Positions 1-64,000 are shown, counted from the first letter of the stretch. The stretch: 64,000 nucleotides of DNA from Saccharofermentans sp. (GCA_024683485.1 JAIKYD010000021.1:1-64000), one strand, 5' to 3'. Notes: a model not told the origin generated them from the sequence alone. Numbers and translations: made by a program.

Positions 1-1
1 G

Positions 2-388
2 AGGCCCAGATACCGTTTGGTCGTGCAGGGTTATGAAGGTACGGGATTTATCCCGTGGTACATAAGGTTTAACGGAGCGGGCGAATTAGTGGAAAAGTTC
101 GGCATCGACAAAGGTGAATTCAGGTCGTTCCCGAGCGGCCATAGCATATTGAGCATGTCGGTGATAGTGATCCTGCAGATGCTTTCGTGGTCCTTTGAGA
201 AGCTTAAGGATAAGAGGCTGGTGATGAGCGTTCTGGGGTTTGTTTTCGCGTTGATGATAATGGGCACGAGAATGATGCTGGGCGCGCATTATCTGAGCGA
301 TGTTTCTTTCGGAGCGCTGATATGCTCTGTAATGGCATTGGCCTTCACGGCCGTTCAGCACAAGATAACAACAAGTCCAAATTCCTGA
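2..388 (+). CDS. PAP2-family membrane phosphatase, C-terminal part (5' end outside window)
   Basis: The reading frame is open from the first bases, so the start lies upstream of the window. The visible 128 residues carry the core of the PAP2 acid-phosphatase superfamily: a possible end of motif 1 (RPRYR at the very edge), motif 2 SFPSGHS, and motif 3 with Arg, then His five residues on, then Asp (TRMMLGAHYLSD). Hydrophobic stretches surround both motifs, as expected for an integral membrane phosphatase with its active site at the outer membrane face. Members dephosphorylate lipid substrates such as undecaprenyl pyrophosphate or phosphatidylglycerol phosphate; the substrate here cannot be told. 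The next gene starts 23 bases downstream, so the two may be co-transcribed. Confidence 0.85.
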   Translation, partial: RPRYRLVVQGYEGTGFIPWYIRFNGAGELVEKFGIDKGEFRSFPSGHSILSMSVIVILQMLSWSFEKLKDKRLVMSVLGFVFALMIMGTRMMLGAHYLSDVSFGALICSVMALAFTAVQHKITTSPNS

Positions 389-411
389 CAGGGAAGATCG
401 GAGGTATGAAT

Positions 412-1332
412 ATGAGTACGGTGACAACTGAACCCAAAGCAGCAAAGCCCATGCGCGAGATATCCGTCGAAGGATGCGAGGTGCTTGGAAAAGGCGGTAA
501 CGGCATAGTTTACAGGCTTGATCCCGAGACCATCGTTAAAGTGTATTTCGGCAACCGCAACACTCCTGAGAAGATCAACCAGAACAGGGAAGTCACGAAG
601 AAAGCGTTCGTACACGGTGTGCCGACGACGATCGCTTTTGATATGGTGAAGGTCGGGAATGATTACGGGGTCGTCTTTGAGATGATAAATGCGCAGGCAC
701 TCAATAAGGAGATCGTTGCACATCCGGAGAAGATCGAAGATTATGCCAACATGATCGCTGATACGCTTAAGAAACTTCACAGTACGGAGTTCGAGCCTGG
801 CACTCTTCCGGATTCGAGGGACAGGGCAAGAGCCGATATTAAGGCGACGCTTGATGCGGGTCTCTATACGCCGCAGGAAGCCGAGAAACTCTACAAGATC
901 GTCGACAAGATCCCTTACAGGAACACATTCATACATCAGGATTTCCATCCCGGCAACATCATGCTCCAGAACGGCGAGATCGTGCTGATCGACGTTGAAG
1001 ATTCCGGTCTGGGCCATCCCGTCCTTGATCTGTCATCTATGTTCCTGGTCTATATCACGGCAGCGAAAACACAGTGGAAAACGACCGAGATGGGCATTAC
1101 AAAGCAACAGTTCGCAACGCTCTGGGATATCATCGTCAAGAGATATTTCGGCACGACGGATTCCAAGGAGATCGAAGAGATCAACCGCGTTCTTGAAGGC
1201 TATTCCATGATCAAGCTGATCAGGGGCATTGCCACGTCTCCTTCGGTACCTAATATAATCAGAAAGCCTGTCTCAGCTATCAAGAAGAAGACACTTCTAA
1301 AAGTCGCTGACACGCTTTATCCGGTACCGTAA
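412..1332 (+). CDS. Aminoglycoside/choline-kinase-like phosphotransferase
   Basis: A 306-residue protein of the APH/choline kinase fold. The N-lobe has a glycine-rich loop (VLGKGGNGIVYRL, about 24-36) and a Lys in IVKVY. The C-lobe has the catalytic motif HQDFHPGN (175-182) and a metal-binding IDVED (193-197). It resembles the small-molecule kinase family best known as a paralogous group in Fibrobacter (TIGR02172), which has no proven substrate. ATG at 412 is chosen because GGAGG at 400-404 is 7 bases away; ATG at 406 is too close to it. It is followed 26 bases later by a phosphatase gene, so a phosphorylation/dephosphorylation pair on a small molecule is conceivable but unproven. Antibiotic resistance should not be assumed. 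Confidence 0.8.
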   Translation: MSTVTTEPKAAKPMREISVEGCEVLGKGGNGIVYRLDPETIVKVYFGNRNTPEKINQNREVTKKAFVHGVPTTIAFDMVKVGNDYGVVFEMINAQALNKEIVAHPEKIEDYANMIADTLKKLHSTEFEPGTLPDSRDRARADIKATLDAGLYTPQEAEKLYKIVDKIPYRNTFIHQDFHPGNIMLQNGEIVLIDVEDSGLGHPVLDLSSMFLVYITAAKTQWKTTEMGITKQQFATLWDIIVKRYFGTTDSKEIEEINRVLEGYSMIKLIRGIATSPSVPNIIRKPVSAIKKKTLLKVADTLYPVP

Positions 1333-1358
1333 AATATTGGGAGAACAGGAGAACTGAC

Positions 1359-2186
1359 ATGAGAAACACATTTATTGACCTTCCCGGCGTAAATAATGCG
1401 AGAGACCTTGGCGGCTATCCGGCAGACGGGAAGCGCATCAGGACAGGCGTGCTCTTAAGGAGTGGAAAATTGTGCAACGCAGAGCCCGAAGCGCTTGCTC
1501 TGCTGAGCGGGAAATACCGAGTGAAATACATCGTTGATTTCAGGATGGCTAAAGGAAAAGACCAGATTCCGGATCCTGAAGTTGAAGGTGCAGAGATCGT
1601 AATGCTTTCTGTCGTCGAATTGGAAGACTACATCGCCAAAGCCGGCAAACCCGAACTTGCTGATCAGTATCTGTCAGGTGACGGCGTCAAAGATCCAAAA
1701 GTGTTGTTCAGGCTCGCCTATGAATACGGGATGCTGAGTCCTGACATGTACCTTCTTTTGTTGTTAGGTGAGCGCGGCAAGAAAGCATACCGTGAGTTTT
1801 TCAGGCTCCTGATTTCGCACGATCCTGAGCAGGGTGCCATACTCTGGCATTGCGAAGACGGCAAAGACAGAGCTGGCCTTGCTGCCATGCTGATACTCTC
1901 CGTATTAGGTGCGGACAGGGAAGCAATTATCGAAGATTATATGCTCACCAATGAAGGCAATCAGGCTCGGATCGCTAAGACCAGAGCCGCATGCGAAGCG
2001 GCCGGTATGCCGCCTGACATGACCGAGGCAATGATATTTTCTGACGGAGGAGTTTTCGAACATTATATGACCTTCGCTCTCGACACACTCGAAAACAAAT
2101 ACGGAAGCATTGAAGGCTATGTCAGGGAAGAGCTTGGAGTTACAGACGAAGAGCTGGGAATACTGAGGGAGAAATATCTGGAGTAA
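1359..2186 (+). CDS. Tyrosine-protein phosphatase (IphP/Y_phosphatase3 type)
   Basis: A 275-residue soluble protein. The N-terminal LPGVNNARDLGGYP is the typical opening of bacterial IphP-like dual-specificity phosphatases. The P-loop HCEDGKDRAG (164-173) supplies the nucleophile Cys165 and phosphate-binding Arg171. The Lys-Asp-Arg version of the loop marks the subgroup that can accept phosphotyrosine and sometimes phosphoinositides. No signal peptide is seen, so it should be cytoplasmic. ATG at 1359 follows CAGGAGA at a normal distance. It probably shares a transcript with the upstream kinase-like gene. The physiological substrate is unknown. Confidence 0.85.
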   Translation: MRNTFIDLPGVNNARDLGGYPADGKRIRTGVLLRSGKLCNAEPEALALLSGKYRVKYIVDFRMAKGKDQIPDPEVEGAEIVMLSVVELEDYIAKAGKPELADQYLSGDGVKDPKVLFRLAYEYGMLSPDMYLLLLLGERGKKAYREFFRLLISHDPEQGAILWHCEDGKDRAGLAAMLILSVLGADREAIIEDYMLTNEGNQARIAKTRAACEAAGMPPDMTEAMIFSDGGVFEHYMTFALDTLENKYGSIEGYVREELGVTDEELGILREKYLE

Positions 2187-2263
2187 ATAGCCGGGCAAAA
2201 GATGTTCGTTTATATCAGATCAGTGCATTTGCCGATGTGAAGACCAAGAGGAAGGGCCCCGTC

Positions 2264-2740
2264 TTATAACCACTTGGATGCCCATTCCCTGAGTTCATCG
2301 ACTGTGGCGCTTGCCTTGAATCTTTCGCCGGCCGTGACTTTCGCGCCACTTGCAAGGCTGGCGATGTTTTCACCTGAAGAGCCGATCCCGCTCGAACCTG
2401 AAGTCGCAAAAGGAATTATCGTCTTGCCGGAGAAATCATATTGCTCAGCGAAAGTATCGATTATCGACGGTTCTCTGTACCACCATACCGGGAAGCCGAT
2501 GAATACAGCATCGTAAGAGGACATGTCCTCGACTGTGGAAGCGATCTCCGGGCGGCTCGCACGGTTCTTCATCTCGACAGAGCTTCTGCTCATGGGATTC
2601 ATCCAGTTAAGATCTGATTTTGTATAAGGTACACGCGGCACGATCTCGAAGAGGTCTGCGCCCGTGGCCTGTGCCAGAGTCGTGGCGAGCTTTTTGGTAA
2701 CGCCGCTCGCGGAGAAATAAGCTACTAGGATTTTAGACAT
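2264..2740 (-). CDS. Flavodoxin-like protein (second of a pair)
   Basis: A 158-residue flavodoxin-fold protein starting MSKILVAYFSASGVTKKLA, where SASGVTK is the FMN phosphate-binding loop. FIGFPVWWYREPS and PFATSGSSGIG match the later flavin contacts of the Flavodoxin_4-like group. The upstream frame is open to 2773, but ATG at 2740 has AAGGAGA at the right distance (reading the minus strand) and gives the canonical N-terminus. It starts one base after the stop of the preceding flavodoxin, so translation is coupled. The context with ohrR and glutathione peroxidase points to electron transfer in redox stress. The electron donor and acceptor are unknown. Confidence 0.85.
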   Translation of the reverse strand: MSKILVAYFSASGVTKKLATTLAQATGADLFEIVPRVPYTKSDLNWMNPMSRSSVEMKNRASRPEIASTVEDMSSYDAVFIGFPVWWYREPSIIDTFAEQYDFSGKTIIPFATSGSSGIGSSGENIASLASGAKVTAGERFKASATVDELREWASKWL

Positions 2741-2741
2741 A

Positions 2742-3161
2742 TTAACCCATCTCCTTTTTGATGTTTCTTGCAAACTCGCGTGCCGCGTTTAGGTCGTCTT
2801 CGTTGGGGCGGCCTTTGTTCATGCCTTTGAATTCGCCCTTACAGTGGAATTCCTTATCGAGCACGGGAATGCCCACTGTGCTTGCTACCGATCTTACTTT
2901 CTTATATGTGGATTTCATCATGGCTGCTGTGCCAAAATTAATTATCATGCCGACCTTGTCTTTGCTGAGACCTGACACGAAAGTACTTACTTCAGGAGCA
3001 ATCGTGAAGGCGTAATAGGAATTGCCGAGGAGAAGAACATCAACTTTTTCGTTTATTGGCGTATCGATAGGGAGAGCCTCAACACCCAGTTCTTTTGCGA
3101 TGGCTTCAGCGAGACGTTTTGTGTTACCGGTTTGAGTATAGTATCTGACTGCAAATGTCAT
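2742..3161 (-). CDS. Flavodoxin-domain protein (first of a pair)
   Basis: A 139-residue protein with the flavodoxin phosphate loop near its start (YYTQTGNTKRLAEAIA) and a second segment LLLGNSYYAFTIAPEV. The ATG at 3161 has AAGGAGA upstream on the minus strand. It is shorter than stand-alone flavodoxins (about 150-170) and diverged from its downstream neighbour, so the two are not a recent duplication. It lies directly behind the truncated glutathione peroxidase: the remnant's shifted frame ends 12 bases before this start, which suggests that the deletion in the remnant removed everything up to this gene's ribosome binding site. Confidence 0.8.
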   Translation of the reverse strand: MTFAVRYYTQTGNTKRLAEAIAKELGVEALPIDTPINEKVDVLLLGNSYYAFTIAPEVSTFVSGLSKDKVGMIINFGTAAMMKSTYKKVRSVASTVGIPVLDKEFHCKGEFKGMNKGRPNEDDLNAAREFARNIKKEMG

Positions 3162-3173
3162 TATCCTGTCTCC

Positions 3174-3325
3174 TTAGTTGTTCAAGAGTTTCTCGAGTCT
3201 TTCATATTGGGGGTAAGACCGCACTTTGTGGCGGTATTGACTATCAGGAGGAACTTGCCTTTAAACTCTGATAAGGACACGCTGTTGCCCTTGTTGTCGT
3301 TAACGGTAAAATCGTAAATACTCAT
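3174..3325 (-). pseudogene. Truncated, frameshifted glutathione peroxidase remnant
   Basis: From ATG at 3325 (minus strand, AAGGAA upstream) the sequence reads [20 protein letters not shown], then [19 protein letters not shown]. This is a clear glutathione peroxidase N-terminus including the peroxidatic Cys35. A run of five C (six would be needed) then breaks the frame: the in-frame reading stops at 3182, while the +1 reading continues as [11 protein letters not shown] and stops at 3174. It matches the first 50 or so residues of the intact paralogue at 3338-3877 (QYEPIEKLYKN at the same point). The remaining two thirds, with the Gln, Trp and resolving Cys, are gone. It is seen only when the minus strand is read between the neighbouring genes. 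Confidence 0.8.
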
Positions 3326-3337
3326 TTTCTCAATTCC

Positions 3338-3877
3338 TTATAAAAGTGCTTTTACACATTCTTCGACATTCTTCATGTCGCTTGTGGGTTCGAATCTTGC
3401 TACGACATTTCCTTCACGGTCGATGACGAACTTGGTGAAGTTCCACTTGATGTCAGGCTTCTTGTCCCAATCAGGATCAGCCTCTGAGAACATCTTCTCG
3501 AGAAGTGCCTTGTACTCATGCTCTTCAAATCCCTCAAAACCCTTCTGTGACTTAAGATATGTGTAGAGGGGAAGTTCATTCTCTCCGTTAACATCAGCCT
3601 TCTTCATCTGCGGGAAGGTTGTATTGTAGTGAAGAGTGCAGAACTCATGGATCTCATCGTCAGTTCCGGGAGCCTGGCCGCCGAACTGGTTGCAGGGAAT
3701 ATCAAGGATCTCAAGTCCCTGATCGTGGTAGTTTTTGTAAAGCTTCTCGATAGGTTCATATTGAGGAGTAAAACCGCAGCCTGTTGCCGTGTTGACGACA
3801 AGGATGACTTTTCCTTTGAATTCCGAAAGCTTTAATGTCTCGCCTTTTCCTGTGGTAACTTCGTAATCGTAAATCAT
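3338..3877 (-). CDS. Glutathione peroxidase (thioredoxin-dependent, Cys type)
   Basis: A 179-residue enzyme of the glutathione peroxidase family, which reduces hydroperoxides. The peroxidatic residue is Cys34 in NTATGCGFTPQYE. Other catalytic residues are Gln64 in PCNQFGGQ and Trp145-Asn146 in KWNFTKF. Cys80 in HEFCTLHYN sits where 2-Cys members carry the resolving Cys, so thioredoxin is the likely reductant. It uses Cys, not selenocysteine. ATG at 3877 is preceded by AAAAGGAG; the 14 codons upstream are not conserved. It lies 19 bases after ohrR, so it is very likely in that regulator's operon and induced by organic peroxides. Confidence 0.93.
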   Translation of the reverse strand: MIYDYEVTTGKGETLKLSEFKGKVILVVNTATGCGFTPQYEPIEKLYKNYHDQGLEILDIPCNQFGGQAPGTDDEIHEFCTLHYNTTFPQMKKADVNGENELPLYTYLKSQKGFEGFEEHEYKALLEKMFSEADPDWDKKPDIKWNFTKFVIDREGNVVARFEPTSDMKNVEECVKALL

Positions 3878-3896
3878 GACTGTTCTCCTTTTAGTT

Positions 3897-4358
3897 TTAT
3901 TGATTTTTGCACTTTGCATTTTCCATATTGTTCAATGCTTTGTAAGTAAGTATGTAAAGCATCTTGAACTCTTCTTCATTTAGTCCCACACAGGACGCGA
4001 TACAGGGAGGGATCTTGAGCGCTTCATCCTTTACGGATTCGCCTTTGTCTGTCAGCTCCAGGATCAGGAGTCTCTCGTCTTCAGGATCTCTTTTTCTTGT
4101 GATGTATCCGGTGGTCTCAAGTTTCTTAAGAACGGGAGTAAGGGTTCCGTAATCCAGGTGGACTCTGGCTGCCAGATCTCTCGAAGAAACGCTTACGGAT
4201 TCCCACATGACCATCATGACAATGTACTGGGTGTAGGTGAGTCCGAGCTTTTTGAGGTAAGGAGTGTACTGGCTTACCAGTTCCTTCGAGCACGCATAGA
4301 GTGGGAAACATACCTGGTTTGAGAGTTTAAGTGAGTCGTACTTTTTTGAATTCTTCAT
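3897..4358 (-). CDS. ohrR: OhrR-type MarR family organic-peroxide sensor/repressor
   Basis: About 153 residues with a winged helix-turn-helix of the MarR family. The N-terminal signature NQVCFPLYACSKE and the LTYTQYIVMMVMWE segment match OhrR; Cys17 is at the position of the conserved peroxide-sensing Cys. CIASC near the C-terminus offers a partner Cys, as in 2-Cys OhrR proteins. DPEDERLLILELTDKG is the wing. ATG at 4358 is preferred over 4364 and 4394 by spacing to an AAGAAG sequence, but the start is not certain. It is first in a minus-strand operon with glutathione peroxidase and two flavodoxins. A palindrome just upstream (4392-4406) is a candidate binding site. Confidence 0.88.
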   Translation of the reverse strand: MKNSKKYDSLKLSNQVCFPLYACSKELVSQYTPYLKKLGLTYTQYIVMMVMWESVSVSSRDLAARVHLDYGTLTPVLKKLETTGYITRKRDPEDERLLILELTDKGESVKDEALKIPPCIASCVGLNEEEFKMLYILTYKALNNMENAKCKNQ

Positions 4359-4391
4359 ATCCATTCTTCTTATGTATTGTGTTTGCTTTTG

Positions 4392-4406
4392 CACAATTTA
4401 CTTGTG
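4392..4406. promoter_or_regulatory. Candidate OhrR operator palindrome
   Basis: CACAA-TTTAC-TTGTG is a perfect 5-bp inverted repeat with a 5-bp spacer, 34 bp upstream of ohrR. It overlaps a TTGACA hexamer reading toward ohrR (4410-4405), although no good -10 box follows. OhrR/MarR regulators usually bind such A/T-rich palindromes near their own promoter. That it is the operator is inference. Confidence 0.4.
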
Positions 4407-4540
4407 TCAAAGTAATTATCTTACGAAAAATACACCATGTCAATAGAGAATTGAATATTTCTTTGCTCTCTTATAAGTTTTTTTGTCGCAAGAACACAGG
4501 CTCACTGCCATTAGTAGTGAAGCCGTATGATTTATGCTGA

Positions 4541-5137
4541 TTATGCGACTTGAAGATTCTTTACGATCTTATCAATTTCCTTGAAGCTTCTGGCTGTGAT
4601 CGTGATCAGAACGAGTAGCCCGTTGTCCTGGAAATAATAGATCTGAAGCGTTGAGACATCATAACCATCTCTATCTAATACTGTTTTAATCGCGAAACAG
4701 GATTTGCCATCCATTTTGTAGTCTTTGACGTACTCTATACTTTTAGCAGGATATTTTAAGGTTTTGTTCCATTCTTCGAGAGTGTGTTCTTTTGTAGCAT
4801 CTTCTTTAAGTTGTTCATCAAGCACATAATCGATTTTCAGGGTTGCCCGTTTTTCCCACACAAAACAGGGACCTGCTATATCTATGCCGGTATAGTCGTT
4901 CATTAATATATTTCTTTTATCAGTATCGAACCATTCGGCCCTGTAATCGCCTGTTAACTTATATGCTATACCTCCGGCATGGCTTATATATCTGTCACCC
5001 TCAATGGTTCCCACAACATCTCCGACAGTTGTTGTCTCGGTATAGAGTGGTATGGTGGTAACCGGTTCGTGAACTGAACTGCAGCCGGACATAAGAAAAA
5101 TTGTTGCAGACACAATAATACTTATAATCTTTTTCAT
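4541..5137 (-). CDS. Putative lipoprotein of unknown function
   Basis: A 198-residue protein with a classic lipoprotein signal: MKK, a hydrophobic stretch and the lipobox FLMSGC (Cys19). After a short Thr-rich linker (about 25-37) comes a single globular domain with no motif I recognise. It contains two Cys (in GPCFVW and KSCFAIK) that could form a disulfide outside the cell. It should be anchored to the outer face of the membrane. It stands alone on the minus strand, with an extended -10 promoter just upstream. The function is unknown. Confidence 0.75.
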   Translation of the reverse strand: MKKIISIIVSATIFLMSGCSSVHEPVTTIPLYTETTTVGDVVGTIEGDRYISHAGGIAYKLTGDYRAEWFDTDKRNILMNDYTGIDIAGPCFVWEKRATLKIDYVLDEQLKEDATKEHTLEEWNKTLKYPAKSIEYVKDYKMDGKSCFAIKTVLDRDGYDVSTLQIYYFQDNGLLVLITITARSFKEIDKIVKNLQVA

Positions 5138-5189
5138 CTAATAATCTCCCTTGCAAAAAAATCAAAGATTTCTTCGTATTCCAATAATG

Positions 5190-5198
5190 AGTATACCA
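5190..5198 (-). promoter_or_regulatory. Extended -10 promoter for the lipoprotein gene
   Basis: On the minus strand TGG-TATACT reads as an extended -10 element 53 bases upstream of the lipoprotein start at 5137. No convincing -35 box is present, which is acceptable for an extended -10. Confidence 0.4.
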
Positions 5199-5258
5199 TG
5201 AATGGCCCTTGATAAAATAATAGCGGAGTAATGATTCAGAACTGACAAGTAAAAATAC

Positions 5259-5287
5259 TTGACACGCCCCTGAAGCTTTGTTATTAT
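5259..5287 (+). promoter_or_regulatory. Sigma-A promoter of the ylxM-ffh operon
   Basis: TTGACA (5259-5264), a 17-bp spacer and TATTAT (5282-5287), 33 bases before ylxM. This is the best consensus promoter in the window, as expected for an essential operon. Confidence 0.8.
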
Positions 5288-5320
5288 GTGCAAGCTTGTA
5301 TAGAGGAGGCTTGCCTTTAA

Positions 5321-5647
5321 ATGCGCGAAAAATCAGTAAGAACAGATCTTTTGCTCGATTTTTACGGCAATCTTCTTACGCCCAAGATGAGGCGCACCTG
5401 CGAGAGTTACTATAACGATGATCTGACTTTGGCTGAGATCGCTGAAGCAGAGGGTATCTCAAGGCAGGGCGTTCACGACACGGTCAAGAGGGCGGAAAAG
5501 CAGCTTGAGGAGTATGAGGAGAAATTAGGTCTTCTTAAACTTTTCGAGCTGCAGCAGGCGATGGCAAAACAGGCATTGGCACATATCAGGAGCGGCGATA
5601 CCGCTAAGGCTGCCAAAGAGCTTGAAGAATTGATAGAGGAAATGTAA
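5321..5647 (+). CDS. ylxM: YlxM/p13-like DNA-binding protein
   Basis: A 108-residue YlxM family protein with a sigma-70 region 4-like helix-turn-helix (LTLAEIAEAEGISRQGVHDT, about 35-54) followed by a long charged helix. YlxM is almost always encoded directly upstream of ffh in Firmicutes, and a role in modulating the SRP pathway has been proposed. ATG at 5321 follows AGAGGAGG at 12 bases. The first gene of the operon, it ends 4 bases before ffh, so the two are translationally coupled. Confidence 0.93.
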   Translation: MREKSVRTDLLLDFYGNLLTPKMRRTCESYYNDDLTLAEIAEAEGISRQGVHDTVKRAEKQLEEYEEKLGLLKLFELQQAMAKQALAHIRSGDTAKAAKELEELIEEM

Positions 5648-5651
5648 CAGA

Positions 5652-7187
5652 GTGTTTGAGATCTTATCGCAAAAGCTTCAGAATATAACCTCAAAGATGC
5701 GCGGCAAGGCCCGTGTCAGTGAGAGCGACATCAAGGAAATGATGCGCGAGATCCGTATGGCGCTGCTTGAAGCAGACGTCAATTACGGTGTCGTTAAAGA
5801 ATTTGTTGCCGATATGTCCGAGAAGTGCAAGGGCGCTGATGTTATGGAGTCTTTCACTCCCGGTCAGCAGATCGTTAAGATCGTAAGAGATTCGCTTACT
5901 GAACTTCTCGGCGGTGAGGACGGCGAAGATAAACTCAAAGTATCTTCAACCGGTTTTAATATTATTATTCTTTATGGTCTTCAGGGTGCAGGTAAGACCA
6001 CTACGGCTGCCAAGCTTGCTAAGCTTCTTAAAGAGAATGGTAAGAAGCCAATGGTAGTTTCCGTTGACGTTCACAGACCTGCTGCTGCACAGCAGTTGAA
6101 AGTGTTAAGTGATTCAGTCGGCGTAGATTGTTATATCGATCCTGAAGAGAAGGATGCCGTTAAGATCGCAAAAGATGGTGAAGGCAGAGCAAGATATATG
6201 CTTTGCAACTATCTTATCATTGATACTGCGGGCCGTACTGTTGCAGATGAGGAACTCATGGAGGAGCTCCGTGATATAGCTGCTGCAGTCAATCCTACTG
6301 AGAAGCTTCTTGTTGTCGATGCAATGATCGGTCAGGAAGCAGTTAATGTGGCGCAGCTTTTCGAGCAGAACATTGGCATGGATGGCTTCATCATGACGAA
6401 GCTCGATGGTGACGCAAGAGGCGGTGCCGCACTTTCTATCCGTAAACTTACAAATAAGCCTATCAAATATATCTGTACTGGCGAGAAGGTTGACGCAATC
6501 GAGAGGTTCTATCCTCAGCGTATGGCTGACAGGATCCTCGGAATGGGTGATGTCGTAAGCCTTATTGAGAAGGCACAGCAGAATATAGACGAGGAAGAAG
6601 CCCGTAAGGCAATGGAACGCATGATGGGCAGTTCCTTCAACCTTGATGATCTTTATTCACAGTTCGAACAGATGAAGAAGATGGGTTCGCTTAAAGATCT
6701 GGTCGGTATGATGCCCGGGGCAGCCGGCAAAGTCAACGAGGAAGATCTTGATGATAAGATCGTTGACAGGCAGATGGCGATCATCACTTCCATGACCAAG
6801 AAGGAGAGAAGATCTCCGCAGATCCTTAATGCAAGCAGGCGTAAGAGAATAGCAGCAGGTGCCGGTGTTCAGGTATCAGATGTTAATAAACTCATCACAC
6901 AGTATGAGCAGACCGCCAAGATTATGAAGCAGTTCAGCAACGGCAAGGGCGGATTCAAGATGCCTAAGGGATTTGCAAAACAGGCAGCCAAGATGGGCCT
7001 TAAAGGCAACATGGGCGGTATGGGAGGTATGTCCGGCCTGGGTAATATGGGCGGTATGTCAGGAATGGGTTCAGGTTTTCCGCAGGGACTTGGAAGTCTT
7101 TCAGCTCCCAAAGAAGATAATGATTATCAGTCCAGTGCTCCGGCAGGAAGACGCGACCGCAAAAAGAAGCGCAAGGGCAGAAGATAA
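5652..7187 (+). CDS. ffh: Signal recognition particle GTPase Ffh
   Basis: A 511-residue SRP54 protein that binds signal sequences and SRP RNA and delivers ribosomes to FtsY. The N domain is at about 1-95. The G domain has the P-loop [14 protein letters not shown] near 107, [17 protein letters not shown] and [10 protein letters not shown]. The Met-rich M domain follows from about 300. It starts with GTG at 5652, inside reach of AGAGGAAATG at the end of ylxM. It is longer than most Ffh proteins (about 440-450 residues) because of a C-terminal Gly/Met-rich tail with repeated GGMGGM/GNMGGM units, then a basic end. Confidence 0.97.
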
Positions 7188-7207
7188 AAAATTATATAGT
7201 CGATCCC

Positions 7208-7221
7208 GTCATATATATGAC
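7208..7221. repeat. 14-bp perfect palindrome before rpsP
   Basis: GTCATATATATGAC is fully self-complementary and lies between ffh and rpsP, 43 bases before the rpsP start. It has no T-run, so it is not an evident terminator. It might be a protein-binding site or a small RNA hairpin. Confidence 0.35.
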
Positions 7222-7264
7222 GCAGATTATAAATAACAAAATACATATTTTGGAGGAAACAAAA

Positions 7265-7507
7265 ATGGCAGTTAAGATTCGTTTAAGAAGAATGGGTAAG
7301 AAAAAGGCACCTTTCTATCGTGTAGTTGTTGCTGATGCAAGATACCCCAGAGATGGCCGTTTCATCGAGGAGATCGGTTACTATGATCCCATGACAGAGA
7401 CAGACGGCGTTAAGATCGATGCTGATGCAGCAAAGAAGTGGATCGCTAACGGAGCTCAGCCCACAGATACAGTAAAGTCTCTTCTTAAGAAACAGGGAAT
7501 CATCTGA
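7265..7507 (+). CDS. rpsP: 30S ribosomal protein S16
   Basis: An 80-residue protein opening [20 protein letters not shown], diagnostic of bS16, with the [19 protein letters not shown] segment. ATG at 7265 has GGAGG at the proper spacing; the longer upstream frame is not conserved. Structural protein of the small ribosomal subunit body. It sits in the usual place after ffh. Confidence 0.98.
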
Positions 7508-7551
7508 TAATCATCATTTGATCTCAAAAATAAAAGGAAGGAGAGCTTTAT

Positions 7552-7782
7552 ATGGACGATTTATTGGTATATATCGCCAAAGAACTTGTCAGCAATCCTG
7601 ATGAGGTAAATGTTAAGAAGACAGAGCGTGGAAACACAGTTGTTTTCGAGCTGTCCGTTGCTCCCGAAGATACAGGAAAGATCATCGGCAAGAACGGTAA
7701 AAGAGCCCAGGCTATCCGTTCGATCATGAAGGCTAAGTACCTTAAAGAAGGTAAGCGCGTTATTGTCGATATAGTAGGCTGA
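7552..7782 (+). CDS. khpA: KH-domain RNA-binding protein KhpA (YlqC)
   Basis: A 76-residue single KH domain protein with the RNA-binding GxxG loop in IIGKNGKRAQAIR. In other Firmicutes KhpA pairs with KhpB (EloR/Jag) and affects cell elongation and small-RNA biology. AAGGAAGGAG lies upstream. Its place between rpsP and rimM is the conserved one. It ends 5 bases before rimM. Confidence 0.93.
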   Translation: MDDLLVYIAKELVSNPDEVNVKKTERGNTVVFELSVAPEDTGKIIGKNGKRAQAIRSIMKAKYLKEGKRVIVDIVG

Positions 7783-7787
7783 TTCTT

Positions 7788-8312
7788 TTGGAAGATCTCA
7801 TCATTATAGGAAAGATAACCGGCGCGCACGGCGTCCGCGGGGAACTTAAGGTTTTCCCGTTAACGGACGACGCGCGCCGTTTCCTTAAACTTAAGGAATG
7901 TTTCATCTGCGGGCAGAATTTCGAGAAGCCCGAAGCTTCATTATGCGCATCTGCAAGACTCGACAGGGGAAATGTTCTGGTTAAATTTGAAGGTGTCTCT
8001 GACAGGGACAAGGCTGAACTCCTGCGCGGAAGATTCATTGCCGTGGACAGGAAGGATGCCGTCAAACTCAAAAAAGACAATTATTTCATCACAGATCTTA
8101 AAGGCCTTAAGGTCATTGATGATACCAGAGGCGAAGTGGGAACTGTCATTGATTGTTTTGAGACAGGCCCGCAGTTCACGCTCGAGATCAGGCGTGACAG
8201 TAAAAAGAACCTTATGATCCCTTTTGTTAAAGCCTATTGCTACGAAGTCAACATCGCTGAAGGCTATATCAAATGCAAAATGCCTGATGGGCTTTACGAG
8301 CTCTATTCCTGA
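7788..8312 (+). CDS. rimM: 16S rRNA processing protein RimM
   Basis: A 174-residue protein with the RimM N-terminal barrel (IGKITGAHGVRGELKVFPLT, about 7-26) and a C-terminal PRC barrel (about 95-170, with GEVGTVIDCFETG and MIPFVKAYCYEV). It assists maturation of the 30S head and binds S19. It begins with TTG at 7788, five bases after khpA, with a weak ribosome binding site, so it probably depends on coupling. trmD and rplS, which normally follow, are absent here. Confidence 0.94.
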   Translation: MEDLIIIGKITGAHGVRGELKVFPLTDDARRFLKLKECFICGQNFEKPEASLCASARLDRGNVLVKFEGVSDRDKAELLRGRFIAVDRKDAVKLKKDNYFITDLKGLKVIDDTRGEVGTVIDCFETGPQFTLEIRRDSKKNLMIPFVKAYCYEVNIAEGYIKCKMPDGLYELYS

Positions 8313-8355
8313 GGCTGTATTTTGTAATTATTTATTAGGAACCTGACAAAAAACG

Positions 8356-8397
8356 AAAGCACAAATTTTAAGATTTGATTAGTAAAGATCGTGCTTT
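8356..8397. terminator. Weak stem-loop after rimM
   Basis: AAAGCAC (8356-8362) can pair with GTGCTTT (8391-8397) across a 28-base loop. A TATAAT hexamer at 8404-8409 follows, so this 144-base gap may hold both the end of the rimM transcript and the start of the next. No good -35 box is visible. Confidence 0.25.
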
Positions 8398-8456
8398 ATA
8401 GAATATAATCGTGAATGTAAAGAATATATACTCTTTCAGAAAAAGCGAGGTTCCTT

Positions 8457-9968
8457 ATGTACAATCTTTTCATCAACACCGGTAAAGAATTAGGTCACAT
8501 CAATCCTGAGATCCAGGGACATTTCTCGGAGCATCTCGGAAGATGTATCTATGAAGGTATATTTGTCGGTGAGGATTCCGATATTCCCAATACCAAAGGC
8601 ATGCGTAATGACGTTGTTGAAGCCTTGAAGGAAATGAAGATCCCTGTGCTCAGATGGCCGGGCGGATGCTTTGCTGATGAATACCACTGGAAGGACGGCA
8701 TCGGTCCCAAGGAATCCCGCAAGAAGATGATCAACACGAACTGGGGCGGAGTTACCGAGGATAACAGCTTCGGTACTCATGAATTCATGGAGCTTGCTGA
8801 ACAGTTAGGCTGCAAGACATATGTTAACGGCAATGTCGGAAGCGGCACTGTAAGAGAGATGAGTGAGTGGGTCGAGTACATGACTTTTGATGGTGTATCT
8901 CCTATGGCAGATCTCAGAAGAGCCAACGGAAGGGAAAAGCCATGGACTGTTGATTATTTCGCTGTAGGTAATGAGACGTGGGGATGCGGCGGAAATATGG
9001 TCCCGGAGTATTATGCCAACCTATACAAGCAATATCAGACTTTTGTAAAGAATTACGATCAGAACAAAAAGATCAAGAAACTTGCCGTAGGACCTACCGA
9101 TAAGGATTACAACTGGACTGAGACACTTCTGCGTGAATGCTTCAGGCAGCAGGGAACGTTCCCGCAGAATTTCGGCTATATGGATGGACTTACACTCCAT
9201 TACTACACACTTCCTTATGACTGGGATCACAAGGGAAGTGCCACTGGATTTAATGACAAAGAGTGGTACATGACTCTTGCAAAGACTTTCGCAATGGAGG
9301 AGTTTATCGAGAAGCATTCAGCTATCATGGACAGATATGATCCTGACTGCAGGATCGGTCTCATGGTTGATGAGTGGGGCACCTGGTATGACGTTGAAGA
9401 GGGTACCAATCCCGGATTCCTCTATCAGCAGAATACGATTAGAGACGCACTTATCGCTGCAATTAACCTCAATATCTTTAATAAGCACTGCAAGAGAGTC
9501 AAGATGGCTAACATCGCCCAGCTTGTTAATGTTCTTCAGGCGGTTATCCTCACTGAAGGCGACAATATGATCAAGACCCCTACATACTATGTTTTCAAGA
9601 TGTACAGCTGCCACCAGGATGGCGAGCTTCTTGAAAGTTCCATCAACAGTACGGAGATCGGTCTTGAAGATCAGTATAAGGTGCCTAATCTTCATGAGTC
9701 CGTATCAAAGGGTAAGGACGGAAAGATCCATATAACTATTGGGAACCTGTCATGTACAGATTCTTATGATGTTTGCAGCACTCTCATGGGTGATAACATC
9801 AAATCCGTAAAGGCATCTGTTGTCGGCGGAAAGATGGACGATCACAACACATTTGAAGAGCCTGATGTTGTAAGTGAGAAAGATTTTGATAGCATCAGCT
9901 TCGAAGCTGATAAGATAAGCTTCACGGTCCCTGCCTCGAGCGTAATGCACATTGAAGTTGAGATCTGA
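8457..9968 (+). CDS. Alpha-L-arabinofuranosidase, glycoside hydrolase family 51
   Basis: A 503-residue GH51 enzyme that removes terminal arabinofuranose from arabinoxylan or arabinan oligosaccharides. [13 protein letters not shown] (66-78) is a GH51 signature. Glu173 in GNETWG is the likely acid/base and Glu306 in VDEWGTW the likely nucleophile. The C-terminal part is the beta-sandwich. No signal peptide is present, so it should act on imported oligosaccharides. Its length is normal. The start at 8457 is preceded by a weak GCGAGG. It has no transporter or regulator beside it; a small Cys-rich protein follows 2 bases later. Confidence 0.95.
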
Positions 9969-9970
9969 TA

Positions 9971-10216
9971 ATGCCTAAGATCTGCACACGCTGTCTTCTT
10001 AAGGATTTCAGCAGGGAACAATACGAGAAGATCATAGTGGAAGGAATCAAAGCTCTCCCTCAGGGGGAGCTTGTTTCTGATGATGTGGTTTCCGGAAGGC
10101 TTAAGATATGCAGAGAATGCGCGAAAATCAACCAGGGTACCTGTCTTGCCTGCGGCTGTTATGTTGAGATAAGAGCTTGCCTGAAAAAAGGGAAGTGTCC
10201 TTATCGCAAATGGTGA
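9971..10216 (+). CDS. Small cysteine-rich protein, probable zinc ribbon
   Basis: An 81-residue protein with eight Cys arranged as CTRC (5-8), CREC, CLACGC and CLKKGKC. Paired CxxC knuckles suggest one or two structural zinc sites. It resembles the small DUF6171-type proteins of Clostridia, which have no known function. It starts 2 bases after the arabinofuranosidase stop, hence is co-transcribed, but a functional link is not evident. Confidence 0.7.
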   Translation: MPKICTRCLLKDFSREQYEKIIVEGIKALPQGELVSDDVVSGRLKICRECAKINQGTCLACGCYVEIRACLKKGKCPYRKW

Positions 10217-10274
10217 TATATACTATATTCAGGTATTAAGCTTTATTGCCATTTGGAAAGGACCGCAGGAGATC

Positions 10275-11366
10275 ATGACTATTTATGATTTCATGAGCGA
10301 TAACTATGTTATGATCTATGAGCTTGGCGGGCTTGTGATCCTTTTGTTTGTGAGTGCCCATATTTCCACCTCGATGAAGCATAAGACTCTTATTGCCATA
10401 GGTCTCCTGTTTATTGAGCTGATCTGCTTTATTACGGAGCGCTGGACACAGACTTTCCCCGAATATACTGTGTTGCGGCCGTTGCTGACAGCAACGCTGT
10501 ATTCGATCTATCCGATGATAATTATCGTAATGATGATGATCACCACAACAGAAATGAGCAAGAAACACTTTTGGATAATCATGATCCCTGAGATCGTATG
10601 CATTCCGGTTTTTTATACGTCACAGTGGACCCATTTTGTCTTCTATTATCATCAATCTAATAACTATGCCGGCGGACCGGCAAGTTATTTACCATATATT
10701 CTCTTCGCTTTATATGTAATTGTCTTTCTGATACATAATTTCATTTACCTGAAACATGCTTCAAGGATAAGCCGGGCTATAGCTGCGTATATAACTATTG
10801 GTCCGCTTGTTGGTGCGATGATATTCATGATCCTCAGTTTTGACAAAGATTACAGTGCGTTTTTTACTTCAGGAATATTGCTGTATTTCACATATCTTTA
10901 TATACATATGGCTAAGATCGATGCCCTGACCGGTCTGTTGAACAGGCAGAGTTATTATCAGGATATAGAAGATAACGCGAAATATATTACAGGCGTTGTT
11001 TCTATTGATATGAACGATCTTAAGTATCTGAATGATACATTCGGCCATGAAGCCGGTGATAAAGCACTGAAGACTATCTCAAAGATAATGAAGGAGAACA
11101 GCGGCCGTAATGCTACAGTTTACCGTGTCGGCGGCGATGAATTCATGATCTTTTATACAGGAACAAATGAAGATCGCATAAGTAAATATATCGAGGCAAT
11201 ACGTTCTGAAATGGGAAAGACCGAATATGTATGTGCCTTCGGATATGCAATGGTACAATCCGGCCAGAGTATAGAAGATGCCATAAGGGTTTCTGACCAG
11301 CTCATGTATTCCAACAAAGCAGAGATAAAGAAGATCAAGAATCTCAATGCCGGACTCCGTCCCTGA
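10275..11366 (+). CDS. Membrane-bound diguanylate cyclase (GGDEF)
   Basis: A 363-residue protein. The first 210 residues are strongly hydrophobic, with about six to seven membrane helices, similar to the 7TM sensor regions of Gram-positive kinases and cyclases. A C-terminal GGDEF domain has DALTGLLNR at its start, DMNDLKYLND, GHEAGDKAL and an intact GGDEF at 286-290. The inhibitory RxxD site is missing upstream of GGDEF. It should make c-di-GMP from two GTP in response to a membrane or extracellular cue. CGCAGGAG lies upstream. It stands on its own transcript or is the last gene after the Cys-rich protein. Confidence 0.9.
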   Translation: MTIYDFMSDNYVMIYELGGLVILLFVSAHISTSMKHKTLIAIGLLFIELICFITERWTQTFPEYTVLRPLLTATLYSIYPMIIIVMMMITTTEMSKKHFWIIMIPEIVCIPVFYTSQWTHFVFYYHQSNNYAGGPASYLPYILFALYVIVFLIHNFIYLKHASRISRAIAAYITIGPLVGAMIFMILSFDKDYSAFFTSGILLYFTYLYIHMAKIDALTGLLNRQSYYQDIEDNAKYITGVVSIDMNDLKYLNDTFGHEAGDKALKTISKIMKENSGRNATVYRVGGDEFMIFYTGTNEDRISKYIEAIRSEMGKTEYVCAFGYAMVQSGQSIEDAIRVSDQLMYSNKAEIKKIKNLNAGLRP

Positions 11367-11419
11367 CCGAATTCTCACATGCCGGATTGATGATTACCGA
11401 TAATGTCATTAATTTTCGG

Positions 11420-11447
11420 TTGCGTTAATGTCCCGCTAATATATAAT
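11420..11447 (+). promoter_or_regulatory. Promoter of the cysteine desulfurase-thiI operon
   Basis: TTGCGT (11420-11425), a 16-bp spacer and TATAAT (11442-11447), 71 bases before the desulfurase start. Confidence 0.6.
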
Positions 11448-11518
11448 ACATACGTCATTTTGATGGAGATCCTGTTGCGTTACTTTTAAGTGTGCGCTAA
11501 TAATCTGAAAGGCCGGTC

Positions 11519-12658
11519 ATGATCTATTTTGATAACAGTGCAACAACCTTTGTATCAGACAGTGTGAGAGCTAAGCTTATTGAACTTACTGAGGATACAG
11601 TATCCGCTAATCCGGGTGCTCTGCATAAACTTGGCAACAAAGCGATCGAACTGTACGAAGGCATCAGAAAGGAGACGGCAGGTCTTCTGGGAGCCAAGCC
11701 TGAGGAAATCTTTTTTACTTCATGTGCAACTGAAAGTGCGAATACCGCAATCAAAGGCTACATGAGCCGCAATAAGAGAGCGGGAAATGCAGTTATCTCC
11801 ACAAGGACTGAACATAAAGCCACACTTGAATGTCTTGATTACCTAGCAAAACAGGGTTATGAGATCAGGTATGTCAAAGTTGGAATAGACGGCAAACCTT
11901 TAGTTCAAAGCGTCGAAGAAGAATTGAAAAAGGGTGATGTTGCACTTGCCTGTTTCACGCTGGTTAATAATGAGACGGGATCCGTTCTTCCTGCCGCGGA
12001 TATTGTAAAGACAATAAAGACTTTATCTCCAGCTACGGCAATCTATCTGGACTGTGTTCAGGCTTTGGGTAAGATGCCTATTAACCTTACGGCTATTGGT
12101 GCTGATATGTGCTCTTTCTCAGGCCATAAAATACATTCTGTAAAGGGCAATGGTGTTCTGTATGTTCGAAAAGGTGTAAGGATAGATCCGCTGATCCTCG
12201 GAGGAGGACAGCAGGACGGTATGCGCTCCGGTACTCAGAGTACTGTTCTTGCAGGTGCTTTCCTTGCTGCTTTGAAGGAAGTGTCTGAAGGCATTGATGA
12301 GGCGTGCGGTAAAGCCGCAGAAATAAATGCATATCTCAGGAAAGAACTCACAGCGAGAGGTGCGAAGATTCTTTCTCCTGAAGATGCCCTGCCATATGTG
12401 CTTAATGTTTCCTTCGAAGGCTTTGAATCCGAGACAATGCTCCATTGTCTTGAGATATACGATATTTATGTTTCAACTGTTTCCGCATGTTCGGCAAAAC
12501 AGAAGAAGGTCTCTTATGTTCTTCTTGAGATGGGTGTGGACAGAAAGACTGCAGCAAATGCGGTAAGGCTAAGTTTCTCAAGATATAATACGATGGATGA
12601 GGCAGTTGATTTTATAAAGAGTGTTGATAAAATTTACGAACAGTTTCTGGTGAAGTGA
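11519..12658 (+). CDS. Cysteine desulfurase (NifS/IscS family, ThiI-associated)
   Basis: A 379-residue PLP enzyme that moves sulfur from cysteine to a protein persulfide. It has IYFDNSATT at the N-terminus, the PLP lysine in FSGHKIHSVKGNGVLYVR (about 200-217), and the active-site Cys in VSTVSACSAKQKK. It lies 11 bases upstream of thiI. In Firmicutes this desulfurase-ThiI pair supplies sulfur for 4-thiouridine in tRNA, so that is the likely job rather than general Fe-S assembly. No IscU or SufU gene is nearby. Confidence 0.93.
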   Translation: MIYFDNSATTFVSDSVRAKLIELTEDTVSANPGALHKLGNKAIELYEGIRKETAGLLGAKPEEIFFTSCATESANTAIKGYMSRNKRAGNAVISTRTEHKATLECLDYLAKQGYEIRYVKVGIDGKPLVQSVEEELKKGDVALACFTLVNNETGSVLPAADIVKTIKTLSPATAIYLDCVQALGKMPINLTAIGADMCSFSGHKIHSVKGNGVLYVRKGVRIDPLILGGGQQDGMRSGTQSTVLAGAFLAALKEVSEGIDEACGKAAEINAYLRKELTARGAKILSPEDALPYVLNVSFEGFESETMLHCLEIYDIYVSTVSACSAKQKKVSYVLLEMGVDRKTAANAVRLSFSRYNTMDEAVDFIKSVDKIYEQFLVK

Positions 12659-12669
12659 GGATATAAGAT

Positions 12670-13872
12670 ATGGCAAATGTCCTTTTGGCGAGAATGGGTG
12701 AAGTTACCCTTAAAGGACTTAACAGGGGATCTTTTGAGATACAGCTTAAGAGCAACCTCAAGTACAGACTTAAGAAATTCGGGAATCTGAAGATATATCA
12801 GAGCCAGAGCAGGATTTGGATAGAGCCGAAGGATGAGGAGAACCCTAACTTTGCAAGCATGTCTGCTGCTGAAGATATCATGAAGGCTGTATGCCAGGTT
12901 TTCGGAATAGTTTCAGTAAGCCTGGCCCGCAAGTTTGAAGGTGACTTTGAATCGATAAAAGAGAATGCGGTGATCTGTGTCAGGGAACTTCTTGAGAACA
13001 ATCCCGGATATCAGACTTTCAAGGTTGAGAGCAAGCGTGGAAACAAGACTTTCCCGATGACATCGCCTGAGATCTGTGACGAGCTCGGAGGCTTTATCCT
13101 GGATTCTTTTCCTGAACTCAAGGTCAAGGTGAAGAATCCTGATTTTATTCTGAATGTTGAGATAAGAGAGTCTAATTATGTTTATTCAGGGAAGGTGATG
13201 GCTCACAGAGGTCTCCCGGTCGGTACTTGTGCTAAGGGTATGCTCCTGTTGTCAGGCGGTATCGACAGCCCTGTCGCTGGATTCATGATGGCTTCAAGAG
13301 GAATGCCTTTAGATGCAGTTTATTTCCATTCCTACCCGTACACAAGTGACCTTGCCAAGCAGAAGGTAATAGATCTTGCAAGGATCGTATCAGGCTTTTC
13401 AGGCCGCATGACGCTTCATGTCGTCAATTTTACCCAGATACAGCTGGATCTTTATAAGCATTCCCCGCAGGATATGCTTACAGTTACTATGCGCCGCGTA
13501 ATGCTTCAGATAGCTGAACGCCTTGCACTTAAGAATGACTGCAAGTGCCTTATTACCGGTGAGAGTCTTGGCCAGGTGGCTTCCCAGACCATGGAGGCTA
13601 TAGCGGCAACCAATGAAGTCGTTAAGATGCCGATTCTTAGACCTCTGATCGGTCTCGACAAACAGGCTACATGCGAGATTTCACGCAAAATAGGTGCTTT
13701 TGAGACATCTATACTTCCTTACGAGGATTGCTGCACTGTTTTTGTTGCAAAACATCCAAAGACACATCCACATCCTGAGGATATAATCGAGGCTGAGAAA
13801 GACCTTGATATCGAGATGCTCGTGGAAGCCGGTGTTTTGGGTACCGAGGATATAGTTATCGATCCGTTCTGA
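12670..13872 (+). CDS. thiI: tRNA sulfurtransferase ThiI
   Basis: A 400-residue protein with an N-terminal ferredoxin-like/THUMP region (about 1-165) and a PP-loop ATPase domain (LLLSGGIDSPVAGFM, about 192-206). It adenylates U8 of tRNA and replaces its oxygen with sulfur. DCCTVFVAKHPKTHP is a conserved late motif. There is no C-terminal rhodanese domain, as in Bacillus, which fits direct sulfur transfer from the partner desulfurase upstream. GTGAGGATATAAG precedes the ATG. Confidence 0.96.
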   Translation: MANVLLARMGEVTLKGLNRGSFEIQLKSNLKYRLKKFGNLKIYQSQSRIWIEPKDEENPNFASMSAAEDIMKAVCQVFGIVSVSLARKFEGDFESIKENAVICVRELLENNPGYQTFKVESKRGNKTFPMTSPEICDELGGFILDSFPELKVKVKNPDFILNVEIRESNYVYSGKVMAHRGLPVGTCAKGMLLLSGGIDSPVAGFMMASRGMPLDAVYFHSYPYTSDLAKQKVIDLARIVSGFSGRMTLHVVNFTQIQLDLYKHSPQDMLTVTMRRVMLQIAERLALKNDCKCLITGESLGQVASQTMEAIAATNEVVKMPILRPLIGLDKQATCEISRKIGAFETSILPYEDCCTVFVAKHPKTHPHPEDIIEAEKDLDIEMLVEAGVLGTEDIVIDPF

Positions 13873-13900
13873 TGATACAGACTTTGATGAGGAGGCAGTT

Positions 13901-14929
13901 TTGAGGATAGGAAAACTTACAGACGAGCAGCTGGAATCTCTTGTCCTGTCAAGACTGCCCAAGCTTTCCAGTAACACGCTGTCAGGTGCCGGAATAGGTG
14001 CTGACTGCGCATGGCTTAAGACCGGCGAGAATCTTCTTGTTACGTCTTCTGATCCGATCACGGCAGGCGGAAGCGAGTCTGGAACCCTTGCCATTCATGT
14101 ATCCTGCAATGATATAGCCGCGTGCGGAGTTGCACCGACCGGCATTCTTATTGTTATAATTGCTCCTCCTGATTCGACAGAAGAGGAGATAAGTTCGATC
14201 GTTGACCAGGCAAGCCGTGAAGCCGGCAAACTCGGAGTCGATATTGTTGGCGGTCATACAGAAGTCTCGGATTGTGTTAACCGTTTTGTTGTTATTTCCA
14301 CGGCTTTCGGAGTTGTGGAGAAGGGAAGTCCGGTTCCGTTAGGTCATGCTCTGCCAGGTGACAAGCTGATCATAACAAAGACCGGTGCTATCGAAGGCAG
14401 TTTTATTGCCGCAAATGAACACTCAGACAAACTTGAGGGCAAGGTATCATCTGAGTTTATCGCGGAAGCCGGAACATACAGTGAGCTTATATCCGTTGTC
14501 AGGGAGGGGACTATTCTCGGTCCTTTGGCTTCTTCGACAGGAGCTTTAAGGGATGATGGTTTTCCGAGATCATGCGTAGATCTTATGCATGATGTAACAG
14601 AGGGCGGTGTTGAGGGCGCAGCCTTTGAGATGGCTGATTTCTCGGGTGTTGGCGTAACTCTTGACCAGCGGCTTGTACCTTTTACTGAATGTTCGAAGGC
14701 AATCTGCAATGCGTTGGGACTTAATCCATTCAGGCTTATTTCTTCAGGTGCCCTGATGATCGCTTCCTCAGAGCCTGACCGGGTTATCGGGGCTTTGGAA
14801 GCTGAAGGTATCAAGGCGACTGTTATCGGTGAATTTACTGATATCTCGGAAGGAGCAAGGGTAATAGGTCCTGATGGTATATCCAGACCTATGCCGCCTC
14901 CGTCGGCTGATGAGATCTATAAGATATGA
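13901..14929 (+). CDS. AIR synthase-family protein (HypE/ThiL-like)
   Basis: A 342-residue protein of the PurM/AIRS ATP-binding fold. The N-terminal half has GAGIGADCAWL and TSSDPITAGG, with HVSCNDIAACGVAP and DIVGGHTEVSD typical of HypE and its relatives. The C-terminal half contains DVTEGGVEGAAFEMA. It lacks the C-terminal PRxC of true HypE (it ends IYKI), so it is not the hydrogenase cyanide-forming enzyme. It starts with TTG at 13901 behind GAGGAGG. It follows thiI by 28 bases, so a role in sulfur or thiamine metabolism is possible, but the substrate is unknown. Confidence 0.8.
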   Translation: MRIGKLTDEQLESLVLSRLPKLSSNTLSGAGIGADCAWLKTGENLLVTSSDPITAGGSESGTLAIHVSCNDIAACGVAPTGILIVIIAPPDSTEEEISSIVDQASREAGKLGVDIVGGHTEVSDCVNRFVVISTAFGVVEKGSPVPLGHALPGDKLIITKTGAIEGSFIAANEHSDKLEGKVSSEFIAEAGTYSELISVVREGTILGPLASSTGALRDDGFPRSCVDLMHDVTEGGVEGAAFEMADFSGVGVTLDQRLVPFTECSKAICNALGLNPFRLISSGALMIASSEPDRVIGALEAEGIKATVIGEFTDISEGARVIGPDGISRPMPPPSADEIYKI

Positions 14930-15074
14930 GGATCTGACCTGTCAGTTCTTCCTTCAAAATTTGCTTTTTTACTAACTAAAAGCGGTTCTTTCTTAATGAT
15001 TTTCGGCTTGATTGAACAAGACCCTTATAATAAAATATTACGCGTTGATTATAACCCCGGGAGGATTTATATAT

Positions 15075-16316
15075 ATGTACGACCACATTAAGGCTGAGGA
15101 TTCTGAAGTTTATTCCGCAATAATGCAGGAGATAGGACGTCAGAGAGACAAGATCGAGCTTATCGCATCTGAGAACATGGTATCTGAGGCTGTTCTTGAA
15201 GCAGCAGGTTCACCTCTTACTAACAAGTATGCTGAGGGTTATCCGGGAAAGCGTTACTATGGCGGATGTGAATATGTGGATATCGTGGAGCAGCTCGCAA
15301 TCGACAGAGCTAAGCAGCTTTTCGGTGCTGACCACGTTAACGTACAGCCTCACTCAGGCGCTCAGGCTAATACAGCAGTTTATTTTGCAATCCTTGAACC
15401 AGGTGATACTATTCTCGGACTTGATCTTTCACACGGTGGACATTTAACACATGGTATGAAGATCAATGTATCCGGCAGAACATATCATTCAGAGTTCTAT
15501 CAGGTTGATGAGAAGACTCAGATGCTTGATTACGATGCAATCCGTGCCAAGGCACTCGAGTGCAAGCCTAAGGTAATCGTTGCGGGAGCTTCCGCTTATC
15601 CGAGAATCATTGATTTCAAGAAATTCAGAGAGATCGCTGATGAAGTCGGTGCATACCTGTTCGTAGATATGGCACACATCGCAGGACTTGTTGCTGCAGG
15701 ACTTCACCCGAATCCGGTTCCGTATGCAGATTTTGTTACAACAACAACTCACAAGACATTAAGAGGACCCCGCGGCGGTATCATCATGTGCAAGGAAGAA
15801 TACGCCAAGAAGATCAATTCCGCAGTATTCCCGGGACAGCAGGGCGGTCCTCTCATGCACATCATCGCTGCCAAGGCTGTTGCTTTCAAGGAAGCGCTCA
15901 CTCCTGAGTTCAGAGCTTATGCAGAGCAGATCGTAAAGAACGCGAAGGCTATGAGCGAAGTTCTTCTTGCAAGAGGCGTAAACCTCGTTTCAGGCGGTAC
16001 AGACAATCACCTTATGCTCATTGACCTCAGAGGAACTGGCGTTACAGGTGCCATGCTCCAGGAACGTCTTGATGATGTAAATATCACGGCTAACAAGAAT
16101 ACTATCCCGTTTGATCCCGAGAAGCCGACAGTTACATCCGGTGTACGTATCGGTACTCCTGCTGTTACTTCCAGAGGCTTCAAGGAGGAGGACTGCAGAG
16201 AACTCGCAGATATCATTGCTGACTGCGTATTTGACTACGATAACAAGAAAGAAGAATCTATCAGAAGAGTTAAGGTTCTTACTGATAAGTATCCTGTATA
16301 TCCTGATATCGTTTGA
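15075..16316 (+). CDS. glyA: Serine hydroxymethyltransferase
   Basis: A 413-residue PLP enzyme that interconverts serine and glycine and charges tetrahydrofolate with a one-carbon unit. It has [10 protein letters not shown] near the N-terminus, [15 protein letters not shown] and the PLP lysine in [17 protein letters not shown] at 15075 is preceded by GGGAGGA at 59-65 of the same block; the 21 residues encoded upstream are not conserved. A TATAAT at 15026-15031 probably marks its promoter, though no good -35 is seen. Connects functionally with thyA and folA at the far end of the window. Confidence 0.97.
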
Positions 16317-16350
16317 TCAGATTTAGAGCTGATACTCTAAATTCAGACTT

Positions 16351-17661
16351 ATGGAAGATAACAAACCGCTTGCTTACAGAATGTCTCCGGTGACTCTTGA
16401 TGAGTATGCGGGGCAGGAGCATATTATCGGCAAGGGTAAGATGCTCAGACGGATGATCGAGGCAGACAGACTGTCTTCGATCATTTTGTTCGGGCCTCCC
16501 GGGGTCGGTAAGACGGCTCTTGCGCGTGTTATCGCCAATACGACCAAGTCCAGATTTGAACAGCTGAATGCTGTCACTGCAGGTGTTTCCGACATCAAGA
16601 AGATCGTTTCTGATGCGGCAAATCCGATCCTCTCGGAAGGCCGGAAAACGGTTCTTTTTATTGATGAGATCCACAGGTTTAACAAACTCCAGCAGGATGC
16701 CCTCCTTCCGTTTGTGGAAGACGGAACAGTCATCCTTATTGGTGCAACAACCGAGAATCCGTTTTTTGAAGTCAATAAGGCGCTTGTATCAAGATCAACT
16801 GTCTGCCAGTTAAAGCCGCTTGAGACCAGGGATATTGTCAAAGTCCTCAGAAATGCCATAAATGATAAAGAACGCGGTTTTGGCTCTATGGATGTCAGGA
16901 TATCTGAAGATACGCTTGTCAAAGTCGCAGAGACTTCTAACGGAGATGCCAGGACTGCACTTAACAGCATTGAACTTGCCGTTATCACCACGCCTCCTTC
17001 CGCTGACGGTTCCATTGTCATAAGCGATGAGGTGATGAAGGAGTGCATACAGACCAAGACTGTTCTTTTCGATAAAGACGGCGAATATCATTATGACAAC
17101 ATAAGTGCCATGATCAAGTCCATGAGAGGCTCTGATCCTGATGCTGCGGTACTTTATCTCGCCAGGGCTCTGGCTGCAGGAGAGGATATAGAATTTCTTG
17201 CCCGGAGGATAATGATCTGTGCTGCTGAAGATGTCGGCATGGCAAATCCAAATGCTCTTCTTGTAGCTGTTTCCGCATATGAATGTGCGAGGGCTGTCGG
17301 TATGCCAGAGGCAAGAATCCCATTGGCTGAGGCCTGCGTAACGGTTGCAACCTCGCCTAAGTCTAACTCTGCATATCTTGCCATAGATAATGCTCTTCAT
17401 GATGTTAATACCACCGATACAGGTGTTGTTCCTATGCATCTTCGAAATGCTCCCGCAAAAGGAATGGAGGAACTTGGTTATTCAGTCGGCTATAAATATC
17501 CTCATGATTTCCCGGGACATATAACAAAGCAGCAGTATATGACTGACAAGACTCTCGGAAAAAAATATTATGAACCTACGGATATCGGTTATGAACGCAA
17601 GGTATCTGAATACCTTGCTTATGTGAAAAAGATGACTGAGCAGGGAGGCTCAGATGCGTAA
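16351..17661 (+). CDS. rarA: Replication-associated recombination protein RarA (MgsA)
   Basis: A 436-residue AAA+ ATPase with Walker A GPPGVGKT (48-55) and Walker B LFIDEIHRF (about 96-104), a sensor region GATTENPFFEVN and the C-terminal tetramerisation domain with YKYPHDFPGH. It acts at stalled replication forks. ATG at 16351 has no strong ribosome binding site. A 7-bp inverted repeat TTTAGAG/CTCTAAA (16322-16341) lies between glyA and this gene. Its 3' end overlaps the next gene by 8 bases. Confidence 0.95.
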   Translation: MEDNKPLAYRMSPVTLDEYAGQEHIIGKGKMLRRMIEADRLSSIILFGPPGVGKTALARVIANTTKSRFEQLNAVTAGVSDIKKIVSDAANPILSEGRKTVLFIDEIHRFNKLQQDALLPFVEDGTVILIGATTENPFFEVNKALVSRSTVCQLKPLETRDIVKVLRNAINDKERGFGSMDVRISEDTLVKVAETSNGDARTALNSIELAVITTPPSADGSIVISDEVMKECIQTKTVLFDKDGEYHYDNISAMIKSMRGSDPDAAVLYLARALAAGEDIEFLARRIMICAAEDVGMANPNALLVAVSAYECARAVGMPEARIPLAEACVTVATSPKSNSAYLAIDNALHDVNTTDTGVVPMHLRNAPAKGMEELGYSVGYKYPHDFPGHITKQQYMTDKTLGKKYYEPTDIGYERKVSEYLAYVKKMTEQGGSDA

Positions 17662-18193
17662 AATATTCTCTGTGATGACTGTTTTGATGGCATTGATGCT
17701 GTTTCTGACTGGTTGTGGTAAATCCGCTGTTGCAGTTAAGGCTGAATTGCCGGTAACTTTAGAGCAGGTCAATACTGAAGGAAAATTTGTGGCCAGGGCA
17801 TTCCTGGAATCGATATTTACTGATGACAGGGATATGTTCAATAAATGCTATCCTGCAGGATATTTAGAAAGACTCGGAGAAGCTTCTGAAGCAGATGTTT
17901 TCGAGGAATTCAAGAAGGCGATGACTATTAATGCGCAGGTTAATGGAACGGCTTATGCAGGTTCAGTTGACTGTACGGTAGCAAATGGTTACGATGAGGC
18001 AGCCATAAGATCCGGAATATGCTTTGTCACTGGTCTGCAGTATTCCTCGGTTGGACAGATACAGATCCAGAAGATCAGAGTGTTCTTCAGCAATGGTGCC
18101 GAGAAAGTCGAGACGGATTTCTATTTTGTCGTTTATGAAGCTGACGGATCATGGTATATGTCGGAAAACTACAGGGGAGATAATAAGTTCTGA
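17654..18193 (+). CDS. Putative lipoprotein of unknown function
   Basis: A 179-residue protein with a lipoprotein signal (MRK, hydrophobic core, lipobox LFLTGC with Cys21). The mature part is a single domain with a predicted helix (AFLESIFTDDRDMFNKCYP) followed by strands, reminiscent in layout of NTF2-like or DUF4878-like lipoprotein domains, but without a diagnostic motif. It overlaps rarA by 8 bases and lies 3 bases before dtd, so it is part of that operon, an odd place for a surface protein. Confidence 0.75.
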   Translation: MRKIFSVMTVLMALMLFLTGCGKSAVAVKAELPVTLEQVNTEGKFVARAFLESIFTDDRDMFNKCYPAGYLERLGEASEADVFEEFKKAMTINAQVNGTAYAGSVDCTVANGYDEAAIRSGICFVTGLQYSSVGQIQIQKIRVFFSNGAEKVETDFYFVVYEADGSWYMSENYRGDNKF

Positions 18194-18196
18194 GTT

Positions 18197-18643
18197 ATGA
18201 GATTTTGTATTCAGGTAGTAAAACAGGCGGCTGTTGACATTGACGGCATCAGGACAGCTTCAATCGGTCCGGGAATGCTTGTGTTGGCAGGAATCGGCAA
18301 GGAAGATGATGAGTCCGTTGCTGATAAGATGACCGCCAAACTTCTGAAACTCAGGATATTCCCTGATGCCAACGGCAAGACCAATTTAAGCCTTGCTGAT
18401 ATAGGCGGCGAGATGCTCCTCGTATCACAGTTTACTCTTTATGCTGACTGCAAACACGGTACAAGACCTTCATTTACGGACAGCATGGGACCGCAAAGAG
18501 CGGAGGAGCTCTATAACTATATTGCGGATTCTGTCAGACCTCAGGTCAGAAAGCTGGAACTTGGCGTTTTCGGAGCTGATATGCAGGTCAGCCTCATAAA
18601 TGACGGGCCATTTACCGTTATTCTTGACTCTGCGGCTCTTTAA
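18197..18643 (+). CDS. dtd: D-aminoacyl-tRNA deacylase
   Basis: A 148-residue enzyme that hydrolyses D-amino acids (and glycine from tRNA-Ala) off tRNA. It has SQFTLYADCKHGTRPSF, and a near-C-terminal NDGPFTVIL carrying the Gly-Pro element of the chiral-proofreading site. The opening MRFCIQVVKQAAVDIDG deviates from the usual MRAVVQRV but keeps the fold pattern. It starts 3 bases after the lipoprotein stop. A weak hairpin AACAAC/GTTGTT plus TTTT (18659-18677) follows. Confidence 0.93.
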   Translation: MRFCIQVVKQAAVDIDGIRTASIGPGMLVLAGIGKEDDESVADKMTAKLLKLRIFPDANGKTNLSLADIGGEMLLVSQFTLYADCKHGTRPSFTDSMGPQRAEELYNYIADSVRPQVRKLELGVFGADMQVSLINDGPFTVILDSAAL

Positions 18644-18747
18644 TCTATTCCTGTTCTGAACAACAATTTGTTGTTTTAATGTGTGCCTGATGTAACAGAG
18701 CATACAGTGATTTTTTCACCTTTTTGAAATATTTATATATTTATTAT

Positions 18748-18775
18748 TTGTTAAAATGTCAGGTAGTGATAAAAT
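18748..18775 (+). promoter_or_regulatory. Probable clpX promoter
   Basis: TTGTTA (18748-18753), a 16-bp spacer and TAAAAT (18770-18775) with a TGA extension before the -10, 37 bases upstream of clpX. Confidence 0.5.
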
Positions 18776-18811
18776 ATCATGACTTAAAGTGTCGATTTCA
18801 GGAGAATAATA

Positions 18812-20134
18812 ATGGCGAATTTTAAGAACGGTAATTACGGCGGTGACTCCAGGGAAGTGCTGAGCTGCTCTTTTTGCGGCAAATCAGAATATGAGGTTCC
18901 AAGGCTCTTCTCGGGTGTGAACTGCTATATCTGCATAGATTGTATAAGAACTGCTTACGGAATCGTTGCTGAAGAAGAGAAGGTAAGCAAGAAGCGCAAG
19001 ATGCGCAGTATCAAGCCTAAGAAGCTTGTAACTCCCCGCGAGATCAAAGAGAAGCTCGACTGGTATGTAATCGGGCAGGATGAGGCGAAGAAGGCTTTGT
19101 CTGTTGCTGTTTATAACCATTACAAGAGAGTTTATTCTGATCTTCCTAATGATGATACAGAAATATCCAAGAGCAATATTCTTTTACTTGGACCTACCGG
19201 TTCAGGAAAGACTCTCCTTGCCCAGACTCTTGCAAGGATCCTTAATGTTCCTTTCGCTGTTGCTGATGCAACAAGTCTTACACAGGCGGGTTATGTCGGC
19301 GAGGATGTTGAGAATATTCTCTTAAAGCTTATTATTGCTGCTGATTACGATGTTGAGAGAGCCCAGACAGGTATCGTCTATATTGATGAGATCGATAAGA
19401 TAACAAAGAAGTCAGAGAATGTATCTATCACACGCGATGTAAGCGGTGAAGGTGTTCAGCAGGCATTGCTCAAGATCCTTGAGAGCACAGTTGCCAATGT
19501 TCCTCCCAAGGGCGGCAGAAAGCATCCTAATGAGGAGTGCATCAAGATTGATACAACGAATATCCTCTTTATCGTCGGTGGTGCATTTGACGGTCTTGAC
19601 GAGATAATTGCCCAGAGAGTCGAGCAGAAGCAGTATGGCTTCGGAGCTGACGTTCAGTCGAAGAAGGACCGTAACAGCGGAGCATATTTCCACGATGTAA
19701 AGCCTGACGATCTCATGAAGTTTGGACTTATTCCTGAATTTATCGGCCGTCTTCCTGTTACTGTCGCATTGGATAAGCTTGACAGTGAAGCACTCGTAAG
19801 AGTTCTTACTGAGCCCAGAAACGCAATTATCAAGCAGTACTGCAAGATGCTCAAGATGGATGATGTAGATCTTATTTTCGAGGAAGACGCGATAAAAGCT
19901 ATCGCAGACAAGGCTATCGAACAGAACACTGGCGCAAGAGGACTCAGAGCGATAATCGAGGAATCAATGCGTGACGTTATGTTCAATGTGCCTTCCGAGA
20001 AGGATGTCAAAGAATGCATCATTAATAAGGAGACCATCGTTGAAGGCAAGCAGCCTGTCCTGATATACAAGAACGGATCAAAAGAAAGTGTGGGCAATGT
20101 CGGCGGTAATGGAGCTGCTTTAGGAGTGAGCTGA
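18812..20134 (+). CDS. clpX: ATP-dependent Clp protease ATP-binding subunit ClpX
   Basis: A 440-residue AAA+ unfoldase. The N-terminal zinc-binding domain has CSFCGK (Cys19, Cys22) and ICIDC (Cys41, Cys44). Walker A is [15 protein letters not shown] (about 128-142), Walker B is [10 protein letters not shown], and the GYVGEDVE pore-1 loop is present. It feeds substrates to ClpP, which is not in this window; clpP and tig often precede clpX, so its separate promoter is worth noting. GAGAATAATA precedes the ATG. Confidence 0.97.
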
Positions 20135-20227
20135 ACTTAACCACATTGCTTCAGATATAACCGGTGTGGCAGCCGACAGAATAATCAACTGTTTACAATA
20201 CAATGCAAAATAAGGAGGAAATAAGCT

Positions 20228-21184
20228 ATGGCAGAATCTTATAATCTTTGTTTGGATATCGGCGGAACCAAGGTTCTCGGTGTCGTTTTCAACTCCAAGA
20301 AAGAGATTGTCTACAGACTCAAGAAGAAAACAAAGGCAGGCGGGGATTCTTCCGACAACGTGGAGCAGGTGATCATCAACGTTGTAAAAGAGCTTATAAG
20401 CACTTCCGGAATCAAGAAGAGTGATATTCATGCGATAGCTGCAGGTGCTCCGGGCGTAATCAACCAGGAGACCGGCATTGTTCTTTTCTCACCCAATCTT
20501 CCTTGGAGAAATTACAATATCAGAAAGCCTATCGAAGATGAGTTCGGATGTCCTTTTTATATCGGAAACGATGTAAATGTTGGTGTTCTGGGTGAGTACA
20601 AGTTCGGAGCAGCTAAAGGCTATAAAAATGTTGTCGGTCTGTTTGTCGGCACAGGTATGGGCGGAGGACTGATTCTGGATGGTGAACTCTTCACGGGAAA
20701 CAAGTTTAAGGCAGCTGAATATGGCCATATGATCCTTGATCCTGAAGGCCCTTTGTGCAACTGCGGTCAGAGAGGCTGCCTTGAGGCTTTCTCAAGCAAG
20801 CAGGGAATGTCTTCATATATCAGACAGCAGGTATCAAGAGGAAGAAAATCTTCGATGGCGGAAGCTGTAACTGGCGGTGTGTTTAAGTCCAAGGCTCTTA
20901 AGAATGCGCTGGCAGAGGGCGATACGGTGGCTCGTGAAGCTGTCAACCGCGCATGTCATTATCTTGCGATAGCATCCGGCAACCTTGTAAATACATTCAG
21001 TCCTGATGTTGTCGTGTACGGCGGCGGCGTTATCGAGGCGGTGGGCGATATTTTCATGGAGAATATATTGGCTGAAGTTGACAGATACTGTATGCCTTCA
21101 ATAAGAGAAACCGTTGAATTCAAGAAAGCAGCTCTGGGTGATGATTCCATACTCTACGGAGCGCTCTCAATGATAAAGAAGTAA
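20228..21184 (+). CDS. ROK-family sugar kinase (glucokinase type)
   Basis: A 318-residue kinase of the ROK family, most like Gram-positive glucokinases. It has the ATP-binding LDIGGTKVLGVVF (about 8-20), the catalytic Asp in YIGNDVNVGVLGE, and the zinc motif CNCGQRGCLEAF. The alternative is another hexose or N-acetylhexosamine kinase. ATAAGGAGG lies upstream. It is followed after 25 bases by valS; no terminator lies between, so the two are likely co-transcribed. Confidence 0.92.
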   Translation: MAESYNLCLDIGGTKVLGVVFNSKKEIVYRLKKKTKAGGDSSDNVEQVIINVVKELISTSGIKKSDIHAIAAGAPGVINQETGIVLFSPNLPWRNYNIRKPIEDEFGCPFYIGNDVNVGVLGEYKFGAAKGYKNVVGLFVGTGMGGGLILDGELFTGNKFKAAEYGHMILDPEGPLCNCGQRGCLEAFSSKQGMSSYIRQQVSRGRKSSMAEAVTGGVFKSKALKNALAEGDTVAREAVNRACHYLAIASGNLVNTFSPDVVVYGGGVIEAVGDIFMENILAEVDRYCMPSIRETVEFKKAALGDDSILYGALSMIKK

Positions 21185-21209
21185 TCAAGAGAGGAAATAT
21201 TAGACAGAT

Positions 21210-23864
21210 ATGGCAAGAATTGATTCTATCAGCAAAGCATTTGATCCCAGTGAGGCCGAGAGCAGGCTTTATACAAAGTGGATGACAAGCAACTATTTTC
21301 AGCCCAAGGCAGGCAAGACAGGGAAGAAGTTCTCTATCGTGATGCCTCCGCCGAATATTACAGGTCAGCTCCATATGGGTCATGCTTTGGATAATACACT
21401 GCAGGATACACTCACAAGATATAAAAGAATGGCAGGTTACGAGACTCTTTGGGTTCCCGGTACTGACCATGCATCCATAGCAACAGAGGCCAGGATCGTT
21501 GAGACTATGCGTAAGGAAGGCCTTACCAAGGACGATCTCGGTCGTGACAAGTTCCTTGAGAGAGCATGGGCATGGAAGGAACAATACGGCGGCAGGATCG
21601 TTGAGCAGCTCAAGAAGATAGGTTCTTCATGTGACTGGTCACATGAGCGTTTCACAATGGATGAAGGATGCTCTGATGCTGTTAAGGAAGTTTTTGTTAA
21701 GTACTATAACCAGGGCCTTATCTATAGAGGCGAGAGGATTATTAACTGGTGTCCTCATTGCCTTACATCGATCTCAAATGCCGAGGTTGATTATGCTGAT
21801 CAGGCAGGACATTTCTGGCATCTGAGATATCCTTTCGAGGATGGTTCAGGATATATTGATCTTGCAACAACAAGACCGGAAACACTCTTAGGTGATACTG
21901 CTGTTGCTGTTAATCCCAAGGATGAGCGTTATAAGGACGTCGTAGGCAAGATGCTCGTACTTCCTCTCGTAGGACGTAAGATACCTGTAATTGCTGACGA
22001 TTACGTTGATATTGAATTTGGTACAGGTGCGGTTAAGATCACTCCTGCACACGATCCTAACGACTTTGAAGTCGGTCAGCGCCACGGTCTTGAAGTTATC
22101 ACGGTTCTCACTGCTGATGCAAAGATCACAGATGACTATCCGAAGTATGCCGGCATGGACAGATACGAGGCAAGAGAAGCCATCGTTAAGGATCTCCAGG
22201 ACGGCGGATATCTTACAGAGATCGAAGACTACTCACATAACGTAGGTACATGCTACAGATGCGGTACAACAATTGAACCGCGTGTATCACTTCAGTGGTT
22301 CGTTAAGATGGAGGAACTTGCAAAGCCCGCAATCGAGGCAGTAAGAAACGGTTCCATCAGATTCGTTCCTGAGAGATTCTCCAAGAATTATTTCAACTGG
22401 ATGGAGGATATCAGAGACTGGTGTATCTCCAGACAACTCTGGTGGGGTCACAGGATCCCTGCATTCTACTGTGACGACTGTGGTGAACTTGTTGTTACAA
22501 AGGAATCTTCCTGCACATGTCCCAAGTGCGGCAATGAGATGAGACAGGACCCCGATACTCTCGATACATGGTTCTCATCTGCTCTATGGCCTTTCTCAAC
22601 TCTGGGCTGGCCTGAGAAGACTGAAGATCTTGCTAAGTTCTATCCTACGGACACACTCGTTACAGGTTATGACATCATCACATTCTGGGTATCCAGAATG
22701 ATCGTTGCCGGTATGGCTCACATGAATGATGTTCCGTTCCGTGACGTTCTTATCCACGGCCTCGTAAGAGACTCACAGGGCCGTAAGATGAGTAAGTCTT
22801 TGGGTAACGGAATCGATCCGCTCGAGATAATTTCCCAGAACGGTGCTGATGCATTGAGATTTGCTCTTGTTACAGGTAACGCTCCGGGTAATGACCAGAG
22901 ATTCCAGGAAGATAAGATCCTGATGGGAAGAAACCTTTCGAACAAGATCTGGAATGCTATGCGTTTCGTTGTTATGAATACTGATGATGGATTCACACCG
23001 GATCTTGCTGATGAGTCACTCTTCACAACAGAAGATAAATGGATACTGACAGAACTCCACGATCTTATTAACGAAGCATCTGTTAACCTGGATAATTATG
23101 AATTTGGTGTTGCTCTGAGCAAGATCGTTGATTTCCTTTGGGACAATTTCTGCGACTGGTATATCGAGATTACAAAGAGCAGACTCTATGATGAGAACTG
23201 CAAGACAAGGAACAATGCAATCTATCTTCTTAACTATGTCCTGAGTGAAGCTATGAAGCTGCTGCATCCTTTCATGCCTTTCATTACTGAAGAGGTTTAT
23301 TCAAATCTCGTTGTTGCTGATAAGGCTGAATCGATAATGATCTCTGAATGGCCTGAAGCAGATAAGGTTCTCTCTAGTCCTGAAGATGCTGAGATGATGA
23401 ATACCATGATCGATGCTATCAGAGGAATCCGTGCAGTACGCAAGAATATGGACGTTGCACCTTCCAGAAAGGCACACATCATAGTAGTTACACCTTCTGA
23501 CAAGATTGCCGAAATGTTTACAGCAGGTGAGGGATTTCTTGAAAGACTTGCTTCAGTCAGCAGTCTTGAGACCAGAAAGTCCAAAGAGGGCATTCCTTCC
23601 ACAGCTGTTACTGCAGTGTTCGGTGGAGGTGAGATCTACATCCCATTGGAAGATCTCATTGATATTGCTAAAGAGCTTGAAAGACTTGATAAGGAGAAGA
23701 CACGTCTTGATGGAGAAATCAAGCGTCTTAACGGCAAACTTTCCAATGAGTCATTTGTCAGCAAGGCTCCTGCAGCTGTTGTTGAACAGGAAAGAGCAAA
23801 GCTCGCAAAGTATGAAGAGATGTATTCAAATCTCTCTGACAGAATCGAAGTATTAAGCAAGTAA
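21210..23864 (+). CDS. valS: Valyl-tRNA synthetase
   Basis: An 884-residue class I synthetase that charges tRNA-Val and edits threonine. The HIGH-type motif is HMGH (55-58) in PPPNITGQLHMGHAL, and KMSKS is at 526-530. The CP1 editing domain lies between. A Cys4 zinc site (YCDDCGEL and CPKCGNEM) lies before the catalytic WFSSALWPF region. The last 75 residues form the coiled-coil arm typical of ValRS. The 25-base gap to the preceding kinase gene leaves no room for a T-box. Confidence 0.98.
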   Translation: MARIDSISKAFDPSEAESRLYTKWMTSNYFQPKAGKTGKKFSIVMPPPNITGQLHMGHALDNTLQDTLTRYKRMAGYETLWVPGTDHASIATEARIVETMRKEGLTKDDLGRDKFLERAWAWKEQYGGRIVEQLKKIGSSCDWSHERFTMDEGCSDAVKEVFVKYYNQGLIYRGERIINWCPHCLTSISNAEVDYADQAGHFWHLRYPFEDGSGYIDLATTRPETLLGDTAVAVNPKDERYKDVVGKMLVLPLVGRKIPVIADDYVDIEFGTGAVKITPAHDPNDFEVGQRHGLEVITVLTADAKITDDYPKYAGMDRYEAREAIVKDLQDGGYLTEIEDYSHNVGTCYRCGTTIEPRVSLQWFVKMEELAKPAIEAVRNGSIRFVPERFSKNYFNWMEDIRDWCISRQLWWGHRIPAFYCDDCGELVVTKESSCTCPKCGNEMRQDPDTLDTWFSSALWPFSTLGWPEKTEDLAKFYPTDTLVTGYDIITFWVSRMIVAGMAHMNDVPFRDVLIHGLVRDSQGRKMSKSLGNGIDPLEIISQNGADALRFALVTGNAPGNDQRFQEDKILMGRNLSNKIWNAMRFVVMNTDDGFTPDLADESLFTTEDKWILTELHDLINEASVNLDNYEFGVALSKIVDFLWDNFCDWYIEITKSRLYDENCKTRNNAIYLLNYVLSEAMKLLHPFMPFITEEVYSNLVVADKAESIMISEWPEADKVLSSPEDAEMMNTMIDAIRGIRAVRKNMDVAPSRKAHIIVVTPSDKIAEMFTAGEGFLERLASVSSLETRKSKEGIPSTAVTAVFGGGEIYIPLEDLIDIAKELERLDKEKTRLDGEIKRLNGKLSNESFVSKAPAAVVEQERAKLAKYEEMYSNLSDRIEVLSK

Positions 23865-23880
23865 CATAGGAGGCGTTATT

Positions 23881-24648
23881 ATGGCTTTAGATTTAGGGAA
23901 CAAAGAACTGATCGAGAAACTGCCAAAGGAAGGCGTTCACTGCTATCCGGCAAATCCTTCAAAGATCTCACGCAACAGGATCCTTTCGGTTATATTCTTC
24001 GTAATCGGTTTATTCCTTGTGTTTATCGGTTTGCTTAAGGTCAGCGACACAATAGTTAAGATTGGTCTTATGGTTATCGGTGGATTGAGCTGCCTTATCA
24101 GTATCCTTGTTTTCGCACAGTCATTCCTTATCGCGAAATTCCGTGTTGCTGTTGATTACAATGAGAAGAGTGTTGTCCTGAGATACCGTTACAGCAAGAT
24201 TTCTATTCCTTTCGAGAATTTTGACGGAAGAGACGGTACACCTGACCAGGCAGAAGCTCTTATAGATAAGAACTTCAAGAAAGATGCTACATTCTATCTC
24301 GTTCTTGATGATGTTTTCGAGGATGCTTGCTATCAGACATCTTCATCTGATCTTGAGTCCGTTGATGACTTTAAGCAGCTCAGGGAAGAGTGCTTCCAGA
24401 TTGCAGAAGCTTACGGTGCCCGCAACAGTACTGATAAGGTTAAGTTCTACTATGAGAAGGATAATGAGGGTAAGGATGAAGGTTCCACCGATCTGGATGC
24501 TCTCATAGAAGAAACTAAAGCTGAGAAGAAGGCTGATGAGGAAGCTGAAGCTGCAAAGCGTGCTGAAGAGCAGGCTGCAAGAGAAGCTGCAGAGGCTGTT
24601 GAAGCTGCTGCAAAGGAAGCTGAAGACGCAGAGGAAAGCGATAACTGA
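23881..24648 (+). CDS. Membrane protein with Ala/Glu-rich coiled-coil tail
   Basis: A 255-residue protein of unknown function. Two hydrophobic helices (about 34-53 and 59-81) are followed by a globular, probably cytoplasmic domain (about 90-195) resembling PH-like or YcxB-like layouts. A highly charged tail (about 205-255), rich in Ala, Glu and Lys, should form a coiled coil. Its low complexity means similarity searches must mask it. It follows valS by 16 bases and ends at a strong terminator, so it is the last gene of the glucokinase-valS unit. Confidence 0.75.
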   Translation: MALDLGNKELIEKLPKEGVHCYPANPSKISRNRILSVIFFVIGLFLVFIGLLKVSDTIVKIGLMVIGGLSCLISILVFAQSFLIAKFRVAVDYNEKSVVLRYRYSKISIPFENFDGRDGTPDQAEALIDKNFKKDATFYLVLDDVFEDACYQTSSSDLESVDDFKQLREECFQIAEAYGARNSTDKVKFYYEKDNEGKDEGSTDLDALIEETKAEKKADEEAEAAKRAEEQAAREAAEAVEAAAKEAEDAEESDN

Positions 24649-24680
24649 TCACACCGTTTTTTGAACTATAATTACAACTA

Positions 24681-24717
24681 AGGGACTGTCTCAAAATGCT
24701 GAGACAGTCCCTCTTTT
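24681..24717. terminator. Strong bidirectional rho-independent terminator
   Basis: AGGGACTGTCTCA (24681-24693) and TGAGACAGTCCCT (24700-24712) form a perfect 13-bp stem with a 6-base loop, followed by CTTTTT. It ends the valS unit on the plus strand. On the minus strand it lies downstream of the HtrA gene and can stop that transcript as well. Confidence 0.92.
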
Positions 24718-24739
24718 TATCAGTATTTATTTGAAATTA

Positions 24740-26101
24740 TTATGGTCTTTTTCCGTTGTTCATGTCAGGTTGCATTTGATCTCCGGACGGGGTTTGCGGG
24801 AACCATGACGGGAATTCTGAAGATTCCTGTTCTGTATCAGGCTTATCAGTATTCTTCTCATCATCATTTGCAGACTGTTTAAGGATTCCAACGGAAACTT
24901 CAAGTTCCAATGTCTTGTTATCTCTTGATACGGTTATTGAAAGTATGTCGCCCTCACCGCATTTTGAGATTATAGAAGTAAGATCATTGTAATTGTTGAT
25001 TGCAGTGCCGTTAACTTCTGTTATCACATCATTCGCTTTAAGACCGGCTTTATCTGCAGGGCTGTCATCCTCGACACTGTGAATGATTATGCCGTTTTGC
25101 CCGTCGTTCTGGTAATCGCTTGCCATATTATAGACAGTAATTCCAATATATGGTTTCTCGATATAACCTTTCTCAATAATAGAATTGATAATGCTCCTGA
25201 CACTGTTTATCGGAATAGCAAATCCGATATTGTCGATCGAGGCACCTGTTGTATTACCAGAATACTTTGCATTGGTAATACCAATAACTTCACCATGTGA
25301 ATTAAACAAAGCACCGCCTGAGTTTCCGGAGTTAATGGCGCAGTCAGTCTGAATAAGGTTCATAGCCAGATTTTCAATTGTGATCTTGCGGTTAAGAGCA
25401 CTGACAGAGCCTGATGTGAGTGAGAATGTCAGTTCACCCAACGGATTGCCGATAGCTACGACATCGTCACCTACATTCATCTGATCAGAATCTCCAAGCA
25501 CTACCGGGGTTAGATCAGATGCATCTACTTTAAGAACCGCAATATCATTACTTTCGTCATAACCTGTCAATTCAGCATCATAAGATTTGTTGTCATAGGT
25601 GGTTACTTTTATCTCATTAGCACCCTCTATAACATGATAGTTGGTTACGATATAGCCGTCTGAAGTCAATATAAATCCAGATCCGGAAGCAGCTGCTGTT
25701 GTCTGATAACCAAAGTAATTGGCTGTAACAGATGTTGTTATACCGACAGTTGAATTTACGTTTGCAGCGTATATCTCTGCTGATGTCATTTCTGCTTCCG
25801 TATTTGTGTGGGAAACATTAAGTACAGTTGCTTCACGTTGTCCTTCAAGCAATGTTGAGGATTCTGTTACAGATTCATTCTTCGATGTGCTATCACCGTT
25901 AATTATTCCTGAAGCGAAATATGTTGCTCCGGCTCCTGCAGCACCGCCAATAAGTGAGCAGCAAAGTGCAAGTGCAATGACCTTTGCTGAACCTTTACCG
26001 GATTTTTTCTGATGATTCTGAGAATAATCTGACATTGGTACATTTATAGTGTTGGTTTGTGTTTGTCCAAGTGTGTTGTCAATCAATGAATTGTTTTCCA
26101 T
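24740..26101 (-). CDS. HtrA/DegP-like membrane-anchored serine protease
   Basis: A 453-residue protease. A cytoplasmic N-terminus (about 1-38) is followed by a single membrane helix (about 40-64), then an extracellular trypsin-like domain with the complete triad His156 (TNYHVIEGA), Asp186 (SNDIAVL) and Ser261 (NSGNSGGALF). One PDZ domain (about 330-420) and a polar, Gln/Pro-rich tail end the protein. It degrades or refolds misfolded surface proteins. ATG at 26101 has AAGGAAGG upstream on the minus strand; the longer frame to 26158 is not supported. Confidence 0.95.
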   Translation of the reverse strand: MENNSLIDNTLGQTQTNTINVPMSDYSQNHQKKSGKGSAKVIALALCCSLIGGAAGAGATYFASGIINGDSTSKNESVTESSTLLEGQREATVLNVSHTNTEAEMTSAEIYAANVNSTVGITTSVTANYFGYQTTAAASGSGFILTSDGYIVTNYHVIEGANEIKVTTYDNKSYDAELTGYDESNDIAVLKVDASDLTPVVLGDSDQMNVGDDVVAIGNPLGELTFSLTSGSVSALNRKITIENLAMNLIQTDCAINSGNSGGALFNSHGEVIGITNAKYSGNTTGASIDNIGFAIPINSVRSIINSIIEKGYIEKPYIGITVYNMASDYQNDGQNGIIIHSVEDDSPADKAGLKANDVITEVNGTAINNYNDLTSIISKCGEGDILSITVSRDNKTLELEVSVGILKQSANDDEKNTDKPDTEQESSEFPSWFPQTPSGDQMQPDMNNGKRP

Positions 26102-26216
26102 ATATATCCTTCCTTTCAATTGATTTATCCAGATTATTTCCCCTGAACTTAAAACCAACTTGAAAGAATATGTGGCAAATTAATGTCATATAGAATGATT
26201 TATAATTTCAAAAGAT

Positions 26217-26247
26217 AGAGGCTGTCTCTGATTATGAGACAGCCTCT
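26217..26247 (-). terminator. Terminator of tRNA-Ser(CGA)
   Basis: AGAGGCTGTCTC and GAGACAGCCTCT form a perfect 12-bp stem with a 7-base loop, beginning 2 bases after the tRNA 3' CCA on the minus strand. TCTTTT follows on that strand. The stem shares its core GCTGTCTC/GAGACAGC with other terminators of this window. Confidence 0.8.
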
Positions 26248-26248
26248 T

Positions 26249-26339
26249 TGGCGGAGACGGAGGGATTCGAACCCTCGAGCCAGTTACCCGGCTAACGCAT
26301 TTCGAGTGCGCCCCGTTATGACCACTTCGATACGTCTCC
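26249..26339 (-). tRNA. tRNA-Ser (anticodon CGA)
   Basis: On the minus strand the acceptor stem GGAGACG pairs with CGTCTCC, the discriminator is G and CCA is encoded (26251-26249). The anticodon loop CTCGAAA, closed by CGCA/TGCG, gives CGA, reading UCG. The long variable arm with GCCGGGTAACTGGC is the class II feature of tRNA-Ser. The T-loop is GTTCGAATC. Confidence 0.96.
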
Positions 26340-26525
26340 AGACCCGCATTATTTTATATGATTCGGCTTAAATATTCAACTTGATGTGTGTGTTCTTGCT
26401 AAAGCTGATTTATCCTGGCTATCATTGCTGAAAAAGCTGTTAGCAGTGTGCGAATGTTATAATGACAGATATCATAAACTGCTCCTTAGACGAAAGTGAT
26501 TTTGCCAAAACAGGAGGACAAATAT

Positions 26526-27770
26526 ATGAAGATTACTTTCGGAGATACCATGCATGTATATGGGGCACTTGGAGCCGGTGTCGATTATACTGTGCGTTTT
26601 ATTGTTAGATTAAATGACAGGATCGATAGTGAAGTATTGTCTTCAGCTGTAGACACTGCATCACTCAGATTTCCATATTTTATGGGGCGTCTGGTTCGTT
26701 CAGGAGAGGAACTTGAATATACCGATAATCATCTTCCGGTTAAGATTAATGAGGGCAATGCCAGGGTGGTGTTGAATTCGGCTTCAACTAACTATCATGT
26801 ATGGGCAGTATCTTATATGGATGATTATCTCTATCTGGATTTCTTTCACGGTATAACTGACGGAACCGGAATGTACAGGGTGTTGGCTGCGATACTCTAT
26901 CATTACTGCAGAAATATATATGGAATTGACAAAATCCCGGAATTGGAAACAGCGGATGTTGCGGCCGAGATGGAAGATCCTCAGGATAGGCTGCCTTCAG
27001 TTCAGATTCCGGAAGTCTCTTACACTCCCGCATTTACGCTGGAAACGGATGGAGGGTTAACGCGTTCTGCTCCCAAAATCTGGGATATCGGTATTCCGGA
27101 AGATGTTTTCATTGATTTTGTCCGTTCACATGATTCGACACCGGGAACTATGACAGAGATCCTTATGGGAAGGGCGATAGATTCTGTTTATCCGGATCAT
27201 TCAAAGCCTTTGATCAGTTCTTATGTTATTAATGCCAGACCTATGGTTGGTGCAGATAAGACAAATCATAACTGTCTTGGAATGTCTGTTTTCGATTATT
27301 CCGCAGCGATAGGTTCAATGCCGCTTACAAAGCAGGGAACTGTTTACCGCGGTAAGACATTTGTACAGAGCAGGGAAGAGGCTGTGGAGGCAGGTTTGTC
27401 AGCTAATGCTATGACTGTAAAGGCGGTATTGGCATCGAATCCTTCTCTTCAGGCAAGGAAAGAAGCATTTGCTTCTATGTTTAATGGCGGGGAAGGCTTC
27501 ATTACTTATCTAGTAAGTTATCCCGGAAAATGGAAATATCCTTCTATAGGTGCTTATATGAAGGAATTCAGGACACACCCGCCTTGCACATTCGGATTGA
27601 TGACAATACTTGGAGCCGCAGGCGGAAAAATAACGCTTTCAATACAACAAAGATTTAAGGAGAATACTGTTGTTGAGGCTTTCTTTTCGCAGCTTAAAGA
27701 ATTTAGCATTCCTTATTCTGTGATATCCTCAGGCGTAAGTGATGTTGCCGGTTTTGAGATGCCTGTATGA
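26526..27770 (+). CDS. Condensation-fold acyltransferase (alcohol acetyltransferase/PapA-like)
   Basis: A 414-residue protein with the HxxxDG active-site motif of the BAHD/condensation-domain superfamily: HGITDG, with His108 and Gly113. The N-terminal VRLNDRIDSEVLSSAVDTAS is the helix pairing typical of these folds. SYVINARPM and FGLMTILGAAGGKITLSIQ fit the second subdomain. It should transfer an acyl group from CoA or a carrier protein to an alcohol or amine; the substrates are unknown. There is no NRPS or PKS near it. ATG at 26526 has AGGAGGA upstream; the 10 codons before it are excluded. Confidence 0.75.
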   Translation: MKITFGDTMHVYGALGAGVDYTVRFIVRLNDRIDSEVLSSAVDTASLRFPYFMGRLVRSGEELEYTDNHLPVKINEGNARVVLNSASTNYHVWAVSYMDDYLYLDFFHGITDGTGMYRVLAAILYHYCRNIYGIDKIPELETADVAAEMEDPQDRLPSVQIPEVSYTPAFTLETDGGLTRSAPKIWDIGIPEDVFIDFVRSHDSTPGTMTEILMGRAIDSVYPDHSKPLISSYVINARPMVGADKTNHNCLGMSVFDYSAAIGSMPLTKQGTVYRGKTFVQSREEAVEAGLSANAMTVKAVLASNPSLQARKEAFASMFNGGEGFITYLVSYPGKWKYPSIGAYMKEFRTHPPCTFGLMTILGAAGGKITLSIQQRFKENTVVEAFFSQLKEFSIPYSVISSGVSDVAGFEMPV

Positions 27771-27891
27771 ATGATCCGGGAAGAAATGTGAAGAAAATTT
27801 GTGTTTATTTGCATTAAGAATATATAAAAAGAATAATTGATTAATAATTTTATAACAATTCTCAAATCATATTGAAAACAAAGGTTTATGA

Positions 27892-27931
27892 TTCTAAAAT
27901 CGATTTTAGAAAGGCTTTAAAAGGCCTTTTT
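27892..27931. terminator. Double palindrome, probable terminator
   Basis: A perfect 20-bp palindrome, TTCTAAAATCGATTTTAGAA (27892-27911), is followed at once by a second stem, AAAGGC/GCCTTT, ending in TTTTTAT. The second stem looks like a rho-independent terminator for the acyltransferase gene. The first may be a binding site. The rest of the 197-base gap is A/T-rich and holds nothing else I can name. Confidence 0.5.
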
Positions 27932-27967
27932 ATCAAGTGTATTTTTGGATAAGGAACTGGTCAGCTG

Positions 27968-29083
27968 ATGGAAGATTCGTCCGAATTGAATAAGACCGCT
28001 AAGGCTGAGACAACAATGCTTGGCAAAATAATGTTCTACCTGGTCCGTAATGCTTTCTCATTTACGGTCGGTGTCATGTGCTTGGTTCATGCGGTTCTTC
28101 TGGTAATATTCCTGACGTCCGGGGTATATCCTTTAGCACTCTACAATGCTTTCAGCGTAGTAATTTATATCCTTTGCTTTTTCCTCTGCAGATTCGGCCG
28201 GATACTTCCGGTATATGCGAGTGTCATATTGGAAGTAACGTTTTATTCCGTGATTTCCACTTATTACATTGGTTTGCGTTGCGGAACTTATTGTTTTCTG
28301 TTCTCGATAATACCGATCATCATATATTTCGGAAGCACACTTTTCAAAGGATCACAAAGATGGAGCGTTATCCTGATGCTCTTTCTGAATTTTGTGACAT
28401 TCGCGATCCTTTATATCAGTTTTGCCAATGTGACTCCGGTTTATGATGTGTCTCCTGTCTTAAAGATAGTACTGGTGATCTTCTCATCTTTTGCGATGGT
28501 ATTTGCGACAATGTTTTATAACGCGATATATATCTATTCCAGCGAGCATGAATTGAATATTCTTGAACAGGAGAATAAGCAATTGTCTGCCGATGCCAGG
28601 GAAGATTCATTGACAAGTCTTTTGAACAGGCGTGGTTTCCTGCCCATGGCGAAATCACTTATGCGTGATAAAAAGACCAGACGTTTCTGTATCGCGTTCT
28701 GCGATCTTGATGATTTCAAACGGATTAATGATAATTACGGACATGATGCCGGTGATGAAGTATTAAGACATATTACGAAAATGATCAAGAAGGAAATGCA
28801 GGGCTGCGATATCTGCAGATGGGGTGGAGAAGAGATCGTTATTCTGATGAGAGGCTATAATCTGACTGATGCAAGAGATAAAGCTGAGCATTTAAGGAAA
28901 AGTATAGAATCTGAACCGACTGTTTTCTTTAACAAACGGATTCCTGTTACGATTACGATAGGCCTGGTCGAGTATAAAGATACCTTTAATGAGCCTGAAG
29001 ATATCATAAAAGTTGCCGATGAACGCATGTATTACGGTAAACGGCACGGGAAAAACGTAGTTATCTCCGAAGATCCGGCTTAA
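27968..29083 (+). CDS. Membrane-bound GGDEF-domain protein, GGEEI variant
   Basis: A 371-residue protein. About six hydrophobic helices (residues 25-190) are followed by a short coiled segment and a GGDEF domain with DSLTSLLNRRGF, FCDLDDFKRINDNYG and GHDAGDEVL. The signature is GGEEI (286-290). GGEEF proteins are usually active; the Ile at the last position is a milder change, so activity is plausible but not certain. No RxxD inhibitory site is seen. The N-terminal region is different from that of the other GGDEF protein (10275-11366), so they probably sense different cues. Confidence 0.88.
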   Translation: MEDSSELNKTAKAETTMLGKIMFYLVRNAFSFTVGVMCLVHAVLLVIFLTSGVYPLALYNAFSVVIYILCFFLCRFGRILPVYASVILEVTFYSVISTYYIGLRCGTYCFLFSIIPIIIYFGSTLFKGSQRWSVILMLFLNFVTFAILYISFANVTPVYDVSPVLKIVLVIFSSFAMVFATMFYNAIYIYSSEHELNILEQENKQLSADAREDSLTSLLNRRGFLPMAKSLMRDKKTRRFCIAFCDLDDFKRINDNYGHDAGDEVLRHITKMIKKEMQGCDICRWGGEEIVILMRGYNLTDARDKAEHLRKSIESEPTVFFNKRIPVTITIGLVEYKDTFNEPEDIIKVADERMYYGKRHGKNVVISEDPA

Positions 29084-29174
29084 GTTCCTGATTTCTTCAA
29101 ATAATTGAAAAGACTATCTTTTTGGGGGTGTGGCAATTAAATTTTCTTTATGATATTATATTTTTCGCTGGCAT

Positions 29175-29265
29175 GGAGAAGTACCCAAGAGGCCGAAGGG
29201 GAGGCTTTGCTAAAGCTTTAGGCCGGGCAACTGGCGCGAGGGTTCGAATCCCTCCTTCTCCGCCA
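29175..29265 (+). tRNA. tRNA-Ser (anticodon GCT)
   Basis: The acceptor stem GGAGAAG/CTTCTCC, discriminator G and encoded CCA (29263-29265) are present. The anticodon loop TTGCTAA, between AGGCT and AGCTT, gives GCT, reading AGC/AGU. The long variable arm GGCCGGGCAACTGGC and the T-loop GTTCGAATC confirm tRNA-Ser. Confidence 0.96.
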
Positions 29266-29266
29266 T

Positions 29267-29298
29267 AACCCGTAGACTTAGTGTTTACGGGTTTTTTG
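29267..29298 (+). terminator. Terminator of tRNA-Ser(GCT)
   Basis: AACCCGTAGAC (29267-29277) pairs with GTTTACGGGTT (29283-29293) with one G-T wobble, loop TTAGT, followed by a T-run to 29297. It separates the tRNA from the peptide locus that follows. Confidence 0.92.
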
Positions 29299-29359
29299 TT
29301 GGGGTTTTATTTTTTTTAGGTTTATAATCCAAGTGTTTTAATATGGAAACTGCTTTATT

Positions 29360-29390
29360 TTGATAAAAAACATTGTTTCTATGGTAAAAT
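29360..29390 (+). promoter_or_regulatory. Probable promoter of the RiPP precursor gene
   Basis: TTGATA (29360-29365), a 19-bp spacer and TAAAAT (29385-29390) with a TGG extension before the -10, 43 bases before the precursor start. The long spacer is compensated by the extended -10. Confidence 0.45.
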
Positions 29391-29432
29391 ATTAAAAACA
29401 AATATCTTGATATAGAAAGGAACGTGGTTATT

Positions 29433-29690
29433 ATGGCAGAAATCGATAAGTCAAAACTTACTAATGAACAGTTTATTGCGGCTGCAAACTGCAAATCTGC
29501 AGATGAACTGATAGATCTTGCTAAACAGAATGGTGTTGATCTTAACAAAGAGGAAGCTGAAGCGTTCCTTGCAGAAGTCAGTTCAGTAGAACTGGATTTG
29601 GATACTCTTGAGAGCGTTAGCGGCGGAGTAGGGACGTGCTATATGGTAGATGGCTGCGCATTTAAGTGCGGTACACTCAAAGATTGTTAA
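29433..29690 (+). CDS. Nif11-type RiPP precursor peptide with four-Cys core
   Basis: An 85-residue peptide. Residues 1-62 form an acidic, helical Nif11-like leader (TNEQFIAAANCKSADELIDL, then NGVDLNKEEAEAFL and ELDLDTLESV). It ends in a double-glycine site, SVSGG (61-65). The predicted core, residues 66-85, is VGTCYMVDGCAFKCGTLKDC, with Cys at core positions 4, 10, 14 and 20. Nif11 leaders with GG sites are known for lanthipeptides, proteusins and radical-SAM-modified peptides; here the maturase genes downstream argue for the last. ATG at 29433 follows AGAAAGGA; GTG at 29424 is an alternative. The mature structure and function are unknown. Confidence 0.87.
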   Translation: MAEIDKSKLTNEQFIAAANCKSADELIDLAKQNGVDLNKEEAEAFLAEVSSVELDLDTLESVSGGVGTCYMVDGCAFKCGTLKDC

Positions 29691-29713
29691 TCGAATAATA
29701 AGTGTTTTTTTAG

Positions 29714-29739
29714 GGAGCATCTTTGTATGCTCCTTTTTT
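29714..29739 (+). terminator. Attenuator-like hairpin between precursor and maturase
   Basis: GGAGCAT (29714-29720) and ATGCTCC (29727-29733) form a perfect 7-bp stem with a 6-base loop, followed by six T. It lies 23 bases after the precursor stop and 12 bases before the maturase start. Partial termination here would give much more peptide than enzyme, as is usual in RiPP operons. Confidence 0.8.
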
Positions 29740-29751
29740 ATATGTGGATAA

Positions 29752-31353
29752 ATGAGTAGTGCTATGCATCTAAGTGCTTATGAGATAATTCTGCCGCTTA
29801 CTAACGGTGAAGGAAAAGAAATACAGGATCTGTCTTTGCTGGTTAACGGATTATATGGTTCTGTTGATGTGGTGGCACATCAAGAAGTGGAACTGCTTTT
29901 TTCCGGTGATTTTGATGCTGTCCCGAAAAGTCTTTTAGCACGACTTATTTCCCGCGGTCATCTGACGGAAAAGACTCAGGATGAGGAGCGTAAGGATCTT
30001 CAACTACTTGGCAGGATATACCGTTTGCTGATCAGCAGGATAGAGACGGCAATCTGTATATTGCCTACTTATGACTGCAATTTCCGTTGTCCCTATTGTT
30101 TTGAGCGTCACAGGTTAAAGAATGGTAAAGAATGGCTTTGCGGAACAATTTCAACTGAAATGATTGATGCGGTCTTCAATGCTATTCAGAATGAGAGGGA
30201 TAAGGGTCATCTGGTAATTCATTGTACTCTTTACGGAGGTGAACCTTTGCTTAAAGAGAATATCCAGGTTGTCCGTTATATTGGAGACAAGTGCAGGGAT
30301 ATGGGTCTGAAGATGAATGCGATAACAAATGGTTATGACCTGGATGAATATATCGATCTTTTGGACCAATATCCTTTTCAACAGCTTCAGATTACTGTAG
30401 ATGGTGTAAGTGATATAAACAACGCTCTTCGTGTGCACCGTGACGGCTGCGGCAGTTATGATAAGATCATGAGCAATATTGAACTGGCACTTGAGCACGG
30501 TATAGATGTTCATATGCGTGTTAATGTCGGACAAAATAATATTCATGGTATGAAAGATCTCGTAGAAGATCTTCGGAATCGCGGATTTGTTGATAAGGAA
30601 GAACAAAGAGAAAACTCAGTAAATGAAGGGAAATCCTCTGAACGCGGAAAGTTCTCATATTATTTTAAAGCTGTTGAATATGATGAACCTGAGAACAGTG
30701 TGACAGAACAGGAAATAATGCAGGAACTTCTGGATATGGGTTTTTCAGCGGAAGAAGCCATTGCCAGGGAAAGCCAGTACTTTTTGCCTTCTGACGTCTT
30801 CCGCAGCCAGATCAGCAAAAAAGTCCTTCCTCCGATAATGACAGCTTTCTGCGGTTCGGAAATGAATTCTGTCATTGTTGATCCGTACGGAAAATTATTT
30901 CCGTGCTGGGACCAGGTTGCCAAGGAGGATGCTTCAATCGGATTTTTGGATAAGGAATCCGGCAGGTTTATTTGGGATTTTGAGAAGGCGCGTTGGCTTA
31001 CACGCACCTCAGATCTGATACAAAAATGTGCAGACTGTCCATATGCTTTTATCTGCAGAGGAGGCTGCGCATCGCGTGCAATGGCAAAGAACGGCAGTTT
31101 TTTCAGGGAATACTGCGGAGAGATAAAAGAAATCTTCTCGTTTATCGCTCCACGTCTTGCCGGTGAGGTTTATGAACGTACCGGTGATAAAGAACTCTCG
31201 CTATCCTGGTTTGAACCTTTATCACTACTCAGTCAGGAAGACCGTAATATTATTATGAATACAGGAAGTCAGAAGGAGATACTGGGAATCCTGCAAAAAT
31301 ATGGTATCCCGGATATGATCAAATCCTGCGGGAATATTGAGAGTGAATGCTGA
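29752..31353 (+). CDS. Radical SAM/SPASM peptide maturase
   Basis: A 533-residue enzyme. Residues 1-100 form an N-terminal region where a leader-binding (RRE-like) domain would be expected, but I cannot confirm one. The radical SAM core has the cluster motif CNFRCPYC (Cys109, 113, 116), with Phe in place of the common Tyr/Thr, and the SAM-binding YGGEP (161-165). The SPASM domain provides Cys367, 385, 426, 429, 435, 439 and 455 for auxiliary [4Fe-4S] clusters; DPYGKLFPCWD and CADCPYAFICRGGC are typical. Related enzymes form thioether (sactionine or ranthionine) or C-C crosslinks in peptides. It follows the Nif11 precursor, its presumed substrate. The ATG at 29752 lacks a clear ribosome binding site; 29764 is an alternative. 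Confidence 0.92.
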   Translation: MSSAMHLSAYEIILPLTNGEGKEIQDLSLLVNGLYGSVDVVAHQEVELLFSGDFDAVPKSLLARLISRGHLTEKTQDEERKDLQLLGRIYRLLISRIETAICILPTYDCNFRCPYCFERHRLKNGKEWLCGTISTEMIDAVFNAIQNERDKGHLVIHCTLYGGEPLLKENIQVVRYIGDKCRDMGLKMNAITNGYDLDEYIDLLDQYPFQQLQITVDGVSDINNALRVHRDGCGSYDKIMSNIELALEHGIDVHMRVNVGQNNIHGMKDLVEDLRNRGFVDKEEQRENSVNEGKSSERGKFSYYFKAVEYDEPENSVTEQEIMQELLDMGFSAEEAIARESQYFLPSDVFRSQISKKVLPPIMTAFCGSEMNSVIVDPYGKLFPCWDQVAKEDASIGFLDKESGRFIWDFEKARWLTRTSDLIQKCADCPYAFICRGGCASRAMAKNGSFFREYCGEIKEIFSFIAPRLAGEVYERTGDKELSLSWFEPLSLLSQEDRNIIMNTGSQKEILGILQKYGIPDMIKSCGNIESEC

Positions 31354-33128
31354 TGATTGAATATTCCGGCAGACTCCCTGCACATTATTTTATTTCTCAT
31401 CTTCGAAGGCATCCTATGCCGGAATTGCTCGATGAGGATTTCTATAAAGTATTAGACAACATAGAATTACAGTATGCAGAACTCTTATCTTTCTGTTCAG
31501 GTCTGGAGATAAGGCTGGGAAATCCGGAACGTTATGCTGATTATATACTCTGTACGGAAGATCCTTCATATTATCAAGGTGCGGTAAAGTGGCTCGAGAT
31601 GGATTATGAAGCCTGTAAAAGAGTAGGAGAGATCGTTCCGTGCGTCTTTCTGAATACCTGGGATGCTGCTGATCAGGTTCAGAATGCTGATAATACTGAT
31701 TATTGGAATGATTTGCTGAATGTTTTCTGCGGAGAAGAACTGTCGGAATTGTTAAGAAAGCCTTTCTTTTCATTGCTTGCCAATCTTCCTAAAGGTGCGA
31801 AAATAAAGCAGATAGGTTCTATGGCACGTCCTGGAGAGTGTGAAAAACTCCGTGTTGTTATACTTTTCAATTCCTGGAATCAGATAGCTTCTTTTCTTGT
31901 AAGAGCGGGATGGAATGGTAATGTTTCTTTACTTGAAAAGGCGATCTTTCCATGGACTGATGCTGAAAGAATAGCTCTGAATGTTGATCTCAGTTCAGAA
32001 GGAATATGCGAAAAGACCGGTTTTGAGATATACCATGCTGTGAGACATCCTGTTTTGGCGGACAGAATGATCTCAAGACTTGAAAAGGCAGGACTTTGCC
32101 TTCCGGAAAAGGCGGCAGCACTCAGGCGCTGGATCAGGATATTTCCTGATTCAGACCCATTTATTCAGACACATATTACATACTATAAACTGAATTATTC
32201 TGATGGGCGGATTACAGATGTCAAGGCATATCTTGAGCAGTCTCCTTGGCCTAAACACCGTTTTTTCGATGCTTATGACAAACCAATTTATGTTGAGATG
32301 ACAGCCTGGAATACCGGAGAGGAACAGGCTCGGGGCAGGATAACAGAATGGCTTGAAATGCTTTCATTGGCAAATGTCCGAAGGATACATCTGTATGGCT
32401 CGGAAGAAGGTACTGAGGCTGCTAACTTGATCAGACACGCCAAGGGATTGAAAATGAATGTATGTGTTTTCCTGGAGAGAACTGTTGAACCTGAACGTAT
32501 TTCTGAATTGGTAAACGCAGGTGCGGATGGTTTTGTAATAGTAATGTATAAGACTTCAGAAATGCTCAGTGTCATTCATTATTTGTGTTCATCCAATGTG
32601 TCTGATGTGAGTGTTAAGTGTATCGTATCTTCTGCAAACGTTGAAAGCATGATAAGTGTCTTTGAAGAACTTAGAAATCAGAATATAAATGAATTGATCA
32701 TATCCGGATTTTGTGGTGACGCTGATAGTGTGCCTTCACAGGCTGAAATGGAGAATTTGGCTGTATGGATCGATTCAAATAAGGATATGAATGTTACTGT
32801 TGATTCATGCTTTTCGCCACTCCGTGCCATAATGGGAGGAAATGTTATACGTAAAAACAGCAACTATGGTGTTGGTATGGGCTGTACAGCCGGAAGAGAT
32901 CATTTCTATGTGGATGAGTCAGGATACCCTCATCCTTGCCGGTTCCTTCCTGAAGATAAAACCATAGCATCGTTGGATGAATACTGGCATAATTCACAAT
33001 CACTGAATTCATTCAGGGGGAATGGATTCAACAATAATCCTGCGTGTGCTGACTGTAATTACAGACAACGTTGTTTTCCGTGCCCGGTTGCCGATCATGC
33101 TGCCTGCAGCGTCAGAAAGATCAACTGA
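31353..33128 (+). CDS. Large partner protein with degenerate radical-SAM barrel and SPASM tail
   Basis: A 591-residue protein whose start (TGATG) overlaps the maturase stop by one base; ATG at 31347 is an alternative. Residues 1-300 form a domain I do not recognise (segments KWLEMDYEAC, RIALNVDLSSEG and YYKLNYSDGRITDVKAYLEQ). Residues 311-480 read like a radical SAM TIM barrel (PIYVEMTAWN, RRIHLYGSEEG, then alternating strands and helices), but where CxxxCxxC should stand there is WNTGEEQA, so no SAM cluster can form. The tail has a full SPASM-like set: Cys511, 529, 565, 568, 574, 577 and 585 (DESGYPHPCRF, CADCNYRQRCFPC). It is probably a substrate-handling or cluster-carrying partner of the maturase. 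The 3' end overlaps the convergent PfkB gene by 8 bases. Confidence 0.8.
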   Translation: MIEYSGRLPAHYFISHLRRHPMPELLDEDFYKVLDNIELQYAELLSFCSGLEIRLGNPERYADYILCTEDPSYYQGAVKWLEMDYEACKRVGEIVPCVFLNTWDAADQVQNADNTDYWNDLLNVFCGEELSELLRKPFFSLLANLPKGAKIKQIGSMARPGECEKLRVVILFNSWNQIASFLVRAGWNGNVSLLEKAIFPWTDAERIALNVDLSSEGICEKTGFEIYHAVRHPVLADRMISRLEKAGLCLPEKAAALRRWIRIFPDSDPFIQTHITYYKLNYSDGRITDVKAYLEQSPWPKHRFFDAYDKPIYVEMTAWNTGEEQARGRITEWLEMLSLANVRRIHLYGSEEGTEAANLIRHAKGLKMNVCVFLERTVEPERISELVNAGADGFVIVMYKTSEMLSVIHYLCSSNVSDVSVKCIVSSANVESMISVFEELRNQNINELIISGFCGDADSVPSQAEMENLAVWIDSNKDMNVTVDSCFSPLRAIMGGNVIRKNSNYGVGMGCTAGRDHFYVDESGYPHPCRFLPEDKTIASLDEYWHNSQSLNSFRGNGFNNNPACADCNYRQRCFPCPVADHAACSVRKIN

Positions 33129-34242
33129 TCTTTTCCCAGCCTTCTTTTATTCTTTCGCGCAGTTCGGATAAAGGTCTTAATCCTGAAAGTGCATCATAAG
33201 CTGAAACACAGCATGCGCCGGTAGCTGCTGCGAGTTTGACGCATTCTTCGGGAGTTCCGCCTTCCAGCATTGAGGTAAGGAATGCAGCTATGCTGGTATC
33301 TCCGGCACCTGTGGCTGAAAGCACCTTATCAGGTTTATATGATCTTTCAAATCCTTCTTTTGCTGCCCATTGATCTATATCAAGACCAAGCCCGGAAGGT
33401 ATGTTTTTCAATGTTTCCATGGATGCTGTTCTGTAATAAAGACCTGGAGCACCGCATTTTATAAGCAGGATCCTGCATCCGAGTTTCATGCAGATATCTG
33501 CTACAGGACGTATGTCATTATCTATATCCAATATCTCGGTTATATCTTTATCTTCGGCGCGCTCCTGCCATTCATGGAATCTGTTTCTGTCAAGCATAAA
33601 ACAGAGTTCTTCGATGCTGGGAGTGAAAACATCTACAAAAGGAATCACGTTCATTAAGATAGAGAACCAATCTGCCCGGCCCGCATCAGATGAAGGATCG
33701 ACTGCAGCAAGATCCAGTGAAGTGGCACACCCGGCTTTATTCGCTTTGACAAACAGTTTAACCAGCTCGTTGCCGTTGTCTGAATACATTTTCTTCATTA
33801 GAGGAGGATAGCCGAAATGCATCAGTACGGCATTTTCCAACACATTCACAGGTATGTCATCTGCTTCGAAAGTGTTATTAGTTCCCGGACAGTGAAGAAA
33901 TATCCTGTCTATTCCCGGAATGGCAAGTACGACAGAGTAAGATGATGATTCATTCTCAGCTCTTATCAGATCCTGATGTGCATCATATCTTTTGAGAATT
34001 TTGCTGATAATTCCGCCGAATTCATCATTTCCAGTCTTGCCCATAAGCCTGACGTCAGCGCCCAGGAGCTTCATGGCAAGTCCTGTGTTTGCGACTGCCC
34101 CTCCTGCTGAAACAGAGGCTGCGCCTGTTTCGATAAGCTTTCCGGGCATCAGAATATCTGATACCTTGCTTTTCGTTTCACCGGGAAAGACAGGCGTAAT
34201 ATCAAGACAAATGTGACCGGCAACTATAACTTTTTTGTCCAT
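33121..34242 (-). CDS. PfkB-family carbohydrate kinase
   Basis: A 373-residue kinase of the ribokinase/PfkB superfamily. The N-terminal VIVAGHICLDITPVF and GGAVANTGLAMKLLGADV are the first signature region, and LSATGAGDTSIAAFLTSML near the C-terminus is the second, with the catalytic Asp in GAGD. It is somewhat longer than ribokinase (about 310) owing to insertions in the middle. The sugar cannot be told from sequence. ATG at 34242 has GGAGGAA upstream on the minus strand. It converges on the peptide operon with overlapping ends and no terminator between. Confidence 0.88.
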   Translation of the reverse strand: MDKKVIVAGHICLDITPVFPGETKSKVSDILMPGKLIETGAASVSAGGAVANTGLAMKLLGADVRLMGKTGNDEFGGIISKILKRYDAHQDLIRAENESSSYSVVLAIPGIDRIFLHCPGTNNTFEADDIPVNVLENAVLMHFGYPPLMKKMYSDNGNELVKLFVKANKAGCATSLDLAAVDPSSDAGRADWFSILMNVIPFVDVFTPSIEELCFMLDRNRFHEWQERAEDKDITEILDIDNDIRPVADICMKLGCRILLIKCGAPGLYYRTASMETLKNIPSGLGLDIDQWAAKEGFERSYKPDKVLSATGAGDTSIAAFLTSMLEGGTPEECVKLAAATGACCVSAYDALSGLRPLSELRERIKEGWEKIS

Positions 34243-34412
34243 GGTTCCTCCGGCTCGATACGGGAATTGCAAACTTATATAAATATTAGTTAATGCAGTG
34301 TTATTTAGCAATCATTCGGAATCTATATTTATGTAAGGCATATGAGCTCATGTATATTTCCCGATAGCTTATGTGGGTTGTATAATCATATTAACAGGGA
34401 GGTGAGCCTGTC

Positions 34413-35147
34413 ATGATTGAAGCAAAATCCTTGACCATGATCTACGGAAACGGTCATAAGGCGACAGATGATATCTCGTTTAATATCAAGGCAGGTGAGA
34501 TCGTAGGCTTTGCCGGTCCCAATGGTGCAGGGAAGACCACAGTCATCAAGATGCTTACTGGTATTCTTAAGCCAACTTCCGGAACGGCAGTTATTAATGG
34601 GTTTGATATAGATAAAGAACCGATAAAAGCCAAGAAGTCTTTTGCGTATATTGCCGATAATCCTGATGTTCTGATCCAGCTGACTGGTCTTGAATTCCTG
34701 AATTTCATTGCGGATATGTATGAGATATCAGAGAGTATCAGGAAAGATAAGATCGGCAAATTGTCGGAACGTTTTGGGATGAGTGATGTCCTGAATACAC
34801 AGATGCGCGAATACTCACACGGCATGAGACAGAAACTTATGGTCATTTCCGCACTTATACATGACCCGCCTGCGTGGATCCTGGATGAGCCTATGACCGG
34901 ACTGGATCCTTCTGCTGCTTATGAGCTTAAGCAGATGATGCGTGAGCATGCGGAAGCAGGAAATGCTGTTCTTTTCTCAACTCATGTGCTTGAAGTCGCT
35001 GAGCAGTTATGTAACAGGATACTGATAATCAACAACGGAAAGATAATAAGGGAAGGAACGCTTGATTATCTGAGACTTGACAATCCCGGTATGTCACTAG
35101 AAGAGATCTTTGTTAAACTGACCGGGAAACATGATACAGGTATTTGA
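34413..35147 (+). CDS. ABC transporter ATP-binding protein
   Basis: A 244-residue ABC ATPase with Walker A GPNGAGKT (35-42), signature YSHGMRQKL, Walker B WILDEPMTGLDP and the H-loop STHVLEVAEQL. This layout is that of ABC-2 type exporters. GGGAGGTGAG precedes the ATG. The permease gene begins 2 bases after its stop, so the pair forms a complete half-transporter set. Whether it exports the RiPP made 1.3 kb away is open: it lacks a C39 peptidase domain and is not in the same operon. Confidence 0.92.
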   Translation: MIEAKSLTMIYGNGHKATDDISFNIKAGEIVGFAGPNGAGKTTVIKMLTGILKPTSGTAVINGFDIDKEPIKAKKSFAYIADNPDVLIQLTGLEFLNFIADMYEISESIRKDKIGKLSERFGMSDVLNTQMREYSHGMRQKLMVISALIHDPPAWILDEPMTGLDPSAAYELKQMMREHAEAGNAVLFSTHVLEVAEQLCNRILIINNGKIIREGTLDYLRLDNPGMSLEEIFVKLTGKHDTGI

Positions 35148-35149
35148 TC

Positions 35150-36820
35150 ATGAACAAGACCAGGAGCTTATATAAAGCTTTCAGCTCGAATCTTGAGATG
35201 CCCAAACCGGACGGAGAGAAGAAGGTCCGGATATATAACAGGTTCGGTATGATCGCTTTTATCGGAATAATGCTTCCGGTGTCTTTTGTTGTTGGTTATA
35301 TCACTTATGTTCTTACGGATCTGTTATATCTTTTCGACGGTAATTCTTATGGACTTCTTTCAGAACTTCATCTGATATCCGCATTTGCAATGATCTTCGG
35401 GATGCCTCTGATGTTCAGCGTGCTGTTCTTCTCTTCGGATCTTCAGTTCCTTGCTGCGCTGCCGGTCTCGTCCATAACTCTTTATTCGGCAAGATTCTGG
35501 CATACATTCAAGGCTGAGAACGTGATGACATCCAATGTTCTGGTAGCTGTATATATTGGTTATTTTGTATCAGTTGCGAAAAACAGCAGTCTTGGCAATG
35601 CTCTTCATCCAATATCGCTTCTGGCTGCGGTTGCCGGATTTTTCGGTTCTCTTTTGCTCCCTTTGATATATTGCTCGATGATAGCTTTATTGTTGATGCT
35701 TGTTTTAAGACGTTTCAACCGTACCGATATATATTTTTATTCATCACTCGTTCTGTTTGCCGCCTTTGCTCTGTTGTTTATTCTCTCTTTCGGCAATTAC
35801 GGCAGTATAAGCATGGTGAATTATCTTGATTCTCTGGTTATTGGCAATAATACTTTTACTTCGATCTGTAACGTCATGTTTCCGGTGAATTATCTGACAA
35901 CGTTATCGATAAGGACTCACAGGGTGCTTCCGCTTATAGGAGCTGTTTTGATTCTTGTTTCCATGTACCTGTTATCAGTTCTTATATCTCATCAGACATA
36001 TCGAAAAGGGCTTTTCGCCGCTTTCATTGTCAGCAACAAACGTTCCATGCGTGGATCGCGTTCCGAGTATGGAAGCCGCAATATCTTTCAGGCACTTGTT
36101 GTCAAAGAAGTTAAGGTTCTTATGAGAACGATGACTTACAGGATGAATTGTGTTTATGCGAATCTCTTATGGCCTGTGGCTGCTGTTATATTTGTTCTCG
36201 AAGCCCCCAAATTTGAATTCTTCAAGATATTCTTTTATAAACTGCAAACGGGTGACAGATCAAGTCATACCGTTATGTTTGCGGTGATCATTGCAATATC
36301 TTTTATTGCTTCAGGTCTCAATTCCATTGCTTCAACGTCTTTCACCCGTGAAGGTGTCCACCTGGATATGATCAAGTATCTTCCGGCAGATCTTGATAAA
36401 CAGATCAAGGCTAAAGTGTTCACAGCGGTTCTTTTTACTTTTATCCCGGTGCTTCCGGCCGTAATCCTTGTGTCTGCCTGCTCCGGAATAGCATATATGC
36501 TGCCGTTATATGTTCCGGTGTCTTTAATCTGTATTCTGACAGCAACAATGATAGGAACAGTTATGGATTCAATATCTCCGTACACTGTATGGTCTGACGA
36601 GCTTTCTGCACTTCGTGGAAATCTGAACTGTTTCTTCAATCTTGCAGCTGAAATGGCTGTTGCTTTGATAACCGGTGTAATCGCGTACGGAATTTTCTTA
36701 TTGTCTGGTAGTGCAGTGATAACTGTTGTTTCAGTTACGTCAGTTTTGCTGGCGGTTTGCGTTGCATGTATCTTTATAGGAATGCCGTTTGTAAAGAAAA
36801 ATATCGAATCGCTGACTTAG
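35150..36820 (+). CDS. ABC-2-like membrane permease subunit
   Basis: A 556-residue integral membrane protein with about 12-14 hydrophobic segments, no signal peptide and a charged loop near residue 300 (KRSMRGSRSEYGSRN). It resembles the large single-chain permeases that pair with exporter-type ATPases in Firmicutes. ATG at 35150 overlaps the region of the ATPase stop (gap of 2 bases), so translation is coupled; the TTG at 35144 is less likely. The substrate is unknown. Confidence 0.83.
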   Translation: MNKTRSLYKAFSSNLEMPKPDGEKKVRIYNRFGMIAFIGIMLPVSFVVGYITYVLTDLLYLFDGNSYGLLSELHLISAFAMIFGMPLMFSVLFFSSDLQFLAALPVSSITLYSARFWHTFKAENVMTSNVLVAVYIGYFVSVAKNSSLGNALHPISLLAAVAGFFGSLLLPLIYCSMIALLLMLVLRRFNRTDIYFYSSLVLFAAFALLFILSFGNYGSISMVNYLDSLVIGNNTFTSICNVMFPVNYLTTLSIRTHRVLPLIGAVLILVSMYLLSVLISHQTYRKGLFAAFIVSNKRSMRGSRSEYGSRNIFQALVVKEVKVLMRTMTYRMNCVYANLLWPVAAVIFVLEAPKFEFFKIFFYKLQTGDRSSHTVMFAVIIAISFIASGLNSIASTSFTREGVHLDMIKYLPADLDKQIKAKVFTAVLFTFIPVLPAVILVSACSGIAYMLPLYVPVSLICILTATMIGTVMDSISPYTVWSDELSALRGNLNCFFNLAAEMAVALITGVIAYGIFLLSGSAVITVVSVTSVLLAVCVACIFIGMPFVKKNIESLT

Positions 36821-36851
36821 CTTTTCAGCGAGTGCTGCATAAGCGGTGTAA

Positions 36852-37565
36852 TTATCTTGAGACCTTCAACAACTCTTTTTTCTCGGCAGCTGTAAGATAA
36901 CGCCATTTGCCGGGCTCAAGATCACCGAGTTTAACGTTCATAAAGCGGATGCGCTTGAGTCTGACTACCTTATAGCCAAGATATTCGCACATCCTGCGGA
37001 TCTGGCGGTTCAGGCCCTGATGAAGGATTATCTTAAATGTTTTATCTCCCGCAGGTATAAGTTTGCAGGGAAGAGTAAGCTGACCCAGAACCGGAATACC
37101 TGATTCCATAGACTTAATGAAAGCTTTATCGTAAGGCCGGTTGACGGTAACAAGATATTCTTTCTCGTGACCGTGCTCAGCACGAAGAAGCTGGTTTACT
37201 ATTGAGCCGTCATTCGTAAGAAGCAGCAGACCGGAGGAGTTTTTGTCGAGACGTCCGATGGGGAAGATGCGTTCTTCAAAACCGATGTAATCAATTATGT
37301 TAGATGGGTCTCTTCTGTCGGTAGTACACGTCAGACCGAGAGGTTTGTTGAAAGCAATGTAGATCATATCGTCATCAGGGGTGACAGTCTTTCCATTGAC
37401 TTTGACAACATCACCGCTCAATATTTTCGTTCCTTGAACAGCGGTTACACCGTTGACTGTTACTTTTCCGCTCTCGATAAGAGCATCAGCTTCGCGCCTC
37501 GAGCAAAGCCCTGATGAGGCAATAAACTTGTTGAGACGTATGCCATCTGTATCAGTCCCAGACAT
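36852..37565 (-). CDS. rluF: Pseudouridine synthase, RluF/RsuA family
   Basis: A 237-residue enzyme with an N-terminal S4 RNA-binding domain (IRLNKFIASSGLCSRREADA) and a catalytic domain with Asp107 in FPIGRLDKNSSGLLLL. HQGLNRQIRRMCEYLGY and LRAEHGHEKEYLV match RluF, which modifies 23S rRNA near U2604, more closely than RsuA or RluB. Its start overlaps the histidine kinase gene by 14 bases, so it is the third gene of the minus-strand two-component operon. Confidence 0.88.
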   Translation of the reverse strand: MSGTDTDGIRLNKFIASSGLCSRREADALIESGKVTVNGVTAVQGTKILSGDVVKVNGKTVTPDDDMIYIAFNKPLGLTCTTDRRDPSNIIDYIGFEERIFPIGRLDKNSSGLLLLTNDGSIVNQLLRAEHGHEKEYLVTVNRPYDKAFIKSMESGIPVLGQLTLPCKLIPAGDKTFKIILHQGLNRQIRRMCEYLGYKVVRLKRIRFMNVKLGDLEPGKWRYLTAAEKKELLKVSR

Positions 37566-38979
37566 CAGGAACCTCAGCCTTGGTCAAAGTGAACGTGAAT
37601 GTTGAGCCTTCCTCATACTTGCTGTTGACGGTAATTGTCTCGCCCATGTATGTAAGGAGCTCTTTGGCGATGGAAAGACCAAGACCGGAACCTTTCTTTC
37701 CGCGTGCACGGTCTGCTTTGAAGAATCTGTCGAAAATATGCCCGATATCATATTCGTGAATGCCTTGTCCCGTATCGGCGACAGAAATATAAACCTTCTT
37801 CTCGGTCTCGATATAGTCCGTAAGAATAGTAATGCTTTTGCCGGCCGGAGTGTATTTCTTCGCATTGTCCAGAAGTATTACCAGGATCTGTTCAACCCGG
37901 TCTGGGTTACCCATAACTGTGGGAAGCTCACCATAATTGTTCTGTACGGAGAATTTGATCCCTGCTTCCTTCATAACCGGCTTGAATCTTAACTCTAGAT
38001 TGGAGATAAGATTATTCAGATTAAAAGGGAAAGTCTTGAAGGCAAGTGTCCTTGACTGGAGCTTTGACAATTCCAACATGTCGTCGATAAGACGCGAGAG
38101 TCGCATTGTCTCGCCTAAGATTATCTGATAGTAACGCTGTCTGTCGCTTTCTTTCTTTACCATTCCGTCTGAGAGTGGTTCGATCAGACCTCTTAAGGTC
38201 TGAAGAGGTGTACGGAGCTCGTGCGAAATGTTGGCAACATAATCCTGACGGAAACGCTCGTTCTTCTGTTCCTCAAAAATATCACGGAAGAAACCTGTGG
38301 CGCCGATGACCTTAGTGTTGTCTGTTGAATCGTATTTGGGGATTATCGTACATTGATACGCATAGTCACGGGTATCGATCTGTCTGGTCTTAGTCTCGCC
38401 GGTGGCTATACAGTCTTCGAAGTCAGACCATACATCATCAAAAGGGATAAGCTGAAGTCTTTCAGTGAACATATTGTTCTTCTCGGCACGTTCGAAGAGC
38501 TTGTGGATTGCTTTATTTGTAGTGACAGGAACGGAATCCCTGTTAACAACAACAATACCGTCTGATATTACATCGAAAATATCCTGAAGCTGGTTACGCT
38601 CTGCAGTAAGGTCGCTGATGGATTTGGAGAGTTTATCCGCGAGGAAGTTGAATGATTGACCGAGTTCTCCGATCTCGCCTTTATGGGATTCATCAGCCCT
38701 GATGTTGAAGTTGCCTTTACCGTATTCCATAGCGACTTCATTGATCTTCTGAAGAGGGAGGACCATCCGGCTGACGAAAGCATAAGCAGGTACGAGCATT
38801 ACACACGCAGCCATAAGGGTTGAAAGTAGAAGGATATTGAGATCTTTGACAATAAGATCGCTGTCAACACCAAGAGATAATCCGGCAACGAGAAACGCAA
38901 TTGTCGCAAGGATGGCGGAAGCCAGGAGTGACAATACGACAAGAGTCATTGTTCGCTTCAGGAGCGTGCTTTGAAACAT
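37552..38979 (-). CDS. Sensor histidine kinase (PhoR/WalK-like)
   Basis: A 475-residue kinase. Two membrane helices (about 10-33 and 48-70) with only a short loop between them are followed by a HAMP domain (about 70-125), a PAS domain (about 130-235), the dimerisation/phosphoacceptor domain with His253 in NISHELRTPLQ, and the ATPase domain with LLDNAKKYTPAG (N box) and GSGLGLSIA (G2 box). The near absence of an extracellular domain suggests sensing within the membrane or by the PAS domain. It begins directly after the response-regulator stop (no gap). The signal is unknown; PhoR or WalK are the nearest types. Confidence 0.93.
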   Translation of the reverse strand: MFQSTLLKRTMTLVVLSLLASAILATIAFLVAGLSLGVDSDLIVKDLNILLLSTLMAACVMLVPAYAFVSRMVLPLQKINEVAMEYGKGNFNIRADESHKGEIGELGQSFNFLADKLSKSISDLTAERNQLQDIFDVISDGIVVVNRDSVPVTTNKAIHKLFERAEKNNMFTERLQLIPFDDVWSDFEDCIATGETKTRQIDTRDYAYQCTIIPKYDSTDNTKVIGATGFFRDIFEEQKNERFRQDYVANISHELRTPLQTLRGLIEPLSDGMVKKESDRQRYYQIILGETMRLSRLIDDMLELSKLQSRTLAFKTFPFNLNNLISNLELRFKPVMKEAGIKFSVQNNYGELPTVMGNPDRVEQILVILLDNAKKYTPAGKSITILTDYIETEKKVYISVADTGQGIHEYDIGHIFDRFFKADRARGKKGSGLGLSIAKELLTYMGETITVNSKYEEGSTFTFTLTKAEVPDVWD

Positions 38980-39666
38980 TTACGAGACCTCGAATTTATA
39001 ACCGATTCCGTATATGGTCTGAATGGACCAGGGAGCATTATCATAAGTGATCTTCTGTCTGATCCTCTTGATATGAGTGTCAACTGTTCTGGAATCACCG
39101 TTGTAATCAATGCCCCATACCGATTCGAGTATCTGCTCGCGTCCGAAGACCTGACCGGGATGGGAGGCCAGGAGATACAGTATCTCAACTTCCTTGGGCG
39201 TGCAGGGGACACCTTCACCGTTGGATTTGACGGCATAATTGTTCAGATTTATCTCAAGTCCGTCAAAATTGAGGACTGAAGAAGGCTTGGGCGTATCACC
39301 GAAACGTCTGAGAACAGCCTTAACTCTGGCTATAACCTCACGGGGAGAGAAAGGCTTAACGATATAGTCATCAGCTCCAAGTTCAAGTCCGACGATCTTA
39401 TCGATCTCCTCGCCCTTGGCTGTAAGCATAATGATAGGTGTAGTCATCGTCTTCCTTAATTCTCGGCATACGTCAAGACCGCTCATCTCCGGCATCATGA
39501 CATCGAGAAGGATGAGGTCAGGCCTTGTTGCCTGGGCCATCTCAAGAGATTCCCTGCCGTCATAAGCATCAGAATGGGTGAAATTGTCGTTGTCAAGATA
39601 TAAGCCTAATGATTCGTGTACGACGGGATCGTCGTCGCAGATCAAAATGTTGGGTGCTGTTGCCAT
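38980..39666 (-). CDS. OmpR/PhoB-family response regulator
   Basis: A 228-residue regulator with a receiver domain (acidic pair Asp11-Asp12, phosphoacceptor Asp55 in LILLDVMMPEM, Thr in IIMLTA, Lys in DYIVKPFSPRE) and a C-terminal winged helix (CTPKEVEILYLL to GIGYKFEVS). ATG at 39666 has AGGGGGAT upstream on the minus strand; the longer frame is not supported. It is first in the operon with the kinase and rluF. About 160 bases separate it from the divergent lipoprotein gene, so it could regulate that gene too. Confidence 0.94.
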   Translation of the reverse strand: MATAPNILICDDDPVVHESLGLYLDNDNFTHSDAYDGRESLEMAQATRPDLILLDVMMPEMSGLDVCRELRKTMTTPIIMLTAKGEEIDKIVGLELGADDYIVKPFSPREVIARVKAVLRRFGDTPKPSSVLNFDGLEINLNNYAVKSNGEGVPCTPKEVEILYLLASHPGQVFGREQILESVWGIDYNGDSRTVDTHIKRIRQKITYDNAPWSIQTIYGIGYKFEVS

Positions 39667-39825
39667 AATAGTAATCCCCCTAGATTTCAAATTTATTATA
39701 TTATTCTTTGGCTCGAAAGTGCAATCTGAAGATGGAATATCAAATTAATTTATACGTTTTATTGAGATTTTGTGTAATTAAATATAGAATTGACTAGATA
39801 ACTTTTTAAGGGAGGGTTATTTTCT

Positions 39826-41199
39826 ATGAATAAATATATGCTTAAAAAGGCTGTTGCTGCCTTGCTGACAGGTGCAGTCCTCTTGGGATTTACGGGATGT
39901 CTTGATTTTGGCGGCAGTAAAAAAGCGGTTCTTGCGGCAGCTGAGACTTTGGCCGCAGACATGGCAGCCGTTGATGCCTCTGAGCTAATAAAGAATTCCA
40001 CGCTTGACAAGAAGAGTGATGAGGCAAAAAAACTAACAAAGTTACTGTCAAATGAAGATTCCACAGATGATGAGAAGGCTTTCTATAAAGCGGTAGAATA
40101 TACTATCGAATACGAGATTGATGCGGAGTCTGTAAATGTCAAGAAGGACGAGGCTTCCGTCAATATTGTTTTTTCTATCGCTGATTATTCCAAGGTCCTT
40201 CAGGAAGACTTTAAGAATATTAACGATCTTACTTCTGCTATAAAGAAAGCTGATACAACAGAGATCAAGTTTACTGCCGAATTTGTTAAGGAAGGCAAAG
40301 AATGGATTGCTGATAATGTTGGCTCCAAGAAGTTTAATAAACTTTATGCCTACAGAAATGAAGAGATAGATTTTTCTCTGACTGCAGAAATGATCCGCGG
40401 TTTTATCGATTATTCAATGAGTTCTTTTTGGCTTACCGAGAATAATAAATATGTTGATACGGATTTTATTGAGTTTGACTATTATTTTGATTCTGCAGTT
40501 CTTGATTATGCCGACCGGGACGTAAACCTATACTATATTTTAATGAAAGATGACGAACCGCTGTATTATAGTGACAATATACTTTTCGGAGTAACAACAA
40601 ATGTAGGTTGCCGTATTGATGCTGCTACAATAGGTCTCAGTGACGGCGCTTGTTTCGAGGCTGGTTATTATTCTATTGAACTGTATTACCGTGGGGAAGA
40701 CGGAGATGAGTTGATAGATTCCAATTCTATTACTGTTGAGAAGACTGTAATTCCTACTCCGACTTCAGCTCCTGGCGGAAATACCAGCTCCACGTTTGAC
40801 GGCGAAGGTGATTATTTTGCTTTTAATGATGCCACATTCAGAAGTTATGTTCTCGGAGCTGAATGGTTTGATTATGACGGCTGTATGCTCTCTGATGATG
40901 TTTATACCACAGACGTAATCACTCTCGCTTTTTCAATTAAAGTAACTGCTGATTGTAAGATGACTTTGGATTATGGTTACTACTTTACTGACAGCGATGA
41001 TACTGATTCGATAGGGACGGCGCTTCAGGATCCTGTTTATTCCGGTACAGTTACGCCTTCATCATATTCTAACGGTTACTACTATGATATTGATTATGAT
41101 GTTGACGGTGAAGCTGAACCCGGATATTACATGTTCGTTATCTATGAGTCAGGAACCCAGAACGTGCTCATGTATGGCTTCTGTATGGTTACTGATTAA
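39826..41199 (+). CDS. Putative lipoprotein with C-terminal repeat domain (paralogue 1)
   Basis: A 457-residue lipoprotein with lipobox LGFTGC (Cys25). An N-terminal domain (about 30-170) resembles NTF2/DUF4878-type lipoprotein domains. The middle domain (about 190-300) is Tyr/Asp-rich. After a short TPTSAPGG linker comes a C-terminal domain (about 325-457) with LGAEWFDYDG, DPVYSGTV and AEPGYYMFVIYESG. The same C-terminal domain ends the next lipoprotein (LNPGWWDYDG-like, APVYQGSC, LKPGFYGLVVYGD), so the two are paralogues. It lies divergent from the two-component operon. GGGAGGG precedes the ATG. The function is unknown. Confidence 0.78.
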   Translation: MNKYMLKKAVAALLTGAVLLGFTGCLDFGGSKKAVLAAAETLAADMAAVDASELIKNSTLDKKSDEAKKLTKLLSNEDSTDDEKAFYKAVEYTIEYEIDAESVNVKKDEASVNIVFSIADYSKVLQEDFKNINDLTSAIKKADTTEIKFTAEFVKEGKEWIADNVGSKKFNKLYAYRNEEIDFSLTAEMIRGFIDYSMSSFWLTENNKYVDTDFIEFDYYFDSAVLDYADRDVNLYYILMKDDEPLYYSDNILFGVTTNVGCRIDAATIGLSDGACFEAGYYSIELYYRGEDGDELIDSNSITVEKTVIPTPTSAPGGNTSSTFDGEGDYFAFNDATFRSYVLGAEWFDYDGCMLSDDVYTTDVITLAFSIKVTADCKMTLDYGYYFTDSDDTDSIGTALQDPVYSGTVTPSSYSNGYYYDIDYDVDGEAEPGYYMFVIYESGTQNVLMYGFCMVTD

Positions 41200-41275
41200 G
41201 GGTATGCTGAGAATGGAACAAAAGGAACTGATTTGTCCGGTTCTTCCATTTTGCCCGATTTTCAGAAGGTTTGTT

Positions 41276-41284
41276 TGATATAAT
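41276..41284 (+). promoter_or_regulatory. Extended -10 promoter of the second lipoprotein gene
   Basis: TGA-TATAAT, with no clear -35. Transcription would begin near 41291, just before a GC-rich hairpin. Confidence 0.5.
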
Positions 41285-41296
41285 AGCGAAAATAAT

Positions 41297-41328
41297 AAGT
41301 GGCGCCTTCTTACCCGGGGGCGCCACTT
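41297..41328. other. GC-rich hairpin at the 5' end of the second lipoprotein mRNA
   Basis: AAGTGGCGCC (41297-41306) and GGCGCCACTT (41319-41328) form a perfect 10-bp stem with a 12-base loop. No T-run follows on the plus strand, so it is not a normal terminator for the upstream gene. It may be a 5' mRNA stabiliser; on the minus strand it would be followed by TTATTATTTT. Confidence 0.55.
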
Positions 41329-41346
41329 AACTGAAAAGGTATTGCG

Positions 41347-42702
41347 ATGAAGATAAAAAGAGAAATAACGGCAGTCCTGATCGCGGCTTCAATGATCTTT
41401 GCTTTTTGCGGATGCGGCAAAGGGAAGAAGACCGAGGCGGCTAAGAATTATTGCATCTCGTTCTGTGAAGATGTAAAGAACGGTGATGCGGACAGGCTGG
41501 CTTCATATTACGCAGATCCTTCAGTAACTGCAGAATCACTGAAGGAAATCATCAGCCCTTCTTCCTTCAACAGCGAAGAGGCTGCTTTCAGTGATACTGT
41601 TAAAGCGTCACTCCGTTATAATGTTCAGGAGCCTGTTTATGATTCCAGGACCAAATCAGCTACTGTATATGTTTCCTGGGGACAGGCAGACTACAGTTGT
41701 GAAGAGGCTTTGAATGCCGGTACTGTAACAACTTTTAAGACTTCTATGTCATCTGCTCCTGAAAAGATAATTACCACTTGTGTAACAATTGATATGAGCG
41801 GAGATATACTCTGGATCACTAATCCGGATGATATCCTTAATGAAGTATATGCTTTTAACTCTGAAGACCACGGAATCATGAAGGGCTTGCTTTCTGATTA
41901 TTATACCGGAGGTGATCTTGTCCTTGCCCCGAAAGGGACTTATTCCAATACCGATTCAATAGGCGTAAGACTTAATTTCAATAAAGATTTATTAAACAAC
42001 AGATTTGTTCCCGGTGTTATCTATACTGTGGCCAGGGATGATGAAGTTATCTATACTTCCGGTGTTGTTTATATTGGTGAGGACGGGATAAGGCTGGATC
42101 TTACATCCGATATGACAGGTAAGGAAGGTCTGAATGAGGACGGATTCCTTCTTGCAGGCAATTACACTTTTATGGTCTTCGATGAACATTCGAAAGAGAT
42201 TGCCAGATTTGATTGTGTTGTTGAGAACGTGAAGCTCGAGAAAGAGACTTTTGAATTTGAAGACCATAAAGAAGATTATTATCTGTCGAATCTTGTTTAT
42301 GAATTCAAGGACAGTGATCTGATGGGTGAAGCCTATGTCTTCAACTCCGGATGGTGGGATTATGACGGAACATCAGTCGGGAAGAGTGCTTTTGCTTCGA
42401 ATACTTCGGTAATAGGTTTCTCGCTGGCTGTAAGCACTAAAAATGAAACAGAACTGTATTACGAATATTTCTACAGTGAAGAATCTGATTTTGCGGATCT
42501 GGACGTAAATGCTCCTGTTTATCAGGGGTCATGTATTCCATCTTTATATGAAGACCAGGCCTGTTATGATCTCGATTATCCTTCCAAGGATCTTAAACCA
42601 GGATTCTATGGACTCGTAGTTTACGGAGATGCGGCTAAAAAGCATGTGGTTATGACTGCAGCATGTATTGTGGTTGAAGAGACAAGTGATGATCTAAACT
42701 GA
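41347..42702 (+). CDS. Putative lipoprotein with C-terminal repeat domain (paralogue 2)
   Basis: A 451-residue lipoprotein with lipobox FAFCGC (Cys23). The N-terminal domain has AKNYCISFCEDVKNGDADRL, a helix plus strands of the NTF2/DUF4878 style. The C-terminal domain (about 325-450, with NSGWWDYDG, APVYQGSC and GFYGLVVYG) matches the upstream lipoprotein position by position. The whole architecture is shared, so it is a tandem duplication that has diverged far. Extracellular and membrane-anchored. Its role is unknown. Confidence 0.78.
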   Translation: MKIKREITAVLIAASMIFAFCGCGKGKKTEAAKNYCISFCEDVKNGDADRLASYYADPSVTAESLKEIISPSSFNSEEAAFSDTVKASLRYNVQEPVYDSRTKSATVYVSWGQADYSCEEALNAGTVTTFKTSMSSAPEKIITTCVTIDMSGDILWITNPDDILNEVYAFNSEDHGIMKGLLSDYYTGGDLVLAPKGTYSNTDSIGVRLNFNKDLLNNRFVPGVIYTVARDDEVIYTSGVVYIGEDGIRLDLTSDMTGKEGLNEDGFLLAGNYTFMVFDEHSKEIARFDCVVENVKLEKETFEFEDHKEDYYLSNLVYEFKDSDLMGEAYVFNSGWWDYDGTSVGKSAFASNTSVIGFSLAVSTKNETELYYEYFYSEESDFADLDVNAPVYQGSCIPSLYEDQACYDLDYPSKDLKPGFYGLVVYGDAAKKHVVMTAACIVVEETSDDLN

Positions 42703-42728
42703 TGTTCTGACCGTTTATCTGATGGACT

Positions 42729-43379
42729 ATGAATGATTGTAAATCAACAAATCTGTCTAAAATTCTTGTGACGGTTCTTTTGATACTGTCATTTACTTTA
42801 TGTTCAGTATCGTGTTCGCTGTCCGGTTCGAAAGGGCGCGGAAGGATAATGAACAGCAGTCCGAGCAAACCTGAGACACAGTCTGCTGAGGTTACGGTGG
42901 TTTCTTCGGAGACTGCAGAGCCGACACCTGTTCAAACAACTGAAACGACGGAAACCACTGAGATTACCGGGACAACAGAAACCGGAGAAACCTCTGAGAC
43001 TTCCGGAACTTCAGAATCAACAACTGAGTCACGCCTGACTTATGAAGAAGTCAGAGAGGCATATATTTATTCTGTCTGGTACGATGCAGTGGATTCCAAT
43101 CCTGCAGATTATGATGAGATAGATTCGAATGACGCTTTTGCGCTTAAGGGTGTATTCTATTTTAATAAGCCGCTGACTGCGGTCTTTGAGGCAAATCTTT
43201 ATAAGGGTGATGAACTGGTAATGACTAGAGAGGTGAGACTGAGGGAAAATGTCACAGCTGAAGCTGATTTCAGCGCAGGTCTGGCAGGACTCGGCACATT
43301 TGCTCCGGGTGATTATACCGTTGAATTACTTTATGAAGGCGAAAATATTGCGGTTACTCCAAGTATGAGGGTCAGATAA
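42729..43379 (+). CDS. Putative lipoprotein with Thr/Glu-rich linker
   Basis: A 216-residue protein with an N-terminal hydrophobic segment (about 10-28) and a marginal lipobox CSVSC (Cys29). Residues 45-108 are a low-complexity spacer rich in Thr, Glu and Ser (ETTEITGTTETGETSE). The C-terminal domain (about 115-216), with YSVWYDAVDS and LGTFAPGDYTVELLYEG, resembles the middle domain of the two preceding lipoproteins (for instance their KPGFYGLVVYG-like strand). The ribosome binding site is weak. It ends one base before the methyltransferase gene. Confidence 0.7.
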   Translation: MNDCKSTNLSKILVTVLLILSFTLCSVSCSLSGSKGRGRIMNSSPSKPETQSAEVTVVSSETAEPTPVQTTETTETTEITGTTETGETSETSGTSESTTESRLTYEEVREAYIYSVWYDAVDSNPADYDEIDSNDAFALKGVFYFNKPLTAVFEANLYKGDELVMTREVRLRENVTAEADFSAGLAGLGTFAPGDYTVELLYEGENIAVTPSMRVR

Positions 43380-43380
43380 G

Positions 43381-44280
43381 ATGTTCATATCAGATAAATG
43401 GAATGATTACGAGCTGCTCTATTGCGGTGGTGGTGAGAAGTATGAGCGTTGGGGAGACGTTACATTAAGACGGCCGGATCCCCAGGCTGTGTGGCCTGTT
43501 ATAAAAAACGGCAAAGAGATCTCCATGGATGAACTTGATAAGCCGTCAGCCCTTTATAACAGGAGTAATACGGGAGGCGGAGCCTGGACAAAACTCAGGA
43601 ATTTCCCGAATACCTGGAATATCAGTTACGATTCACTCGGAAAGAAACTCACTTTTATAATTGAACCTACTGCATTCAAGCACACGGGGCTTTTCCCCGA
43701 GCAGGCTTCCAACTGGGATTTCTGCGGTGATCTGATAGAGAAAGCCAAAACATCAGGGAAGAAGGACATAAAGATCCTGAATCTTTTTGCTTATACAGGT
43801 GCCCAGACACTTGCCTGCAGTGCACACGGAGCGGATGAGGTTGTTCATGTCGATGCTTCAAAGGGCATGATCGCAAGGGCCAAAGAAAACATCAAAGAGA
43901 GCGGTCTTGAAGACCGGTATGTAAGGTTTATTGCTGAAGACTGCAAGAAATTCGTTGAACGTGAGATCAGGCGTGGCCGTAAGTACGACGGCGTAATCAT
44001 GGATCCGCCTTCATATGGCAGAGGACCTTCAGGCGAATTATGGAAGCTTGAAGATTCCTTCTACGACCTTGTAAAACTGTGCTCAAACCTTATTTCCGAT
44101 GATCCTTTGTTCTTTATTGCGAGTTCTTATGCAACCGGAATTACTGCACAGGCTTCCGGACAGATCCTGAATCTTGCGATTCCTGGAGGAAGGGTCGAAG
44201 CAGAAGAACTTATGCTTCCTGTATCAAAGATGAACGCTTATCTTCCTTGCGGTCAGACTGCCAGATGGACTCTAAAGTGA
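43381..44280 (+). CDS. Class I SAM-dependent methyltransferase, RlmI/RlmK-like
   Basis: A 299-residue protein with the SAM-binding motif LNLFAYTGAQTLACSAHGAD (about 136-155), the acidic loop VVHVDASKG, and motif IV DPPSYGRGP. The DPPSY motif and overall length match the catalytic part of 23S rRNA cytosine-C5 or guanine-N7 methyltransferases (RlmI, RlmK). It has no PUA domain at the N-terminus. Its 3' end overlaps the next pseudouridine synthase gene, so the two are probably a pair of rRNA-modifying enzymes. The exact target base is not determined. Confidence 0.85.
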   Translation: MFISDKWNDYELLYCGGGEKYERWGDVTLRRPDPQAVWPVIKNGKEISMDELDKPSALYNRSNTGGGAWTKLRNFPNTWNISYDSLGKKLTFIIEPTAFKHTGLFPEQASNWDFCGDLIEKAKTSGKKDIKILNLFAYTGAQTLACSAHGADEVVHVDASKGMIARAKENIKESGLEDRYVRFIAEDCKKFVEREIRRGRKYDGVIMDPPSYGRGPSGELWKLEDSFYDLVKLCSNLISDDPLFFIASSYATGITAQASGQILNLAIPGGRVEAEELMLPVSKMNAYLPCGQTARWTLK

Positions 44281-44960
44281 AAGATCTTCCCTATGGAGTA
44301 AAGGTCCTTTATGAGGACAATCATATAATAGTTGCGATCAAGCCTGCAGGTGTACTTTCACAGAGTGACGGGAGCAGGAGCCCCGATATGCTGACTGTAC
44401 TTAAAGCATATATCAAAGAAGAATACTCAAAACCCGGTGAAGTCTATCTTGGACTCGTGCACAGGCTTGACAGACCTGTTTCAGGAGTCATGGTTTTCGC
44501 ACGAACGAGCAAGGCGGCATCAAGACTTTCAGAACAGATCCGTAACAGAAGAGTGGAGAAGATCTACAGATGTGTTGTTACAGGTGTTCTTGAAGGAGAA
44601 GGGCGTCTCGAGGATTATATCTGTAAAGATGAAGCCCGGAATATGGTCACTGTGAGTGATACTGAGAAACCAGGCTTTAAGGCATCATGGCTTGATTACA
44701 GGGCTTTGTCCTCAAAGGATGGATTCACGCTTGCAGAAGTGAAGCTCGGCACGGGAAGATCCCACCAGATCAGAGCCCAGATGGCTCATTCAGGTCATCC
44801 CATTGTTGGTGATCAGAAATACGGTTCTTTGGATAAAAGATGTAAGGATATTGCGCTGGAAGCATACAAATTGTCATTTGAACACCCTGTAAAGCGCGAA
44901 AATATAACCTTTGAGGCGCCAGTTCCTGACTGTTTCCCATGGGTTTTGTTCCGGGATTGA
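44265..44960 (+). CDS. Pseudouridine synthase, RluA family
   Basis: A 231-residue enzyme with catalytic Asp69 in LVHRLDRPVSGVMVFA, plus VKLGTGRSHQIRAQMAHSG, both RluA-family signatures. No S4 domain precedes it, so it is of the short RluA/YlyB-like type; the target may be tRNA or rRNA. ATG at 44265 is chosen because it gives the conserved opening; 44247 is possible. It overlaps the methyltransferase gene by 16 bases. No clear terminator follows in the 150-base gap, which holds the ileS promoter. Confidence 0.88.
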   Translation: MDSKVKDLPYGVKVLYEDNHIIVAIKPAGVLSQSDGSRSPDMLTVLKAYIKEEYSKPGEVYLGLVHRLDRPVSGVMVFARTSKAASRLSEQIRNRRVEKIYRCVVTGVLEGEGRLEDYICKDEARNMVTVSDTEKPGFKASWLDYRALSSKDGFTLAEVKLGTGRSHQIRAQMAHSGHPIVGDQKYGSLDKRCKDIALEAYKLSFEHPVKRENITFEAPVPDCFPWVLFRD

Positions 44961-45042
44961 CACATTCCCTGAAAATTCCCTCTGATAGCCCTTTTGAGGA
45001 GTATGTGCGAAAAACATCAGCTCAGCGCCGGTACGTTATTCC

Positions 45043-45072
45043 TTGACTTTGAAGACCGTAAAACCATATAAT
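45043..45072 (+). promoter_or_regulatory. ileS promoter
   Basis: TTGACT (45043-45048), an 18-bp spacer and TATAAT (45067-45072), 38 bases before the ileS start. The leader would be about 30 bases, far too short for a T-box. Confidence 0.7.
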
Positions 45073-45110
45073 TATAACTTGCTATATTTTATATAAAGGT
45101 GAAGCGGTTT

Positions 45111-48100
45111 ATGTACAACAAAGTTTCTAAAGATCTGAATTTTGTAGACAGAGAGAAACAGGTTCTCGAATTCTGGAAAGAAAATGACATCTATAAGAAG
45201 AGCATTGCTCCCAAGGCTGACGGTGCTCCTACTTTTACCCTCTATGACGGTCCTCCGACGGCAAACGGCAAGCCTCATATTGGTCATATTAAAACAAGAG
45301 TAATTAAGGATGTTATCCCGAGATATCATGCTATGAAGGGCGAGACCATCGTCTTTAAGGCAGGTTGGGATACACACGGTCTTCCTGTAGAACTTGAGGT
45401 CGAGAAGGCTTTAGGTATTAACGGCAAGCCTCAGATCGAAGGTTATGGTGTTGAGCCATTTATCAAGAAGTGTAAGGAATCCGTTTGGACATATAAGGAT
45501 CAGTGGGAGCACATGAGTGACCGAGTCGGTTTCTGGGCTGATATGGAGAATCCTTATGTTACTTATGATAACAACTATATCGAGTCCGAATGGTGGGCAT
45601 TAAAGCAGATGTGGGATCAGGATCTCATCTACAAGGGACATAAGATCGTTCCTTATTGCCCGAGATGCGGTACTGCTCTTTCCTCACATGAGGTTGCACA
45701 GGGATATAAGACAGTCAAGGAGAGATCCGCTGTCGTAAGATTCAAGTGTGTCGATGAGGATGCATACATCCTTGCATGGACGACGACACCCTGGACGCTT
45801 CCTTCAAACGTTGCTTTGTGCCTTAACCCCAACGACGAGTATTCAAAGGTAAAAGCCTGCGACGGTTACACATATTATATGGCAACCGCTCTGCTCGATT
45901 CCGTATTGGGCGGTCTTGCCAAGGACGGCGAGAAGGCTTACGAGATCCTCGAATCCTACAAGGGTTCAGATCTTAAGGGCAAGTCCTATGTCGCTCTTTA
46001 TGAGGGTACGGCAAAGGAAGCCGCTAATCAGAAGAAAAAGGCTCATTATACAGTCTGCGATGAGTACGTAACGATGGAAGACGGTACGGGTATCGTTCAC
46101 ATCGCTCCTGCTTTCGGTGAAGATGACGCAAGGGTAGGAAGAAACAATGACCTTCCTATGGTACAGTTCGTTGATACAAGGGGTAACCTCACTGAGGAGA
46201 CTCCTTTTGCCGGCATGTTCGTAAAGGACGCTGATCCTGAGGTATTGAAGGATCTTGATTCAAGAGGACTTCTTTTCTCCGCTCCCAAATTCGAGCACGA
46301 GTATCCGTTCTGCTGGAGATGCGACACACCTCTGATCTATTTCGCAAGATCAACATGGTTCATCGCAATGAGCAAGAAGAGAGATGAGCTCCTCAAGTCC
46401 AACAATATGGTTAACTGGATGCCTGAGACGATCAGGGACGGCCGTATGGGTGACTTCTTAAGAAACGTCATCGACTGGGGTATCTCACGTGAGCGTTACT
46501 GGGGTACACCTCTTCCGGTATGGGAGTGCGAATGCGGTGAGAGACACTGCATCGGTTCCATCGAGGAACTCAAGTCTATGAGTGACGATTGTCCGGATGA
46601 TATCGAGCTCCATAAGCCTTATGTTGATAACGTCCACATCAAGTGTCCCAAGTGCGGCGGCCAGATGAAGAGGGTTACGGAGGTTATCGACTGCTGGTTT
46701 GATTCCGGTTCAATGCCTTTCGCACAGTATCACTATCCTTTCGAGAACAAGGAGTTCTTCGAGACACATTATCCCTGCAACTTCATCTCAGAAGGTATCG
46801 ACCAGACAAGAGGATGGTTCTATTCGCTTATCGCTATATCGACAGTGCTTTTCGGAAGATCACCTTTCGAGAACTGCATCGTCATGGGTATCGTCCAGGA
46901 TAAAGACGGTATCAAGATGAGCAAGCACTTAGGCAATGTTGTCGATCCGTGGGACGTTCTTGATTCACAGGGCGCAGATGCTGCAAGATGGTATTTCTAT
47001 ACCGCAAACCAGCCATGGCTTCCTTCAAGATTCTCCAAAGAGGCTGTTAATGAAGGCATCAAGAAGTTCATCGGAACATATTGGAACACATATGCTTTCT
47101 ATGTAATGTATGCCGATATCGATAATTTCGATCCTACAAAGCATACTCTCGACAAGGCATCTCTGGGCGCAATGGACAGATGGGTGCTTTCACGTCTCAA
47201 TACGCTCATCAAGGTCGTTAACGAGAAGATGGATGCTTACGATATCTCACAGTCCGCGAGACTCATTCAGGACTTTACTGAAGAGCTCTCCAACTGGTAC
47301 GTAAGACGCTGCCGTGACAGATACTGGGGTGCAGAAGAGACGCAGGACAAGGTCAATGCTTACATGACCCTTTATACGGTTCTCGATAACCTCACAAGAC
47401 TCTGTGCTCCGTTCGTTCCTTTCATGACAGAGGAGATCTATCAGAACATCGTCCGTTCCGTTGATAAGAACGCGCCTGAATCAGTACATCTTGCAAAGTA
47501 TCCTGTCGCCGATGAGAGCCTCATCGATGCTAAGCTTGAAGAGGAGATGGAACTCGTACAGCAGATCGTAACACTCGGTCACAGCTGCCGTGAATCCGCT
47601 TCCATCAAGAACCGTCAGCCTCTTTCCGAGATCTATGTAGTATCCGAACTCGGACTTGATGACGAATATAAGCCGATCGTTCTTGACGAGCTCAATATCC
47701 GCAAGATGGAAGTTCTCGCTGATGCTTCAACTCTTGTTGATTACAGTTTCAAGCCTCAGCTCCGTACATGCGGAAGAAAGTTCGGCAAGAACCTGAATGA
47801 TGCTAAGGAGGTTATTGCAAACCTTCCGGGCAAGGAGACTTATGCTGCTCTTAAGGCAGGTTCCGTTAAGATCACCGTTAACGGTGAGGAATATGAGATG
47901 ACAGAGGAAGATTTCCTCATAGAGACAACACAGCCTGAAGGATTCTCAACACAGTCTTCCGGCAATCTTACTGTCTCGATCTCTACAGTCCTTACTGAGG
48001 AACTTATCGAAGACGGTCTTGTAAGAGAGATGATCTCCAAGATCCAGACTCACCGTAAAGAGACTGAAGGTCTTACGGTTACAGACAGGATCATCCTTAA

Positions 48101-48260
48101 GTATGACGGAAACGACAAGCTCGCTGCAGTTATCGAGAAAAAGAAGGATTATCTTGCTTCTGAAGTTTTGGCTGTCGAGATCTCGAACGGTACAGGCGAT
48201 AATTCCAAAGAGTGGAATGTCAATGGCGAGAAGATCACATTCTCCGTCGTAAAGGTTTGA
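45111..48260 (+). CDS. ileS: Isoleucyl-tRNA synthetase (long, KMSKH type)
   Basis: A 1049-residue class I synthetase. The HIGH motif is at 56-59 in PPTANGKPHIGHIKTR. KMSKH stands at 602-606 instead of KMSKS, and the length exceeds the common bacterial form (about 920-940); both features fit the second, eukaryote-like type (IleS2), which is less sensitive to mupirocin in several bacteria. Cys pairs at YCPRCG and CPKCGG suggest zinc sites. The CP1 editing domain and a C-terminal anticodon-binding domain are present. ATG at 45111 has AAAGGTGA 8 bases upstream; the GTG at 45099 is not preferred. Confidence 0.96.
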   Translation: MYNKVSKDLNFVDREKQVLEFWKENDIYKKSIAPKADGAPTFTLYDGPPTANGKPHIGHIKTRVIKDVIPRYHAMKGETIVFKAGWDTHGLPVELEVEKALGINGKPQIEGYGVEPFIKKCKESVWTYKDQWEHMSDRVGFWADMENPYVTYDNNYIESEWWALKQMWDQDLIYKGHKIVPYCPRCGTALSSHEVAQGYKTVKERSAVVRFKCVDEDAYILAWTTTPWTLPSNVALCLNPNDEYSKVKACDGYTYYMATALLDSVLGGLAKDGEKAYEILESYKGSDLKGKSYVALYEGTAKEAANQKKKAHYTVCDEYVTMEDGTGIVHIAPAFGEDDARVGRNNDLPMVQFVDTRGNLTEETPFAGMFVKDADPEVLKDLDSRGLLFSAPKFEHEYPFCWRCDTPLIYFARSTWFIAMSKKRDELLKSNNMVNWMPETIRDGRMGDFLRNVIDWGISRERYWGTPLPVWECECGERHCIGSIEELKSMSDDCPDDIELHKPYVDNVHIKCPKCGGQMKRVTEVIDCWFDSGSMPFAQYHYPFENKEFFETHYPCNFISEGIDQTRGWFYSLIAISTVLFGRSPFENCIVMGIVQDKDGIKMSKHLGNVVDPWDVLDSQGADAARWYFYTANQPWLPSRFSKEAVNEGIKKFIGTYWNTYAFYVMYADIDNFDPTKHTLDKASLGAMDRWVLSRLNTLIKVVNEKMDAYDISQSARLIQDFTEELSNWYVRRCRDRYWGAEETQDKVNAYMTLYTVLDNLTRLCAPFVPFMTEEIYQNIVRSVDKNAPESVHLAKYPVADESLIDAKLEEEMELVQQIVTLGHSCRESASIKNRQPLSEIYVVSELGLDDEYKPIVLDELNIRKMEVLADASTLVDYSFKPQLRTCGRKFGKNLNDAKEVIANLPGKETYAALKAGSVKITVNGEEYEMTEEDFLIETTQPEGFSTQSSGNLTVSISTVLTEELIEDGLVREMISKIQTHRKETEGLTVTDRIILKYDGNDKLAAVIEKKKDYLASEVLAVEISNGTGDNSKEWNVNGEKITFSVVKV

Positions 48261-48268
48261 GGTAATTT

Positions 48269-49000
48269 ATGATAATAGATCTGTTCAGACAGGGACTGAG
48301 CGCGCAGGAGATAGTCTACTATCTCATAATCTTTCTGTTTGCGCTGACACTCTCATTCTCTTTGCATGAGTTTATGCACGCGGCTGTAGCTGTATGGCTG
48401 GGTGACCCGACGCCGAAGAATATGGGAAGACTTACTCTGAATCCTGTAGCTCACGTTGACCCTGTCGGAACATTCCTTCTGCTTCTCGCAGGATTTGGCT
48501 GGGGAAAGCCGGTCATGTATAACCCCACTAATCTTCACAGGTTCAAGAGCCGCAGATTGATGAATATCATGGTCCATCTGGCAGGGGTTACCGGCAATTT
48601 CCTGCTGGCTTTGGTATCTAATATCCTTTTCCTGCTTTTTGCAGCGCTTCAGATCAAGTTTCCGGGAGCGGCAACTGTTCTGCGTGCACTTACGGATGCT
48701 TTCAGTTACACTTATGCATTCTCGATGATGCTTCTTGCATTCAATCTCTTGCCTATACCTCCGCTCGACGGATTCCATGTTCTTGAGGAGCTTCTTCCTT
48801 ATAAGGTCAGGAGTTCAAATTTTTACCGTAAGTTTGAACGTTTTTCACCATATATTATTTGGATAGTTTTTATCGCGAGCACAGTCTCTCGGATATCGAT
48901 CCTTGGTTATGTTATCAATGCTATCGAGAAACCTTTTGAGTTCATCATAAGTATTATCTGCATGCCGCTCTATATGCTTTTCCAGATGATAGGACTTTAA
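48269..49000 (+). CDS. Site-2 protease family (M50) membrane metalloprotease
   Basis: A 243-residue membrane protein with the zinc-binding HEFMH (33-37) in the first third and the third ligand in NLLPIPPLDGFHVLEELLP (the NPxPxxDG-type motif). Four to five hydrophobic segments are seen. This is the short M50B type without a PDZ domain, whose substrates are mostly unknown. It starts 8 bases after ileS and ends 4 bases before scpA. The position before scpA-scpB is common in Firmicutes. Confidence 0.9.
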   Translation: MIIDLFRQGLSAQEIVYYLIIFLFALTLSFSLHEFMHAAVAVWLGDPTPKNMGRLTLNPVAHVDPVGTFLLLLAGFGWGKPVMYNPTNLHRFKSRRLMNIMVHLAGVTGNFLLALVSNILFLLFAALQIKFPGAATVLRALTDAFSYTYAFSMMLLAFNLLPIPPLDGFHVLEELLPYKVRSSNFYRKFERFSPYIIWIVFIASTVSRISILGYVINAIEKPFEFIISIICMPLYMLFQMIGL

Positions 49001-49004
49001 TTGT

Positions 49005-49763
49005 ATGACAGGTCAAGCGGTAAAGCCGGAGATTAAGCTCAGACAGTTCGAAGGCCCTTTGGACCTGCTCCTGCATCTTATCGAAAAGAATGATGTCGAT
49101 ATCTATGACATACCGATAAGCACTATAACCGCGCAGTATATGGACTATATCGAATCGATGAAAGAGTTCGATATGGAACTGGCTTCTGATTTTCTTGTAA
49201 TGGGTGCTACCCTTGTATCAATAAAATCAAGAATGATGCTCCCGGGTATGCAGGCCGCACTTGGTTCAGGAGAAAATGCAGCTGATCCCAGGGAGGAACT
49301 GGTTATTTCCCTTATGAGATATAAGAGGTGCAGGATTTTCGCTTCTGACCTTAAAGAAAGAAGGGAAAAGTACGATGGTGCCAGATTCCGCTATGCTTCC
49401 ACTGCAAAACAGCTGGGAATAACTATAGCTCCGGCGGAGCAGGCTTTTTCTGTTGACGAATTCAACGATGCTGTTGCCACCATCAATGAACGCAATGAGA
49501 TGCGTTTCACCGATATCACAGCAAAGATCAAGCATATCTTAAGAAAAGACAAACTCTCGGTTAAGGAGAGGATAAAGTCTATATGGCGTTCGATTACAGG
49601 CAAGGGAAAGATCCTTCTGAGCAGTCTTTTCACCAAAAAGACTGAGAAGATGGATAAGGTCGTAAGTTTCCTCGCGGTGCTCGAACTTGTCAGAGACAAT
49701 AAGATAACGGCCGAACAGGACAGGAACTTCGGTGAGATCTCTATTGAAGAGAAGAAGATCTGA
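49005..49763 (+). CDS. scpA: Segregation and condensation protein A
   Basis: A 252-residue kleisin. The opening IKLRQFEGPLDLLLHLIEKN and DIYDIPISTITAQYMDYI are diagnostic. The C-terminal winged helix with VVSFLAVLELVRDNKITAEQ binds the SMC head. Together with ScpB and SMC it compacts and segregates the chromosome. smc is not in this window. Confidence 0.96.
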   Translation: MTGQAVKPEIKLRQFEGPLDLLLHLIEKNDVDIYDIPISTITAQYMDYIESMKEFDMELASDFLVMGATLVSIKSRMMLPGMQAALGSGENAADPREELVISLMRYKRCRIFASDLKERREKYDGARFRYASTAKQLGITIAPAEQAFSVDEFNDAVATINERNEMRFTDITAKIKHILRKDKLSVKERIKSIWRSITGKGKILLSSLFTKKTEKMDKVVSFLAVLELVRDNKITAEQDRNFGEISIEEKKI

Positions 49764-49780
49764 TATAAGGACTTATAGAT

Positions 49781-50449
49781 ATGGAAGATGATTTTAAAGT
49801 AACAGCGCAGGAACTGCCGGCAGCAATCGAATCGATCCTTTTTGTATCGGGTGATCCGGTCTCGTTGGACAAGCTCTCTGATATCCTTAATTGTTCGAAA
49901 AACGCTGTTGCCGAGGCCATGAAGTCTCTCGTGGACAGATACTCCTCGAATCCGTGGAGCGGACTTGAGATAAGAAGGACAGAAGATTCTTATGCCATAA
50001 TGACAAGATCTTCGCAGAAGAAGATCCTTGACAGAATGTTCGGTCCGAGACAGACTCCGCCTCTTTCGCAGGCTTCTTATGAGACTCTGGCAGTTATAGC
50101 CTATAACCAGCCTTGTACCAGAGCACAGGTTGAGCTTGTAAGAGGTGTATCGTCAGACTCTATCATCTCGAGGCTGCTGGACAGAGGCTGGATCGAGGAA
50201 GCAGGCAATCTTGATGCACCCGGAAGGCCATCACTGTTCAAAACATCCAAGAAGTTTCTTACCGAATTCGGTATCGAATCAGTAAGGGATCTGCCGCCGC
50301 TTGAACTTATGAGTTATCAGACCATAAGAGATATGGAGGATTCCCTCAAGGAAGCAGCCGGCGGAGAGGATAAGCAGATCTCAATCGAGAGCATCATGAA
50401 TCCTGCCAAAGAAGATGAGGAAGGTGCTGAGGATGACGGGAACGCTTGA
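49781..50449 (+). CDS. scpB: Segregation and condensation protein B
   Basis: A 222-residue ScpB with two winged-helix domains: AAIESILFVSGDPVSLDKLS and SQASYETLAVIAYNQPCTRA, then SIISRLLDRGWIEEAGNLDA. It dimerises on ScpA. The C-terminal acidic tail is typical. It starts 17 bases after scpA and overlaps the next gene by 17 bases. Confidence 0.96.
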   Translation: MEDDFKVTAQELPAAIESILFVSGDPVSLDKLSDILNCSKNAVAEAMKSLVDRYSSNPWSGLEIRRTEDSYAIMTRSSQKKILDRMFGPRQTPPLSQASYETLAVIAYNQPCTRAQVELVRGVSSDSIISRLLDRGWIEEAGNLDAPGRPSLFKTSKKFLTEFGIESVRDLPPLELMSYQTIRDMEDSLKEAAGGEDKQISIESIMNPAKEDEEGAEDDGNA

Positions 50450-51320
50450 ACTTATTGAGAATGCTGTCTCGAAAATGAGCAAAGGCCATAAGGCCATAGC
50501 TAACTTCATTCTTGAATCATATGATAAAGCGGCATACATGACTGCTGCAAAGCTTGGTGAAGAAGTCGGAGTTTCTGAATCAACAGTAGTAAGATTCACC
50601 ACCGAATTGGGATTTGAAGGTTATCCTGAGTTCCAGAAGGCTTTGCAGGAGGACCTTAAGTCCAAACTCACATCTGTTCAGAGACTGGGGCTTACCGAGA
50701 AATTCGAGAGTGACAGTGAAGCGTTGAGGGCTGTTGTTGCCCAGGATATTTCAAATCTCAGAGAATCTCTTAATTCCATTGACGAGAAGGAGTTTGACAA
50801 GGCTGTTAATTCGATTCTTGGTGCCAGGAAAATATACATCATGGGTATCAGGGCATCGGCTCCTTTGTCTGAGTTCATGCACTTTTATATGACATTGCTT
50901 TTTGATGATGTTGTTCTTGTAAGGAGTACATGTACGAATGAGCTCTTCGAGCAGATCATGCCTATAGGAAAAGGTGATGTCATGATCGGTATATCATTCC
51001 CGAGATATTCGGCAAGAACCATCAACTCAATGGGATATGCAAAGGATAAGGGTGCGACAATAATCGCCATTACAGATAAGGACGATACGGCGATGACTGA
51101 GTATGCCGATATCAAGCTTTTCGCGAAATCCTCGATGGCATCATTCGTTGATTCGCTGACGGCACCGCTGTCTTTGATAAATGCATTGCTTGTCTCGCTT
51201 GGAATGCACAGGAAAGAACACATTCAGTCTTCTCTCGAGTCTTTGGAGACATTATGGTCACAGTACCGTGTCTATGAGACGGGGAGAGACAGAAATACTG
51301 AAGAAGGAGATATTTTATAA
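50433..51320 (+). CDS. MurR/RpiR-family transcriptional regulator
   Basis: A 295-residue regulator with an N-terminal RpiR helix-turn-helix (MTAAKLGEEVGVSESTVVRF, about 33-52) and a C-terminal SIS sugar-phosphate-binding domain (about 125-265, with ILGARKIYIMGIRASAPLSE and IGISFPRYSARTI). Such proteins sense phosphosugars. ATG at 50433 is chosen because AGGAAGG is 8 bases upstream, inside scpB; the ATG at 50415 is too close to scpB features. It lies within a chromosome-segregation and nucleotide operon rather than next to sugar genes, so its target is not obvious. Confidence 0.87.
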   Translation: MTGTLELIENAVSKMSKGHKAIANFILESYDKAAYMTAAKLGEEVGVSESTVVRFTTELGFEGYPEFQKALQEDLKSKLTSVQRLGLTEKFESDSEALRAVVAQDISNLRESLNSIDEKEFDKAVNSILGARKIYIMGIRASAPLSEFMHFYMTLLFDDVVLVRSTCTNELFEQIMPIGKGDVMIGISFPRYSARTINSMGYAKDKGATIIAITDKDDTAMTEYADIKLFAKSSMASFVDSLTAPLSLINALLVSLGMHRKEHIQSSLESLETLWSQYRVYETGRDRNTEEGDIL

Positions 51321-51332
51321 AGGAGAATTATT

Positions 51333-52007
51333 ATGGGAATCTATCAGATCGCAATAGACGGACCTTCAGGATCAGGCAAGAGTACGCTTGCCAAAGGCAT
51401 CGCCAAAGAACTCGGCATTATGTATCTTGATACAGGTGCAATGTACAGAACCTGCGCGGTTGCTTCCATCAAAAGAGGCATCAATCCCAAGAATCCTGAT
51501 TCTGTAAAGAAGATGATGGATGATGTAAAGATAGAGGTTGAATTCGTTGACGGAGTCCAGCATATGATCCTTGACGGTGAGGATGTGACAGGTGAACTCA
51601 GAACACCACAAACATCAATTGCCGCTTCGGATATCTCAGCTCTTCCTTTTGTCAGGGCCGCTATGGTATCACTTCAAAGAGAAATAGCAAAGAACCAGAC
51701 TTTCGTCCTTGATGGAAGGGATATTGCTTCAGTGGTGCTTCCTGATGCGAAATATAAATTCTTTGTCGTCTGTGCTCCCGAGGTAAGGGCTGAGAGAAGA
51801 CTTGCAGAACTTGAAGCAGCCGGTGACCACTCACAGACATATGAGGAAGTTTTAAGAGATATTAAATACAGGGATGAACAGGACTCCACGAGAGCTGCGT
51901 CACCATTAGTCCAGGTCCCCGAGGCCATTGTAGTTGATACAGGAAAATACGATATTGACGGAACAAGAGCTTTTGTCATAAGCCATTTGGACGAAGAGGA
52001 TAAATGA
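51333..52007 (+). CDS. cmk: Cytidylate kinase
   Basis: A 224-residue P-loop kinase that phosphorylates CMP and dCMP. It has IAIDGPSGSGKSTLAKGIA (P-loop 10-17), YLDTGAMYR, and LDGRDIASVVLPDAKYKFF. AAAGGAG lies upstream. Its stop overlaps the ATG of ispH-rpsA (ATGA), so the genes are translationally coupled; the cmk-ispH-rpsA order is the one seen in Clostridia. Confidence 0.97.
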   Translation: MGIYQIAIDGPSGSGKSTLAKGIAKELGIMYLDTGAMYRTCAVASIKRGINPKNPDSVKKMMDDVKIEVEFVDGVQHMILDGEDVTGELRTPQTSIAASDISALPFVRAAMVSLQREIAKNQTFVLDGRDIASVVLPDAKYKFFVVCAPEVRAERRLAELEAAGDHSQTYEEVLRDIKYRDEQDSTRAASPLVQVPEAIVVDTGKYDIDGTRAFVISHLDEEDK

Positions 52008-54031
52008 AAGTAACGATTGCCAAGTCATCAGGATTCTGTTTTGGAGTCAGAAATGCCGTATCCGCAGCTAATAATGCGGTTACAGAACATTCCGGCAACA
52101 GAAAACTTGTTATGCTCGGAGAGATCGTTCACAACAAATATGTAGTTGATAAACTCATTGAAGGCGGATTTGAGATTGCAGATTCTGCAGAGGAATGTCC
52201 GCCTGATTCAGTAGTTATAATAAGGGCTCATGGCGTTACACCTGCCGAAATTGCTCTTCTTAAGGCTAAGAACTGCGATATCAGGGACCTGACATGTCCA
52301 TTTGTTTCTAAGATCCACAAGATCGTACGGGAGAATGCCCAAAACGGAATGAATATCATAATTGCCGGAACCAAGGGACATCCTGAAGTTACTGGTATCC
52401 TGGGCGAGACAGAAGGAACAGGCGTCAAATGCGCTGTAATCAAGGCTCCTGAGGATCTTGAGAACGTTGATTTTCCGCTCGAAAGTGCCATATTGATCTC
52501 CCAGACGACATTTTCGAGCGAAATATTCAAAAAAATCTGTCAAACAGTTAAAAATAAAATTGAAAAATACAATGTTTTTGATACAATATGTATTACGACT
52601 GAAAGTAGGCAAAAGGAAGCCGCTTCGCTCTCTGAGGTATCAGACTCGATGATAGTCATCGGTTCTGCTCACAGTTCGAACACCACTAAGCTTTTGGACA
52701 TCTGCAAAGGTCGTTGTGCAAGAACATTCCTTGTGAACTCCGGCACTGAAGTCAAGTGTCTCATCTCGGAAGGAAAGATCCTTCCTGATGACAGAGTCGG
52801 GATCACAGCGGGTGCATCTACACCGGAAGCTATTATTTTGGAGGTTGTTCAACAGATGAACGAAGAAGAGAAGATCACAAATCAGGGCTTTGACACAGAG
52901 TTTGCCAATGCTGTCGATTTAATTGCGCAGGTTAGAAGAGGTGCTGTAGTTAAGGGCACGATTACATCTGCAGATGACGACTATGTATACGTAGACGTAC
53001 ACGACAAGTCCGAAGGAAGAATTTCACGTAAGGAGTTTGATTCGGATCCTGACTTCGATCTTGACAAGGCAGTTGCCGAGCACAGTGAAGTTACCGTTAA
53101 GGTCAGAAGCATTAAGAATTCCGATCAGGGCAAGGAGATCATCCTTTCCATGAATGATGTTGTGTCCGAGCAGGGCAAAGCTGAGATCGAGGAAGCTTAC
53201 AAGAACAAGACTCCTATCGAAGTTAAGATCACACGTACTGTTAAGGACGGTGTAATCGGTTCTTATAAGGGCGTTGATATCTATATCCACAGAACACAGA
53301 TCAAGACAGGCGAGGTTAAAGACCTTGAGGCTTATGTAGGCCAGACTCTTGAGATCGTTGTTACAAAGTTTGATACCGAGAAGGGCCGCCTCAGGATTTC
53401 CGGAAGCCACAGGATCATCGTATCTGAAGAGCGCCGCAAGAAGTCCGCTGAAATCTGGGACAACATTGAGGAAGGCAAGCACTATACAGGTGTTGTTAGA
53501 AGCCTTGTTGATTTCGGTGCATTCATCGATATCGGCGGTGTTGACGGACTCGTTCACGTTTCTGAGCTCTCTTGGAGCCGCAACGCAAAGCCTTCTGACG
53601 TTCTCAAGGTTGGTCAGGAAGTTGACGTTTACGTTAAGAATTTTGACAAAGAGACAAAGAAGATCTCATTGGGCTACAAGAAGCTCGAGGACGATCCTTA
53701 CTACAATATTGAAGAGAGAATGCCTATCGGCTGCATCGTTCAGGGTACAGTAGTTCGTCTTACAAAGTTCGGTGCTTTCGTTCAGCTTGAACCTGATCTC
53801 GATGCACTCTGCCATGTTTCTCAGATCTCTTCCAGAAGACTTGAGAAGCCTGAGGATGCTCTTTCTGTTGGCCAGGTTGTTCAGGCTAAGGTCATCAAGA
53901 TCGAACCCGACGAGAGAAGGATCTCCATCTCCATCAAGGAAGTTGCTCCTATCGATCCCGTTGAGGATGAGCCTGCTTACGAGGAAGCAGCTGAAGAGGC
54001 TCCTGCAGAGTCTGCTGACGAACAGGCATAA
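52004..54031 (+). CDS. ispH: Bifunctional IspH (HMBPP reductase) - ribosomal protein S1 fusion
   Basis: A 675-residue fusion. Residues 1-290 are IspH (LytB), the last enzyme of the MEP isoprenoid pathway, with the three cluster ligands Cys12 (GFCFGVRNA), Cys98 (LTCPFV) and Cys196 (ICITTESRQ), and the GHPEV segment with the catalytic Glu. Residues 311-646 hold four S1 RNA-binding domains (about 311-384, 400-468, 490-559 and 573-646). The third and fourth carry the best S1 motif (VDFGAFIDIGGVDGLVHVSE, TKFGAFVQLEPDLDALCHVS). An acidic tail ends the protein. The fusion is known in Clostridia; why the two are joined is not settled. No frameshift was seen at the junction. Confidence 0.96.
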   Translation: MKVTIAKSSGFCFGVRNAVSAANNAVTEHSGNRKLVMLGEIVHNKYVVDKLIEGGFEIADSAEECPPDSVVIIRAHGVTPAEIALLKAKNCDIRDLTCPFVSKIHKIVRENAQNGMNIIIAGTKGHPEVTGILGETEGTGVKCAVIKAPEDLENVDFPLESAILISQTTFSSEIFKKICQTVKNKIEKYNVFDTICITTESRQKEAASLSEVSDSMIVIGSAHSSNTTKLLDICKGRCARTFLVNSGTEVKCLISEGKILPDDRVGITAGASTPEAIILEVVQQMNEEEKITNQGFDTEFANAVDLIAQVRRGAVVKGTITSADDDYVYVDVHDKSEGRISRKEFDSDPDFDLDKAVAEHSEVTVKVRSIKNSDQGKEIILSMNDVVSEQGKAEIEEAYKNKTPIEVKITRTVKDGVIGSYKGVDIYIHRTQIKTGEVKDLEAYVGQTLEIVVTKFDTEKGRLRISGSHRIIVSEERRKKSAEIWDNIEEGKHYTGVVRSLVDFGAFIDIGGVDGLVHVSELSWSRNAKPSDVLKVGQEVDVYVKNFDKETKKISLGYKKLEDDPYYNIEERMPIGCIVQGTVVRLTKFGAFVQLEPDLDALCHVSQISSRRLEKPEDALSVGQVVQAKVIKIEPDERRISISIKEVAPIDPVEDEPAYEEAAEEAPAESADEQA

Positions 54032-54054
54032 GTTATCAGTTAATTGATCATTCA

Positions 54055-54087
54055 AGAGGTTGTCCATAGCGGCAACCTCTTTTTTTG
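54055..54087 (+). terminator. Terminator of the cmk-ispH-rpsA operon
   Basis: AGAGGTTG (54055-54062) pairs with CAACCTCT (54073-54080), followed by seven T. Confidence 0.93.
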
Positions 54088-54260
54088 ACTTCGTTAAGTA
54101 CTTGAGGCTCGAAAAGTGCGATGTTTGTTTTTGCGTTTGATGTGTTCTTCATGGACAGAATTGCATCTGCAATCTGCAGCAAAAAATATAGCCAGAAAAC
54201 TATTATATCTTGTTGCATTTTCCGCCGAATTCCGACAAATCCCTAAAGAAATCACTAAAG

Positions 54261-54314
54261 GATCTCCAAAGTTGAACAGGATTTGTCGCATGATTTTGTA
54301 GAGCTTTGGAGATC
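54261..54314. repeat. 11-bp inverted repeat in a gene-free stretch
   Basis: GATCTCCAAAG (54261-54271) is exactly complementary to CTTTGGAGATC (54304-54314), with a 32-base loop. The 416-base stretch 54088-54503 has no convincing coding region. Besides this repeat it holds two copies of ATTTGTCG (54281-54288, 54335-54342), one reverse copy CGACAAAT (54233-54240) and a shorter CGACAA (54360-54365). It may encode a small RNA or be a regulatory region; I cannot assign it to a family. Confidence 0.45.
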
Positions 54315-54464
54315 GTTTTCTGGAAACATGTAAGATTTGTCGTTTTTTTCAGAAAAGATCGACAAGGTATAATAGGTGAGAAAGTTAATACTCAGCTGTA
54401 AAATCCACTTGGCCTTGATGGAAAAACAGCGTTTCTTAATTTGAACTTGCATATTTTTCTCTAT

Positions 54465-54473
54465 TGTTATAAT
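54465..54473 (+). promoter_or_regulatory. Extended -10 promoter of the tRNA-Pro genes
   Basis: TGT-TATAAT with a poor TTGCAT (54447-54452) at 15 bp. It lies 31 bases before the first tRNA-Pro. Confidence 0.5.
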
Positions 54474-54503
54474 ATTTATAGGCTTGTTAGAGGAATACTC
54501 CAT

Positions 54504-54579
54504 CGGGGTGTGGCTCAGGTGGTAGAGTGCCTGCTTCGGGAGCAGGAGGCCGTGGGTTCAAGTCCCGCCACTCCGACCA
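54504..54579 (+). tRNA. tRNA-Pro (anticodon CGG)
   Basis: The acceptor stem CGGGGTG/CACTCCG (one G-T pair), discriminator A and encoded CCA (54577-54579) are present. The anticodon loop TTCGGGA between CCTGC and GCAGG gives CGG, reading CCG. The T-loop is GTTCAAGTC. Confidence 0.96.
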
Positions 54580-54606
54580 ATATTTTTCCTGACAATGCAT
54601 GTTCAT

Positions 54607-54683
54607 CGGGGTGTAGCTCAGGTGGCTAGAGTGCTTGCTTAGGGAGCAAGAGGTCGTGGGTTCAAGTCCCGTCACTCCGACCA
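54607..54683 (+). tRNA. tRNA-Pro (anticodon AGG)
   Basis: The acceptor stem CGGGGTG/CACTCCG, discriminator A and encoded CCA (54681-54683) are present. The anticodon loop TTAGGGA, closed by CTTGC/GCAAG, gives AGG at 54641-54643. It is very similar to the CGG tRNA 28 bases upstream, so the pair arose by duplication. A34 in tRNA-Pro is rare in bacteria: it would need deamination to inosine to read CCU and CCC. Confidence 0.94.
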
Positions 54684-54727
54684 GATAAAAGCCTTGAAAC
54701 CATATGGTTTCAGGGCTTTTATCTTTA
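54684..54727 (+). terminator. Terminator after the tRNA-Pro pair
   Basis: GATAAAAGCCTTGAAACC (54684-54701) pairs with GGTTTCAGGGCTTTTATC (54706-54723), with one wobble, loop ATAT, then TTT. The stem is 18-19 bp. Confidence 0.88.
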
Positions 54728-54800
54728 ATATGGTTATTCCGGTTTTTATCTAATAATATTACTTCATCATTCCCTATATTCCCGTTCATTTTTTGTTTAC

Positions 54801-54829
54801 TTGCCCATGTAACTTCTATGTAATACAAT
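54801..54829 (+). promoter_or_regulatory. Promoter upstream of the wall-binding protein gene
   Basis: TTGCCC (54801-54806), a 17-bp spacer and TACAAT (54824-54829). The transcript would start near 54836 and run about 240 bases before the CDS at 55077. Confidence 0.5.
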
Positions 54830-54865
54830 AAAAATAATTTAATCATTAAAGGATAGGTATTCATA

Positions 54866-55009
54866 ATGAACATCAGCCATTGGCCAATACCTAGGACAGA
54901 GATAGAATCCTTTATAAACCATGTGTGCAGTTTGTACGGACATACGGTCTATAAGAGCGGGATGAGATTGCAAGCAAATAAACAAAATAAAAGCGCAGTT
55001 TGTTCGTGA
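54866..55009 (+). CDS. Possible 47-residue leader ORF
   Basis: ATG at 54866, with AAAGGA 12 bases upstream, opens a 47-codon frame (MNISHWPIPRTEIES, then FINHVCSLYGHTVYK) that stops at 55007-55009, inside the loop of the hairpin at 54994-55029. Its position after a promoter and over a hairpin fits a leader peptide, but the sequence matches no family I recognise and could be chance. Confidence 0.3.
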   Translation: MNISHWPIPRTEIESFINHVCSLYGHTVYKSGMRLQANKQNKSAVCS

Positions 55010-55029
55010 GACGGATGAACTGCGTTTTT
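54994..55029 (+). terminator. Leader terminator/attenuator hairpin
   Basis: CGCAGTT (54994-55000) pairs with AACTGCG (55018-55024), extendable to 13 bp with wobbles, followed by TTTTT. It lies 47 bases before the start codon at 55077 and downstream of a likely promoter, so it would stop transcription before the gene unless it is bypassed or opened. Confidence 0.7.
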
Positions 55030-55076
55030 GGTTTGCACTGATAAAAGACATAAATAATGAACAGGGAGGACAAACG

Positions 55077-57260
55077 ATGAGAGTCAATTCAAAATGGCAG
55101 AAGATCACAGCGACGTTGCTTGCTGCTGTGATGGGTGTTGCGCTTATACCTAATGTTTCAGGAAATGACACTGTATTGGCTGCAGACTTAAAGAATAAGG
55201 ATAATACTTGTCTTGGCGTATCAGGCATTGCATCGCCGGTTAACCCGAGTACAGTTGATCCGACGAATGATCCGACCGGCTCAAATCAGGCCTGGTCAGG
55301 AAGTTATGTTTATTACGGATATTATCAGGGAGATTCAAGGTGGGTTCCAGCCGGACAGATCAAATTCCGTGTTCTTGCAAAGGATTCCAAAGCTTATACA
55401 TCAAAAGAATCTTTGTTCCTTGATAGTGATATTAGATTATTTAACAGGGTGTTTGATAATGAGGAACCTTATACAAATTCATGGAGTGACAGTACATTAA
55501 GAGAAATGCTGAATACCAGTTTTCTTGCTGGTTTTACTGATGTAGAGAAAAACGCTATTGCTGTGAGTAAAGGTAATGGTGGTCTTTCATCATCTTCCGA
55601 TTCATATGAATCTTATAAGTATGATGGTTCAGTGAGTGTGGATGATAAAGTGTTCCTGCTTGATTCTTCAGAAGTTGTTAATGGAAAATATGGTTATTCT
55701 TCGGATTCAGGATGGACTTACAGTTCAGGTGCCTGGGGCAAAGTACCACATAGTGTTCCCAACCATGTTAAGCAGGGTTATCCTGGTGATTGCTGGTGGC
55801 TGCGTTCGAAATATAAAGGTGAAAACGGATATGGTTATGCAGGTGCTGTTTTGATAGGCGGTGCCCTTAGTAACGGTACTGTTGATTATCATTCTTACGG
55901 TGTTGCGCCAGCTATGAATATCGATCAGGAATCAATCCTGTTCTCGACAGCCTTAACAGGAAATATCGGAGCCGTCGGAACTGAATACAAGCTGACTCTT
56001 ATTGATGAGGATATGGTCATTGCTGTCGCGGACGGTGAGAGCGTAAAGGCTGACGGTAATACAATTACAGTTCCTTACAAAGCATCCGGAAGTAATGGTG
56101 GAAATGCAAACTGTGCATCTGTCGTGATCCTTGACAAAGAATATACGGCTGGAAACAAGAACGGTGCAAATATTCTTTATTACAGTGAAATAGGTATACT
56201 CTATTATGCAAATAAGAACTATACCGGTACATTTACTTTACCGTCCTCTCTGAGTTTAGGCGGCTGGGATTCTTCATATTATGTATATCTTATTTCTGAA
56301 AAGAATTATGATGGGAAAACTACAGATTATGCGAGTGTTCCTGTTAAGCTTAGTGCTCCGGGAAAATCCACTCCGACTCCCACACCGACAACCAAGCCTG
56401 TGGCAACAGCAACCCCTACACCTACGACGGCTGCAAAACCTACTGATAAACCAACGGCAACTCCTACTCCAAAGTCAGCATATGTCGATATGCCGAATGT
56501 AGTAGGAATGGGTTATGAAGATGCGAAAACTGTTATTTATGACACTTTGAAAGGTGCAGGATTCTTAAAAGTAGATATCAGCTTCACTTATTATGATAAG
56601 TCTGATCCGATTACGAGTCAGGAGCCTAAGGCCGGAACGAAATTGACTGTCAGTGACAGCATAGCTGTCACCATAAAAGCAGATAAAAATACCGATAATC
56701 CCAAGTCTACATGGAAACAGGAAGGAAAGAAATGGTATTACTATGATGCTAACGGTTCGAAAGTTAAGGGCTGGCAGGAGATCAACAAAGTCTGGTATCT
56801 CTTTGACAGCAACGGTGTAATGCAGACCGGCTGGGTAGAGTCCGGTGGTAAGTGGTATTACCTGAAAGATACCGGTGCTATGTATACCGGTTGGATAGAA
56901 TCAGGAGGTAAATGGTATTACCTTGGATCTTCCGGAGCAATGGCAACCGGCTGGATCGAAGATGGCGGCAAATGGTACTTCCTAGGATCTTCCGGCGCGA
57001 TGGCTACCGGTTGGATAAAGCAGGGTGGCAAATGGTATTTCCTGAGTGCTTCCGGAGCAATGGCAACCGGCTGGGTTCAGTCAGGCGGCAAATGGTATTA
57101 CATGAGTCCATCAGGAGCCATGGTTGAAGAAGGCTGGGTACAGTATGGAGCAACATGGTATTACTTTGATTCAAACGGAGTAATGGTTACCGGTGATTAT
57201 GTGATCAAAGGAAAAACGAATAGATTCAGTTCTTCCGGCGCATGGATCGGGTATGCATAA
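55077..57260 (+). CDS. Secreted DUF6273-like / PASTA / wall-binding-repeat protein
   Basis: A 727-residue secreted protein. Signal peptide at about 1-36 (basic start, hydrophobic core, VLAAD). Residues 70-290 resemble the DUF6273 type (WVPAGQIKFRVLAKDS, DSTLREMLNTSFLAGFTDVE, CWWLRSKYK, YGVAPAMNID). After a middle domain and a Pro/Thr linker (about 425-460) comes one PASTA-like domain (about 466-540, MPNVVGMGYEDAK to ITSQEPKAGTKLTV). The C-terminal 185 residues are about nine Trp/Tyr/Gly-rich cell-wall-binding repeats of the choline/glucan-binding type (GGKWYYL...GAMATGWI). It should sit on the cell surface. AGGGAGGA precedes the ATG. No catalytic motif was recognised. Confidence 0.85.
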   Translation: MRVNSKWQKITATLLAAVMGVALIPNVSGNDTVLAADLKNKDNTCLGVSGIASPVNPSTVDPTNDPTGSNQAWSGSYVYYGYYQGDSRWVPAGQIKFRVLAKDSKAYTSKESLFLDSDIRLFNRVFDNEEPYTNSWSDSTLREMLNTSFLAGFTDVEKNAIAVSKGNGGLSSSSDSYESYKYDGSVSVDDKVFLLDSSEVVNGKYGYSSDSGWTYSSGAWGKVPHSVPNHVKQGYPGDCWWLRSKYKGENGYGYAGAVLIGGALSNGTVDYHSYGVAPAMNIDQESILFSTALTGNIGAVGTEYKLTLIDEDMVIAVADGESVKADGNTITVPYKASGSNGGNANCASVVILDKEYTAGNKNGANILYYSEIGILYYANKNYTGTFTLPSSLSLGGWDSSYYVYLISEKNYDGKTTDYASVPVKLSAPGKSTPTPTPTTKPVATATPTPTTAAKPTDKPTATPTPKSAYVDMPNVVGMGYEDAKTVIYDTLKGAGFLKVDISFTYYDKSDPITSQEPKAGTKLTVSDSIAVTIKADKNTDNPKSTWKQEGKKWYYYDANGSKVKGWQEINKVWYLFDSNGVMQTGWVESGGKWYYLKDTGAMYTGWIESGGKWYYLGSSGAMATGWIEDGGKWYFLGSSGAMATGWIKQGGKWYFLSASGAMATGWVQSGGKWYYMSPSGAMVEEGWVQYGATWYYFDSNGVMVTGDYVIKGKTNRFSSSGAWIGYA
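56703..57250 (+). repeat. Coding tandem repeats, about 20 codons each (wall-binding)
   Basis: About nine units of roughly 60 bases, each encoding GW, a variable spacer, KWYY and a G(A/V)M turn. The middle units (56880-57075) are nearly identical to each other, so slippage or recombination may change the copy number. Confidence 0.85.
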
Positions 57261-57340
57261 TTTTTCGAAGGAGGTTAAAGAATTCAGGTAAATGGCAGAT
57301 ATATAAACGAAAAAACAAAAGTAGCAAAGGAGGTTAACGC

Positions 57341-59371
57341 ATGAAAAGAACTGCTACAAAAATACTATCTTTGATGCTCGCTGCTGCAATGGCAGGTGGT
57401 GTCGTATGGTTTGTACCGGATAAGGTACTTGCTGAAGGTTCCTTGACAGAAGGTCAAACAAAAGAGAAAGACTTTTGTTATATTGGAATGGATTGCGAAT
57501 CAACACCGGCAGGTTTTCCTGAAGAAGGATATCTTTACCGTTATTCACCATGGGATGAACCTAAAGAGATCAATGTAGCCTGGGATGGTGCTTCATATGA
57601 TCCGGATTCAAACACACTGACTCTTAAGAATTTTAATCATCCTGATGTCGGTTTTATTTTCGATGGTGTCGGATATTATAATTGCGGTTGTGAACTGAAG
57701 ATCATACTTATCGGTGACAACCATATTCAGCGTATTGATGACGGCTTCAGCGGATTGGATTTCCAGGGATCAGGATCTCTTACTGTAAATGAGAATAAAA
57801 AAGCTTATGGAAGCACTGTGACTTTTAATAATTCTTATTATGAAGATGATGATCATCTGACGCAGTTCCATGTCGGTAAGGATGCCACAGTAATCATTTA
57901 TAGATCTCCTGATAAGAAAATAGAGAATAATGATTATATTATTAAAGGTTATTGCATCACCGTCAGTGGTTATGATAAGGAAACGCAAAAACCTGAAGAT
58001 TATTTAACATACGATGGTGATGTGACTCCTGAAATCGAATGGGAGGAAGAAAAAGTCTCACCAGCTGGCGTTGAATATCTATCTCTCACTGACAAATTAT
58101 ATGTAAAGACAGAGTATCCTGTTTCAAGAGTTTTTGCAGACAAGAACGATGCTGATGCTATCCGTCTTCTCGTTGAGGGAAAGGTTGAGGATAGTAATGA
58201 AACATATGCATGGGTAGAGAAACATAACGGAAAATGGTTTGTAAGCAGAAGTAGCTGGTATGATGATGATATCAGCGGATCATATACCGCTACTCTGCCT
58301 GATGATCTGAAGAGCGGAGAAGATAAGATCACTGCATATGCAAATGCTGCCGCTACTATTGACTATTCAACTTATACTGATTCGTTCTATGCTTATACAA
58401 AGAACGATAAATATTATGCGATTGTTCCCAAGGCTTTAATAATTGATAAATGGGATTTAACAGATCTCAAGACCGAAGCCAGTGTCTTCTGTATGGGTGA
58501 AATCACTCAAAGCACTCCGATGTTCTATTTAAATAGTGAACCATATGATGCATGGACAATGGATTCGTATACTGTAGTTGATGGTGTTTCAACAGGTAAA
58601 GAAGCAGATAAGTATATGACTGATAACGGCTATACAAAAATAATAGCAAGTTCTTGGAATGCTTGGTACAACTTGAACACTTTAAATGATGTTCTGAAGT
58701 TCTCTCCTAAAGCAAACCCTACGGACACTCCTACACCTACTACGAAGCCTGCAACGCCTACGCCTACCACAAAGCCTGCTACTCCTACACCTACAGCAGC
58801 GCCAAAGTCAACCTGGAAACAGGAAGGCAAGAACTGGTATTACTATGATGCTAACGGTACTAAGGTCACCGGCTGGCAGGAAATTAAAAAGGCTTGGTAT
58901 TTCTTTGACAGCAAAGGCGTAATGCAGACCGGCTGGGTTCAGGATGGAAAAACATGGTATTACTGTGATAATAACGGTGTAATGCAGACCGGCTGGGTTC
59001 AGGATGGTAAGACATGGTATTACATGAGCGGATCAGGAGCCTTGGCTACGAATTGCTGGGTCAAATCTGGGAATGTCTGGTATTACATTAGTGCATCTGG
59101 AGCCATGGCCACGAATTGCTGGGTTAAATCCGGAAATGCCTGGTATTACATAAGTGCTTCCGGAGTTATGGTTACAAACGGCTGGGTTCAGTCAGGCGGT
59201 AAATGGTATTACATGAGTCCTTCCGGAGCCATGGTTGAAAACGGCTGGGCAAAATCAGGTAATTCATGGTATTACTTTGATGGAAACGGCGTAATGGTTA
59301 CCGGTGAATACAAGACTGATGGCAAGATGAGCAAGTTCAGTGATTCCGGTGCATGGATCGGATATATCTGA
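57341..59371 (+). CDS. Secreted protein with C-terminal wall-binding repeats
   Basis: A 676-residue secreted protein with a signal peptide (about 1-32, MKRTATKILSLMLAAAMAGG, then VLAEG). Residues 35-460 form a large region without motifs I recognise; it contains FNHPDVGFIFDGVG and similar beta-rich stretches that may be a right-handed beta-helix or carbohydrate-binding fold. A Thr/Pro linker (about 462-488, PTPTTKPATPTPTTKPAT) leads to about nine wall-binding repeats closely matching those of the gene upstream. AAAGGAGGTTAA precedes the ATG. An identical AAGGAGGTTAA occurs 59 bases earlier without a gene of its own. Confidence 0.82.
   Translation: MKRTATKILSLMLAAAMAGGVVWFVPDKVLAEGSLTEGQTKEKDFCYIGMDCESTPAGFPEEGYLYRYSPWDEPKEINVAWDGASYDPDSNTLTLKNFNHPDVGFIFDGVGYYNCGCELKIILIGDNHIQRIDDGFSGLDFQGSGSLTVNENKKAYGSTVTFNNSYYEDDDHLTQFHVGKDATVIIYRSPDKKIENNDYIIKGYCITVSGYDKETQKPEDYLTYDGDVTPEIEWEEEKVSPAGVEYLSLTDKLYVKTEYPVSRVFADKNDADAIRLLVEGKVEDSNETYAWVEKHNGKWFVSRSSWYDDDISGSYTATLPDDLKSGEDKITAYANAAATIDYSTYTDSFYAYTKNDKYYAIVPKALIIDKWDLTDLKTEASVFCMGEITQSTPMFYLNSEPYDAWTMDSYTVVDGVSTGKEADKYMTDNGYTKIIASSWNAWYNLNTLNDVLKFSPKANPTDTPTPTTKPATPTPTTKPATPTPTAAPKSTWKQEGKNWYYYDANGTKVTGWQEIKKAWYFFDSKGVMQTGWVQDGKTWYYCDNNGVMQTGWVQDGKTWYYMSGSGALATNCWVKSGNVWYYISASGAMATNCWVKSGNAWYYISASGVMVTNGWVQSGGKWYYMSPSGAMVENGWAKSGNSWYYFDGNGVMVTGEYKTDGKMSKFSDSGAWIGYI
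58806..59362 (+). repeat. Coding tandem repeats (wall-binding), second copy
   Basis: About nine repeat units. The unit at 59190-59235 is almost the same at DNA level as 57077-57125 in the neighbouring gene, and both genes end with nearly the same codons for GAWIGY. This suggests gene conversion or a recent tandem duplication of the 3' ends. Confidence 0.85.
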
Positions 59372-59399
59372 TTTATTGACATAAGTCATTAATACTGCG

Positions 59400-59430
59400 G
59401 GGGCTGTCTCAAATGCTGGGACAGCCTCTG
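59400..59430 (+). terminator. Terminator after the wall-binding protein genes
   Basis: GGCTGTCTC (59402-59410) pairs with GGGACAGCC (59418-59426), loop AAATGCT, followed by TCTGTTC. The T-run is poor. Loop and stem resemble the terminator at 24681. Confidence 0.65.
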
Positions 59431-59471
59431 TTCAATTTGCCGCATTATTTTCATGGACGGCAAAACTGTTA

Positions 59472-59480
59472 TGTTATAAT
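59472..59480 (+). promoter_or_regulatory. Extended -10 promoter of thyA
   Basis: TGT-TATAAT, 31 bases before thyA. No good -35 is seen. Confidence 0.45.
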
Positions 59481-59511
59481 CGAATCTATCAATTTAAAGG
59501 CGGTGACGTGT

Positions 59512-60345
59512 ATGAGCCGGGCAGATGATATTTTCGATGAGAACATAAGAACCATACTGAATTCGGGCTATTCGACCATTAATGACAAGGTAAGGCCCCA
59601 TTGGGCTGATGACGGTGCACCTGCTTATACTTACAAGGCATTTGCAATCGTTAACCGTTACAACCTTGCTGAGGAGTTCCCGATGTTTACTCAGCGCTGG
59701 ATCAACTTCAAGGCTGCAGTTGACGAACTTTTGTGGATCTGGCAGAAGAAATCCAACAATGTCAACGATCTGAACTCGCATATCTGGGATGCATGGGCTG
59801 ATGAGACAGGTTCCATCGGCAAGGCATACGGATATCAGCTTGGTGTTAAGCATAAGTATAAGGAAGGCGAGTTCGACCAGGTTGACCGTGTGCTTTATGA
59901 TCTTAAGAATAATCCGTCATCTAGAAGGATCATGACAAATATCTATGTTCATCAGGATCTGAGTGAGATGCATCTTTATCCCTGCGCTTATTCGATGACT
60001 TTCAATGTTACCGGCAATAAGCTTAACGCTATTCTCAATCAGAGAAGCAACGATATGCTGGTTGCAAACGCATGGAACGTGTGCCAGTATGCGGTATTGG
60101 TTCATCTTTTCGCGAGATGCACAGGGCTTGAAGTTGGAGAATTTGTACATGTTATTGCTGATGCGCATATCTACGACAGGCATGTGGATATCGTTAAGGA
60201 TCTTATAGAGATGCCGAAATATCCTGCACCTAAGCTTGTTCTTGATGAAGGAATCACTGATTTCTATCAGTTCACGACTGACAACATAAGACTTGAAGGT
60301 TATGAGGCCGGTCCCAAGATCAAGGGAATCCCGGTTGCAGTCTGA
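59512..60345 (+). CDS. thyA: Thymidylate synthase (divergent ThyA)
   Basis: A 277-residue enzyme that methylates dUMP with methylene-tetrahydrofolate. QVDRVLYDLKNNPSSRRIM is the phosphate-binding Arg region, GKAYGYQLG an early motif, and NQRSNDMLVANAWNVCQYA carries the NQRSxD dUMP-binding motif. The catalytic Cys is Cys158 in MHLYPCAYSMTF, where most ThyA proteins have PPCH. The His after Cys is replaced by Ala, so this is a divergent subfamily. ATG at 59512 has AAAGGCGGTGA upstream; the longer frame to 59413 runs through the terminator. Confidence 0.93.
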   Translation: MSRADDIFDENIRTILNSGYSTINDKVRPHWADDGAPAYTYKAFAIVNRYNLAEEFPMFTQRWINFKAAVDELLWIWQKKSNNVNDLNSHIWDAWADETGSIGKAYGYQLGVKHKYKEGEFDQVDRVLYDLKNNPSSRRIMTNIYVHQDLSEMHLYPCAYSMTFNVTGNKLNAILNQRSNDMLVANAWNVCQYAVLVHLFARCTGLEVGEFVHVIADAHIYDRHVDIVKDLIEMPKYPAPKLVLDEGITDFYQFTTDNIRLEGYEAGPKIKGIPVAV

Positions 60346-60360
60346 ACGGATGGTTAAGTA

Positions 60361-61074
60361 ATGAAGTTGATCTTTATCAGGCACGGGGATCCCGATTATG
60401 AGAAGGATTCTCTTACGGAGAAAGGCTGGCGCGAGGCTGAGATACTTGCTGACCGTGTCGCGAAATGGGACATTAAACAGATTTACTGTTCAACCATGGG
60501 CCGCGCTAAGGATACCTGTTCCGCAACGCTTAAGAAGACAGGGAGAGAGGCAGTCTATTATGACTGGCTTCAGGAATTCTATTACAGAGTCTGGGATGAG
60601 GATGTAAAGGAATGGACTATAGCCTGGGATTTCTATCCTAGGGATTTCAACAACAGGGATGATTTCCATGATAAGAACAATTGGGCTAATACGGAGATCA
60701 TGAAGTCCGGGGATATCGCCAGGCACGCACAGGAAGTTTATGACGGTTTTGATGCTTTGCTCGAGAAGCACGGTTATAAGAGAAACGACAGAAATTTCTA
60801 TGACGTGATCGAGCATAATGATGACAACATCGTGTTTTTCTGCCATTTTGGTGTTACGGCACTGCTGTTGGGACATCTTATAGGTGTTGCTGCGCCTTCA
60901 CTATGGCAGGGCATGATGATGGCACCGACATCTATCACAGTTTTGGGTTCTGAAGAAAGGATACCTGGAGAGGCAAGCTTCAGAGTACAGACTTTCGCTG
61001 ATTCAAGGCATCTGCTTGAAGCGGGGGAGCCGTTGTCACAGTCAGGTTATTTTGCAAAGATTTTCGAGGGGTGA
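60361..61074 (+). CDS. Histidine phosphatase family protein
   Basis: A 237-residue protein of the phosphoglycerate-mutase superfamily. The catalytic RHG is in LIFIRHGDPDYEKDSLT (residues about 3-19). Arg in TMGRAKDTC and the late His in VFFCHFGVTALL complete the active site. It is more likely a phosphatase than a mutase. It lies 15 bases after thyA and 5 before folA, so it belongs to this folate/thymidylate operon; a role in removing a phosphate from a folate or nucleotide intermediate is possible but unproven. Confidence 0.88.
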   Translation: MKLIFIRHGDPDYEKDSLTEKGWREAEILADRVAKWDIKQIYCSTMGRAKDTCSATLKKTGREAVYYDWLQEFYYRVWDEDVKEWTIAWDFYPRDFNNRDDFHDKNNWANTEIMKSGDIARHAQEVYDGFDALLEKHGYKRNDRNFYDVIEHNDDNIVFFCHFGVTALLLGHLIGVAAPSLWQGMMMAPTSITVLGSEERIPGEASFRVQTFADSRHLLEAGEPLSQSGYFAKIFEG

Positions 61075-61079
61075 GAGAC

Positions 61080-61571
61080 ATGATAGCAATATCGGCAGTT
61101 GATAAGAATTGGGCAATTGGCAACCAGGGACATCTTCTTATATCGTTGCCTGAGGATCAGAAGGGTGTGTTCAGGAAATACACATCCGGTCATACTGTGG
61201 TCTATGGAAGAAAGACCCTTGAGACATTTCCGGGACAGAGGCTTTTGCCTAACAGAGTCAATGTCATAATGTCCAGAAGCTTTGATTATGAGAAGGAAGG
61301 AGCGATGGTGCTTCATTCAGTTGGTGAACTTGAGGATTTCCTTGAACTTACTGCAGATGATGTTTACCTTATCGGCGGTGCTTCTCTTTATAATTCACTT
61401 ATTAGCCTCTGTGACAGGGCCATCATCACGAGCATCCGTGCCGAATTCGAAGCTGACTGCTGGTTCCCGAATCTCGATGAGGATCCTGACTGGGTCCTTG
61501 AGGAAGAGGAAGAGCCTGTCATGAGCGAAAAGGGCGTCGAATTCACGGTAAAACACTATAAGAGAAAGTAA
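61080..61571 (+). CDS. folA: Dihydrofolate reductase
   Basis: A 163-residue enzyme that regenerates tetrahydrofolate after ThyA. It has AISAVDKNWAIGNQGHLLIS at the N-terminus, with the Trp-Ala-Ile-Gly motif. HTVVYGRKTLETFP and VYLIGGASLYNSLI complete the family pattern. ATG at 61080 follows GAGGGGTGAG. The GTG at 61071 is in frame but too close to the upstream stop. Confidence 0.95.
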   Translation: MIAISAVDKNWAIGNQGHLLISLPEDQKGVFRKYTSGHTVVYGRKTLETFPGQRLLPNRVNVIMSRSFDYEKEGAMVLHSVGELEDFLELTADDVYLIGGASLYNSLISLCDRAIITSIRAEFEADCWFPNLDEDPDWVLEEEEEPVMSEKGVEFTVKHYKRK

Positions 61572-61601
61572 TCTCTTTAGTGATGTGATAAGAATAAATA
61601 C

Positions 61602-61668
61602 TGCAATAACATCTTGTACGAGTTATTTCCGTCAGGAAATACTGTCCGAAGTACAAGATGTTATTGCA
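61602..61668. repeat. 18-bp perfect inverted repeat between folA and rpsB
   Basis: TGCAATAACATCTTGTAC (61602-61619) is exactly complementary to the bases at 61651-61668. The 31-base interior has its own hairpin, ATTTCC-GTCA-GGAAAT (61625-61640). Such a 67-base element with perfect arms could be a rho-independent terminator without T-run, a regulatory RNA or a small mobile-like repeat. It begins 30 bases after folA. Confidence 0.75.
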
Positions 61669-61692
61669 TTGTATTTGCTCTTTTGTTAGAAT
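61664..61692 (+). promoter_or_regulatory. Promoter of rpsB-tsf
   Basis: TTGCAT (61664-61669), a 17-bp spacer and TAGAAT (61687-61692). The -35 lies within the right arm of the 18-bp inverted repeat. Confidence 0.55.
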
Positions 61693-61710
61693 ACTCGAGC
61701 ATAAAAATCA

Positions 61711-61764
61711 CGCATACATTCCGACTGTGGCCAATTTGAGCTGAATATTACTTTGATGTATGCG
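61711..61764 (+). promoter_or_regulatory. Stem-loop in the rpsB leader
   Basis: CGCATACAT (61711-61719) pairs with ATGTATGCG (61756-61764) to enclose 36 bases, ending 12 bases before AGGAGG. Leaders of this size before rpsB often carry an S2-binding autoregulatory structure; here that is inference. Confidence 0.45.
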
Positions 61765-61787
61765 GAAGAAAACAGGAGGATTATTTT

Positions 61788-62597
61788 ATGCCGGTTATTT
61801 TAATGAAGCAGCTTCTTGAAGCAGGCGTACACTTCGGTCATCAGACACGCCGTTGGAACCCTAAGATGTCAGAGTACATCTTCACGGAGCGTAACTCAAT
61901 CCACATCATCGATTTGCAGAAGACAGTCAAGAAGGTCGACGAGGCCTATGACGCTATGCGCGAGCTCGCTGAGAAGGGTGATATCCTTTTCGTTGGTACA
62001 AAGAAGCAGGCTCAGGATTCCATCAAGGAAGAAGCTCAGCGTTGCGGACAGTTCTATGTAAATTACCGTTGGCTCGGCGGCACACTCACAAACTTCGTTA
62101 CGATCAAGAAGAGAGTTGCAAGACTTGAAGAGCTCCGCAGAATGGAAGCAGACGGTTCTTTCGAACTCAGAACAAAGAAGGAAGTTGCTAAGCTTAAGCT
62201 CGAGATGACAAAGCTTGATCAGAACCTCGGCGGTATCGTTGGTATGGTTAAGCTTCCTGCAGCACTCTTCATCGTTGATACAAAGAAAGAGCACAATGCA
62301 GTAGCAGAGGCTAAGAGACTTGGTATCCCGATCATCGCTATTGTTGATACAAACTGCGATCCTGATGAAGTTGATTATGTAATCCCGGGTAACGACGATG
62401 CTATCCGTGCAGTTAAGCTCATCACAGCTAAGATGGCTGATGCAGTTATCGAAGCACACCAGGGTGAGGACGCTACATCCGAGGGTATGGATCTTGATTC
62501 CGCTGAGGCTCAGGCCGCTACAGCAGAAGTTGCTGAAGAGCAGGCTGTTGAGGAAGCAGGCGAGAAGTCCATCGAAGAGATCGCTTCCGAGTCTTGA
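61788..62597 (+). CDS. rpsB: 30S ribosomal protein S2
   Basis: A 269-residue uS2 protein. [20 protein letters not shown] is diagnostic, as are [30 protein letters not shown] and [20 protein letters not shown]. An acidic, Ala/Glu-rich C-terminal tail (about 225-269) is longer than in E. coli. CAGGAGG lies upstream. Confidence 0.98.
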
Positions 62598-62633
62598 TTT
62601 TCGAAAAAAATAAAACCGTAAAGGAGAATATAT

Positions 62634-63572
62634 ATGGCAGTTACAGCACAACAGGTTAAAGAACTCCGTGAGCTTACAGATTGCGGCATCATGGACTGCA
62701 AGAAGGCACTTATCGAGTGCGAAGGTGATATCGAGAAGGCTAAGGCATGGCTTCGTGAGAAGGGTATGGCTAAGGCTGAGAAGAAGTCTGCCAGGATCGC
62801 TGCCGAGGGTGCAGTTGTAGCTAAGATCGCTGATGACAAGAAGTCAGGCGTTCTGGTTGAGATCAACATTGAGACAGACTTTGCTGCAAACACAGATAAG
62901 TTCAAGAACTTCACAAGTGCTGTTGCAACTCATATCCTTGAGAAGAAGCCTGCTACACTTGAAGAGCTTATGGCTCAGCCTCTTTACAATGATGAGTCCA
63001 AGACAGTTGAGATCTTCCAGAAGGAAGCTATCGCCGATATCGGTGAGAACACTTCTATCAGAAGATTCGTTATCTATGAGGTAGAGGGCAATGGTGCTGT
63101 TGCTTCTTATATCCACATGGGCGGTAAGGTAGGCGTTTTCGTTGAAGTTACAACAGATGATGATTCTGTTATCACAAAGCCTGAGTTTGCTGATTTTGCT
63201 AAGAACATCGGCATGCAGGTTGCTTCAATGAGACCTAACTGGGTTACTGAGGATGAAGTTCCCAAGGCTGAGCTCGACAAGGAAGTTGAGATCATCAAGA
63301 ACAAGGCACTCGAAGAGGGTAAGCCTGAGAAGATCGTTATGGAGCGTATCGTTCCCGGTCAGATCAAGAACTTCTACAAGCTCAACTGCCTCGTTGATCA
63401 GGAATTCTTCAGAGATGACGATCTTACTATCTCACAGTACATCGACCAGTCCATCAAGGCTATCGGCGCTAACGTTTCAGTAGTTCGTTTCACACGTTTC
63501 GGTCTTGGCGAAGGCATCGAGAAGAAAGTTGATGATTTTGCTGAGGAAGTAAGAAAGCAGGCAGGTCTCTAA
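62634..63572 (+). CDS. tsf: Translation elongation factor Ts
   Basis: A 312-residue EF-Ts that recycles EF-Tu-GDP. It opens with QVKELRELTDCGIMDCKKAL (UBA-like domain) and has the core VEINIETDFAANTDKFKNF. The usual rpsB-tsf pair; 36-base gap with AAAGGAG. Confidence 0.97.
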   Translation: MAVTAQQVKELRELTDCGIMDCKKALIECEGDIEKAKAWLREKGMAKAEKKSARIAAEGAVVAKIADDKKSGVLVEINIETDFAANTDKFKNFTSAVATHILEKKPATLEELMAQPLYNDESKTVEIFQKEAIADIGENTSIRRFVIYEVEGNGAVASYIHMGGKVGVFVEVTTDDDSVITKPEFADFAKNIGMQVASMRPNWVTEDEVPKAELDKEVEIIKNKALEEGKPEKIVMERIVPGQIKNFYKLNCLVDQEFFRDDDLTISQYIDQSIKAIGANVSVVRFTRFGLGEGIEKKVDDFAEEVRKQAGL

Positions 63573-63604
63573 TAGATCTTTAGCACTGTTGATTCAGTAT
63601 TTAC

Positions 63605-63631
63605 GGGCTGTCCTCCGGGACAGCCCTTTGT
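63605..63631 (+). terminator. Terminator of rpsB-tsf
   Basis: GGGCTGTCC (63605-63613) pairs with GGACAGCCC (63618-63626), loop TCCG, followed by TTTGTTT. It separates tsf from pyrH. Confidence 0.9.
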
Positions 63632-63696
63632 TTATCTGGTCCTTTAGACATACCGCATTTATCTCGGATTTTTTACTTTTAATAAAAAGATATTAT

Positions 63697-63705
63697 TGAT
63701 AAAAT
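63697..63705 (+). promoter_or_regulatory. Possible extended -10 promoter of pyrH
   Basis: TGA-TAAAAT, 36 bases before pyrH, behind the tsf terminator. No convincing -35. Confidence 0.35.
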
Positions 63706-63741
63706 CTAATGAAGAAATTTTTGCGGAGGGTAAGTACGTAA

Positions 63742-64000
63742 ATGGGCGAGACAAAATATAAGCGTGTACTTCTTAAGATATCCGGTGAGGCTTTGGCTGG
63801 AGATGCCAAGCTCGGTATCAATGATGAGGTTCTTAAAGAAATATCCACAAATATCAAAGCAGTAGCAGATCTTGGTGTCCAGGTTGCAATCGTAGTAGGC
63901 GGAGGTAACTTCTGGCGTGGCAGATCTTCTGAGAAGATGGACAGGGTTACGGCAGACCATATGGGAATGCTGGCTACTCTTATGAATTCCCTTGCACTTT
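63742..64000 (+). CDS. pyrH: Uridylate kinase, N-terminal part (3' end outside window)
   Basis: The frame is open to the end of the window (86 codons). It encodes [31 protein letters not shown] and [15 protein letters not shown], which identify the bacterial hexameric UMP kinase of the amino acid kinase fold. It makes UDP from UMP. Its ATG at 63742 follows GGAGGG. The rpsB-tsf-pyrH order is conserved; frr would be expected next. Confidence 0.95.

Follow-up and report, generated by a model that had tools for sequence, protein, structure and literature searches.

The window, a 64,000-nucleotide stretch of a Saccharofermentans sp. contig (GCA_024683485.1, JAIKYD010000021.1:1-64000), comes from a draft genome that is 82% complete. 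Directly downstream of a tRNA-Ser(gct) gene (29175-29265), three plus-strand genes with intact frames encode a short precursor peptide, a radical SAM/SPASM enzyme (rSAM) and a large SPASM protein, P3 (Table 1). The enzyme gene starts 62 bases downstream of the precursor gene, the start of P3 overlaps the enzyme stop codon (ATGCTGATG), and a sugar-kinase gene on the opposite strand bounds the locus after P3. Together, the three genes form a RiPP locus predicted to make one ribosomally produced, post-translationally modified peptide. An initial annotation had read the region in this way, and the precursor, hairpin, enzyme and coupled SPASM protein that it named are all present; its main ingredients, namely a leader of Nif11 type and a radical SAM/SPASM maturase within a two-protein set that is conserved, are supported here with the refinements described below.

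Table 1. Coordinates of the locus features, counted from the first base of the window.
Feature	Position	Strand	Evidence
Precursor peptide gene, 85 aa	29433..29690, stop included	+	ORF; Selenomonadaceae relatives; purifying selection on core
Leader, residues 1-65, Nif11-like, SGG end	29433..29627	+	Weak TIGR03798 match; homologous leaders above cut-off
Core VGTCYMVDGCAFKCGTLKDC	29628..29687	+	CYMVDGCAFKCGTLKDC identical in G281, G276, G279 and G278
Terminator-like hairpin, possible attenuator	29712..29735	+	Position between precursor and enzyme genes
Active radical SAM/SPASM maturase, 533 aa	29752..31353, start may be 29764	+	Pfam Radical_SAM and SPASM; invariant Cys
P3, pseudo-radical-SAM/SPASM partner, 593 aa	31347..33128, start may be 31353	+	SPASM only; no CX3CX2C
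P3 N-terminal domain, approximately residues 1-300	31347..32246	+	No known family; recurs in other proteins

The hairpin, nine pairs followed by a T run, had been called an attenuator. It exists, but such hairpins are no more numerous than in shuffles (3 found versus 3.1 expected; fold z -0.9), and it is the position alone that suggests attenuation. Integration at the tRNA-Ser gene was also considered and rejected: there is no att-like repeat at this gene, and GC content is 0.41 versus 0.44 for the window. Because the genes around the kinase gene on the other side are not conserved across the genus, an empty integration site is not demonstrable.

A precursor with a frozen core

The precursor ORF agrees with the annotated 85-residue peptide, including its Gly-Gly site and Cys-rich core. 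The leader (MAEIDKSKLTNEQFIAAANCKSADELIDLAKQNGVDLNKEEAEAFLAEVSSVELDLDTLESVSGG) ends in VSGG at residues 62-65 and is followed by a core of 20 residues with four Cys; the Gly-Gly site, a core unlike the leader and an adjoining maturase together mark the peptide as a precursor. Its score against TIGR03798 (Nif11-like leader) is 16.3 bits over residues 17-65, below the cut-off of 32.3, and homologues reach 34.9 (L093), 34.8 (L088), 32.4 (L096) and 36.6 bits (L121). The Nif11 assignment of the annotation therefore holds through relatives, some of which pass the cut-off, rather than through the window peptide itself. Selenomonadaceae relatives of the precursor share 51% identity over its full length, and plasmid and phage records returned no match to it.

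Five Selenomonadaceae genomes have a precursor with the window's core. Four of these are identical over the stretch given in Table 1, and the fifth (G148) carries a single change, Ser for Ala. Conservation of the core in relatives that keep the maturase was the point on which the initial annotation had staked its reading, and all four genomes with the identical core carry the maturase, an outcome in favour of that reading. Between the window and these four genomes, 17 codons of the core differ by 10-11 synonymous and 0 non-synonymous changes, versus 12-15 synonymous and 22-24 non-synonymous changes in the 40 codons before the core; the leaders of these identical-core precursors differ at about half of their residues. 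Strong purifying selection acts on the core. Neighbouring precursors show the reverse pattern of alike leaders and variable cores. Since the core is unchanged in distant bacteria, the peptide itself appears to be of importance to the cell, and since distant genomes encode it with different codons, the locus is far beyond chance. That this one core has stayed the same in distant hosts, with highly variable cores next to it, points to a specific target for the window's peptide. In the Selenomonadaceae genomes with this core, its precursor gene directly follows the rSAM gene; in the window it precedes it.

The active maturase and the chemistry of the core

The CNFRCPYC motif (C109, C113, C116) and seven SPASM Cys (C367, C385, C426, C429, C435, C439, C455) that had been read in the enzyme were all located and show no variation among five aligned sequences. 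Its CX3CX2C and a Pfam Radical_SAM score of 69.1 bits place it in the radical SAM superfamily, and it scores below every equivalog cut-off shown. The best families are the maturases of Cys-rich peptides CefB (NF038107; 140.7 of 600 bits) and TIGR04463 (128.9 of 525), although the window core does not have a Cys at every fifth position. PapB (NF047865) is matched over the whole length of the model at 109.3 bits, short of the cut-off of 340, and TIGR04064 (nif11-like peptide radical SAM maturase) at 75.2 of 518.7 bits. Many other SPASM maturase families, with different products, are matched at a similar weak level. Among 148 relatives, the best match to the enzyme has 35% identity and close copies of the locus genes occur in this genome only; a search across 398 genomes spread over the window's phylum yielded no second close rSAM. 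Both the rSAM protein and P3 of the window sit on long branches and are loosely placed in the tree.

The ranthipeptide maturase PapB joins the Cys of CX3D to its Asp, with spacers of n = 0-6 also tolerated (PMC9413430). Related cores, 70 after dereplication, have Asp or Glu at +3 from Cys 37 times versus 19.8 in shuffles, with 0 of 1000 shuffles as high, in a test that examined 35 combinations in cores that are not independent; Cys at +4 and +6 from Cys is also enriched. The window core features one CX3D (C69-D73) and one CX4D (C79-D84), spacings that differ from the enriched +3, where PapA has six CX3D, and its Cys spacings are +6, +4 and +6. Based on the +3 enrichment, the chemistry of PapB and these two Cys-Xn-Asp pairs, a thioether from Cys to Asp is the leading guess for the window core, one to which we give slightly less than even confidence.

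Alternatively, the active enzyme could perform other radical chemistry, such as alpha-carbon thioethers, C-C links or epimerisation, and the Cys could end as disulfides or metal ligands, with P3 still acting as partner. The similarly weak matches to families of different products would be compatible with such an outcome, as would the regular +4 and +6 Cys spacing of related cores, which fits disulfides or metal binding too. The enrichment of Asp/Glu at a constant spacing from Cys argues against it, as does the whole-length match to PapB, though this is far below cut-off, and we consider other chemistry unlikely.

P3 belongs to a clade that lacks the SAM-binding motif

The large SPASM protein was correctly annotated as coupled to the enzyme; it has 593 residues and an overlapping start. 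P3 matches SPASM only in Pfam (PF13186, 24.1 bits; cut-off 21.5); it carries the seven Cys of that domain (C513, C531, C567, C570, C576, C579, C587) and lacks the CX3CX2C of radical SAM enzymes. In an alignment of 30 sequences (P3, 23 other motif-less proteins and six with the motif), CX3CX2C is missing in 24/24 full-length members of the P3 clade, at a common gap of about 14 residues, and the Cys kept by the clade are C488 and the seven SPASM residues. A sister clade of six members with 100/100 support (G055 from the window's own genus, G210, G213, G214, G283 and G483) keeps CPLxCPQC. Its genes adjoin Nif11-leader precursors, and 29 of the 30 distinct cores near this type end in W, 20 of them in RW.

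Judged from these alignments, P3 is a pseudo-radical-SAM protein whose lineage is related to the active maturases of Nif11 peptides. Because the SAM-binding Cys motif is lost across the whole clade, P3 is probably not a second maturase but a catalytically inactive partner. With the tree rooted at the midpoint only, we infer loss rather than gain from the role of the motif in the whole radical SAM superfamily. The two-protein maturase set of the initial annotation thus stands as a conserved pair, but its second member is without CX3CX2C, which had been missed. Window P3 has no match to the pseudo-rSAM family IPR026418 at E up to 1 in a family profile search, and this family is not among the 25 listed for 22 P3 relatives; among the matches listed, P3 and its relatives belong to no pseudo-rSAM family.

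No Pfam or NCBIfam model matched residues 1-300 of P3. The same region is found within the active sister proteins and as a separate gene (L126) adjoining a radical SAM gene in G599. It also forms the N-terminal part of a 2OG-Fe(II) oxygenase (28% identity over approximately 240 residues) that is encoded next to LanM and a Nif11 precursor on a plasmid of Pseudanabaena. The latter is the only plasmid match for P3, and phage records held no match to its N-terminus. Since a Nif11 leader is common to all of these settings, the N-terminal domain may recognise that leader, and it may represent a type of leader-recognition module distinct from the known RRE. The predicted structure of P3 has a pLDDT of 45 alone and 52 with one relative, such that the N-terminal domain is unusable and a leader site unassessable; in a PDB fold search, the P3 model matched only barrel and radical SAM folds, and these in its middle part.

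The system in Selenomonadaceae

Our survey covered 189 genomes of Selenomonadaceae, the family to which G148 (a Schwartzia MAG) belongs. Of these, 28 carry the rSAM gene and 24 carry P3-clade genes, some partial; the latter count excludes G210, G213 and G214, which have copies of the active sister type. Both occur together in 21 genomes versus 3.6 expected (p 5e-19, without correction for relatedness). In ten checked loci, rSAM and P3 lie next to each other on the same strand, either overlapping or separated by up to about 1 kb. The pairwise divergences of the two genes are correlated (r 0.94 for 11 pairs, species tree not corrected for). Arrays of Nif11-leader precursors surround the Selenomonadaceae pairs; their 76 distinct cores are highly variable, and 72 have at least one Cys. 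In some genomes P3 is far from the rSAM gene or present in several copies, and five have P3 matches without rSAM. P3 is not detectable in the draft genome of G148 and has no match in five other rSAM-carrying genomes, so it may not be obligatory.

Relation to known systems

Among the matches listed, the window system fits no curated family, yet pairs of this kind are already known, namely TrnC/TrnD and the rSAM/pseudo-rSAM pairs of Bacteroidales. The two sactisynthases of thuricin CD, TrnC and TrnD, bind each other in a tight complex. When its radical SAM cluster is disrupted, TrnD still supports full modification at slightly lower activity, and it is modelled mainly on the leader (PMC12093266). 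The likeness to the window is the use of two radical SAM/SPASM-type proteins per modification, in one of which the radical SAM cluster is dispensable. However, TrnD retains CX3CX2C and cleaves SAM, whereas the P3 clade is without the motif; leader and N-terminal domain also differ, and the window has one precursor.

Bacteroidales clusters (IPR026418) likewise combine an active SPASM maturase, a pseudo-rSAM protein and a GG-leader precursor. Their pseudo-rSAM proteins are thought to work with the rSAM enzyme, and those of RiPP clusters are without an experimentally assigned function (PMC10352776). In contrast, P3 relatives lack IPR026418 among the matches listed and have a separate active sister clade, and the window has a Nif11-like leader in a Bacillota-type bacterium. 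By analogy, the window system may work like TrnC/TrnD and the Bacteroidales pairs, membership in a family being a separate question. The compact three-gene case, along with the active sister clade, makes the role of a pseudo-rSAM protein directly testable.

Nif11-derived peptides (N11P, PMC2887384) share with the window a Nif11-type leader with Gly-Gly and, with the Selenomonadaceae relatives, paralogous precursors, variable cores and NHLM export genes. They differ in their lanthionine or azole machinery, in a text that makes no mention of radical SAM, while the window has a single precursor and no NHLM exporter was found.

Proposed mechanism and alternatives

We propose that the two-protein maturase recognises the leader of the 85-residue precursor, and that the active enzyme would use its radical SAM cluster, together with the auxiliary clusters of its SPASM domain, to cross-link core Cys thiols to nearby carbons. 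The cross-links would most likely be thioethers, for which Asp73 and Asp84 are the candidate acceptors. P3 would cleave no SAM and would instead act as a partner in leader binding, in scaffolding of the complex or in both, after which the leader would be removed at Gly-Gly. This division of labour, with P3 as leader-binding or scaffolding partner and the active enzyme as cross-linker, strikes us as rather likely. It is supported by selection on the core, the co-occurrence of rSAM and P3, the clade-wide motif loss, the recurring N-terminal domain and the TrnD precedent, and it is weakened by rSAM genomes without P3, the +3 spacing mismatch and nearest enzyme families of other or untested products. 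A broader reading, in which the clade-wide pseudo-rSAM is an obligatory leader-binding subunit and its N-terminal domain a general module for Nif11-leader recognition shared with maturases that are active radical SAM enzymes or 2OG-Fe(II) oxygenases, is possible, but we do not lean towards it.

That the SPASM Cys of P3 are invariant despite loss of the SAM site could instead be indicative of an electron-transfer partner, passing electrons to or from the active enzyme via its kept clusters, with leader binding not its main task. Electron return in PapB is intermolecular, via the second auxiliary cluster, but PapB is partner-free, and flavodoxin or free flavin serves it, so that a special partner is not needed (PMC10470005). 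Electron transfer also leaves unexplained why Nif11 clusters combine this large N-terminal domain with unrelated catalytic domains, and we consider such a role improbable. P3 might also catalyse a separate SAM-free step of its own, on this or another peptide, as the distant, multi-copy and P3-only cases in Selenomonadaceae would allow; with the sister clade's catalytic motif deleted, nothing recognisable in its place and strong co-occurrence with the rSAM gene, there is little chance of this either. Finally, a decaying remnant, with the P3 motif lost by decay and no peptide made, would agree with the restriction of close copies to this genome and the missing C39 exporter, but three intact frames, a core under strong purifying selection and a motif gone from the whole clade with SPASM Cys retained make it exceedingly improbable.

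Export and leader removal

NHLM export genes with a C39 peptidase are present in many Selenomonadaceae loci (e.g., L094). In the 82% complete window genome, a search for the NHLM exporter (TIGR03794/03796/03797) gave 46 ABC matches, 0 of which cover the C39 part (query residues 1-182). The ABC genes at 34413-36820 were rejected as the exporter: they are without a C39 domain, the ATPase is DrrA-like, and the kinase gene lies between on the other strand. Several of the Selenomonadaceae loci are accompanied by a DUF7005 protein with HExxH, which is also encoded elsewhere in the window genome and, speculatively, might remove the leader.

A sister system with an intact radical SAM motif

The N-terminal domain of P3, the pseudo-radical-SAM/SPASM partner encoded in the window, recurs in a set of sister radical SAM/SPASM proteins in which CPLxCPQC is intact. 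Arrays of Nif11-leader precursors adjoin the sister genes; their cores feature a C-terminal W, in most of them as part of RRW or RW, and Cys is nearly absent from them.

Relatives of the window's precursor

G283, a genome with an active sister-type protein, encodes a precursor with a window-type core, in which CYMV is followed by CYMVEAALSNAAR; judged from this sequence, the core looks like it contains a frameshift. In the Selenomonadaceae genome G281, the precursor with the window's core is adjoined by a B12-type RiPP radical SAM C-methyltransferase (TIGR03975, 460.6 bits). Selenomonadaceae precursor arrays also harbor fusions of a Nif11 leader with a Hint domain (E 1.3e-7 for Pfam Hint), as though the core had been replaced by a self-cleaving domain.

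Other genes

For the unnamed protein encoded in the window at 26514-27770, NCBIfam gave no match, and nothing in Pfam scored above cut-off. Several related loci are accompanied by DUF7005 proteins with an HExxH motif. One such gene lies at the edge of L143, a contig classed as viral (IMGVR_UViG_3300021400_005598), together with a Nif11 precursor and a P3 homologue; the active radical SAM/SPASM gene was not found within positions 1-3504 of this contig. One DUF7005 copy of the window's genome, G000, is distant from the RiPP locus, in a methionine/cysteine metabolism region.

Coordinates of features at related loci and in the window's genome
Feature	Coordinates	Remark
Sister radical SAM/SPASM proteins	L018:8149-10089, L121:7494-9365, L122:5940-7853, L123:6952-8835, L124:6609-8480, L125:6434-8443	
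G283 precursor	L087:7777-8058	
C-methyltransferase	L085:5327-7249	
Nif11 leader-Hint fusions	L085:9971-10675, L088:6603-7307, L090:5616-6296, L091:630-1334	
DUF7005, related loci	L018:6929-7825, L143:2647-3504, L099:1159-1962, L100:3075-3950	
DUF7005, G000	C94:6271-6981	
Unnamed protein	window 26514-27770	418 aa; near a tRNA-Ser
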